Assembly (NCBI RefSeq): GCF_021730435.1
Contig: NZ_JABWGX010000036.1
Location: 1-37,254 of the forward strand
DNA length: 37,254 bases
Direction of reading: 5' to 3'
Origin: Xanthobacter agilis
Lineage (GTDB): Bacteria > Pseudomonadota > Alphaproteobacteria > Rhizobiales > Xanthobacteraceae
The first letter of the stretch is position 1; the number at the start of each line of letters is the position of its first letter. This document shows, in pieces, positions 1 through 37,254 of this stretch. The position numbers and the translations under genes are program-made. A model generated the notes under the pieces. It worked only from the letters and a program-made list of their open reading frames with translations. It had not been told where the DNA came from and made no database searches.

Positions 1-1434
1 AGCTGGGACCGCAGCCGCGCCGAGGAGCTGCGGGCCGCTCTCGGCCTGCCGCCGCTCGGGGCGGCGCCCTTGCGCATGGCGGATTTGCGGGCCGTGGTGG
101 AGGGGCTCGAAACCGCGTTCCAGCACCACCGCGACCACCTGCGCGAACGCGACCGCCTGGAGCGGGAAGCGGCCGACCTCGACGGTCGGCGTGCTGCTCT
201 CGAAACCCAGCACGCGGCCGGCGCCGACGAGGCGGCGGAGGTGTTCCCGGCCCTTGCCATCCGGCTGAAGGCCACGCCCGACGAGGCCCGCGCCGCCCTC
301 AACCTGTGGCATGAGGCCGTGACCCTCCACGAACAGCTCGTGACCGCCGAGCGGCGCATCGCCGGCATCGAGCAGGACGAGGCCCGCTTCGCCGCTTCGG
401 TCGAGGTCCTGCTCACGCGGCTTCAGCCCCCCGCGACCCCGGACCTCTTCACCGCCGTGCGGGAGCTGCGCCGGCGGCTCGACGCCGCGCGACAGGCCAA
501 GGCCCGCGCCGAGGCGGCCGACAGCGTCCTTGCGGAGCGTTCCGCCGCCGCCGCGGCGGCAACCGGAGCCCTGGAGACGGCCGACCGGGCGTTGGCGGAC
601 ATCCTCGCCCGCGCCGGCGTGGCGGATGGCACGGCGCTGCCGCCGCAATTGGAGAAGCTCGAGCGGGCCGCCCGGTGCGCCGCGCTCGTCACCGAGGCCC
701 GGCTTCGGCTCGACGATCTGCGCGGCGCGCGCAGCGTCGAGGAGATCCGTACCGAGATCGCCGACCGGGACGATGCCGCCCTCGCCCATCATGCCGCCGA
801 GGCGGCGGACGCCCAGGAGGCCGCCCGCGCCGCCCGCGATGCGGCCATTGTTCTCCACACGCGTGCCCAGGCGGCCCAGGAGGCGCTGAGCCAGCAGGCC
901 GGCGCGGCCCGTGCCGCCCAGGAGGTGCAGGACGCCATGACGGAAATCGGCGCCGCCATGGCGCGCTTCACCCGCGCCCATGTGGCGGCACGCCTGCTCG
1001 CCTTCGCCACCGAGCGCTATCGCGAGGCGCACCAGAGCCCCATCGTGACCCGCGCGGCCGGTGCCTTCGCCACCCTGACCGACGGGCGCTGGAGCGGCAT
1101 CGACATCGATTATGACCAGGAGCCGCCCCGCCTCGCCGCAGTCCGCGACGGACGCCTCCACGGCGTCGATGCCCTCTCCGAAGGCACCGCCGACCAATTG
1201 TTCTTGGCCCTTCGGGTCGCCGCCATCGAGGAGCACGCTCGGCGGGCGACGCCGTTGCCCTTCCTGGCCGACGACCTGTTCGTGAGCTTCGACGAGGGGC
1301 GCACGGAAGCCGGCCTGCGCCTGCTCGCCGAGCTTGGCGCCATCACCCAGGTGATCGTCTTCACCCACCACGCCCATGTGGCGGAATGCGCCACCCGCGC
1401 GCTCGGCGCGCAGGCCGCCGTGGTCCAGTTATAA
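1..1434 (+). CDS. YhaN/SMC-like AAA ATPase, C-terminal part (5' end outside window)
   Basis: The reading frame is open from the first base of the window, so this is the 3' part of a longer gene. The visible protein is a long Ala/Arg/Glu-rich coiled coil followed by an ABC/SMC-type C-terminal ATPase lobe. That lobe has the signature-like segment LSEGTADQLFLALR, a Walker B LPFLADDLFVSFDEGR and an H-loop-like VIVFTHH. This arrangement fits the YhaN/RecF-SMC-like ATPases, whose Walker A lies at the N-terminus and is therefore not visible. Such proteins are usually encoded downstream of a YhaO-type (SbcD-like) nuclease and are presumed to act on DNA, but that partner would lie upstream of the window. 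The identification of the fold is firm. The exact function is inferred from the family. Confidence 0.85.
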   Translation, partial: SWDRSRAEELRAALGLPPLGAAPLRMADLRAVVEGLETAFQHHRDHLRERDRLEREAADLDGRRAALETQHAAGADEAAEVFPALAIRLKATPDEARAALNLWHEAVTLHEQLVTAERRIAGIEQDEARFAASVEVLLTRLQPPATPDLFTAVRELRRRLDAARQAKARAEAADSVLAERSAAAAAATGALETADRALADILARAGVADGTALPPQLEKLERAARCAALVTEARLRLDDLRGARSVEEIRTEIADRDDAALAHHAAEAADAQEAARAARDAAIVLHTRAQAAQEALSQQAGAARAAQEVQDAMTEIGAAMARFTRAHVAARLLAFATERYREAHQSPIVTRAAGAFATLTDGRWSGIDIDYDQEPPRLAAVRDGRLHGVDALSEGTADQLFLALRVAAIEEHARRATPLPFLADDLFVSFDEGRTEAGLRLLAELGAITQVIVFTHHAHVAECATRALGAQAAVVQL

Positions 1435-1706
1435 GGGGATCCAGCCCGAACGACGCCTTGCCGCAGGCGACGGCTCCCGACGCGTCGCCACGACGACACC
1501 GATCGCGTCGCGGCGGCACTATCCGGGATGATCCTGCCATCCTGCCGCCTCAACCGGCGACCTGCTGCGGCATCGGGCCAAAGCGGCCGACCGGCGGTCT
1601 CGCCCCTCGCTCCGGGGCGCCGCGCGCGAACGAGAAGGACGGCACCCGCTGCGGCACCCGCTCATGCCATCGGTGCCGTTCCTCGACCACCCCGCGCCCA
1701 TGACCC

Positions 1707-2165
1707 TCAAAGCCCCGCGCGGGCGTTGGGTCTCAACGGCGACTGACGCGTCCCGCCCGCCCCACCTGGGTCCCGGCCACCTGGTTCCCACCCCACCGGG
1801 GTCCAGCGCAGAGCCCGCCCCGGCCGCGCGGGCCGCTGCGGCGGGGCGGGCCGCAACAGGCTCAGGGCGCGGCTCACCGCGCCGCGCCGCTCCTGCCGCA
1901 CAGCGCGAAGCTGCCCGCCCAGCACCTCTCGACCCAGCCGGTCCAGCAGCCGCTTGCGCTTGACGCGCCGGGACGCGATCCGCGTGGCCGGTCGGCGCAG
2001 CAAGCGGCGCAACAGACGGCGGCGACGCAGCCGCTCGGCGGCATCCCCCGCGCGCGCGCCGGCCGAAAGAAAGATCTGCTCCAGCACCACCGCGTCCAAA
2101 TTCACCGTATCGCGTGTCACCGGCGCCGGAACACCGACACCCGCAGCATCTCTGGCCGTCGTCAT
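1707..2165 (-). CDS. Hypothetical small basic protein
   Basis: This is a 152-aa frame with an ATG preceded at about 5 nt by the strong Shine-Dalgarno GGAAGGG, which decides the start. The first 40 residues look like ordinary protein (MTTARDAAGVGVPAPV, then a hydrophobic VVLEQIFLSAG stretch). The middle is extremely Arg/Leu-rich, with repeated RRRLLRRLL-type segments. The C-terminal third is Pro/Gly/Arg-rich low complexity and may be composition-driven. I do not recognise a family. It is convergent with the ATPase gene and divergent from the downstream hydrolase. The good ribosome-binding site argues for translation, while the low-complexity tail argues for caution. Confidence 0.4.
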   Translation of the reverse strand: MTTARDAAGVGVPAPVTRDTVNLDAVVLEQIFLSAGARAGDAAERLRRRRLLRRLLRRPATRIASRRVKRKRLLDRLGREVLGGQLRAVRQERRGAVSRALSLLRPAPPQRPARPGRALRWTPVGWEPGGRDPGGAGGTRQSPLRPNARAGL

Positions 2166-2496
2166 CCGGACCCTTCCGATTTCAGCTTCATCACGCCGCC
2201 TATTTTTGCCGCCTTCCCCCAATGCGCGCATGGGCCACGCGTCCCGCGTCTGTCCCGCTTATCCCAAACAACACGCGACTTTCCGCGACATCCGCCCCTG
2301 CGCCACACCGCAGCACCGCTCAACCCATGAGGAGCAAGAGGGCGGGCGCACGGGCTCCGGCCGGAGCGCTTTCAAGCGAACGGGCAAGCGAAAGGGATTG
2401 CACTTCGTGCACGGAACATGCGGTGTCTCCATCGTCCAAAGCGATTCCCGTCAGCCGGTGCGAGCGGAGAGCGCTTCAAGGCGGCGGGAGGGCGCA
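2166..2496. other. Divergent intergenic region with degenerate inverted/direct repeat material
   Basis: The region lies between two divergent genes, so it should hold both promoters; no confident -35/-10 pair is visible. The sequence GAGCGCTT(T)CAAGCG occurs at about 2364-2378, and a near copy, GAGCGCTTCAAGGCG, at about 2468-2483. They bracket a GC-poorer segment. This resembles a degraded interspersed element of Hyphomicrobiales type, but the match is from memory and weak. Confidence 0.3.
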
Positions 2497-3954
2497 ATGA
2501 TCGGGTGGGTCTGGCGATGGGCGCGGCGGATCGGCATCGGTGTTCTGATCGTGCTGGCGACCCTCCTCACGGTGCGCGCGGTGGATGCCTGGCGCGGGCC
2601 GCCGCTGGAGCCGTGGCACACCTTCGTGCCGAAGGAGATGAGCCGGGCGGAGCTGGCCACCGCCGACCTCGCCGCCTATCGCGCGGCCGAGGACAAGCTC
2701 TTCGACGCCGTGCGCACCGAGGTGACGGACAAGCTGCCGCCCCGCGACCGCGAGCGCTTCAACCGCTATTTCGCGCAAAGCCCGGTCTATCCGGGCCATT
2801 TCGCGCAGGACTTCAACCGCACCTTCGTGCTGCAGCCGGAAGGCGAGCCGGTGGGCGCGGCCGTGTTCCTGCACGGGCTCACCGATTCCCCCTACAGCCT
2901 GCGCCACCTCGCCCGGCGCTATGCGGCGCAGGGCTTCCTCGCCATCGCGCTGCGGCTGCCGGGCCACGGCACGGTGCCCGGCGCCCTGACGGCGGCGGAC
3001 TATGAGGACTGGATCGCCGCGACGCGCCTTGCCATGCGCGAGGCCCGTCGGCAGGTGGGGCCGCACAAGTCCATCCACATCGTCGGCTATTCCAACGGTG
3101 GCGCGCTCGCGCTCATGCACGCCCTCGACGCCCTCGACGATCCCACGCTGGTGGCGCCGGCCAAGATCGTGCTGGTGTCGCCCATGGTGGGGGTGACGCG
3201 GTTCGCCCGCTTTGCCGGGGTGGCGGGCTGGCCAGCGGTGTTCCCCGCCTTCGCCAAGGCCTCTTGGCTCAGCATTGTCCCCGAGTTCAACCCATTCAAA
3301 TATAATTCATTTCCCGTTCAGGCCGCGCGCCAGTCGTTCCTGTTGACGCAGGCGCTCCAGGCCAACATCGACCGCCACCTGCGCGGCGGGCGGCTGGCCG
3401 GGCTCGCCCCGGTGCTCACCTTCCAGTCGGTGCTGGATCACACGGTCAGCACCCGCGCGGTGATCGACGCGTTGCATACCCATCTCGACGACAATGGCAG
3501 CGAGCTGGTGCTGTTCGACATCAACCGCAACACCCATTTCGAGCAATTGCTCAACGCCCACGCCGACACCGCCTTGTCACGCCTGCTGCCGCCGGCGCCG
3601 CGCCCCTTCCGCACCGCCGTGGTGACGAACGTGAACGCCGCTTCCGAGCACATGGAGGTACGCGTCACCCCCGCCGGCGCGACCGAAGAGGAGGTGCGCC
3701 CGCTGGCCCTCGCCTATCCGCCGGATGTCTATTCGCTCTCCCATGTGGCGGTGCCGTTCCCGCTCACGGACGGGCTCTACGGCCTCACCCCGGACCCGCA
3801 CGAGGGGTTCGGCGTGCGCCTCGGCGACATTGCCGCGCGCGGGGAATATGGGGCGCTCATCGTGAACGTGGACATGCTGGTGCGCATGTCGTCCAACCCC
3901 TTCTTTCCCTATCTCCTGGAACGGCTCGACGCCGGCCTGCCGCCGCGCCCCTGA
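2497..3954 (+). CDS. Membrane-anchored alpha/beta hydrolase
   Basis: A 485-aa protein starts with one N-terminal hydrophobic segment (about residues 9-26) that probably anchors it in the inner membrane or acts as an uncleaved signal. A catalytic alpha/beta-hydrolase domain follows. The oxyanion-hole region is FLHGLTDSPYS, the nucleophile elbow is GYSNGG with Ser199, and candidate acid and base residues sit in LDHTVS and NTHFEQL. The pattern resembles monoglyceride-lipase/carboxylesterase-type hydrolases, but the roughly 110-residue C-terminal extension after the catalytic His is not part of the standard fold. The start was chosen at the ATG preceded by GGGAGG, because upstream in-frame codons have no ribosome-binding site. 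The substrate is unknown. Confidence 0.85.
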   Translation: MIGWVWRWARRIGIGVLIVLATLLTVRAVDAWRGPPLEPWHTFVPKEMSRAELATADLAAYRAAEDKLFDAVRTEVTDKLPPRDRERFNRYFAQSPVYPGHFAQDFNRTFVLQPEGEPVGAAVFLHGLTDSPYSLRHLARRYAAQGFLAIALRLPGHGTVPGALTAADYEDWIAATRLAMREARRQVGPHKSIHIVGYSNGGALALMHALDALDDPTLVAPAKIVLVSPMVGVTRFARFAGVAGWPAVFPAFAKASWLSIVPEFNPFKYNSFPVQAARQSFLLTQALQANIDRHLRGGRLAGLAPVLTFQSVLDHTVSTRAVIDALHTHLDDNGSELVLFDINRNTHFEQLLNAHADTALSRLLPPAPRPFRTAVVTNVNAASEHMEVRVTPAGATEEEVRPLALAYPPDVYSLSHVAVPFPLTDGLYGLTPDPHEGFGVRLGDIAARGEYGALIVNVDMLVRMSSNPFFPYLLERLDAGLPPRP

Positions 3955-3977
3955 ACGGGCGCGGCCGGGGCCTCCCT

Positions 3978-5078
3978 TCAGACCGCCGGATCCCGATGGG
4001 GCGCCCGGTGATGGGGCCCCGCCACCTCATGGTTCGCCACCTCATGGTTCGCCACCTCATGGGCCGGCACCTCATGGGCCGGCAGACCGGACAGCACGTC
4101 GGCGACCGCCCGCGTCGCCGGATGATGGGCGCACAGGGTGACGATGGCGATGAGGATCGGCACGCCGATGAACGCCCCCGGCACGCCCCACAGGAACGCC
4201 CAGAAGAACACGGCGAACAACACCAGGAACGGCGACACCGCCGTCGCCTTGCCGGCGATGCGGGGCTCGATGTAGCTGCCCGACAGGAATTGGATGAGAT
4301 TGAGGCACACGAACACGAACAGCGCCATCTCCCAGGACTCGAACTGGGCCAGGGCGAACAGGGTCGGCAGCAGCGTGGCGATGAACGGCCCGATGAATGG
4401 AATATAGTTGAACGCAAACGCCATGGCGCCCCAGGCCAACGCCAGTTCCAGCCCCGCCGTGAGGGTGAACACCCACACCACGGCACCGGTGGCAATGCTC
4501 ATCAGCGTGCGTACGGCCATGTATTTCTGAAGCTTGCGGGCGATGTCGGCGCCGGCCGAAAGCAGGAATGCGCCCTTGCCCCGCCGCTCCAGCGCCTTGA
4601 GCTGGCTCACCAGCGCATCCACCTCCAAAAGCCCGAGCAACACATAGACGAAGGTGAAGACCAGGAAGCTCGCGAGTCCCTGGAGCCGCCCCGACACATC
4701 CTGGAACAGCCGCAGCAGCCAGCGCACGTCGAAATGCTCGGTGGCGATGGCCGCCAGCACGAACCCATGCCCCTCCAGCCAGTCCCCGAGCTGAGCATAA
4801 AGCACCTGGAACCGCCCGGCGTTCGCGAACACCCATTGGCCCACATGACTGAAGCCCCAGACCACCACCGAGGTCACCGCCCCCACCACCGCGAGGGTGA
4901 CGACAAGGGTCGCCAGCACCGCCAGCAGCTTGGGCAAACGCGCTTGCAGACGCCGTTGCAGCGGCCACACCACGGCGATCACGAACAGCGCGAACGCCAC
5001 CGGCGCGAACAGCCCTTCCGCCACATAGAGCGCGCAGCCCACCGCCACCGCCGCCACAAGCGCGATCATCACCGGCAT
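3978..5078 (-). CDS. AI-2E family (PerM/YdiK-type) permease with His-repeat tail
   Basis: A 366-aa polytopic membrane protein of the AI-2E transporter superfamily. Paired hydrophobic helices occur at the N-terminus, a soluble coiled region sits in the middle, and the C-terminal part carries the family's conserved helices, including the segment IPFIGPFIATLLP. Members export small molecules or act as Na+/H+ antiporters; the substrate cannot be read from sequence. The ATG at 5078 is chosen because it follows AAGGGGAG. An alternative GTG at 5111 would overlap the stop of the upstream gene by 4 bp. The C-terminus carries four HEV-type repeats in a His-rich tail encoded by a 15-bp tandem array. It forms an operon with the membrane protein just upstream (gap 29 bp). 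Confidence 0.85.
   Translation of the reverse strand: MPVMIALVAAVAVGCALYVAEGLFAPVAFALFVIAVVWPLQRRLQARLPKLLAVLATLVVTLAVVGAVTSVVVWGFSHVGQWVFANAGRFQVLYAQLGDWLEGHGFVLAAIATEHFDVRWLLRLFQDVSGRLQGLASFLVFTFVYVLLGLLEVDALVSQLKALERRGKGAFLLSAGADIARKLQKYMAVRTLMSIATGAVVWVFTLTAGLELALAWGAMAFAFNYIPFIGPFIATLLPTLFALAQFESWEMALFVFVCLNLIQFLSGSYIEPRIAGKATAVSPFLVLFAVFFWAFLWGVPGAFIGVPILIAIVTLCAHHPATRAVADVLSGLPAHEVPAHEVANHEVANHEVAGPHHRAPHRDPAV
4021..4080. repeat. 15-bp tandem repeat, 4 copies, inside the permease C-terminus
   Basis: Four consecutive 15-bp units, GCCACCTCATGGTTC twice and then two variants ending in GGGCC, lie in frame with the minus-strand permease. They encode a repeated five-residue His-Glu-Val unit near the C-terminus. 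The unit length keeps the frame, so copy number can change without breaking the gene. Confidence 0.9.
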
Positions 5079-5107
5079 GCTTCTCCCCTTCCCCCCCACC
5101 ATCGGCC

Positions 5108-5665
5108 TCACGCCAGCTCGTGATCGAACGCAAAATCGAGCCGCATGGATTTGATCTTCTCATAAAGCCGAATGTCCTGCGCATTCGGCCACCAGGCATA
5201 GAGCAGCAGCTCCAGCGGATGCCACAGCCCCACCCATCCCGCGATGATGAAACCTTCCACCAACACCCGCCCTAACAGGCTTTCTGCCCCCACCACCGCC
5301 TCCGTGGCAGCGGACAGACCGAGACACACGAACAAAAACAAAGTTCCCATGCGCAACGCATGTCGCCCTTCGAGACGTAGCTCTGTAATCTTGCGGCGAT
5401 TGTACTGGATATTTTTGTCGCAATAACGCTCAATATACTTTGTCATATTCGAGACGCGCGAATCAAATGCGTCTTCTCTCGGCAGATGAACAATCGCGCA
5501 CAGGGTTTTCTTCTTCCAACCGGACTGCGCCTTCAACGCGTCCATCAATTGAGCGACGCCGGAAACGTCAAGGTCATCACCTTCAAACGGATCGATTTCA
5601 GGCACCTGGAAGAAATTCTTCACGTCACTCAGGTGAAGATGAATCTCGTTCGCCGTCCCGCTCAT
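5108..5665 (-). CDS. Uncharacterised two-helix membrane protein (paralogue of 8383-8934)
   Basis: A 185-aa protein with a soluble N-terminal domain (residues 1-100, containing VHLPRED) and two membrane segments at about 106-124 and 134-155. A conserved-looking HPLELLLYAWWP lies at 149-160. I do not recognise a named family. It aligns over its whole length with the protein at 8383-8934: similar N-terminal pattern, HLP at the same place, then a VE.-I-GW segment and [HR]PLE--LY-WWP. Base composition of the first two thirds is clearly lower in GC than that of its neighbours, which suggests later acquisition. It sits immediately upstream of the AI-2E permease on the same strand, so the two are probably co-transcribed. 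Confidence 0.7.
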   Translation of the reverse strand: MSGTANEIHLHLSDVKNFFQVPEIDPFEGDDLDVSGVAQLMDALKAQSGWKKKTLCAIVHLPREDAFDSRVSNMTKYIERYCDKNIQYNRRKITELRLEGRHALRMGTLFLFVCLGLSAATEAVVGAESLLGRVLVEGFIIAGWVGLWHPLELLLYAWWPNAQDIRLYEKIKSMRLDFAFDHELA

Positions 5666-5911
5666 GGAAAAACCGCCTTCCGCCGCCCATTGGACCGCAA
5701 TAGCAGAGCGGGCGAGCGGTGGCGAGGCTGCACGAAACCGGCTTTCATCCCCAGATGTGCGCCACCGGGCACCCGAACGACATGGGGATCGCGATCACCT
5801 TTGGTCGCATGACAACGCGCCGCCCGAGATCTCGCCGCGGCATGATTTCCATTTCTCTCCGGATATTCTATGAGAGGGACCGAAGGCCCTTGAGGATCTA
5901 CTGACACCGCC

Positions 5912-7090
5912 ATGACACGCAGCAGCGGCACGCTCACCTTTCGCGCGGCGCGCATGCTGGCCCTTGTCGCCGCCTGCGCGGCATCCATGTCGCTGACCGG
6001 CTGCGCCCGGCCCGAGGGGGTGCTGATCCCGGTCGCGGTGGGGGCGGAAGTGGCAGCCGACAAGGTCGACATGCTGGTGGCCACCACCCGCGCCCCTTCC
6101 GAGACGGCGGGCGTCGTGTTCAGCGGCGAACGCGGCGACAGCCTGTCCTTCGCCAACATCGTGGTGAGCATCCCGCCCAATCGGGCGACGGGGTCCATCC
6201 AGTGGCCGGCGCAGGTGCCCGGCGATCCGGCCCGCGACTTCGTGGTGACGCAGGTCGATCCGCTCTCGCGCCAGCAGGTGCTGCCCTGGTTCCAGAAGCT
6301 GCCGGGCAACAAGAGACGGGTGCTGGTGTTCGTGCACGGGTTCAACACGCCGTTCGACGCGGCGGTGTTCCGCTTTGCCCAATTCATCCACGACACCCGG
6401 TCCAATCTGGTTCCGGTGCTGTTCTCCTGGCCCTCGCGTGGGCGGGTGACGAGCTATGTCTATGATCGCGAGAGTACCAATTTCTCGCGTTCCGACCTCG
6501 CCTATGTGCTCGCCGCGGCGGCCCGCAGCCCCCATGTGGACGAAGTGGTGGTGCTGGCCCATTCCATGGGAGCTTGGCTGGCGGTGGAAGCGCTGCGCCA
6601 GCTCGCGCTCCAGGATGGACGCATCCCGCCCAAGATCACCAATGTGATCCTCGCCTCCCCCGACCTCGACATCGACGTGTTCGAGCGGCAGGTGCAGGAG
6701 ATGGGGCCGAAGCGGCCCACCATGACCATTTTCGTCTCCCGCAACGACCACGCCCTCAGCCTCTCGCGCACCCTCGCGGGCGATGTGCAGCGGGTCGGCG
6801 CGGTCGACCTGACCAATCCCGCCTACGCCGCCCGGCTGGAGCAGGGCGACGGCGTCACGGTGCTCGACCTCACGGCGCTGCAAGGTGGCGACGCCCTCAA
6901 CCATTCCAAGTTCGCCACCCAGCCGGACATGGTGCGCCTGATCGGCGACCAGCTGGTGGCGGGACAACCGATTTCCGATGGCGCGAGCGGCGCAGCCGGG
7001 GCGGTGGATGTGGTCGGCGGCGCGGTGGGCGCGGTGGTGACGGCACCGATCCAGGTCTTCCGCGCGGACGTGGCTCAATCGACGCATTGA
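5912..7090 (+). CDS. Lipoprotein alpha/beta hydrolase (DUF900/COG4782-type)
   Basis: A 392-aa protein with a lipoprotein signal ending in the lipobox SLTGC (Cys31), followed by an alpha/beta-hydrolase domain of the DUF900 (esterase/lipase superfamily, COG4782) type. Visible signatures are VFVHGFNTPF after the first strands, FSWPS, the nucleophile elbow AHSMG with Ser218, the acid region ASPDLDID, and LNHSKF carrying the likely catalytic His. The C-terminus is Ala/Gly/Val-rich and may be a membrane-seeking or linker tail. The predicted location is the periplasmic side of a membrane. The substrate is unknown. It stands alone on the plus strand, followed by an AraC remnant. Confidence 0.85.
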   Translation: MTRSSGTLTFRAARMLALVAACAASMSLTGCARPEGVLIPVAVGAEVAADKVDMLVATTRAPSETAGVVFSGERGDSLSFANIVVSIPPNRATGSIQWPAQVPGDPARDFVVTQVDPLSRQQVLPWFQKLPGNKRRVLVFVHGFNTPFDAAVFRFAQFIHDTRSNLVPVLFSWPSRGRVTSYVYDRESTNFSRSDLAYVLAAAARSPHVDEVVVLAHSMGAWLAVEALRQLALQDGRIPPKITNVILASPDLDIDVFERQVQEMGPKRPTMTIFVSRNDHALSLSRTLAGDVQRVGAVDLTNPAYAARLEQGDGVTVLDLTALQGGDALNHSKFATQPDMVRLIGDQLVAGQPISDGASGAAGAVDVVGGAVGAVVTAPIQVFRADVAQSTH

Positions 7091-7103
7091 ATGCGGGCAC
7101 CCG

Positions 7104-7478
7104 ATGGGCCTCCATCCGGTCCGGCGCGAACGGCGAACGCGCCCGTCTTTTGATGATCGGGAGCCCTTCGCGCAAACGCTGGAGAGCATCCGGCAGAATG
7201 TCGCCACCCCCGGGCCTGTCGCCGGAAACCCTGTGCCGCACGCTGGGTGTGTCCTGCTCGCGCCTCTACCGCCTGTTCGAGGACCGGGGCGGCGTGTCGC
7301 GCGCGACATCCAGCGTCAGCGCCTGAAGGCCGCCCTGGCCCGGCTCCACGACCCGGCCGAGCCGCGCACCATCGCCCGGATCGCGGAGGACCTGGGCTTT
7401 CCCGACCGCTCCGGATTCAGCCGCGCCTTCAAGGCCGAGTTCGGCCTCTCGCCGAGCGCGGCGCGCGGCCGGCGGTGA
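7104..7478 (+). pseudogene. AraC-family regulator remnant with two compensating frameshifts
   Basis: Only the DNA-binding half of an AraC/XylS regulator is recognisable; the N-terminal sensor domain is missing. In one frame the segment ESIRQNVATPG reads like the start of an AraC DNA-binding domain. The continuation LSPETLCRTLGV...LYRLFE is then found in the +1 frame from about 7215. The second helix-turn-helix, from RDIQRQRLKAAL to GFSRAFKAEFGLSP, is back in the original frame after about 7303. The apparent lesions are an extra C in GGGCCTG near 7215 and an extra GC in the GCGCGC run near 7301. The net change is +3, so the frame stays open but the first helix-turn-helix is scrambled. Almost certainly non-functional, unless the sequence contains errors. 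Confidence 0.75.
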
Positions 7479-7503
7479 TCCCCCAGCCGGGGACCGGCAT
7501 CAT

Positions 7504-7518
7504 ATTCCGTAACGGAAT
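7504..7518. promoter_or_regulatory. Perfect 15-bp palindrome, putative operator
   Basis: ATTCCGT-A-ACGGAAT is a perfect inverted repeat with 7-bp arms and a one-base centre, in a promoter-position gap upstream of the micro-ORF/flavin reductase unit. Its symmetry and size fit a binding site for a dimeric repressor; which family cannot be told from sequence. Confidence 0.5.
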
Positions 7519-7564
7519 GTCACGTTCAAGAGATCGTGAGGACCTTATTTTCGTGGCTCTGCGT

Positions 7565-7580
7565 TCCTAATTGATTAGGA
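7565..7580. promoter_or_regulatory. Perfect 16-bp palindrome, putative operator
   Basis: TCCTAAT-TG-ATTAGGA is a perfect inverted repeat with 7-bp arms, AT-rich against the background, about 95 bp upstream of the start of the micro-ORF. It probably lies at or near the promoter. It differs in sequence from the palindrome 50 bp upstream, so two separate regulators may be involved. Confidence 0.5.
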
Positions 7581-7674
7581 GCAAGGACCCGCGCTCCATC
7601 CGGGGGTCTCATCCTTTGAGCCGATGCTGAATCTCAAGCGGCGTCCGGCTCAGGCTCCCAGGAGGGAAGCTGCC

Positions 7675-7794
7675 ATGTTGTCCCTGATCCCGCTCGCGCT
7701 CCTCGCATCGCTCGCTCTTCTGGCCCTTTACTTCGGCGCGCCTCGGCAGATGGAGCTGAAGCCGATCCGCGTGCGGGCGCGCCGTCAGCCGTGA
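7675..7794 (+). CDS. 39-aa single-pass membrane micropeptide coupled to flavin reductase
   Basis: A short frame encodes a peptide beginning MLSLIPLALLASLALLALYF and ending in a basic tail, RVRARRQP. It would be one N-terminal membrane helix with a positively charged C-terminus. Support comes from the strong Shine-Dalgarno CAGGAGGGA about 8 nt before the ATG. Its TGA stop also overlaps the GTG start of the flavin reductase by 4 bp (GTGA, 7791-7794). That arrangement argues that it is translated and that the reductase depends on ribosomes terminating here. It is either a real small membrane protein or a leader peptide. No family is recognised. Confidence 0.6.
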   Translation: MLSLIPLALLASLALLALYFGAPRQMELKPIRVRARRQP

Positions 7795-8321
7795 AGGCGC
7801 TGCCCCTCGGCGAGGTTTACCAGTTGCTGGAACCGGGGCCGGTGGTGCTGTTGACCACCAGCCGCCAGGGCCATCGCAACGTGATGACCATGTCGTGGCA
7901 CATGATGGTGGAGTTCACCCCGCCGCTGGTGGCCTGTGTGGTCAGCGTCGCCGATTTCAGCCATGCGGCGCTGAGGGCCACCAAAGAGTGCGTGATCGCC
8001 ATCCCCGATGTGGAGCTGGCGCACAAAGTGGTCGGCATCGGCAATTGCTCGGGTGCCGACACCGACAAGTTTGCCGCCTTCGAGCTGACCCCGCTGCCGG
8101 CCGAGGCGGTGGCGGCGCCGCTGATCGCGGAGTGCTTTGCCAATCTCGAATGCAAGGTGGTGAACACGCGGCTGGTCAAAAGCCACAACCTGTTCATTCT
8201 GGAAGTGGTGAAGGCGTGGCGTGATCCCGCCCATAAGGCGCCGAAGACCATTCACCACCAGGGCTTTGGCCGGTTCGTTGTGGACGGCGACATCATCCAG
8301 GTGCCCTCGCGGATGCCTTGA
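7791..8321 (+). CDS. Flavin reductase family protein (FMN-binding split barrel)
   Basis: A 176-aa protein with the split-barrel flavin reductase fold: GPVVLLTT, then NVMTMSWHM, followed by the PPLVACVV strand and the late NLFILEVV...HHQGFGRFVV segment. Family members bind FMN and either reduce it with NAD(P)H or act as flavin-dependent oxidoreductase partners. The GTG start overlaps the stop of the 39-aa membrane peptide, with no separate strong ribosome-binding site of its own, so coupled translation is likely. Two perfect palindromes upstream suggest repressor control. No monooxygenase partner gene is adjacent. Confidence 0.85.
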   Translation: MKALPLGEVYQLLEPGPVVLLTTSRQGHRNVMTMSWHMMVEFTPPLVACVVSVADFSHAALRATKECVIAIPDVELAHKVVGIGNCSGADTDKFAAFELTPLPAEAVAAPLIAECFANLECKVVNTRLVKSHNLFILEVVKAWRDPAHKAPKTIHHQGFGRFVVDGDIIQVPSRMP

Positions 8322-8382
8322 GGCATCGTCCAGCGAAGCGGGGCCGGTGGCGGGGCAGCCGCAGCATGGGAGACGCGGAGCG

Positions 8383-8934
8383 GTGAGCGCACCCAGCGAC
8401 AGCATTGAGATTCGCCTTGAACGGATCTCGCAGCTCTTCAACATGCTCGACCCGTTTCCCTTCCGCGAGCGCGACCTCGACGCGGATGCGGAAGAGTTCA
8501 TCGTCGGCTGGGCGCGGGAGCTGCCGTCACGCCAGCCTATTTCCATCGTCATCCATCTGCCGGCCGACGAAGCCGCGCAGCCGGAAGCGCGCGGGGTCGG
8601 CGACGCTATCCACAACTTCTTCCGCGATCGCGCCGAGGCGGTCTCGCGCGAGCTCAGGGAGCTGTTCCGCATTGGTCGGCACATGCTGGTCATCGGGGGC
8701 GCCGTGCTCGCGGCGTGCCTGTTCCTGGCGCGCATGGCCTCCGACGCGCTCGGCGGCGGCACCTTCCGCAGCTTCGTGGTGGAAAGTCTGGTCATTCTGG
8801 GCTGGGTGGCCAATTCGCGGCCGCTGGAAATCTTCCTCTACGACTGGTGGCCCCTGGTGCGCCGGCGCGACCTGCTCCGGCGGCTGGGCGAGGCACAGGT
8901 GACGATCATCGCCGTTCCGCCCGCGCCGGTTTGA
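8383..8934 (+). CDS. Uncharacterised two-helix membrane protein (paralogue of 5108-5665)
   Basis: A 183-aa protein with a GTG start after GCGGAGCG. It has a soluble N-terminal region with DPFPFRERDLD and VIHLP, and two hydrophobic segments at about 100-116 and 130-152. The second is followed by RPLEIFLYDWWP at 146-157. Length, domain order and the closing motif match the protein at 5108-5665, so the two are divergent copies of one family. GC content here is normal for the genome, unlike its partner. It lies about 60 bp after the flavin reductase on the same strand. The function is unknown; the soluble-plus-two-helix layout suggests a membrane-tethered accessory protein. Confidence 0.75.
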   Translation: MSAPSDSIEIRLERISQLFNMLDPFPFRERDLDADAEEFIVGWARELPSRQPISIVIHLPADEAAQPEARGVGDAIHNFFRDRAEAVSRELRELFRIGRHMLVIGGAVLAACLFLARMASDALGGGTFRSFVVESLVILGWVANSRPLEIFLYDWWPLVRRRDLLRRLGEAQVTIIAVPPAPV

Positions 8935-9033
8935 CGCCGCGCAACGCAATGGAACACTTGCGGCGGGACAATGCGTTATAAGCTCATCAGGCGGCGATCC
9001 GCCGCCCCCGCCAACCGTGCGAGGAGACGCCCC

Positions 9034-9450
9034 ATGGCCGATGAACCGAACCTCACCATTGCCCTTGAGAAAGTCTGCTTCCTTGCGCAGATGGCGCGCG
9101 AGTTCGACGTCAAGGACGCGGTGACCGAACCCGATCCCGGATCCAACGGTTCCGACGACGGCATGCTGTCGGTGCTGGAGGACCATACCGACGATGCCGT
9201 GCGCAGCGAAATCGTCACCTTCATCCGTGGCTTGAACGAAGACGAGCAGGTCGATCTCGTCACCCTGGCCTGGCTCGGCCGGGGCGACGGCGAAAGCTCC
9301 AGCTGGGATGAACTGCGCGCCGAGGCCGCCCGCGCCCACAACGACCGGACCGCCAGCTACCTCCTCGGCATGCCGCTGCTCTCGGACTATCTGGAAGAGG
9401 CGCTGTCCCAGCTCGGTTATTCCTGCGAGGACATCGAAGAGGAAGAGTGA
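9034..9450 (+). CDS. DUF3775 domain-containing protein
   Basis: A 138-aa acidic cytoplasmic protein with the DUF3775 pattern: LTIALEKVCFLAQMAREFDVKD near the N-terminus, GSNGSDDGM, the central LNEDEQVDLVTLAWLGRGD, and the C-terminal ARAHNDRTASYLLGMPLLSDYLEEAL. The start ATG follows GAGGAGA at good spacing. The family is common in alphaproteobacteria and has no assigned function. It is followed by a ChaB-like gene 44 bp downstream, so the two may share a transcript. Confidence 0.85.
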   Translation: MADEPNLTIALEKVCFLAQMAREFDVKDAVTEPDPGSNGSDDGMLSVLEDHTDDAVRSEIVTFIRGLNEDEQVDLVTLAWLGRGDGESSSWDELRAEAARAHNDRTASYLLGMPLLSDYLEEALSQLGYSCEDIEEEE

Positions 9451-9494
9451 CCGCACAGCGGCGTGAAGCCCTTGGCGCCCGGCGGGAGGTTGGC

Positions 9495-9707
9495 ATGCCC
9501 TATCACAGCAATGACGACCTGCCGCCCGCGGTCCGCATGCATCTGCCCGAGCATGCGTGCGACATCTACCGCGCCGCATTCAACGCGGCCTTCGCGGCCC
9601 ACATGGACGATCCGCGCCGCGAGGAGGCGGCCCACCGGATCGCCTGGGCAGCGGTAAAAAGATGCTATGTGAAGGACGGAGCCCATTGGGTGGCCCTCCG
9701 CCGATGA
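9495..9707 (+). CDS. ChaB family protein
   Basis: A 70-aa protein matching the ChaB fold from end to end: DDLPPAVRMHLPEHACDIYRAAFN, then AAHRIAWAAVKRCYVKDG, and a short C-terminal tail. ChaB is known as a putative regulator of the ChaA cation antiporter in enterobacteria; elsewhere its role is unclear. The ATG at 9495 is chosen because GGGAGGT precedes it at about 4 nt and the homologous region begins right after. A longer frame from 9447 would overlap the upstream gene without adding conserved sequence. No chaA is visible nearby. Confidence 0.8.
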   Translation: MPYHSNDDLPPAVRMHLPEHACDIYRAAFNAAFAAHMDDPRREEAAHRIAWAAVKRCYVKDGAHWVALRR

Positions 9708-9819
9708 TCTTCGCTGTTGCGGGGTCGGCACCGGGCTGTCATGGAGAGTGCCCCACCGATCAGAGACCTGGTCCGGCGGCGCGCACCCATGTCGCAGCCG
9801 TGGCACCAAGGAGCCCCCG

Positions 9820-10266
9820 ATGCGCCTGCTCTCACCGGCCTTCGCCAATGGCCAGCCGCTGCCCCGTCGCTTCACCTGCGACGGTGAAAACGTCTCCCCG
9901 CCCTTGCAGTGGACCAGCGTCCCGCCGGAAACGCGCAGCTTCGCCCTGGTGTGCAGCGACCCGGACGCGCCCCGCGGCACCTTCAACCATTGGGCCATCT
10001 TCGACCTGCCGGCCAGCCTCACCGGTCTGACGGAAGGCCAGGTGCTCTATGGCATCCGCGGCGGCATCAACGACTTTGGCAAGCTGGGCTACGGCGGCCC
10101 CTGCCCGCCGCGCGGCCACGGCACGCACCAATATGTATTCGAGCTGTTCGCCTTTCCGGTCGATCGGCTCGATTGCGGATTGCAGCCCTCTGGAGCCGAC
10201 GTGGCGCGGGCCGCCCGCAAGCAGGCGGCGGCCGTCGCCCGCCTGACCGGCCTCTATGCCCGCTGA
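9820..10266 (+). CDS. YbhB/YbcL-type phosphatidylethanolamine-binding (Raf kinase inhibitor-like) protein
   Basis: A 148-aa protein of the bacterial PEBP family. Visible motifs are FTCDGENVSPPLQW, the ligand-pocket signature DPDAPRGTFNHWAIFDLP, and YGGPCPPRGHGTHQYVFELFA. The length is normal for the family and there is no signal peptide, so it is cytoplasmic. The start ATG follows AAGGAG. Bacterial PEBPs bind small anionic ligands, and their physiological role is mostly unresolved. The gene converges on the phosphoribosyltransferase, and the two coding regions overlap by 13 bp at their 3' ends. Confidence 0.9.
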   Translation: MRLLSPAFANGQPLPRRFTCDGENVSPPLQWTSVPPETRSFALVCSDPDAPRGTFNHWAIFDLPASLTGLTEGQVLYGIRGGINDFGKLGYGGPCPPRGHGTHQYVFELFAFPVDRLDCGLQPSGADVARAARKQAAAVARLTGLYAR

Positions 10267-10925
10267 TCGGCGCCCGGCCGTGCCACCGGGCAGCGGGCGA
10301 GAGCGGCTTCCACCGCGCCGTCGGTGACCTGGGTGAAATCGTCGTAGAAATAGCCGATGGCGCCGAACGGCTCGGGGGTCAGCAGGCATACGCAGGCATC
10401 GACCTCCGGCGTCAGCTCGGCGAGCGCGTCCGCTGGCGCCACCGGCACCGCCAGCACCAGTTCCGTCGGACCGCGCTGGCGAACCGCCTCCAGCGCCGCC
10501 TTCACCGTGGCGCCGGTGGCGATGCCATCGTCCACCACGATCACCACCCGGCCGGCGATGGGCGCACGGGGGCGCGCACCGATATAGCGGGCCCGGCGCC
10601 GCTCGATCTCCGCCAGTTCCCGGCGGCATGCCGTGTCGAAGGCGGCCTTGTCCACATGCCCCAGCGCGAGAATGTCGGCGTTGCGCACCACGATGGGGGC
10701 TGCCCCATCCACCACCGCGCCCATGGCCAGCTCCGGCTGATCGGGCAGGCCGATCTTGCGGACCAGCACCAGATCCAGCGGCGCATGCAGCGCCGTCGCC
10801 ACCTCGGCCGCCACCGGGACGCCGCCGCGGGGCAGTGCCAGCACCACCGCATCCCGCCCCGCATAACCCGCGAGGGCCACTGCAAGCCGGCGCCCGGCAT
10901 CCGTGCGATCGCGAAACCGTCTCAT
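10254..10925 (-). CDS. Phosphoribosyltransferase family protein
   Basis: A 223-aa type I phosphoribosyltransferase. The PRPP-binding loop is VVIVVDDGIATGAT at about 127-140, and ALPRGGVPVA at 30-39 fits the N-terminal PPi-loop region. Such stand-alone proteins, often fused or adjacent to an alpha/beta hydrolase, are common in proteobacteria and have no confirmed nucleobase substrate. The ATG at 10925 follows GGGAGGA and overlaps the stop of the hydrolase gene by 4 bp (ATGA), so the two are translationally coupled. The 3' end overlaps the convergent PEBP gene. Confidence 0.88.
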   Translation of the reverse strand: MRRFRDRTDAGRRLAVALAGYAGRDAVVLALPRGGVPVAAEVATALHAPLDLVLVRKIGLPDQPELAMGAVVDGAAPIVVRNADILALGHVDKAAFDTACRRELAEIERRRARYIGARPRAPIAGRVVIVVDDGIATGATVKAALEAVRQRGPTELVLAVPVAPADALAELTPEVDACVCLLTPEPFGAIGYFYDDFTQVTDGAVEAALARCPVARPGADQRA

Positions 10926-11581
10926 GGCGTTTGTCCTCCCGAGCACAGATGCTGCCGGAACCACCCGCCGGCGCGGCGCGCCACCTGATCCAGCGCGCCC
11001 GGCTCCTCGAACAGATGGTGCGCGCCGGGGATGACCTCCAGGGCCACCGGCCCGCCGAAGCGGATCAAGGCCCGCCGGTTCAGCTCCAGCACCTCCGCGT
11101 CGGCGCCGCCCACCAGGAGCAGGGTCGGCACCCGGACCAGGGCCAGCACCGCCAGCACGAGATCCGGCCGTCCACCGCGCGCCACGATGGCGCCGACGCG
11201 ATCAGGCGCCCGCGCCGCCGTGACCAGCGCCGCCGCCGCGCCCGTGCTGGCACCGAACAGGCCCACCGGCAGCGCGCCGAGGCCGGGCACCGTCGCCGCC
11301 CAGTCGACAGCCCCCAGCAGCCGGTCCGAGAGCAGCATGGGATCGAACATCTTGCGCGGATCGCCGCTCTCTTCCGGCAGCAGCAGATCGAACAGCAAGG
11401 TCGCGAAGCCCTCGCCATGGAGGTATTCAGCAACCTGTCGATTGCGCGGACTCTGAAAGCCGGAGCCGCTGCCATGGGCGAACACCACCAGCGCCCGCGC
11501 CTGCGGCGGCACGCAGAGCTCGCCGGCCAGACCGAGCGGGGCGACGGAAACGTCGTGCCCTGGGGCGGAAACGGGCGACAT
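10922..11581 (-). CDS. Dienelactone-hydrolase-like alpha/beta hydrolase
   Basis: A 219-aa single-domain alpha/beta hydrolase. VVFAHGSGSG gives the oxyanion region, the nucleophile elbow is GASTG with Ser112, and a late PGAHHLFEEPG carries the catalytic His. It is the first gene of a two-gene operon with the phosphoribosyltransferase. In other genomes this pair is known as neighbours or as a fusion protein, which suggests they act on one substrate, perhaps a nucleotide- or ribose-linked ester. That function is inference. Confidence 0.85.
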   Translation of the reverse strand: MSPVSAPGHDVSVAPLGLAGELCVPPQARALVVFAHGSGSGFQSPRNRQVAEYLHGEGFATLLFDLLLPEESGDPRKMFDPMLLSDRLLGAVDWAATVPGLGALPVGLFGASTGAAAALVTAARAPDRVGAIVARGGRPDLVLAVLALVRVPTLLLVGGADAEVLELNRRALIRFGGPVALEVIPGAHHLFEEPGALDQVARRAGGWFRQHLCSGGQTP

Positions 11582-12089
11582 GGCCTTGCCCCCTGAGGCG
11601 CGTCCTGCGGGCGACTCGCCGCAGACGCGTTGCTCCCATATGGTGGTTACGTATGATCTTCGGCGCTTGGGCCGTCATCCATCATTGATCGAGCGCAAGG
11701 GCGCTCGGTTTCGTCCAGCGGAACACGGATCCGTCCCCAAGAGGCGCCCCTCCACCGCGCCCGCAAGGGCCCGCCTGAAGACCGACGGCCCCAACCGACG
11801 CGCCGACACTCTGCGCCGGATCGCACGGCTATATCAAAACCCGCAAGCGTTGATGCGGGTGTGTGGCGCGGGCGTTCAGGAATGAGCCGACACCCCCCAT
11901 GCCCCTCGTGTGTGCGTGCGGCTGGCGCGCGGGGCGCAGACCCAGAAGCCCCCCAATTCCGGCGCCCGCGTCCGGCATCGCCGCCGCATCAACAAGACGT
12001 TCGGGCCATGCTGATTTTGCGGCGCCGGAACAACCACAGGACCGGTCGCCCCACCTCGGATCCGAGACGCCCGAAGGCGATACTCCGAC

Positions 12090-12215
12090 AATGCAACAAT
12101 TATGTATTTTTCATGTTTACGTATTTTTATACAGTATGAATGAATTATATATATTTGTAATAGACTATATATATAATATATATGAATTAAATTATAAATA
12201 AATTATTGATGCCAC
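12090..12215. other. AT-rich island
   Basis: About 125 bp are composed largely of A and T in a genome that elsewhere is near two thirds G+C, including alternating TA runs around 12145-12182. It is placed upstream of the promoter of the glucosylglycerol-type operon. Possible roles are an UP-element-like or curved region, a binding site for a xenogeneic silencer such as MucR/Ros, or a remnant of inserted DNA. Confidence 0.8.
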
Positions 12216-12266
12216 CATTATGCCGAAAAATGGACACGCAAGCATCCACATCAGATATGTGGAAAT

Positions 12267-12296
12267 TTGACACCTCTGACATATTGCGGATAGGAT
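12267..12296 (+). promoter_or_regulatory. Putative sigma70-type promoter of gpsA-HAD-ggpS
   Basis: A consensus TTGACA (12267-12272) is followed after 18 bp by TAGGAT (12291-12296), directly downstream of the AT-rich island and about 115 bp before the gpsA start. The -35 also begins a direct repeat, TGACA-N4-to-5-TGACA, that could bind a regulator. The placement is good; the -10 matches only four of six consensus bases. Confidence 0.45.
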
Positions 12297-12412
12297 ACAG
12301 TAAGTGATCGATTGAGGAATGGGCTTTTTCGGAAGCCTTACCGGGCAATTCTTGCCCCGTCGCCACCCGCTTCATGCGGCGCGCGGCACGCCCTTGCAAC
12401 ACAGGGGGTCCC

Positions 12413-13573
12413 ATGACCGACTTCAAAACGCTGCTCCAACAACGGCGGTTGTCCGCTACCCATCCGCAGACCAGCGTACCTAGACCCTACGAAACCCTCG
12501 CGGTCCTCGGCGGTGGCGCCTGGGGCACCGCTCTCGCCATCGTCGCCGCCCGCGCCGGATGCCAGGTGCGCCTGTGGCTCCGCGATTCCGCCCGCGCCGC
12601 CGAAATCGCCCGCACCCGGCGCAACACCGCGCGCCTGGGCGACATTCCCATTCCCCCCGGCGTGATCCCCACCGCCGACTTCGCTGCGGCCCTCGACGGC
12701 GCTGCGGCGGCGTTGCTCGTCACGCCCTCGGCAACCGTCCGCGAGATGGCGCGGCGCATCGCCGCCCACCCGGCGCCGCACATGCCGCTGTTCGTGAGCG
12801 CCAAGGGCATCGAGGCCGGCACCGGCCTCATGATGTCGGCCGTGGCGGAAGAGGAGGCGCCGGGCCGCGTCATCGGCGTGATCTCAGGCCCCACCTTCGC
12901 CCTTGAGACGGCAGCCGGGCACCCCACCGCCGCGACCATCGCCTGCACCGCCGGCGCCGATGTACCACCGTATCTGCGGCCCGGCGCCCGCATGGCGGCG
13001 AGCCTCACCTGCGACAGCTTCCGCCCCTATGTCTCGGACGACATGGCGGGGGTCGAGGTGGGCGGCGCGGTGAAGAATGTCATCGCTATCGCCTGCGGCA
13101 TGCTGGCCGGGGCGGGCTTCGGCGAGAATACGCGGGCCGCCCTCATCACCCGCGGGCTCGACGAGATGAAGGAGCTGGCGGTGTGTCTCGGCGGCCGGCG
13201 CGAAACGGTGACGGGCCTTTCGGGCATGGGCGACCTGATGCTCACCTGCTCCAGCCCCCAATCGCGCAACTTCCGCTACGGCTTCGCCCGCGGCGCGGGC
13301 CGCTCCGACGCCGACGCGTTCGACGGCGCCCCGGTGCTGGTGGAGGGGCGACACAATGCGGTGACGGTCACGGACCTTGCCCGCCGGCTCCACCTCCACA
13401 TGCCCATTTGCGAGATGGTGCGCGCCGTGGTGGCGGACGGCCGCCCCATCGGCGAAGCGTTCGCCGGCTTCTGGGCGGCGCCGATCCAGGCCGAGCCGCG
13501 CGCCCTCGACCTCGCCTTCCCCCACCCGGCCGAAGCGGAAGTGACGCGCCGGTTCGAGGCCTTGTTGCCGTGA
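12413..13573 (+). CDS. gpsA: NAD(P)-dependent glycerol-3-phosphate dehydrogenase
   Basis: A 386-aa GpsA-family protein that reduces dihydroxyacetone phosphate to sn-glycerol 3-phosphate. The Rossmann motif GGGAWGTA lies at 33-40, SAKGIE carries Lys131, SGPTFA follows, and the catalytic lysine is Lys221 in GGAVKNVIAIACG. TGLSGMGDLMLTC sits in the C-terminal domain. An N-terminal extension of about 25 residues precedes the usual start of the family. The ATG at 12413 follows AGGGGGT. It is the first gene of a three-gene unit: its TGA overlaps the GTG of the HAD gene by 4 bp. The context suggests that this copy feeds glycerol 3-phosphate to the glycosyltransferase two genes downstream rather than serving bulk phospholipid synthesis. 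Confidence 0.9.
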   Translation: MTDFKTLLQQRRLSATHPQTSVPRPYETLAVLGGGAWGTALAIVAARAGCQVRLWLRDSARAAEIARTRRNTARLGDIPIPPGVIPTADFAAALDGAAAALLVTPSATVREMARRIAAHPAPHMPLFVSAKGIEAGTGLMMSAVAEEEAPGRVIGVISGPTFALETAAGHPTAATIACTAGADVPPYLRPGARMAASLTCDSFRPYVSDDMAGVEVGGAVKNVIAIACGMLAGAGFGENTRAALITRGLDEMKELAVCLGGRRETVTGLSGMGDLMLTCSSPQSRNFRYGFARGAGRSDADAFDGAPVLVEGRHNAVTVTDLARRLHLHMPICEMVRAVVADGRPIGEAFAGFWAAPIQAEPRALDLAFPHPAEAEVTRRFEALLP

Positions 13574-14376
13574 GCGGTGGGCCGGACGCGGCCGCGGCGC
13601 GGTGGCGCCTCGTGCTCGCCACCGACCTCGACGGCACCTTCCTTGGCGGGACGCCGGGCGCGCGCGCGGCGCTCTACGGCTGGATCCGCCGGCACCGGGA
13701 CAGCGTGGGCCTCATCTTCGTCACCGGCCGCGACCCGGACTTCATCCACGCTTTGTGCGCCGGAACCGGAGCGGAGGCCTGCGGGGTGCCCGTTCCCGAC
13801 TATGTGGTGGCGGATGTGGGCACCACCGTGGCGCGGGTCGAGCGGCGGGACGGGGCGCCGGCCCTGTCTCTGCTGCGGGAGCTGGAGGCCCCCATCGCCG
13901 CCGCCTGGGGCGATCGCTCCGCCTTCGTGCGCGAGACGCTGGCCGGCGCGCCGGGCCTTGTTCCACAGGACACCCCATTCCGCCACCGCGTGTCCTACCA
14001 TTACGATCCCTTGCGCTACGATCCGGCGGCCACCGCGCCGCTCGCCGACGCGGGCCTCGACATTCTCATTTCGGCCGATCGCTTCCTCGATGTGCTGCCG
14101 GGCGGGGCGAACAAGGGCTCGACCCTGCTGGCCCTGCTGGAACACCTGGGGCTCGCTCGCGACCGGGTGCTGGTGGCCGGCGACACCCTGAATGACCTTT
14201 CCATGTTCCGGACCGGTCTTTTCGGCGCGGTGGTGGGCGGGGCTGAAGCCGCCCTGAGAGACGCCACGCGGGCCCTGCCCCACACCCTGCACTGCCGCGC
14301 GCCGGGCGCGGGCGGCATCATGGAGGCCATCGCGGCCTTCGGACTTCATCCCGCGCCACCGGAGGCAAGCCAATGA
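13570..14376 (+). CDS. HAD-IIB phosphatase, probable glucosylglycerol-phosphate phosphatase
   Basis: A 268-aa HAD-superfamily hydrolase of the sucrose-phosphatase-like IIB type. Motif I is ATDLDGTF with nucleophile Asp19 and acid Asp21, motif II is FVTGRD, the motif III lysine is in GANKGSTL, and motif IV is GDTLND with Asp205. Its GTG start overlaps the gpsA stop, and its TGA overlaps the ggpS ATG. By position it should remove the phosphate from the product of the glycosyltransferase. It appears closer to S6PP-type HADs than to the cyanobacterial GgpP family, so the assignment rests on context plus fold. A trehalose-6-phosphate phosphatase role is the alternative. Confidence 0.75.
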   Translation: MSGGPDAAAARWRLVLATDLDGTFLGGTPGARAALYGWIRRHRDSVGLIFVTGRDPDFIHALCAGTGAEACGVPVPDYVVADVGTTVARVERRDGAPALSLLRELEAPIAAAWGDRSAFVRETLAGAPGLVPQDTPFRHRVSYHYDPLRYDPAATAPLADAGLDILISADRFLDVLPGGANKGSTLLALLEHLGLARDRVLVAGDTLNDLSMFRTGLFGAVVGGAEAALRDATRALPHTLHCRAPGAGGIMEAIAAFGLHPAPPEASQ

Positions 14377-15884
14377 AATCGGACCTCGTCATCGTCTATC
14401 ACCGGGCCCCCTACGAGGAGGTGATGGAGGATGGCGTGATCGTGCTTCGGGAACACAAGAGCCCCAACGGCATCGTGCCCACCTTGAAGGCCCTCATCGG
14501 CCGCATCGAGCGCGCCGCCTGGGTCGCCTGGAAGGAGGCCGAAGACCCGGCCCACCCCGATTTCGAGCGGGTCGTGGACATCTCCGACAGCTTCGGCACC
14601 TATGCCGTCAGCCGGCTGCCGCTGACGGCCGAGCAGGTGCGCAGCTTCTATCACGTGACATCCAAGGAAGCCTTCTGGCCCATCCTCCACGGCTTCAAGG
14701 AGCGCTACAATTACGATCCGGTGGACTGGCCCACGTTTCGCGCCGTGAACTGGGCGTTCGCGGAAGCGGCGGCGGAAGAGGCCAGCGACGATGCCGTGGT
14801 GTGGGTGCACGATTACAATCTGTGGCTCGTGCCCGGCTATCTGCGGCAGCTCAAGCCCTCGGTGAGGATCGCTTTCTTCCACCACACCCCGTTCCCCGCG
14901 CCTGACATGTTCAACGTGCTGCCCTGGCGCCGGGAGATCGTGGACAGCCTGCTGGCCTGTGACGCCGTCGGCTTCCATGTGCCGCGCTATGCGCAGAATT
15001 TCATGGCGGTCGCCCATTCCCTGGCCGGCGCCCACGCGCTTCAGGATGCGGAGACCGATCCACGCCTGGCCAGCGCGGGCACCGCGCTCAACGAGATGTT
15101 CACCCCGCTCGCCCTCGCCGTGGACGGGCGCACGGTCCGCATCGACACCAATCCGGTGGGCGTGAACTTCAGCTACATCGAGGACCTGGCCGCCGCCCCG
15201 GCGGTCGCGGAAAAGGTCGAGGCGATCCGCGCCGGGCTGGATGGGGCGAAGCTCGTGCTCTCGGTATCGCGCACCGATTACACCAAGGGCAATGTCCAGC
15301 AGCTCGAAGCCTTCGAGCGCCTGTTGAAGCGGCGGCCGGACCTGCTCGGACAGGTCCGGTTCATGCTGGTGTCGGTGGGCGCCAACCGGGGCATGAGCAT
15401 CTATGAGGATGTGCAGCAGCGCATCGAGGAACTGACCGGCCGCATCAACGGGACCTTCGGCAGTTTCGAATGGCAGCCCGTTTCCCTCATCTCCACCGCC
15501 ATCCCGCTGCCGGAACTGGTCGCGTACTACCGCGCCGCCCATGTCGCCGCCATCACCCCCCTCGCCGACGGGCTCAATCTGGTGGCAAGCGAGTTCTGCG
15601 CCGCCCAGGGCGAGGACGGCGCGGGCGTGCTGATCCTGTCCGAGTTCGCCGGCGCGTCGGTGCTGCTGGAGGGGGCGATCCCGGTGAACCCCTTCTCCAA
15701 TGCCCATATGGACAACGCCCTGGAACAGGCGCTGGCCATGCCCGCGGCGGAGGCCCATGGCCGCATGGCGCTGCTGCGCGCCTCCGCCCGCCGCTTCACC
15801 CTCCAGAGCTGGGCGGACGCCACCTTGGACGGGTTCGCGGCGTTGAAGGCGTCCCCGGTGGCGGCCACCGCCCCCGCCGCTTGA
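14373..15884 (+). CDS. ggpS: Glucosylglycerol-phosphate synthase (GT20 family)
   Basis: A 503-aa retaining glycosyltransferase of family GT20. The N-terminus, LVIVYHRAPYEEV followed by SPNGIVPTLKAL, matches the cyanobacterial GgpS pattern rather than trehalose synthase OtsA, which has VSNR and GGLAVG-type motifs there. LTAEQVRSFYHVTSKEAFWPILH is also GgpS-like. Shared GT20 features are WVHDYNLWLVP (Asp147), FFHHTPFP, the donor-phosphate-binding SVSRTDYTKG with Arg300 and Lys305, and TPLADGLNLVASE. The expected reaction is nucleoside-diphosphoglucose plus glycerol 3-phosphate to glucosylglycerol phosphate. The ATG overlaps the phosphatase stop (ATGA) and is preceded by GGAGG. The co-encoded gpsA supports glycerol 3-phosphate as acceptor. 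OtsA activity remains the alternative. Confidence 0.82.
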   Translation: MKSDLVIVYHRAPYEEVMEDGVIVLREHKSPNGIVPTLKALIGRIERAAWVAWKEAEDPAHPDFERVVDISDSFGTYAVSRLPLTAEQVRSFYHVTSKEAFWPILHGFKERYNYDPVDWPTFRAVNWAFAEAAAEEASDDAVVWVHDYNLWLVPGYLRQLKPSVRIAFFHHTPFPAPDMFNVLPWRREIVDSLLACDAVGFHVPRYAQNFMAVAHSLAGAHALQDAETDPRLASAGTALNEMFTPLALAVDGRTVRIDTNPVGVNFSYIEDLAAAPAVAEKVEAIRAGLDGAKLVLSVSRTDYTKGNVQQLEAFERLLKRRPDLLGQVRFMLVSVGANRGMSIYEDVQQRIEELTGRINGTFGSFEWQPVSLISTAIPLPELVAYYRAAHVAAITPLADGLNLVASEFCAAQGEDGAGVLILSEFAGASVLLEGAIPVNPFSNAHMDNALEQALAMPAAEAHGRMALLRASARRFTLQSWADATLDGFAALKASPVAATAPAA

Positions 15885-15956
15885 CCGCGCTGGGGCGTGG
15901 ATGAGCGCATATTCCGTCTGGCGCGACAGCGGGCGCGCCGGTATATGGGAGCTGGG

Positions 15957-16310
15957 GTCTCCGTAGCTCAGCAGGATAGAGCACAGGTTTCCTAAAATTG
16001 GGCACCCGTGGCGGAAACGCCCGGTGTGAATCCGCTCAAAGTCGGGGAAAGCTTCGGCCCGCAGCTTCGGCTTGCGGCCATGCCAATCCCGAGCCAAGCC
16101 TTCCGGCCCATGCATCCGCAGGTCCGCGAAGGAAGGTGTAGAGACTAGACGGGCGGCGCCTAAAGCCTTTCGGGAAAACCCGGCGGGCCACGGCGAAGGG
16201 ATAGTCCAGACCACGAACGCCGGCCGCCTTCGGGCGCGCAGCCGGCGGCGGCGAAAGCCGAGGTGGGATGAAACCTGGGGTCGCGTGTTCGAGTCACGCC
16301 GGGGACACCA
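15957..16310 (+). tRNA. tRNA-Arg(CCU), interrupted by a group I intron
   Basis: The 5' exon is 15957-15993: acceptor strand GTCTCCG, D-stem GCTC/GAGC, anticodon stem CAGGT and loop TTCCT. The 3' exon is 16271-16310: AA, stem ACCTG, variable loop GGGTC, T-arm GCGTG-TTCGAGT-CACGC, acceptor CGGGGAC, discriminator A and an encoded CCA. Spliced, they give a 77-nt tRNA with a 7-nt anticodon loop TTCCTAA and anticodon CCU. The acceptor pairs throughout with one G-U wobble. The intron lies directly after the anticodon. Confidence 0.93.
15994..16270 (+). ncRNA. Group I self-splicing intron (Azoarcus-like, probably IC3) in tRNA-Arg(CCU)
   Basis: A 277-nt insertion begins after the last anticodon base, a U, and ends in G, as group I introns require. 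The core closely follows the well-studied Azoarcus tRNA-Ile intron: GAGCCAAGCC near 16091-16100 (P4 region), AAGGTGTAGAGACTAGACGG at 16133-16152, and GAAGGGATAGTCCAGA near 16195. P7 forms from GACTA (16143-16147) and TAGTC (16202-16206). There is no room for a homing endonuclease. Introns at this tRNA-Arg site are known in some alphaproteobacteria, so the position is expected and splicing should be protein-independent. Confidence 0.92.
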
Positions 16311-16385
16311 TTTTCCTCTCCGCCATTGGCGGAAGGCAGGCGGGCAGAAAGAAGCACGGGCGGGTCTTCCGCGCACGGCGTGCCG

Positions 16386-16490
16386 AGAGCATTTCCGGTG
16401 AACTCCCGCTCACCCGGAATGCTCTAAGTCTTTGTTTTGTCGCAATTCCAGGCGCAAAACCGCTGAACGCTTTTGCTGGAATTGCTCTAG
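16386..16490. repeat. Hyphomicrobiales-type interspersed double-hairpin element
   Basis: Two adjacent imperfect palindromes are present. The first runs AGAGCATTTCCGG to CCGGAATGCTCT (16386-16425). The second pairs GCAATTCCA (16442-16450) with TGGAATTGC (16477-16485), with an inner GCAAAA/TTTTGC stem. They are joined by AAGTCTTTGTTTTGTC, and the element ends with GCTCTAG. I recognise this as a non-coding repeat found in many intergenic regions of Hyphomicrobiales genomes. It is non-autonomous and of unknown function; similar elements may act in mRNA 3' ends or as MITE-like units. Confidence 0.75.
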
Positions 16491-16743
16491 GTGCCCCGCG
16501 CCGGGGTACCCGCGCAGAGCCATCGGCCAAGAATGGACGGGACCGGGACGGCATCTTCCCCACCGGCACCGCACCCGCCCCACGTCCAACAACACCGTGG
16601 GGTCTTTCCCCTCTGCATCATCAGGCGCACCGCGCCCGCAGATCATCACGGCGACCATCCGTTGCTCCATCCGGCCGCCTCCCGCGCACCATCAAGATTG
16701 CGGCAAGGTTGCTTCCGGCCCCGCGCCGGCGGCACATTGGCCC

Positions 16744-16808
16744 GCCGGTCCTTTGGGCGCGCCGGTCTTTTGGCCCGCCGGTTCTCTTGGCATCGGTCCT
16801 TTTGGCGC
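16744..16808. repeat. Imperfect tandem repeat, four 16-17-bp units
   Basis: Four units follow the pattern GCCGGTC(C/T)TTTGG(G/C)C(G/C)C: 16744-16760, 16761-16776, 16777-16792 and 16793-16808. They lie 60-125 bp upstream of the beta-lactamase start, where they could affect its promoter or leader RNA. Confidence 0.75.
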
Positions 16809-16869
16809 CGTTTTCTCCCCCTATCGGCCGGCCCACCCGGTTCAGCGGGGTCCTGCGGATGGAGACACC

Positions 16870-17733
16870 GTGCTTCTCACCCGACGCCAGATTCTCGCCG
16901 GCGGCGCGCTCCTTGCGGCCACGGGACCGTCACAGGCGCGGACCGACGATATGACGCGGCAGCTCGCCGCGATCGAGGCGCGCACCGGCGGGCGGCTCGG
17001 GGTGGCGCTCCATGACACCGGCACCGGCCGCCGCCTAACCTACCGCGCCGACGCGCGCTTTCCCCTCAACAGCACCTTCAAGGCCTTCGCCTGCGCCGCG
17101 GTGCTGGCCCAGGTGGATGCCGGCCGCGCCAGCCTCGATACCCTCGTGCCGTTCACGCCCGCCGACCTTGTTCCCTATTCGCCCGTGACCGAAAAGCATG
17201 TGGGGACTGGCATGAACCTTGGCGCCCTGTGCGCGGCGGCCACCGCCGTGAGCGACAATACCGCCGCCAACCTGATCCTGGCGCAGATCGGCGGTCCCGA
17301 GGGCCTCACCCGCTTTCTGCGCCGCATCGGCGACGACACCACCCGGCTGGATCGCTGGGAGCCGGAGCTGAACACGGCCACCCCCGGCGATCCCCGCGAC
17401 ACCACCACCCCCGCGGCCGCCGCCCGCAGTCTCGAAGCGCTGGTGCTGGGCGACCACCTCTCCGCCGCCTCCCGGACCCAGCTCACCGCCTGGCTGATGG
17501 CGGACGCCGTCGCCGGCCCGCTGCTGCGCGCCGCCGTGCCAGCCGGCTGGCGCATCGCCGACCGCACCGGCGCCGGCGGCCACGGCTCGCGCGGCATCAT
17601 CGCCGTTGCATGGCCACCGGACGGCGCGTCGATCGTGGTCGCTATTTACCTCACTCAGACCGACCTGTCCCTCGACGCCCGCAATGGCGCGATCGCCGAG
17701 GTCGGCCGGCTGCTGGTGGCCGACCGGCGCTGA
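16870..17733 (+). CDS. Class A beta-lactamase, Tat-type signal
   Basis: A 287-aa serine beta-lactamase. All class A landmarks are present: STFK with nucleophile Ser68 (Ambler 70), SDN at 128-130, omega-loop WEPELN with Glu164 (Ambler 166), and a final-strand triad RTG at 232-234. The triad has Arg in place of the usual Lys234, as in carbenicillin-hydrolysing (CARB/PSE) and some environmental enzymes. The N-terminus TRRQILAGGALLAA is a likely twin-arginine export signal. The start is a GTG after GGAGA; upstream sequence in frame is low-complexity and unlike a signal. No adjacent ampR-like regulator is seen. It probably encodes an intrinsic chromosomal penicillinase of the periplasm. Confidence 0.9.
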   Translation: MLLTRRQILAGGALLAATGPSQARTDDMTRQLAAIEARTGGRLGVALHDTGTGRRLTYRADARFPLNSTFKAFACAAVLAQVDAGRASLDTLVPFTPADLVPYSPVTEKHVGTGMNLGALCAAATAVSDNTAANLILAQIGGPEGLTRFLRRIGDDTTRLDRWEPELNTATPGDPRDTTTPAAAARSLEALVLGDHLSAASRTQLTAWLMADAVAGPLLRAAVPAGWRIADRTGAGGHGSRGIIAVAWPPDGASIVVAIYLTQTDLSLDARNGAIAEVGRLLVADRR

Positions 17734-17750
17734 GCGGTGGCCACGGGGCG

Positions 17751-18371
17751 TCAGGCGCCGCGCTTGCGGAACACCAAAGAAAGATTGTTGGCCGGCATGG
17801 CCACCACTTCGGCGAGATGGAGCCCCTGCCCGGCGGCGCAGGCGTCCACCTCCTCCAGCAGCCGCAGCCCCCAGCGGGGATCGCGGCGCTTAAGGTCCTG
17901 GTCAAACGCCGTGTTGCTCTCCGGTGTGATCGCGCCGGCGCGACGGAACGCGCCATAAATATAGAGCGGCCCGCCCGGTGGCAGATGGCGCGCGGCGCCG
18001 CGCATCAGCCCTTCAGTCGCCGCCCAGGGGCTGATGTGCAGCATGTTGATGCACACCATCGCGTCCACCGCGTCCACCGGCCATTCGGCGGCGCTCGCGT
18101 CGAGGGCGAGGGGGGCGCGCGCGTTGGCAACCCCCTCGGCGGCGATCCAGGCGGCGATGGAGGCCCGCGCCTCGGGCGAGGGGTCCGATGGCTGCCACAT
18201 CAGATCCGGCCGCTTGCGCGCCATGAAGATGGCATGCTCGCCCGAGCCGCTGGCCAGTTCCAGAACGCGCGCGGCAGGCGCCAAAAGCGGGTCCAGCACC
18301 GCAAAGATGGGCTCCCGGTTGCGCGCCACCGATGGCGCGGACAAGCGGGCCTGCGTTTCGAAATCGGACAC
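17751..18371 (-). CDS. DUF938 family SAM-dependent methyltransferase-like protein
   Basis: A 206-aa class I methyltransferase-like protein of the DUF938 type: SAPSVARNREPI near the N-terminus, the SAM-binding VLELASGSGEHA, QPSDP, and the later CINMLHISPWAATEGLM and LYIYGAFRRAG segments. The substrate is unknown for the family. The GTG start at 18371 follows an excellent GAGGGAGGAAG, while further upstream codons lack both motif and ribosome-binding site. It is convergent with the beta-lactamase, only 17 bp from its stop. Confidence 0.88.
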   Translation of the reverse strand: MSDFETQARLSAPSVARNREPIFAVLDPLLAPAARVLELASGSGEHAIFMARKRPDLMWQPSDPSPEARASIAAWIAAEGVANARAPLALDASAAEWPVDAVDAMVCINMLHISPWAATEGLMRGAARHLPPGGPLYIYGAFRRAGAITPESNTAFDQDLKRRDPRWGLRLLEEVDACAAGQGLHLAEVVAMPANNLSLVFRKRGA

Positions 18372-18579
18372 GGCTTCCTCCCTCGGCGGCTCGCCCAGGT
18401 CCCGGGCCGGACCAGCGGACCGCACCCGTCGCACGGCGGCGCGGGAACGTCACCCCCGATGTTGCCCGAGGCGGCACGGACCCTCAACCGGCGGCGCGGC
18501 AACGTAGCGTAAGAAAGGGTGAAGGGGCGAGGTGGGCGGCCCCCTTCAAGGTCGCCGCCGATTGCGATACCATGAGTCC

Positions 18580-19578
18580 ATGCAACGACCCGTTCCCAAA
18601 GCGTCGGCCGGCAGAGACCCTGCGGCCGGCGGCCGAGCTGCGTCGGCTGCCGCGCCTGTGCGCCTGGAGCTGCGGGCCGGCGCCGCGCGCGTCGCCGCCG
18701 GCGTGCTCGCCGCATGGACGGTGGCGGGGCCGCTTCCGGCTGTGGGCGCCGCGCGCACCACCACGCCCAAGCCGGTCGCGTGCGTGCCGGCGGCCGCCTC
18801 GGCGGACCCGTCCACCCGCATCGTCGCGCTGACGGAAGATGGCAGCCTGAAGCTGGAGGACGGCCGGCGCTTCGTGCCAAACCGCATCGTCCTGCCCACC
18901 CGGCTGGAGCCGGCCCCGGATGTGGCGAACGCGGCGGCCCGTGCCGTCATCGACGCGATCGCGGGGCGTCCCATCACATTGTCGCGCACGGCGCCCGATC
19001 GTCACGGACGCCTGACCGGCGATGCGCGGCTATCAAATACCTCCGACGCCGAGGGCGACCTGGCCGCGCTCCTGGTCTTCGCCGGCGCCGCCTATACCGC
19101 GGCGGATGCGCCCTGCGCGCCGCCGTTGCTGGCGTTGGAGGCGCAGGCGCGCCGCGCCCGGCGGGGATTGTGGGCGCGGCCGGGGGCCATCGCCACCGCT
19201 GGCGACCCGCAGGCCATGGGCTTGCACCGGGGCCTTTATACCGTTGCGGAAGGCCAAATCCTAACGGTTGGCGTGCGGCGCGAACGGACCTATCTGAATT
19301 TCGGTGAAACATGGCGGCAGGATTTCACGGTTATCGTGCCAACCGCGGATTTCGCCATAATCTTGGAGCATGGCCACGATCAAGGCCAAGGTAACGGCCA
19401 AGATGGCGGCTCAGGTTATGGCGGCTCAGGTTCCGGTCGTGATCCCGACGTGCTGCGGAACGCGCGGGTTCGTGTGCGCGGCGTGGTCCGCGAACAGGGT
19501 GGGCCGGCGATCATGGTCAGGTCACAGGCCGACATCGAGCGGCTGGCGGATCGGACGGGAAGCGAGGACAGACGGTGA
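18580..19578 (+). CDS. Exported thermonuclease (SNase)-like protein, probably degenerate
   Basis: A 332-aa protein with an Ala-rich N-terminal segment that looks like a signal (about residues 30-55). An OB-fold region related to staphylococcal nuclease follows: RIVALTEDGSLKLEDGRRF, then DRHGRLTGDARL and LEAQARRARRGLWARP, which corresponds to the conserved C-terminal helix of SNase. The canonical DGDT and RL-GIDAPE catalytic segments are not present in recognisable form, so nuclease activity is doubtful. A Gly/Gln/Asp-rich linker (around 19369-19450) separates a C-terminal strand-rich segment. The start ATG at 18580 has no strong ribosome-binding site. The stop overlaps the M48 protease start by 4 bp, so the two proteins probably act together. 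Confidence 0.7.
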   Translation: MQRPVPKASAGRDPAAGGRAASAAAPVRLELRAGAARVAAGVLAAWTVAGPLPAVGAARTTTPKPVACVPAAASADPSTRIVALTEDGSLKLEDGRRFVPNRIVLPTRLEPAPDVANAAARAVIDAIAGRPITLSRTAPDRHGRLTGDARLSNTSDAEGDLAALLVFAGAAYTAADAPCAPPLLALEAQARRARRGLWARPGAIATAGDPQAMGLHRGLYTVAEGQILTVGVRRERTYLNFGETWRQDFTVIVPTADFAIILEHGHDQGQGNGQDGGSGYGGSGSGRDPDVLRNARVRVRGVVREQGGPAIMVRSQADIERLADRTGSEDRR

Positions 19579-21086
19579 GCGTTGAGGCCCTAAACGCGTG
19601 CATGCTCCGGCGTGATGCGCCGCGGCGTCGGCTGCGGACGGGCACTTTTGCCTTCGTTCTACCGCTGGTGCTGCTGCTCGTCGGCTGCTCGACGGCGGAT
19701 CTCGACCAGGTGAGCACGCCCCTGTCCGGCACCGCCACGGCCTCCGAATATGCGGACATGTCGCCGGCGCAACGGCGCGAGCATGAGCGGCTGGTGGCCA
19801 GCTACGGCGGGTCCTACAACGATCCCGAGCTGAAGGCGCTCATTCAGCAGGTGGTGGAACGCCTCGTGGCGGCCTCCGAGCGGCCTGACCTGAAATACCG
19901 CGTCACGGTGCTGAACTCCCCGGCCGTGAATGCGTTCGCCTTGCCGGACGGCTCCTTGTACGTCACCCGCGGGCTGCTGGCGCTGGCCAACGACACTTCG
20001 GAAATGTCCTCGGTGCTGTCGCACGAGATGGCCCATGTCATCGCCCGCCACGCCAATATCCGCGAGGATCAGGTGAAGCAGGCGGTGCTGGTGAGCCGCG
20101 TCATCTCCGACGTGGTCAACGATCCCGATCTCGGGGCGCTGGCCATGCAGAAAAGCCAGCGCACCCTTGCCTCCTTCTCCCGCGGGCAGGAGCTGGAGGC
20201 GGACGCCATCGGCGTCGGCATCGCCTCGCGCGCGGGCTTCGATCCCTATGGCGCGTCACGTTTCCTGACCGACATGGGCAAGTCGTCGGACATGCGGTCC
20301 ACCACGCTCGGCGGCTCCACCACCACGCCGGACATGGATTTCCTGTCCTCGCACCCGGCGACCCCGGAACGCATTTCCATCGCCATTGCCAACGCCCGCC
20401 AATATGCGGCGCCCGGTGCCGGCGAGCGCGACCGCGCCGCTTATCTCTCCGCCATCGACGGCATGGTGTACGGGGACGATCCCAAGGAAGGCTTTGTGCG
20501 CGGGCGCAAGTTCTTCCATCCCAAGCTCGGCTTCACCTTCACCGCGCCGGAAGGCTTCTCGCTGGAAAACACCTCCCAGGCGGTGCTGGGCGCCACCGGC
20601 TCCGGCCGCGAGGCGCTGCGGCTCGACGCGGTGCGCGTGAGCCCGGACCAGTCGCTGGCGCAATATCTCTCCTCGGGCTGGATCGACGGCGTGGAGATCA
20701 ACACGGTGGAGACCCTGTCCGTGAACGGCTTCACAGCCGCCACCGCGATCGCCCGTGGCGAACAGTGGTCGTTCCGCATGTTCGCCATCCGCTTCGGCTC
20801 GGACGTGTACCGCCTCATCTTCGCCGCCCGCGACCTGACGCCGGAGCTGGACCAGCGCTTCCGCGCCGCCGCCGACACCTTCCGCCGGGTGTCATCGGGA
20901 GAAGCCGAGACTGTGAAGCCGCTGCGGGTGCGCATCGTCACCGTCGGCTTCGGCGATACCCCCGAGAAGCTCGCCACCCGCATGCAGGTGCCGGACCGCC
21001 ACCTGGAACGGTTCCTCGTGCTCAACGGCTTGGACAGCAATGCCAAGCTGAAATACGGCGACAAGCTCAAGATCATTTCCGAATAG
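19575..21086 (+). CDS. M48 family metalloprotease lipoprotein with LysM-like C-terminus
   Basis: A 503-aa Zn-dependent protease of the M48 (BepA/YfgC-like) family. The lipobox LLVGC gives Cys38, so the mature protein is probably anchored to a membrane on the periplasmic side. The zinc site is HEMAH (His150, Glu151, His154), and the third ligand is in GQELEADAIG. A typical SSHPATPERI segment follows. The last 55 residues (VTVGFGDTPEKLATRM...NAKLKYGDKLKIISE) resemble a LysM-type wall-binding unit. Homologues assist outer-membrane protein quality control. The GTG start overlaps the upstream gene (GTGA) and follows GAGGA; an internal ATG at 19602 is the alternative. Confidence 0.9.
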   Translation: MSVEALNACMLRRDAPRRRLRTGTFAFVLPLVLLLVGCSTADLDQVSTPLSGTATASEYADMSPAQRREHERLVASYGGSYNDPELKALIQQVVERLVAASERPDLKYRVTVLNSPAVNAFALPDGSLYVTRGLLALANDTSEMSSVLSHEMAHVIARHANIREDQVKQAVLVSRVISDVVNDPDLGALAMQKSQRTLASFSRGQELEADAIGVGIASRAGFDPYGASRFLTDMGKSSDMRSTTLGGSTTTPDMDFLSSHPATPERISIAIANARQYAAPGAGERDRAAYLSAIDGMVYGDDPKEGFVRGRKFFHPKLGFTFTAPEGFSLENTSQAVLGATGSGREALRLDAVRVSPDQSLAQYLSSGWIDGVEINTVETLSVNGFTAATAIARGEQWSFRMFAIRFGSDVYRLIFAARDLTPELDQRFRAAADTFRRVSSGEAETVKPLRVRIVTVGFGDTPEKLATRMQVPDRHLERFLVLNGLDSNAKLKYGDKLKIISE

Positions 21087-21103
21087 GCCCCCGTCGCCTC
21101 CGC

Positions 21104-21128
21104 GCGATCCCCCCGCGCGGGGGATCGC
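21104..21128. terminator. Strong hairpin downstream of the M48 gene
   Basis: A perfect 10-bp stem, GCGATCCCCC/GGGGGATCGC, with loop CGCGC begins 18 nt after the M48 stop. There is no T-tract, so it could be a Rho-assisted terminator or an mRNA 3'-end stabiliser rather than a classical intrinsic terminator. A second, imperfect hairpin (CTTGTTGC/GCAGCAAG, 21135-21153) follows. Confidence 0.5.
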
Positions 21129-21231
21129 AAGACGCTTGTTGCAATGCAGCAAGATGCGCCTCATCTTATAGCCGGCAAATCAATCTCGGATGGAGACTTA
21201 GGTGTCTCGGTGAGAAGGGATGGACGCGGCC

Positions 21232-22905
21232 ATGACGTTTTCCGTCACCCTGATCGACCTTGTGGGTTATGCGGCGCTGCTGCTGTGGGGCACCCACATG
21301 GTGCGCAGCGCGGTGGAACGCGCCCTCGGCCCGCGCCTCAAGGCGGTGCTGGCGCGAGCGTTGCGCAATCGCTGGCAGGGGTTCGCGGCGGGGCTCGCCA
21401 TCACCGCTCTGCTCCAGAGCAGCACCGCCACCGCCTTCATGGTGTCCGGCTTCGCCGCTGCCGGGCTGGTGGGCCTGGTGCCGGCGCTGGCCGCCATGCT
21501 CGGCGCCAATGTGGGCACCACCCTGATCGTGCAGGTGCTCTCGTTTGATGTGGCGGCCGCGGCCCCGGCGCTGATCCTCGCCGGCTTCATCATGTTCCGC
21601 TCGGCGCGGGGCTCGGTGGCCCACGATCTCGGGCGGGCGGTCATCGGTCTCGGGCTGATCCTGCTCGCCTTGCACCAGCTCGTGGACCTGATGCGACCGC
21701 TGGAGGATGCCCCTTCCCTGCGCCTGCTGCTGGGCGCGGTCGCCACCGTGCCGGTGCTGGACGTGATTCTCGCGGCGGCCCTCACCTGGGCGGTGCATTC
21801 CTCGGTGGCGGTGGTGCTGATCGTGATGTCGTTGGCGAGCCAGGGCGTGGTCCCGCCCAACGCCGCGTTCGCCCTCATCCTCGGCGCCAATCTCGGCAGC
21901 GCGCTGGCGCCAGCGCTGGAGGCGACCGGCGGCTCCGAGCCCGCCGCCCGCCGCCTGCCGGTGGGCAACCTCATCAACCGGGTTCTGGGCGTGGCCCTGG
22001 CGCTCGCCTTCATCGAGCCCATCGGCCGCTTCATGGTGACGCTTCAGGGCGATCCCGGCCGCGCCGCGGCGGATTTCCACACCCTGTTCAATCTGGTCAC
22101 GGCGGCGCTGTTCCTGCCGGCGCTGGGTCCGTTCTCGAAGCTGCTGCGTCGCCTGTATCCCGACCGGGCCGATGCCGCCGACCCGACCCGCCCCCTCTAT
22201 CTGTCGCCCGGTGCCCACGACACCCCGATCGTGGCGGTGGGCGCGGCCGCGCGCGAGGCGCTGCGCCTTGCCGACACGGTGGACCACATGCTGGCCGGCG
22301 CCCGCGACGCGCTGCTGCACGGCGATCGCCGGCGCATGGCCGAAACCCAGCAGATGGATGACATCCTCGACCGGCTCAACAGCGAGATCAAAACCTATCT
22401 CACCGCCCTCGACCCCGCCGACCTGACCACCGCCGACCGGGCGCGGGTGGACGAGATCCTCACCTTCGCCACCAACATGGAACAGGCCGGCGATGTGGTG
22501 AACCGCAACCTGCTGCTCCATGCCTCGAAGCGGCTGAACCGGGGCCTGTCCTTCTCCCCGGAAGGACGGACCGAGCTTCAGGCCCTCCTCGACCGGCTCG
22601 GCGACAACGTGCGGCTCGCCGCCTCCCTGTTCATGACCGCCGACCCGCGCGCGGCGCGGCTGCTGGCCGGCGAGAAGGCGGCCTTCCGCGCCAGCGAAAG
22701 CCTCGCCACCCGCACCCATTTCGACCATCTGCGCTCGGGGCTCGTTCACCTCGCCGAGGCCAGCACCCTGCATCTTGACCTCATCCGCGACCTGAAGCTC
22801 ATCAATGCCCACATCGTGGCGGCGGCGGCCTATCCGGTGCTGGAGCGCAGCGGCGAACTGCTCGTCAGCCGCCTGTCGGAGGATGCCGCCGCTCCCCCGG
22901 CCTGA
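21232..22905 (+). CDS. Na/Pi cotransporter family protein (YjbB/NptA-type) with PhoU-like tail
   Basis: A protein of about 557 aa. The N-terminal two thirds are polytopic, with two inverted Na/Pi-cotransporter repeats; the first carries the family signature LLQSSTATAFM, and the second has VHSSVAVVLIVMS at the equivalent place. GANVGTTL and GANLGSAL follow the two repeats. After about residue 325 a helical PhoU-like domain follows (DTVDHMLAGARDALLHGD; MEQAGDVVNRNLLLHASKR). It probably moves phosphate or a related anion across the inner membrane. The ATG at 21232 is preferred because the purine stretch GAGAAGGG abuts the alternative ATG at 21220 with no spacing. It stands alone on its strand. 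Confidence 0.88.
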   Translation: MTFSVTLIDLVGYAALLLWGTHMVRSAVERALGPRLKAVLARALRNRWQGFAAGLAITALLQSSTATAFMVSGFAAAGLVGLVPALAAMLGANVGTTLIVQVLSFDVAAAAPALILAGFIMFRSARGSVAHDLGRAVIGLGLILLALHQLVDLMRPLEDAPSLRLLLGAVATVPVLDVILAAALTWAVHSSVAVVLIVMSLASQGVVPPNAAFALILGANLGSALAPALEATGGSEPAARRLPVGNLINRVLGVALALAFIEPIGRFMVTLQGDPGRAAADFHTLFNLVTAALFLPALGPFSKLLRRLYPDRADAADPTRPLYLSPGAHDTPIVAVGAAAREALRLADTVDHMLAGARDALLHGDRRRMAETQQMDDILDRLNSEIKTYLTALDPADLTTADRARVDEILTFATNMEQAGDVVNRNLLLHASKRLNRGLSFSPEGRTELQALLDRLGDNVRLAASLFMTADPRAARLLAGEKAAFRASESLATRTHFDHLRSGLVHLAEASTLHLDLIRDLKLINAHIVAAAAYPVLERSGELLVSRLSEDAAAPPA

Positions 22906-22969
22906 CCGACCGACCCCGGAAAGTCCGTGAGCCACCTTGCGATCTGCGGCCCGGCGTGGATAATGCGCC

Positions 22970-23047
22970 CACGGCCTGGGGTGCCGCGTGCGCACGCGGC
23001 TGAGATCACACCCATCGAACCTGTCTGGATCATACCAGCGTAGGGAG
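22970..23047 (+). promoter_or_regulatory. TPP riboswitch (THI element) in front of thiOSGE
   Basis: The THI-box parts are present in order: GGGGTGCCG, the GCGTG/CACGC stem, GGCTGAGATCACACCC, GAACCTG, and TGGATCATACCAGCGTAGGGA. The last part, TAGGGAG (23041-23047), also serves as the Shine-Dalgarno of thiO. TPP binding should therefore directly mask translation initiation. No separate terminator hairpin with a T-tract is visible, consistent with translational control. Confidence 0.93.
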
Positions 23048-23053
23048 ATGCCG

Positions 23054-24247
23054 ATGAGCGAGAGCTTGTCGTCTGTTTCATCATCGTCTGCCGGCTCCAC
23101 ATCGGCCCCTGGCGCGCGACCGCGCGTCGCCATCGTGGGGGCGGGCGTCATGGGCCTGTCGCTGGGCTGGCGCCTCGCGCGGGCCGGTTGCCCGGTGGAC
23201 ATTTACGAGGCCGGCATCGCCGGCCAGGGCGCCAGCCATGCCGCCGCCGGCATGCTCGCCGCCTGCGCCGAGGCGGAGCCCGGCGAAGAGGACCTGCTCG
23301 CCCTCAACCGCGCGAGCCAGGCCCTGTGGCCGCGGTTCGCCGCCGAGCTGGAGGCCGAATCGGGCACCTGCGTGGACCTGCGGACCGAAGGCACCCTCAC
23401 GATCGGCCTGACCGCCGACGACGGGGCCCGCCTGCGCCATCTGTTCGCGCTTCAGACCGCCCTCGGGCTGCCGGTGGAATGGCTGACGGCCGCCGCCGTC
23501 CGGCGCCTGGAGCCGCACCTCGCGGGCCAGCTTTCCGGCGCCATCCTGAGCGCCGAAGACCACCAGGTGGACAACCGCAAGGTGGTCGCGGCCCTGCTCA
23601 CCGCCATCGCCCGCGCCGGCGCGCGGCTGCATGAGAACAGCCCCGTGGCCAAGGTCGAGACCCAGGCCGGCAAGACCCTCGGCGTGGTGGTCAACGGAGC
23701 GCTGAAGCGCGCCGATCTGGTCATTCTCGCCGCCGGCGCCTGGAGCCGGGGCGTAGACATTTCCCCGGCCGCGCCGCTGCCGGTGCGCCCGGTGAAGGGG
23801 CAAATGCTGGCCCTGCGGATGGATCCGGCGGCCCCGCTCGTGAACCATGTCATCTGGGCGCCGAATTCCTACATCGTGCCGCGCCGCAACGGCCGCCTCA
23901 TCCTCGGCGCCACCACCGAGGAGAAGGGCTTCGACACCGCCCTCACCGCCGGCGGCCAGCTCGCCTTGCTCACTTATGCGTGGCGGGCGCTGCCGGCGCT
24001 GGAGGAACTGCCCATCCTCGAGCAATGGGTGGGCTTTCGCCCCGGCAGCCGTGACGACGCCCCGATCCTTGGTCCGAGCGCGGAGGTCGAGGGGCTCGTC
24101 TATGCCACCGGCCACCACCGCAACGGCATCCTGCTGCTGGCGGTGACGGCGAAGGTGATCGCCGAATGCGTGCTCGAAGGGCGGCTGGAAAAGGTGGCCG
24201 AGCCCTTCCGCGCCAGCCGTTTCACGCCGCGCGCGGCGGCGGAGTAG
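23054..24247 (+). CDS. thiO: Glycine oxidase ThiO
   Basis: A 397-aa FAD-dependent amino-acid oxidase of the DAO fold. It has the dinucleotide motif VAIVGAGVMGLSLGW about 30 residues from the start, QGASHAAAGMLAACAE, and the C-terminal WVGFRPGSRDDAPILGP and ATGHHRNGILLLAVTA segments typical of ThiO. The enzyme oxidises glycine to the iminoacetate used in thiazole formation. A Ser-rich N-terminal extension of about 20 residues is unusual. The ATG at 23054 is preferred over 23048 because of its spacing from TAGGGAG, which is part of the TPP riboswitch. It is the first gene of thiOSGE. Confidence 0.93.
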   Translation: MSESLSSVSSSSAGSTSAPGARPRVAIVGAGVMGLSLGWRLARAGCPVDIYEAGIAGQGASHAAAGMLAACAEAEPGEEDLLALNRASQALWPRFAAELEAESGTCVDLRTEGTLTIGLTADDGARLRHLFALQTALGLPVEWLTAAAVRRLEPHLAGQLSGAILSAEDHQVDNRKVVAALLTAIARAGARLHENSPVAKVETQAGKTLGVVVNGALKRADLVILAAGAWSRGVDISPAAPLPVRPVKGQMLALRMDPAAPLVNHVIWAPNSYIVPRRNGRLILGATTEEKGFDTALTAGGQLALLTYAWRALPALEELPILEQWVGFRPGSRDDAPILGPSAEVEGLVYATGHHRNGILLLAVTAKVIAECVLEGRLEKVAEPFRASRFTPRAAAE

Positions 24248-24251
24248 CGCC

Positions 24252-25290
<1,039 letters not shown>

Positions 25291-25295
25291 GCAGC

Positions 25296-25925
25296 GTGCT
25301 GCCCGCCCCGCCCCTGCTGCTCATCACCGACCGCACCCAGGCGCGGGGCGATCTCGCGGACGTGGTGGCGGCGGCCTGCGCCGGCGGGTGCCGCTGGATC
25401 AGCCTCCGCGAGAAGGACCTTCCGGCCATCGAGCAGCTCGCGTTATTTGCCCGCCTGCGCACCGCGACCGCCCCCTTCGGTGCCCGGCTGACCCTCCACG
25501 GCACCCCCGAGCTGGCGCAGGCGGCGGGCGCGGACGGCGTGCATCTGCCGGATGGCGGAGATCCGGTCCAGGCGCGGGCGATCCTGGGTCCCGCCACCCT
25601 GGTGGGCCTGTCCGTGCACCGGCCGGATGCCGCGGCGATGGACCCGGCCGTCACCGATTACATCACCGCGAGCCCGATCTTCCTCACCACCTCCAAGCCC
25701 GGATACGGTCCCGCCCTGGGGCTCGGCGGACTTCGCGCCTTTGTCGCGGCGGCGCGCGTGCCGGTGATCGCCCTCGGTGGCATCACCGCCCGCGTGGCCG
25801 CCGGCTGCCGCGATGCCGGGGCTGCAGGCCTCGCCGTCATGGGCACCGTCATGCGCGCGGCCGACCCCCAAGCGGAGATCGCGGGCCTCCTTGCCGCCTT
25901 CGGCCCGGTGACGCGCCCCGCTTAA
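25296..25925 (+). CDS. thiE: Thiamine phosphate synthase ThiE
   Basis: A 209-aa TIM-barrel enzyme joining the pyrimidine and thiazole moieties into thiamine phosphate. It has LLLITDRTQ at the N-terminus, ISLREKDLP, LTLHGTPELAQAAGADGVHLPDGG, ITASPIFLTTSKPGYGPALGLGGL and VIALGGITARVAAGCRDAGAAG. The GTG start lies 5 bp after the thiG stop. The PIF-TTSKPGYGP segment could also fit a TenI-type thiazole tautomerase, a close relative. No thiC or thiD is nearby. Confidence 0.85.
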   Translation: MLPAPPLLLITDRTQARGDLADVVAAACAGGCRWISLREKDLPAIEQLALFARLRTATAPFGARLTLHGTPELAQAAGADGVHLPDGGDPVQARAILGPATLVGLSVHRPDAAAMDPAVTDYITASPIFLTTSKPGYGPALGLGGLRAFVAAARVPVIALGGITARVAAGCRDAGAAGLAVMGTVMRAADPQAEIAGLLAAFGPVTRPA

Positions 25926-26112
25926 GAGGTGCCATCGCCGCGCCACGAGGCCTGTGCTAGCCTTTCAAGCGGGGGCAGACGGGGGCGTCGCACACAGGCG
26001 GGCCTGACCGGTTCTGACCCGACAGAAGCGCACCACGGAGCGCAGACCTTGGCCCTCCGGTCCGCCGATCGCGGTCGAACCGGCACCTGGGTTCAAGGAT
26101 TGGGGGGAACAC

Positions 26113-26859
26113 ATGATCAACCGTCGTACATTACTCGCCGGGCTGTTGGCCTGCCCCGTCTGCGCCACCGCCGCGCGCGCGGACAGCGCCCATTGGAGCT
26201 ACGAGGGCCATGGCGGGCCGGAGCATTGGGGCGAGCTGGAAAAGGGCTTCCAGGCCTGCGCCGTCGGCACCCAGCAATCGCCCATCAATCTCCAAGGCGC
26301 GGTGCGGGCGGAAACATCTGGCCCCGCCCTCTCCTGGAAGAGCGCGCCTTTCAAGGTGGTCAACAATGGCCACACCATTCAGCTTGATGCCGTCGGCGAC
26401 GCTGGCGGCGCGGAGATGAACGGCAAGCGCTATGCGCTGCGCCAGTTCCATTTCCACGCGCCAAGCGAGCATGCGGTGAACGGCCAGCGCACCGCCATGG
26501 AGGCCCATTTCGTCCACGCCGCCGAGGATGGCGGGCTGCTGGTGGTGGGCGTCTTCATGGTGCCGGGCGCGAAGAACGACGCCTTCGCCACGCTGATGGC
26601 GGCGGCGCCCAAGACCGCCGGCAGCGCCCCCCTGTCCGCGCCTCTCGATCCGACCGCTCTGCTGCCGCGGGATCGCCGACTCTATCGCTACGAGGGCTCG
26701 CTGACGACCCCGCCGTGCTCGGAGGTGGTGGACTGGAACGTCTTCGCCGCTCCCCTCAGCGTCGCCGAAGGAGATATTGCCACCTTCCGCGCCATCTTCC
26801 CGATGAACGCGCGACCGTTGCAGGCCGTCAACCGGCGCTTCCTGTTGCAATTGAACTGA
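26113..26859 (+). CDS. Alpha-type carbonic anhydrase, periplasmic
   Basis: A 248-aa alpha carbonic anhydrase that interconverts CO2 and bicarbonate. The zinc ligands are in QFHFHAPSEH (His113, His115) and EAHFVH (His132). HWSYEGHGGPEHWGEL, TQQSPINL and GSLTTPPCSEVVDW are family marks. Cys49 and the Cys of TTPPCSE can form the usual disulfide. The N-terminus NRRTLLAGLLA with an AxA site is a Tat-type export signal. The ATG follows GGGGGGAA. In a potentially autotrophic relative it could help inorganic carbon capture, and ccr nearby also consumes CO2, but a functional link is inference. Confidence 0.93.
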   Translation: MINRRTLLAGLLACPVCATAARADSAHWSYEGHGGPEHWGELEKGFQACAVGTQQSPINLQGAVRAETSGPALSWKSAPFKVVNNGHTIQLDAVGDAGGAEMNGKRYALRQFHFHAPSEHAVNGQRTAMEAHFVHAAEDGGLLVVGVFMVPGAKNDAFATLMAAAPKTAGSAPLSAPLDPTALLPRDRRLYRYEGSLTTPPCSEVVDWNVFAAPLSVAEGDIATFRAIFPMNARPLQAVNRRFLLQLN

Positions 26860-27066
26860 GACCAAGGGGCCTATGAGCGGCCTCTCACGGGTCCTTGGCC
26901 AAGCCTGCGAACCCCGCCTGCGAACGCCCACGCGCCCCACGGCACCGGGGCGAAGCGCGCCGCGGGTGAGATGGCGGCCGCCGGCAGCATCCGCAACGCG
27001 GCAGCAAGGCAACGGCTTCACCAGCACCGCTGGTTCTGCGCCTCCGTCACCGCCCCTGCGCAAAAG

Positions 27067-27094
27067 AAAAGGGCCGGCTTTCGCCGGCCCTTTT
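27067..27094. terminator. Bidirectional intrinsic terminator (rpsA end)
   Basis: AAAA-GGGCCGGC-TTTC-GCCGGCCC-TTTT is a perfect 8-bp GC stem flanked by A and T tracts. It lies 41 nt beyond the rpsA stop on the minus strand and can also end plus-strand transcripts from the carbonic anhydrase gene. Confidence 0.9.
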
Positions 27095-27134
27095 CATGTC
27101 TCGAAACGCTGGGAAGCGCTCAGCCCCTGAAGGC

Positions 27135-28838
27135 TCAGTCTTCCTTGGCTTCCTCGGCGCGCTGCTTGAGCGCCGCACCCAGGATGTCGCCCAGCGAGGC
27201 GCCGCTGTCCTGCGAGCCGTAGGTGGCCACGGCCTCCTTCTCTTCGGCGATCTCGAGCGCCTTGACGGAGACCTGCACCTTGCGCGCCTTACGGTCGAAC
27301 AGGGTGACGCGGGCATCCATCTTATCGCCCACCGAGAAGCGCTCGGGGCGCTGGTCGTTGCGGTCGCGGGCGAGTTCCGAGCGCTTGATGAAGGCCGACA
27401 GGTCGGTGCCCGTGAGCTTCACCTCGATGCCGCCGTCCTTCACGTCGGTGACTTCGCAGGTGACGATGGCGCCCTTCTTCACATCGCCAGCCTCGGCGAA
27501 GGGATCGCCGGCGAGCTGCTTGATGCCGAGGGAGATGCGCTCCTTCTCCACGTCCACGTCGAGCACCACGGCCTTGACCATGTCACCCTTGCGGTACTCG
27601 TCGATGACCTGCTCGCCCGGACGGTTCCAGTCCAGGTCGGAGAGGTGCACCATGCCGTCGACGTCGCCGTCGAGGCCCAGGAACAGGCCGAACTCGGTCT
27701 TGTTCTTGACCTCGCCCTCGACCACCGCGCCGGGCGCATACTTCTCGGCGAAGGCCTCCCAGGGGTTCTGGAGGGTCTGCTTGAGGCCGAGCGAGATGCG
27801 GCGCTTGGCGCTGTCCACTTCCAGCACCTGCACTTCCACTTCCTGGGAAGTGGAAACGATCTTGCCGGGGTGAACGTTCTTCTTGGTCCACGACATTTCG
27901 GAGACGTGGATGAGGCCCTCGATGCCGGGCTCCAGCTCCACGAACGCGCCGTAGTCGGTGATGTTGGTGACGCGACCCTTGAAGCGGGCCTCCACCGGAT
28001 ACTTGGCCTCGATGCCCTCCCAGGGATCGCCCAGAAGCTGCTTCATGCCGAGCGAGATGCGGTGGGTCTCGTGGTTGATCTTGATGATCTTGACCTTCAC
28101 CGTCTGGCCGATGGTGAGCACCTCGGTCGGGTGGTTCACGCGGCGCCAGGCAATGTCGGTGACGTGCAGGAGGCCGTCGATGCCGCCGAGGTCAACGAAC
28201 GCACCGTAATCGGTGATGTTCTTGACCACGCCCTCGATCGCCTGCCCCTCTTCGAGGTTCTGCACCAGCTCGTGGCGCTGCTCGGCGCGGGTCTCTTCCA
28301 GCACGGTGCGGCGGGAGACCACGATGTTGCCGCGGCGGCGGTCCATCTTGAGGATCTGGAAGGGCTGCTGATTGTGCATCAGCGGCGCCACGTCGCGGAT
28401 CGGGCGGATATCGACCTGGGAGCGCGGCAGGAACGCCACGGCGCCGTCGAGATCCACGGTGAAGCCACCCTTCACCTGGTTGAAGATCACGCCGAAGACC
28501 TTCTCGTTGGCGGTGAACGCCTTCTCGAGCTTGACCCAGCTCTCCTCGCGGCGCGCCTTGTCGCGCGAGAGGACGGCCTCGCCCATGGCGTTCTCGACAC
28601 GCTCGAGATAGACCTCGACCTCGTCGCCCACCTTGATCGCGTTCTCGCGGCCGGGGCCGGCGAACTCGCGCAGGGCCACGCGGCCTTCCGTCTTCAGGCC
28701 GATGTCGATGATCGCCAGATCCTTTTCAATGGCGACCACGATACCCTTGACGACGGCACCTTCGCTCACATCGGCGCGGCCGAAGCTCTCGTCCAGCAGG
28801 GCGGCAAAATCTTCACGGGTGGTTTCTACGGCGGACAT
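27135..28838 (-). CDS. rpsA: 30S ribosomal protein S1
   Basis: A 567-aa protein with six S1/OB-fold RNA-binding repeats at roughly 28-95, 112-180, 198-268, 285-355, 372-442 and 458-528. The central ones carry the classic ITDYGAFVDLGGIDGLLHVTDIAW and ITDYGAFVELEPGIEGLIHVSEMSW patterns. The protein tethers mRNA to the 30S subunit and is essential in most proteobacteria. The Lys/Glu-rich end AEEAKED is typical. The ATG follows GTGGAGTG. The usual upstream neighbour cmk is not adjacent: the next gene upstream on this strand is ccr, 420 bp away with its own terminator. Confidence 0.97.
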   Translation of the reverse strand: MSAVETTREDFAALLDESFGRADVSEGAVVKGIVVAIEKDLAIIDIGLKTEGRVALREFAGPGRENAIKVGDEVEVYLERVENAMGEAVLSRDKARREESWVKLEKAFTANEKVFGVIFNQVKGGFTVDLDGAVAFLPRSQVDIRPIRDVAPLMHNQQPFQILKMDRRRGNIVVSRRTVLEETRAEQRHELVQNLEEGQAIEGVVKNITDYGAFVDLGGIDGLLHVTDIAWRRVNHPTEVLTIGQTVKVKIIKINHETHRISLGMKQLLGDPWEGIEAKYPVEARFKGRVTNITDYGAFVELEPGIEGLIHVSEMSWTKKNVHPGKIVSTSQEVEVQVLEVDSAKRRISLGLKQTLQNPWEAFAEKYAPGAVVEGEVKNKTEFGLFLGLDGDVDGMVHLSDLDWNRPGEQVIDEYRKGDMVKAVVLDVDVEKERISLGIKQLAGDPFAEAGDVKKGAIVTCEVTDVKDGGIEVKLTGTDLSAFIKRSELARDRNDQRPERFSVGDKMDARVTLFDRKARKVQVSVKALEIAEEKEAVATYGSQDSGASLGDILGAALKQRAEEAKED

Positions 28839-29257
28839 TCACACTCCACACTCTTTGCGCCGGCGTCTCGCGTTGCGAGGCCCGAGCCGAACGGATGTTC
28901 CGGTCTTCTCCTTGCGGATGAACGCCAGAACGGCCGCCGATGTTCCATCGGCGGGCCGGCGCTGAAGCCGAACGGCACGGGCAATGATTGATATCTGGCC
29001 CATCCGGGCCTGGGGACCGAAGCGCGCTCAGCGAAAGCCTGGGTGGGGAGCCTCCGACGATCAGGGCGCGTATCCCGCGGACCCTGTCCCACCCGGGCGG
29101 CTCCCAGCCTTTGGGAGCACAGCCTCGAATGGGGGTCAGATAATGGAAAACCCGCCCCGGCGCAAGGGTTCGCGCGCAATTGGAAGGCCCCGCGCAAAAG
29201 AAAGCCGCCGCGTCCGGGGACGCGGCGGCGTCGCGAAGGGAAAAGCAGCCGGTCCGA
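28839..29257. other. 419-bp region between ccr and rpsA
   Basis: No gene is supported. It contains the ccr terminator at its right end (29203-29229) and a short hairpin, GGCCC-ATCC-GGGCC, at 28997-29010. The rpsA promoter and long leader should lie here, but no clear promoter pair could be picked out. Confidence 0.6.
29195..29229 (-). terminator. Intrinsic terminator of ccr
   Basis: On the minus strand an 11-bp perfect stem, GCCGCCGCGTC/GACGCGGCGGC (29204-29229), with a 4-nt loop is followed by TTTCTTTT. It lies just 29 bp after the ccr stop. Confidence 0.9.
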
Positions 29258-30532
29258 TCAGCCGCCGCAGGCTTCCAGCACGTCGTCGAGAGTGCGCAGG
29301 CCGGCGCGGGGCGCGTTCACCAGCACCGCCATGTTGCCGGGCGCATGCTTGTTCTGCCACATCTTGGTGTGCGCCTCGGGGATGCGGTCCCAGGGGAACA
29401 CTTCCGACATGCAGGGGTCCACCCGCCGGTCGACGATGAACTCGTTGGCGGCGGAGGCCTGCTTGAGATGGGCGAAGTGCGAGCCCTGGATGCGCTTCTG
29501 GCGCATCCACACATAGCGGGCGTCGAACGTGATGTTGAAGCCCGAGGTGCCGGCGCAGAACACGATCATGCCGCCGCGCTTGCCCACCAGGGTGGAAACC
29601 GGGAAGGTGCTCTCACCGGGATGCTCGAACACGATATCCACGTCGCGCTTGCCGGTGATGTCCCAGATCGCCTTGCCGAACTTGCGGGCTTCCTTCAGCC
29701 AGTCGTTATATTCCGGCGAATTGACCTTGGGGAGCTGGCCCCAGCACTTGAAGTCCTTGCGGTTGATGACGCCCTTGGCACCGAGACCGAGCACATAGTC
29801 GCGCTTCGATTCGTCCGAGATGACGCCGATCACATGGGCGCCGGACGCGGCGGCGAGCTGCACGCCGAACACGCCCAGGCCGCCCGAGGCGCCCCACACC
29901 AGCACATAGTCGCCCGGCTTCACGGTGTGCGGCGGATGGCCGAACAGCATGCGGTAGGCGGTCGCCATGGTGAGGGTGTAGCAGGCGCTCTCTTCCCAGG
30001 TCAGGTGCTTGGGCCGGCGCATGAGCTGGCGCGCCTGCACCCGGCAGAACTGGGCGAACGAGCCATCGGGCGTCTCATAGCCCCAGATCCGCTGGGAGGG
30101 CGAGAACATCGGATCGCCGCCGTTGCACTCCTCGTCGTCCCCGTCGTCCTGGTTGCAGTGCACAACCACTTCGTCGCCCACCTTCCAGCGCTTCACCTTG
30201 GGCCCCACCGCCCAGACGATGCCCGCGGCATCGGAGCCGGCGATGTGGTAGGGCAGCTTGTGCACGTCGAACACGGAGATGGGCTCGCCGAGGCCGGCCC
30301 AGATGCCGTTGTAGTTCACGCCGGCCGCCATCACGAGCACGAGCACGTCGTTTTCGCCGAGCTCCCAGGTGGGCACGACCTCCAGCTGGAACGACTGCTC
30401 GGGCGGCCCATGCCGATCGCGGCGGATGGCCCAGGCATACATCTTCGCGGGCACATGCCCGAGCGGGGGAATCTCCCCGAGCTCGTAAAGATCCTTCACC
30501 TCAGCATCCCCCGCAGCAGCCGTCTGGCCCAT
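29258..30532 (-). CDS. ccr: Crotonyl-CoA carboxylase/reductase
   Basis: A 424-aa medium-chain reductase that carboxylates crotonyl-CoA to ethylmalonyl-CoA with NADPH and CO2, the key step of the ethylmalonyl-CoA pathway. It has the CCR-type N-terminus DLYELGEIPPLGHVP, AAGVNYNGIWAGLGEP, the insert HCNQDDGDDEECNGGDPMFSPSQRIWGYE, the cofactor motif WGASGGLGVFGVQLA and FEHPGESTFPVS. The ATG at 30532 follows GAGGACGGGA; an in-frame ATG 6 codons upstream is less likely. It is divergently placed from ecm, another enzyme of the same pathway, with a small membrane-protein gene between. Confidence 0.96.
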   Translation of the reverse strand: MGQTAAAGDAEVKDLYELGEIPPLGHVPAKMYAWAIRRDRHGPPEQSFQLEVVPTWELGENDVLVLVMAAGVNYNGIWAGLGEPISVFDVHKLPYHIAGSDAAGIVWAVGPKVKRWKVGDEVVVHCNQDDGDDEECNGGDPMFSPSQRIWGYETPDGSFAQFCRVQARQLMRRPKHLTWEESACYTLTMATAYRMLFGHPPHTVKPGDYVLVWGASGGLGVFGVQLAAASGAHVIGVISDESKRDYVLGLGAKGVINRKDFKCWGQLPKVNSPEYNDWLKEARKFGKAIWDITGKRDVDIVFEHPGESTFPVSTLVGKRGGMIVFCAGTSGFNITFDARYVWMRQKRIQGSHFAHLKQASAANEFIVDRRVDPCMSEVFPWDRIPEAHTKMWQNKHAPGNMAVLVNAPRAGLRTLDDVLEACGG

Positions 30533-30756
30533 AGCGTCCCGTCCTCTCATGTCGACCGTTGGCGGACTCTTCGGTCCGGTCCACGCTCACCCCTATCGCA
30601 TTGCAACGTAGCAGAGAAGAACTTCAAGTCGATAGGCGTCACCTTTTGCCGCCCGCCGGCCTCGCACGCCACTGGACAAGGCGACGGCGAAGCTCCATGC
30701 CCTTGAAGCTGGCGTGTGGGCGCCTTTAGCGGAACACTAAGGAGAGGGTGAGGGAT

Positions 30757-30993
30757 ATGGGCATCTTGTGGATGATCATCATCGGCGCCGTCGCCGGTTT
30801 CCTGGCGGGACAGGTGTTCCGCGGCTACGGCTTCGGTTTCGTGGGCAACGTGGCGGTGGGCATTGTCGGCGCGCTCATCGGCGGCTTTCTGTTCGGCAAT
30901 GTGTTCCTGGTGGGCGGGCTCGTCGGCCAGATCATCTCCGCCACCGTCGGCGCGGTGATTCTCCTCTTTGTGATCTCGCTGGTCGCGCGCTGA
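30757..30993 (+). CDS. GlsB/YeaQ/YmgE family membrane protein
   Basis: A 78-aa very hydrophobic protein of the transglycosylase-associated GlsB/YeaQ/YmgE family: three short helices rich in Gly (GAVAGFLAGQVFRG, VGNVAVGIVGALIGGFLFG, IISATVGAVILLFVISLV). The family is linked to stress response; its molecular role is unknown. The ATG follows AGGGAT and an additional GGAGAGGG. It lies between divergent ccr and ecm. Confidence 0.9.
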   Translation: MGILWMIIIGAVAGFLAGQVFRGYGFGFVGNVAVGIVGALIGGFLFGNVFLVGGLVGQIISATVGAVILLFVISLVAR

Positions 30994-31041
30994 CACAGCG
31001 CATCCAGCCCGATGCCGATCGAGGGATGGGGGTGCGCCAAT

Positions 31042-31067
31042 GTCGACGGGAGAAAATTCCCGTCGAC
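31042..31067. promoter_or_regulatory. Perfect 10-bp hairpin in the ecm leader
   Basis: GTCGACGGGA-GAAAAT-TCCCGTCGAC has two perfect 10-bp arms around a 6-nt loop. It is 63 nt before the ecm start and 49 nt after the GlsB-like stop. There is no T-tract, so it may be an operator or leader RNA structure rather than an intrinsic terminator. Confidence 0.55.
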
Positions 31068-31129
31068 GCCACCATCATCGCGACGCACAATCGTGTGCAC
31101 TGCAAGGAAACGAACAACGGGGATTTGGA

Positions 31130-33103
31130 ATGGTGGTCCGCGACAAGCCTTGGCTCTTCCGCACCTATGCGGGGCATTCCACGGCGTCGGAGTCGAACAA
31201 GCTCTATCGCTCGAATCTCGCCAAGGGCCAGACGGGCCTGTCCGTCGCGTTCGACCTGCCGACCCAGACCGGCTACGACAGCGACCATCCCCTCGCCCGC
31301 GGTGAAGTGGGCAAGGTGGGCGTGCCGATCTCCCATCTCGGCGACATGCGCACCCTGTTCGAGGGCATCCCGCTCGCGAACATGAACACGTCCATGACCA
31401 TCAATGCCTGCGCGGCGTGGCTGCTCTCGCTCTACATCGCGGCGGCGGACGAGCAGGGCGCCGACCGCACCAAGCTCCAGGGCACCACCCAGAACGACAT
31501 CATCAAGGAATATCTCTCGCGCGGCACCTATGTGTTCCCGCCGGCGCCCTCCATGCGCCTCACCAAGGACACCATCATCTTCACCACGCAGCATCTGCCG
31601 AAGTGGAACCCGATGAACGTGTGCTCCTACCATTTGCAGGAGGCCGGGGCGACGCCGGTGCAGGAGCTGGCCTTCGCGCTCGCCAACGCCATCGCCATCC
31701 TCGACACGGTGAAGAAATCCGGCGAGGCGGAAGGCCCGGTGTTCGGTGAGGTGGTGGGCCGCATCTCCTTCTTCGTGAACGCCGGCATGCGCTTCATCAC
31801 CGAGATGTGCAAGATGCGCGCGTTCGTGGATCTGTGGGACGAGATCTGCGTCAACCGTTACGGCATCACCGACGCCAAGCAGAAGCTGTTCCGCTACGGC
31901 GTGCAGGTGAACTCCCTCGGCCTCACCGAGCAGCAGCCGGAGAACAACGTCTACCGCATCCTTTTGGAGATGCTGGCGGTCACCCTCTCCAAGAAGGCCC
32001 GCGCCCGCGCCGTGCAGCTTCCGGCCTGGAACGAGGCGCTGGGCCTGCCGCGCTCGTTCGACCAGCAATGGTCGCTGCGTTTGCAGCAGGTGGTGGCCTA
32101 TGAGACCGACCTGCTCGAATACGGCGACATCTTCGACGGCTCCACCGAGATCGCCCGCAAGGTCGAGGAGCTGAAGGAGGAGGCGCGCGCCGAACTCGCC
32201 CGCATCGATGCCATGGGCGGCGCGGTGGCGGCCATCGAGAACTCCTACATGAAGCAGGCCCTGGTGGAATCCAACACCCGCCGCCTGGAGGCCATCGAGC
32301 GCGGCGACCAGGTGGTGGTCGGCGTCAACCGCTGGACCGAGAGCGAACCCTCGCCCCTCACCACCGGCGAAGGCGCCATCCTCACCGTGCCGGAAGGGGT
32401 CGAGGCCGAGCAGATCGCCCGCCTCCAGGCCTGGCGCGAGGCGCGCGACAGCAAGGCCGTCGCGGCGGCGCTGGCGGACCTGAAAAGCGCGGCCCAGGAC
32501 GGCCGCAACATCATGGATCCCTCCATCGCCTGCGCCAAGGCCGGCGTCACCACCGGCGAGTGGGGCACCTGCCTGCGCGAGGTGTTCGGCGAATATCGCG
32601 CCCCGACCGGCGTCGGCCGGGCCGCCCGCGTCGACACCCAGGGCCTCGATGAGGTGCGCAAGAGCGTGGACGCGGTGTCCGAGAAGCTCGGCCGCCGGCT
32701 CAAGTTCCTGGTGGGCAAGCCGGGCCTCGACGGCCATTCCAACGGCGCCGAGCAAATCGCCGTGCGCGCCCGCGACTGCGGCATGGAGGTGGTCTACGAG
32801 GGCATCCGCCTGACCCCCGCCGAAATCGTGAACGCGGCGCTGGAAGAGAGCGTGCATGTGGTCGGCCTCTCCATCCTGTCCGGCTCCCATGTGCCGCTGG
32901 TGCGCGACGTGATGGAGCGGATGCGCGCCGAAGGGCTCGGCGACATTCCGGTGGTGGTGGGCGGCATCATCCCGCCGGAGGACGAGATCCAGCTCAAGGG
33001 GTTCGGGGTGGCGGCGGTCTATACGCCGAAGAACTTCGAACTGAACCGCATCATGGCCGACATCGTCTCCATCGTGGACGGCGAGACCCAGAAGGCGGCC
33101 TGA
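31130..33103 (+). CDS. ecm: Ethylmalonyl-CoA mutase (MeaA-like), B12-dependent
   Basis: A 657-aa single-chain coenzyme-B12 mutase converting (2R)-ethylmalonyl-CoA to (2S)-methylsuccinyl-CoA. The N-terminal substrate barrel has RTYAGHSTASESNKLYR, GLSVAFDLPTQTGYDSDHP and GTTQNDIIKEYLSRGTYVFPP. The C-terminal B12 domain has the DxHxxG motif in KPGLDGHSNG, VGLSILSGSH, and VVVGGIIPPED. The order and the FDLPTQTG signature separate it from methylmalonyl-CoA mutase large subunits. The start ATG at 31130 lies 9 nt after ACGGGGA. A frame from 31040 exists but would run through the leader hairpin. Its pathway partner ccr lies 600 bp upstream on the opposite strand. Confidence 0.94.
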   Translation: MVVRDKPWLFRTYAGHSTASESNKLYRSNLAKGQTGLSVAFDLPTQTGYDSDHPLARGEVGKVGVPISHLGDMRTLFEGIPLANMNTSMTINACAAWLLSLYIAAADEQGADRTKLQGTTQNDIIKEYLSRGTYVFPPAPSMRLTKDTIIFTTQHLPKWNPMNVCSYHLQEAGATPVQELAFALANAIAILDTVKKSGEAEGPVFGEVVGRISFFVNAGMRFITEMCKMRAFVDLWDEICVNRYGITDAKQKLFRYGVQVNSLGLTEQQPENNVYRILLEMLAVTLSKKARARAVQLPAWNEALGLPRSFDQQWSLRLQQVVAYETDLLEYGDIFDGSTEIARKVEELKEEARAELARIDAMGGAVAAIENSYMKQALVESNTRRLEAIERGDQVVVGVNRWTESEPSPLTTGEGAILTVPEGVEAEQIARLQAWREARDSKAVAAALADLKSAAQDGRNIMDPSIACAKAGVTTGEWGTCLREVFGEYRAPTGVGRAARVDTQGLDEVRKSVDAVSEKLGRRLKFLVGKPGLDGHSNGAEQIAVRARDCGMEVVYEGIRLTPAEIVNAALEESVHVVGLSILSGSHVPLVRDVMERMRAEGLGDIPVVVGGIIPPEDEIQLKGFGVAAVYTPKNFELNRIMADIVSIVDGETQKAA

Positions 33104-33513
33104 GTCCGCCGCCCGGCAAGAAAGCCCCCTTGCCGGCCGAAGGGAAGAACTGGCGGACCGGACTGCAAGAGCGCCCGGCCCGCCCGAGCAGAGGTCGTGG
33201 ACCCAACAGGCCTTGTGGACCCGACGGATAAGCGCCGCTCATGGCCTTTTGGCCGCGCCGCGCTTGAGCCCGGCCCGCGCCCTGCGTCGGCTAAAGATCG
33301 AGATCGAGGCGACATGATCGGATAAGCGGAATGGCTTGGTTTGCTGCCACCATTGCCGCCGCATGCCGTTCTGCTTCCCAAGATATCCGGCGCGGCAACC
33401 CCCGTCCCGCTGAGAGCACGGTGAAGTGCCGCCGGGCGTGACGTGCGGCCGGGCGGGCGCTGAACCGGCCCGGCGGCGCGGCGCATATGATGGGCCCAGC
33501 GAGGCCGCCGAAC
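33104..33513. other. 410-bp gene-free region after ecm
   Basis: It contains a perfect 8-bp hairpin, CCGGCAAG-AAAGCCCC-CTTGCCGG (33113-33136), 10 nt after the ecm stop. That is terminator-like without a T-tract. A partial direct repeat, GTGGACCCAAC / GTGGACCCGAC, occurs around 33196-33225. Nothing else is recognisable. Confidence 0.6.
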
Positions 33514-33975
33514 CTACATGCCCGCCGGACGCCCGCTGACCACGGTGCGGATGGCGAACGACGACTGAATCCGCGCCACCCCCGGCAGGCGCGAGAGCAC
33601 TTCCTTGTGCAGGCGCTCATAATCCGCCGCGTTCTTCACCTCGATCTTCAGGATGTAGTCCGCAAGCCCGGTCATCAGATAGCAGTCTGACACCTCCGGG
33701 CAGCGCCGCGCCGCGGCCTCGAAGCGATTCAGAAACTCCTCCGTCTGCCGATCCAGGGTGATCTGAGTGATGACCACCAGCTTGTCGTCCGGCCCCGCCC
33801 GGCTGACGAGCGCCGTATAGCCACGGATGACGCCGCTGCGCTCCAGCTGCCGCAGGCGCCGGAGGCAGGCGGAAGGCGAAAGGCCGACCTCCGCGGCAAG
33901 GTCCGCATTGGAGATACGGCCATCCCCACGCAAAACCCGAATGATGCGTTCGTCCACGTCGTCGAGAGCAGGCAT
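33514..33975 (-). CDS. Lrp/AsnC family transcriptional regulator
   Basis: A 153-aa Lrp-type regulator. The N-terminal helix-turn-helix reads LDDVDERIIRVLRGDGRISNADLAAEVGLSPSACLRRLRQLE. A C-terminal RAM ligand-binding domain follows (VVITQITLDRQ; VSDCYLMTGLADYILKIEVKN). The ATG at 33975 gives the normal family length; upstream in-frame codons would add a non-conserved tail. It is divergent from dadA with a 137-bp gap, the usual layout for an Lrp member that controls a neighbouring amino-acid catabolic gene. Confidence 0.92.
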   Translation of the reverse strand: MPALDDVDERIIRVLRGDGRISNADLAAEVGLSPSACLRRLRQLERSGVIRGYTALVSRAGPDDKLVVITQITLDRQTEEFLNRFEAAARRCPEVSDCYLMTGLADYILKIEVKNAADYERLHKEVLSRLPGVARIQSSFAIRTVVSGRPAGM

Positions 33976-34005
33976 AGGCAGGATCTTCGGCAAAACAGCA
34001 GGAAA

Positions 34006-34103
34006 TTGCAACACTTCACACCCGCTGTGCAACTTATGGCGCCGATTCGTGTGAAATGCCGCACCCTCCGGCGTACACTGGCGCCTTGTCAGTTTTACAC
34101 CGG
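34006..34103. promoter_or_regulatory. Probable Lrp-type binding region between regulator and dadA
   Basis: The gap holds TTCACAC (34015-34021) and its exact inverse GTGTGAA (34049-34055), spaced about three helical turns apart. It also holds TTGCAACA (34006-34013) against TGTGCAA (34026-34032), and a direct repeat TACAC[TC]GG (34074-34081 and 34096-34103) spaced by 22 bp. Helically phased half-sites of this kind suit an octameric Lrp-type regulator. Confidence 0.45.
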
Positions 34104-34112
34104 TGGGCCGTC

Positions 34113-35378
34113 ATGCGGATTCTCATTCTCGGCAGCGGAGTGGTGGGCGTCACATCCGCGTATTACCTCGCCAAGAAAGGTCATGAGGTGACGGTGCTCG
34201 ACCGCCAGCCGGCGGCGGGCATGGAGACGTCATTCGCCAATGCGGGCCAGGTTTCGCCCGGCTATTCGGCGCCCTGGGCCGGCCCTGGGATTCCCCTCAA
34301 GGCCATGAAGTGGCTCATGATGCACCACTCGCCCTTGGTGGTCCGTCCGGGCCTTGATCCCAAGCTTTACTTCTGGCTGGCCAAGATGCTCGCCAATTGC
34401 ACCGAGGACGCCTACCGCCGCAACAAGGCGCGCATGGTGCGCCTCGCCGAGTTCAGCCGCGACGCCTTGCGGGAGCTGCGCGCGGAAACGGGCATCACCT
34501 ATGACGATCGGGCCAAGGGCACGCTTCAACTGTTCCGCACCGCCAAGCAGCTCGACCATGTGGGAGACGACACCGTGGTGCTCGATGCCCACGCGGTGCC
34601 CTACGAGGTGCTGGACGTGGCCGGCTGCATCGCTGTGGAGCCGGCTCTGGCGCGGGTGCGGCAGAAGTTCGTCGGCGGCCTGCGCCTGCCCGGCGACGAG
34701 ACCGGCGACGCCCATCTGTTCACCCAGCGCCTCGCCGCTTTGGCCGAGAAGCGGGGCGTCACTTTCCGTTATGGCGAGACGGTGGAAGCGCTGCGGACCG
34801 AGGGCGGGAACGTCAGCGGCGTGGCGCTGAAGGGCGGCCAGGTGCTCACCTCCGACCTCTATGTGGCGTCCATGGGCAGCTATACGCCGGCCCTCGTGAA
34901 GCCGCTCGGCATCGACCTGCCCATCTACCCGGTGAAGGGCTACTCCCTGACCCTGCCCATCACCGACCCGGACGCAGCGCCCGAATCCACGGTGATGGAT
35001 GAAACCTACAAGATCGCCATCACCCGCCTCGGCGATCGGATCCGGGTGGGCGGCACGGCGGAACTCGCCGGCTTCGACCTGAGCCTGCGTGAACCCCGCC
35101 GGGAAACCCTCGCCTTCTCGGTGGGCGACCTTTTCCCGGAGGGCGGCGACATCGAGAAGGCCACGTTCTGGACCGGCCTGCGCCCCATGACGCCGGATGG
35201 AACCCCCATCGTCGGCGCCACCGCCTACCCCAACCTCTATACCAACACCGGGCATGGAACTCTGGGCTGGACCATGGCGTGCGGCTCCGGTCGGGTGCTG
35301 GCGGACCTGATCGGCGGCGAGGCGCCCGACATCGCCTCCGACGACTTCGCCCTCTCGCGCTACGCGCAAGCGGCCTGA
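34113..35378 (+). CDS. dadA: D-amino acid dehydrogenase small subunit
   Basis: A 421-aa FAD-dependent D-amino acid dehydrogenase of the DadA family. It oxidises D-amino acids such as D-alanine, passing electrons to the membrane quinone pool. It begins [31 protein letters not shown], the classic DadA FAD motif. [22 protein letters not shown] and the C-terminal [14 protein letters not shown] and [19 protein letters not shown] follow. The length is normal. The ATG follows GGTGGG. It is divergent from an Lrp-family gene; no alanine racemase dadX follows. Confidence 0.95.
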
Positions 35379-35680
35379 ACGCCAATAGATGCCGTGCGCC
35401 AGCTTGCAGCGCGCGGCACGCCGCCCGAAGGCTCCGCCTCTGCCCGGCGGCCGGGCGCATGTTCCTCAAGACCTGCCAGGGCGTCTTCCGGTCGCGCGGG
35501 CGCAGGATGCAGACCGCACATTTCTGCGTTCGCGCATTTTGGTCACGCGCTCCGGCATCCGCGTTGTGTGAGGACGCTGCCCCAAAAGGCTCAGGAGCGT
35601 GGCTCACTGGCCTTTGCTCAAGCCTGCGCGGCATGTGAGCCGACCCACTCGGCGCCGGTCAAAAACCAGGGCCGATGGTC
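35379..35680. other. 302-bp region between dadA and a convergent gene
   Basis: No gene is supported. A short GC hairpin, GCCCGG-CGG-CCGGGC, at 35442-35456 could help termination, but it lacks a T-tract. Nothing else is recognisable. Confidence 0.55.
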
Positions 35681-36511
35681 TTATCGCGGATTGCGGCTAT
35701 GGGATTTGAAGCCTGCGCCCCAGTCATCGGCGGAGGCACCGGATTGCTCCAGCTCGATGGCGAAATCCACGGCACGGGCGATGATCTGGTCGAGACGGTC
35801 GATGCCGCTCACCTGCACCGCCGGGTTTGCAACCACCTCCGCCAGCAGATCCCCCGCCTTCAGCGCGCGCGGCGGGCGCACGAGGCCGCGCAGGCGGCCG
35901 TCGCATGGGGCCACCGCCAGCGTGGTGCCCACAAGGCCGATCATCTCGCCAGCACGCACCATCTCGCCAATCGCCTTCTCGGATCGGAAGACACCCTCCG
36001 CCGGCGCACGCACCGCCGTGTCGTAACGAGAGAAGGCGCGCCCACCGCCACGCGCCGGCCCCGACCGCAGCACCGCGCCGGGATCGACGCCGCCCACCTC
36101 AATCACAAGGTCACAATCCACGCCCGCCGTCGCCCCCGGCCCGAGCACCAGGGTGAGTTCCGCGCCACACCGCGGTCCGGTTTCATCGTCCGCTCCGCGC
36201 GCGTCAACCACCACGTCCCAGGGCCAGCGGCCGACCACTTCCAGGTCGGGATGCGTGAGGAGCGGCACGAACATGCGGTTCGAAAGACCGGAGACAAGCT
36301 CCGCATCACGCGTCACCCGGCGCGCCTCCACGCCGCCGAGGGTGGCGGCACCGTCCCACCACGCATCGGCAAAGCACATCTTCCGGCGCAGCACCGGCTC
36401 CGGCGCGCTCTGGTGCAGGGCCACCGCGTGTCCCGACAGCAGCAGGGTGCGCGCGACGGCGGAGGCCAGTTCGTTCACCCCGTGAACCAGGACACTGCTC
36501 TTGTCTGGCAC
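35681..36511 (-). CDS. YqeB/EF2563-like protein (molybdenum-hydroxylase maturation family)
   Basis: A 276-aa protein resembling the EF2563/YqeB family linked to selenium-dependent molybdenum hydroxylases. The N-terminus SSVLVHGVNELASAVARTLLLSGHAV is a nucleotide-binding-like beta-alpha unit, and VLRRKMCFADAWWDG matches the family's IRR-x-FSEA segment. The C-terminal part, with VRAPAEGVFRSEKAIGEMVRAGEMIGLVG and APCDGRLRGLVR, is a biotinyl/lipoyl-like barrel typical of these proteins. Members are usually near XdhC-like or Mo-hydroxylase genes; here the next gene upstream on the same strand is nifH. The GTG start follows GGGAGAGG. A role in molybdenum handling is inference. Confidence 0.7.
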   Translation of the reverse strand: MPDKSSVLVHGVNELASAVARTLLLSGHAVALHQSAPEPVLRRKMCFADAWWDGAATLGGVEARRVTRDAELVSGLSNRMFVPLLTHPDLEVVGRWPWDVVVDARGADDETGPRCGAELTLVLGPGATAGVDCDLVIEVGGVDPGAVLRSGPARGGGRAFSRYDTAVRAPAEGVFRSEKAIGEMVRAGEMIGLVGTTLAVAPCDGRLRGLVRPPRALKAGDLLAEVVANPAVQVSGIDRLDQIIARAVDFAIELEQSGASADDWGAGFKSHSRNPR

Positions 36512-36916
36512 GGGCCTCTCCCTTTGCCGCCGACCCTACCGCCCCGCAGCCAAGCCCGATCGTACAGGTTGCCGCAGCGGCCGACACCGTATCCCCGCCC
36601 GGCACACGCGGTGGAAGCGGCGGCAGACGCACCCCGCAGGCGTCTGCCACCGCTACCTTCGCGGCCCATGGAGTCTGCGCATCGGGACGCCGGGCGTCGA
36701 GACGTCGAAATCCAGACACACGAAGCCCGTGGCCCCCGCCCAGCCCCTATGGACCGGCGGCGACGGACCCAGCCGCCACCGCGATCCCACGGGACACGCT
36801 GCAAGAACGGAACACGCTGCAAGAACGGAACACGCGGCAAGGACGAAACATCCGGCGGGGACGGCCAGCCGCTGCGACTCGGCCGCCCGCCTCCGCCGAA
36901 CGAAGTGGAGTCGCGA
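36512..36916. other. 405-bp region downstream of nifH
   Basis: No gene is convincingly supported; frames here are Arg-rich shadows without ribosome-binding sites. It contains a three-copy tandem repeat (36792-36845). No intrinsic terminator for nifH is visible within the first 80 bp after its stop, which fits read-through only if this is an internal operon gap; that cannot be decided here. Confidence 0.5.
36792..36845. repeat. 18-bp tandem repeat, three copies
   Basis: Units GGACACGCTGCAAGAACG, GAACACGCTGCAAGAACG and GAACACGCGGCAAGGACG follow one another exactly, and a decayed fourth start comes after them. It lies 70 bp beyond the nifH stop in non-coding DNA. Confidence 0.85.

Positions 36917-37254
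<338 letters not shown>

Follow-up and report, generated by a model that had tools for sequence, protein, structure and literature searches.

In the literature found, the synthesis of glucosylglycerol (GG) is described for cyanobacteria and, by means of a fused enzyme, for a few heterotrophs. Fused GgpPS proteins with an N-terminal phosphatase and a C-terminal synthase occur in Stenotrophomonas rhizophila, Pseudomonas mendocina, Azotobacter vinelandii, and Marinobacter adhaerens (PMC10873239, partial text); gpsA does not occur in the text of that paper. In another paper, gpsA is named in a figure legend on the co-localisation of cyanobacterial ggpS (PMC6753628). The Synechocystis pathway makes use of GgpS and a separate ggpP. 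On plasmid pDSHI02 of Dinoroseobacter shibae (NC_009956.1) and on a plasmid of Falsirhodobacter algicola (NZ_CP047290.1), the genes gpsA, HAD, and ggpS, the last so named in the record, lie in this order on one strand, joined by 4-base overlaps or separated by an 11-base gap.

The window, which is the whole stretch of 37,254 nucleotides of Xanthobacter agilis DNA analysed here, contains at 12413-15884 a three-gene operon with order and strand identical to those on both plasmids. The GgpS proteins encoded there are 60-70% identical to P0002, the GT20 protein of the window; the operon is plasmid-borne in those species, whereas here it is known from a contig only. The initial annotation had described three genes joined by GTGA and ATGA overlaps of 4 bp, and both overlaps are present in the sequence:

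12101..12412, + strand: upstream region with an A+T-rich block, presumed promoter region (inference only)
12413..13573, + strand: gpsA (P0001), ATG start; NAD(P)H-dependent glycerol-3-phosphate dehydrogenase, which presumably supplies glycerol 3-phosphate
13570..13573, + strand: GTGA overlap of the gpsA stop and the HAD start, seen in the sequence
13570..14376, + strand: HAD-IIB phosphatase of the S6PP family (P0003), GTG start; probable glucosylglycerol-phosphate phosphatase
14373..14376, + strand: ATGA overlap of the HAD stop and the ggpS start, seen in the sequence
14373..15884, + strand: ggpS (P0002), predicted GT20 glucosylglycerol-phosphate synthase

The start of gpsA was set at 12413 and not at the alternative in-frame ATG at 12374 because the alignment with the gene of Xanthobacter sp. 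NM-59 begins with the residue that 12413 encodes. The upstream block has a GC content of 13% at 12101-12200; its counterpart in NM-59 is A+T-rich too (0.39 GC over L002:2650-2812), and the approximately 200 bases 5' of gpsA (12212-12412) can be aligned between the two. With dN/dS values against NM-59 of 0.16 for gpsA, 0.23 for the HAD gene, and 0.14 for the GT20 gene, purifying selection seems to act on each of the three when they are judged against this relative. A tRNA gene adjoining the operon was considered as a classical island site and rejected, since it faces the operon with its 5' end rather than its 3' end. A search of viral_contigs revealed no relative. Using what we take to be the consensus of EcfG-type general-stress boxes, no exact box was found in the window; such boxes were present in 6 of 58 loci, with 0.58 expected from single-base shuffles. 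As two of these six are near-identical and none is exact in the window, no general-stress claim is made.

That the GT20 enzyme is of the GgpS type rather than an OtsA, as initially proposed, is supported by family models, acceptor residues, and tree alike. P0002 scores 617 bits against the glucosylglycerol-phosphate synthase equivalog NCBIfam TIGR02398 (cut-off 569), a model which we take to cover the cyanobacterial GgpS of the Synechocystis pathway as well. It obtains only 384 bits against the OtsA model TIGR02400 (cut-off 565), and it stays under the cut-off of every OtsA model matched. The GgpS-like motifs that had been quoted, YHRAPYEEV, SPNGIVPTLK, and TSKEAFWPIL, were all located, at residues 9-17, 30-39, and 96-105. 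An AlphaFold model of P0002 has the OtsA fold, and the protein is 33-34% identical to the OtsA chains of M. thermoresistibile. This GT-B-type fold and the donor-phosphate residues are common to both enzymes, while the acceptor residues differ. With residue roles taken from the available part of PMC6879718, the donor-phosphate positions R300, K305, D399, and E407 are invariant in the alignment. The column of N149, a His in E. coli OtsA, holds N in 99/99 unfused and 5/5 fused GgpS proteins and H in 29/29 OtsA-like proteins; that of N338, the acceptor Arg, holds N or A in the same 99 unfused proteins, A or S in the five fused ones, and R in all 29 OtsA-like ones. The acceptor residues of P0002 are consistent with glycerol 3-phosphate. 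In a GT20 tree of 76 rows, P0002 falls outside the OtsA clade, parted from 13 OtsA rows by a branch with an SH-aLRT of 99 that carries a long-branch warning, in a tree built without characterised cyanobacterial GgpS; the putative membership of P0002 in the GgpS family rests on the family model and the fused relatives. The expectation that such a protein would easily be misannotated as a trehalose enzyme mostly went unsupported, since the NCBIfam model names P0002 above cut-off and the four annotated plasmid records of relatives all say ggpS (three of the four represent a single plasmid of D. shibae; one further record, the fifth, is unannotated). In its favour is one table, in which glucosylglycerol-phosphate synthase is listed beside trehalose genes (PMC7002103, partial text).

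P0003 matches the Pfam S6PP family (137 bits), and its closest solved structure by sequence is sucrose-phosphatase 1s2o. It remains far under the cut-offs of the sucrose-phosphatase equivalogs TIGR01485 and TIGR02471 (59.7 and 62.9 bits; cut-offs 183.65 and 209.75) and matched no family named for a GG-phosphate phosphatase. HAD motifs are present at 19, 52, 181, and 204. Five proteins of other proteobacteria have HAD and GT20 parts fused in frame, the architecture called GgpPS, and P0003 is 39-46% identical to their N-domain. By homology it is therefore a phosphatase of the GgpPS type, the unfused counterpart of that domain. The homology runs along the whole domain, HAD motifs included, and D19, D21, K182, and D209 are invariant across 15 aligned rows, three of them fused. 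The two predicted functions are the same as in the heterotrophic GgpPS; phosphatase and synthase form one protein there and are encoded here by two genes with a 4-base overlap rather than in one reading frame. The fused proteins compared are the relatives L180-L184 (HAD-to-GT20 spacing 750, 756, 762, 744, and 750 bases, in frame) and not the GgpPS proteins named in PMC10873239. L144 (L162) and L118 (L167) were dropped as fused candidates, their HAD and GT20 matches lying in different frames, 728 and 725 bases apart; L188, the sixth non-alphaproteobacterial relative, is not fused, and its HAD match spans two frames. Of the earlier idea that an S6PP-like HAD protein replaces GgpP, the family assignment holds, while the enzyme is not newly recruited.

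P0001 matches Pfam PF01210 and PF07479 and NCBIfam NF000942 (350 bits, cut-off 257) and carries the motifs GGGAWGT, KGIE, and AVKN. It is approximately 42% identical to the other GpsA of the genome (at C12); the dedicated gpsA that had been proposed is a second copy, located in the operon. Distances among GpsA and GgpS proteins correlate with an r of 0.92 over 59 sequences, uncorrected for species history.

The trio is not limited to the window, and the arrangement, initially put forward as an alphaproteobacterial variant, is widespread in Alphaproteobacteria. Among 88 loci examined, the HAD gene lies immediately 5' of ggpS in 85/85 whose DNA extends far enough for a judgement; gpsA lies upstream of ggpS in 58/84 such loci. 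The gene order is thus not a matter of chance. In 21 of the 26 eligible loci lacking gpsA, a gene for GAPDH is found upstream instead. The GgpS of the window and its NM-59 twin are nested within a Paracoccaceae set in the 76-row tree (SH-aLRT 98), so the Xanthobacter lineage probably gained the operon through horizontal transfer from Rhodobacterales; copies reside on plasmids of Dinoroseobacter and Falsirhodobacter.

By enzyme family and active-site residues, the trio is very probably a GG synthesis operon. GpsA would reduce dihydroxyacetone phosphate to glycerol 3-phosphate, GgpS would join glucose from a nucleotide sugar to this acceptor, and the HAD phosphatase would convert the resulting GG-phosphate to GG, a compatible solute. 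The literature found holds no enzyme assay or metabolite measurement for this clade.

ADP-glucose usually derives from the ADP-glucose pyrophosphorylase GlgC. The description of the operon as self-contained does not hold, because GlgC was found in neither operon nor genome: at an E value of 1e-50, searches for GlgC (TIGR02091) gave no match in this genome and 13 genus mates (0/14), and none of the six PF00483 proteins of the genome is a GlgC. We infer that the donor in this cell comes from another source, which may be sucrose synthase or a further ADP-glucose-forming route, or is another nucleotide sugar. GgpS might, tentatively, use UDP-glucose made by GalU or a further non-ADP sugar such as GDP-glucose. 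GalU is encoded in the genome (336 bits, cut-off 327), as is a ManC-type enzyme, and one ManC-like enzyme of Streptomyces forms GDP-glucose (PMC5247666, partial text). In a class sample, 11 of the 14 genomes with ggpS likewise gave no GlgC; no glgC relative lies beside ggpS in any of the 88 loci, and galU is a divergent neighbour of the operon in 14/78 loci, a scattered adjacency that needs nine changes on a 67-row tree. Against this stand the strictness of Synechocystis GgpS, for which ADP-glucose is the required donor and UDP-glucose is not a substrate (PMC6004087, partial text), and the genomes of close-relative loci, 32/38 of which have a GlgC match (29 above cut-off), some with galU adjoining the operon. 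In the class sample, presence of GlgC showed no association with ggpS either way (3/14 vs 43/371, Fisher p 0.23). In part, the base pocket of P0002 is like that of a relative which prefers ADP-glucose: of three mycobacterial ADP-glucose determinants (PMC6879718, partial text), V363 and E367 have like residues in I377 and E381, whereas L319 corresponds to an unlike V333. A shift of the donor site tracking GlgC was rejected. GgpS position 381 is D or E in 26/32 GlgC-positive vs 6/18 GlgC-negative rows (50 rows whose genomes were searched for GlgC; Falsirhodobacter L004, L006, and L036, with matches below cut-off only, omitted), yet no donor-site residue followed GlgC in five independent pairs on supported branches, a comparison of little power, and the GlgC-negative window keeps E. 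The supply of ADP-glucose is a feature of the host and not of the enzyme.

An acceptor other than glycerol 3-phosphate, giving another glucosyl-polyol or glucosyl-acid phosphate, is very unlikely. The literature found gives no acceptor-site test for the clade, and gpsA is missing from 26/84 eligible loci; its presence next door in the other 58 indicates glycerol 3-phosphate, and both acceptor changes are common to the fused GgpPS-type proteins. That the operon was gained recently and lies idle for want of donor would fit an acquired operon in a genome without GlgC; the low dN/dS of all three genes and the alignable stretch 5' of gpsA make this very unlikely. A trehalose-6-phosphate synthase producing trehalose is highly improbable: the OtsA fold and identity, the lack of a second GT20 match (E 1e-3) in this genome and an 88%-identical mate, and OtsA-looking GT20 matches (32-36% identity) in 11/14 genus genomes are outweighed by the family models, the separation from OtsA in the tree, the acceptor residues replaced in 99/99 rows, and neighbours that include gpsA and an S6PP-family HAD gene and no otsB.

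There is commercial interest in glucosylglycerol as a compatible solute. The GG pathway itself is already known; how it is fed in a cell without GlgC is testable. A compact operon with its own acceptor supply, recurrent in Alphaproteobacteria and plasmid-borne in some, represents a ready-made trait module, and it seems to have moved between orders. Because genomes that lack ADP-glucose pyrophosphorylase carry the operon, the specificity of GgpS for its donor can be tested directly. It is possible, though doubtful, that an alphaproteobacterial branch of GG synthesis operates without GlgC on a nucleotide sugar that does not stem from ADP-glucose pyrophosphorylase, the simplest candidate being UDP-glucose formed by GalU; GG synthesis would then be uncoupled from glycogen metabolism.

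The operon consists of three genes, for which the coordinates and sequence motifs of the initial annotation are correct:

Genes of the probable glucosylglycerol (GG) operon, in window coordinates
12413-13573, + strand: gpsA; GTGA overlap with the HAD gene
13570-14376, + strand: HAD gene; GTG start, ATGA overlap with the GT20 gene
14373-15884, + strand: GT20 gene (ggpS)

Family profiles identify the first product (P0001) as an NAD(P)H-dependent glycerol-3-phosphate dehydrogenase and the second (P0003) as a HAD-IIB phosphatase of the Pfam S6PP family, scoring far under the sucrose-phosphatase cut-offs. The GT20 enzyme (P0002) passed the glucosylglycerol-phosphate synthase model TIGR02398 (617 bits, cut-off 569) and failed the OtsA model TIGR02400 (384 bits, cut-off 565). 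In a GT20 tree of 76 rows, built by a quick method and with a long-branch warning on the OtsA side, 13 OtsA rows were separated from 63 GgpS rows with an SH-aLRT of 99, the window protein lying outside the OtsA rows. Profiles and tree thus bear out the proposal that the enzyme is a GgpS and not an OtsA, and the core reading of a GG operon with a dedicated gpsA was right. That the gene would easily be misannotated as trehalose synthesis is wrong or unproven, as TIGR02398 names P0002 above its cut-off. The AlphaFold model of P0002 (mean pLDDT 85.9, pTM 0.86) takes the fold of OtsA, and its top-ranked structural match is mycobacterial OtsA, a comparison that probes fold and not substrate; the name GgpS was absent among the 23 distinct PDB sequences matching P0002.

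Residue roles described for mycobacterial OtsA in PMC6879718 were mapped by hand, via pairwise alignment, onto P0002 and followed in an alignment of 99 unfused GgpS, 5 fused proteins, 29 OtsA-like proteins of the window's family and E. coli OtsA. The donor-phosphate positions R300, K305, D399 and E407 (P0002 numbering) are invariant in all rows. At the acceptor site, N149 is N in 99/99 unfused and 5/5 fused proteins and H in all 29 OtsA-like proteins and E. coli OtsA; N338 is N or A in 99/99 unfused proteins, A or S in the fused ones, and R in 29/29 OtsA-like proteins and E. coli OtsA. These replacements suggest that the GgpS acceptor site has been remodelled away from glucose 6-phosphate. At base-pocket position 377, 96/99 GgpS have I or V, the fused proteins L, F, V, L and L, and 27/29 OtsA-like proteins Y, F or H; the ADP-glucose-preferring mycobacterial OtsA has V at the matching position (PMC6879718). 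The mycobacterial determinant E367 corresponds to E381 in the window, with E in only 30 of the 99 rows (Q in 28, D in 27), and L319 is unmatched (V333 in the window, V in 90/99 rows). The base pocket may therefore be partly like the ADP-glucose type.

The operon had also been called self-contained, which does not hold: GlgC, the ADP-glucose pyrophosphorylase, was not found in the organism's own genome (99.99 % complete), where no protein scored above 23.7 bits with TIGR02091 (cut-off 424.9). Four of its six PF00483 proteins (RmlA, a ManC type matching GMP_PMI, GalU and GlmU) each exceed a cut-off; the other two, a heptose nucleotidyltransferase-phosphatase fusion and a MurU-like protein, remain under equivalog cut-offs. 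At E 1e-50, GlgC was detected in 0/14 genus genomes, own included. Among 385 genomes of a class sample, it occurred at this threshold in 3 of the 14 with ggpS above cut-off (own included) and in 43 of the other 371 (Fisher p 0.23). GlgC matches occur in 32 of 38 genomes of close-relative loci, and in 29 of these they exceed the cut-off. No glgC relative was found at any of 88 ggpS loci (tblastn, E 1e-10), and donor-site residues did not track GlgC presence in five independent pairs, a comparison of little power. Either ADP-glucose is supplied from a source yet to be recognised, or GgpS uses another donor. The latter seems rather unlikely to us. The GgpS of Synechocystis depends on ADP-glucose and does not accept UDP-glucose (PMC6004087). 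In 14 of the 78 loci with at least 4 kb upstream, the operon has a galU relative as its divergent neighbour (nine changes on a 67-row tree); for the galU gene of locus L055, the sole one compared with NCBIfam, galU was the top family with 265 bits, short of the cut-off of 327.

The phosphatase had been regarded as a replacement, which is not upheld. Five of six non-alphaproteobacterial genomes encode HAD and GT20 as one in-frame fusion, an architecture named GgpPS in PMC10873239, and the five fusions form a single group in the tree (SH-aLRT 97). P0003 is 39-46 % identical to their N-domains, and the HAD motifs do not vary among 15 aligned sequences, which include three fused ones. P0003 therefore resembles the phosphatase of the fused GgpPS of heterotrophs, differing in being unfused, and looks like this known type and not a newly recruited one. 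One fused locus, L184, has an in-frame TGA inside the GT20 match.

The 88 loci comprise the best 80 of 467 confirmed relatives and 8 further loci from other genomes. The HAD gene is directly 5' of ggpS in all 85 with enough DNA, most frequently with a 4-base overlap (28 loci), and gpsA is present in 58/84 loci with enough DNA, including 8/8 of the further loci. GpsA and GgpS distances correlate (r 0.92, 59 sequences), a value to which common species history contributes as well. A second GpsA of the genome, encoded next to a tsaD-like gene recognised by eye, shares ~42 % identity with the one from the operon. In 21 of the 26 loci without gpsA, from Roseibaca, Roseinatronobacter and other Rhodobacteraceae (L003, L007-L010, L014-L017, L019, L020, L023-L026, L028-L030, L033-L035), the HAD gene is preceded, at a distance of ~500 bases, by a type I GAPDH gene, an arrangement explained by one change on the 67-row tree.

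Sequence comparison with Xanthobacter sp. NM-59 points to purifying selection on each of the three genes (dN/dS 0.16 for gpsA, 0.23 for HAD, 0.14 for GT20). Just 5' of the operon, a block of 13 % GC (12101-12200) stands in a setting of roughly 60-75 % GC; NM-59 is likewise A+T-rich there. Directly 3' of ggpS, a tRNA-Arg(CCU) gene (15957-16310), intronless in the four genus mates examined (L157-L160), is interrupted by a group I intron. The intron is ~277 bases long (15994-16270, with its ends placed to within 3 bases) and scores 34 bits with Rfam Intron_gpI, under the gathering score of 50. Between the tRNA gene and a DUF938 gene lies a beta-lactamase-family gene (PF13354, 16432-17733), shared with NM-59 and not found in stretches from four genus mates. 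A TPP riboswitch (22967-23065) is located 5' of a DAO-family oxidoreductase gene and thiG.

GgpS-level matches occur in 3/14 genus genomes: own, one at 88 % and one at 57 % identity. The window protein and that of NM-59 (88 %) fall inside a 13-row set, otherwise Paracoccaceae (SH-aLRT 98), and the 57 % protein (L144) is placed elsewhere. Neither the own genome nor the 88 % genus mate has a second GT20 match at E 1e-3; 11/14 genus genomes have an OtsA-looking GT20 match of 32-36 %, and one (88 % complete) has neither type. Operon copies reside on plasmids of Dinoroseobacter shibae and Falsirhodobacter algicola. On pDSHI02 of D. shibae (L189:5248-13574), the operon is <5 kb from genes for a sensor histidine kinase, an RNA polymerase sigma factor, a NepR-family anti-sigma factor and a response regulator, the kind of gene set found at general stress response loci. 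Tree and genus distribution fit a transfer of the operon from Rhodobacterales. A gpsA-HAD-ggpS operon in Alphaproteobacteria was not found in the open PMC literature, among the matches listed. In a 2019 review (PMC6753628), gpsA is named in the legend of a figure about co-localisation with ggpS in cyanobacteria, so the idea of tying glycerol-3-phosphate supply to ggpS already has a precedent. The operon is a new variant of a GG pathway that is itself known.
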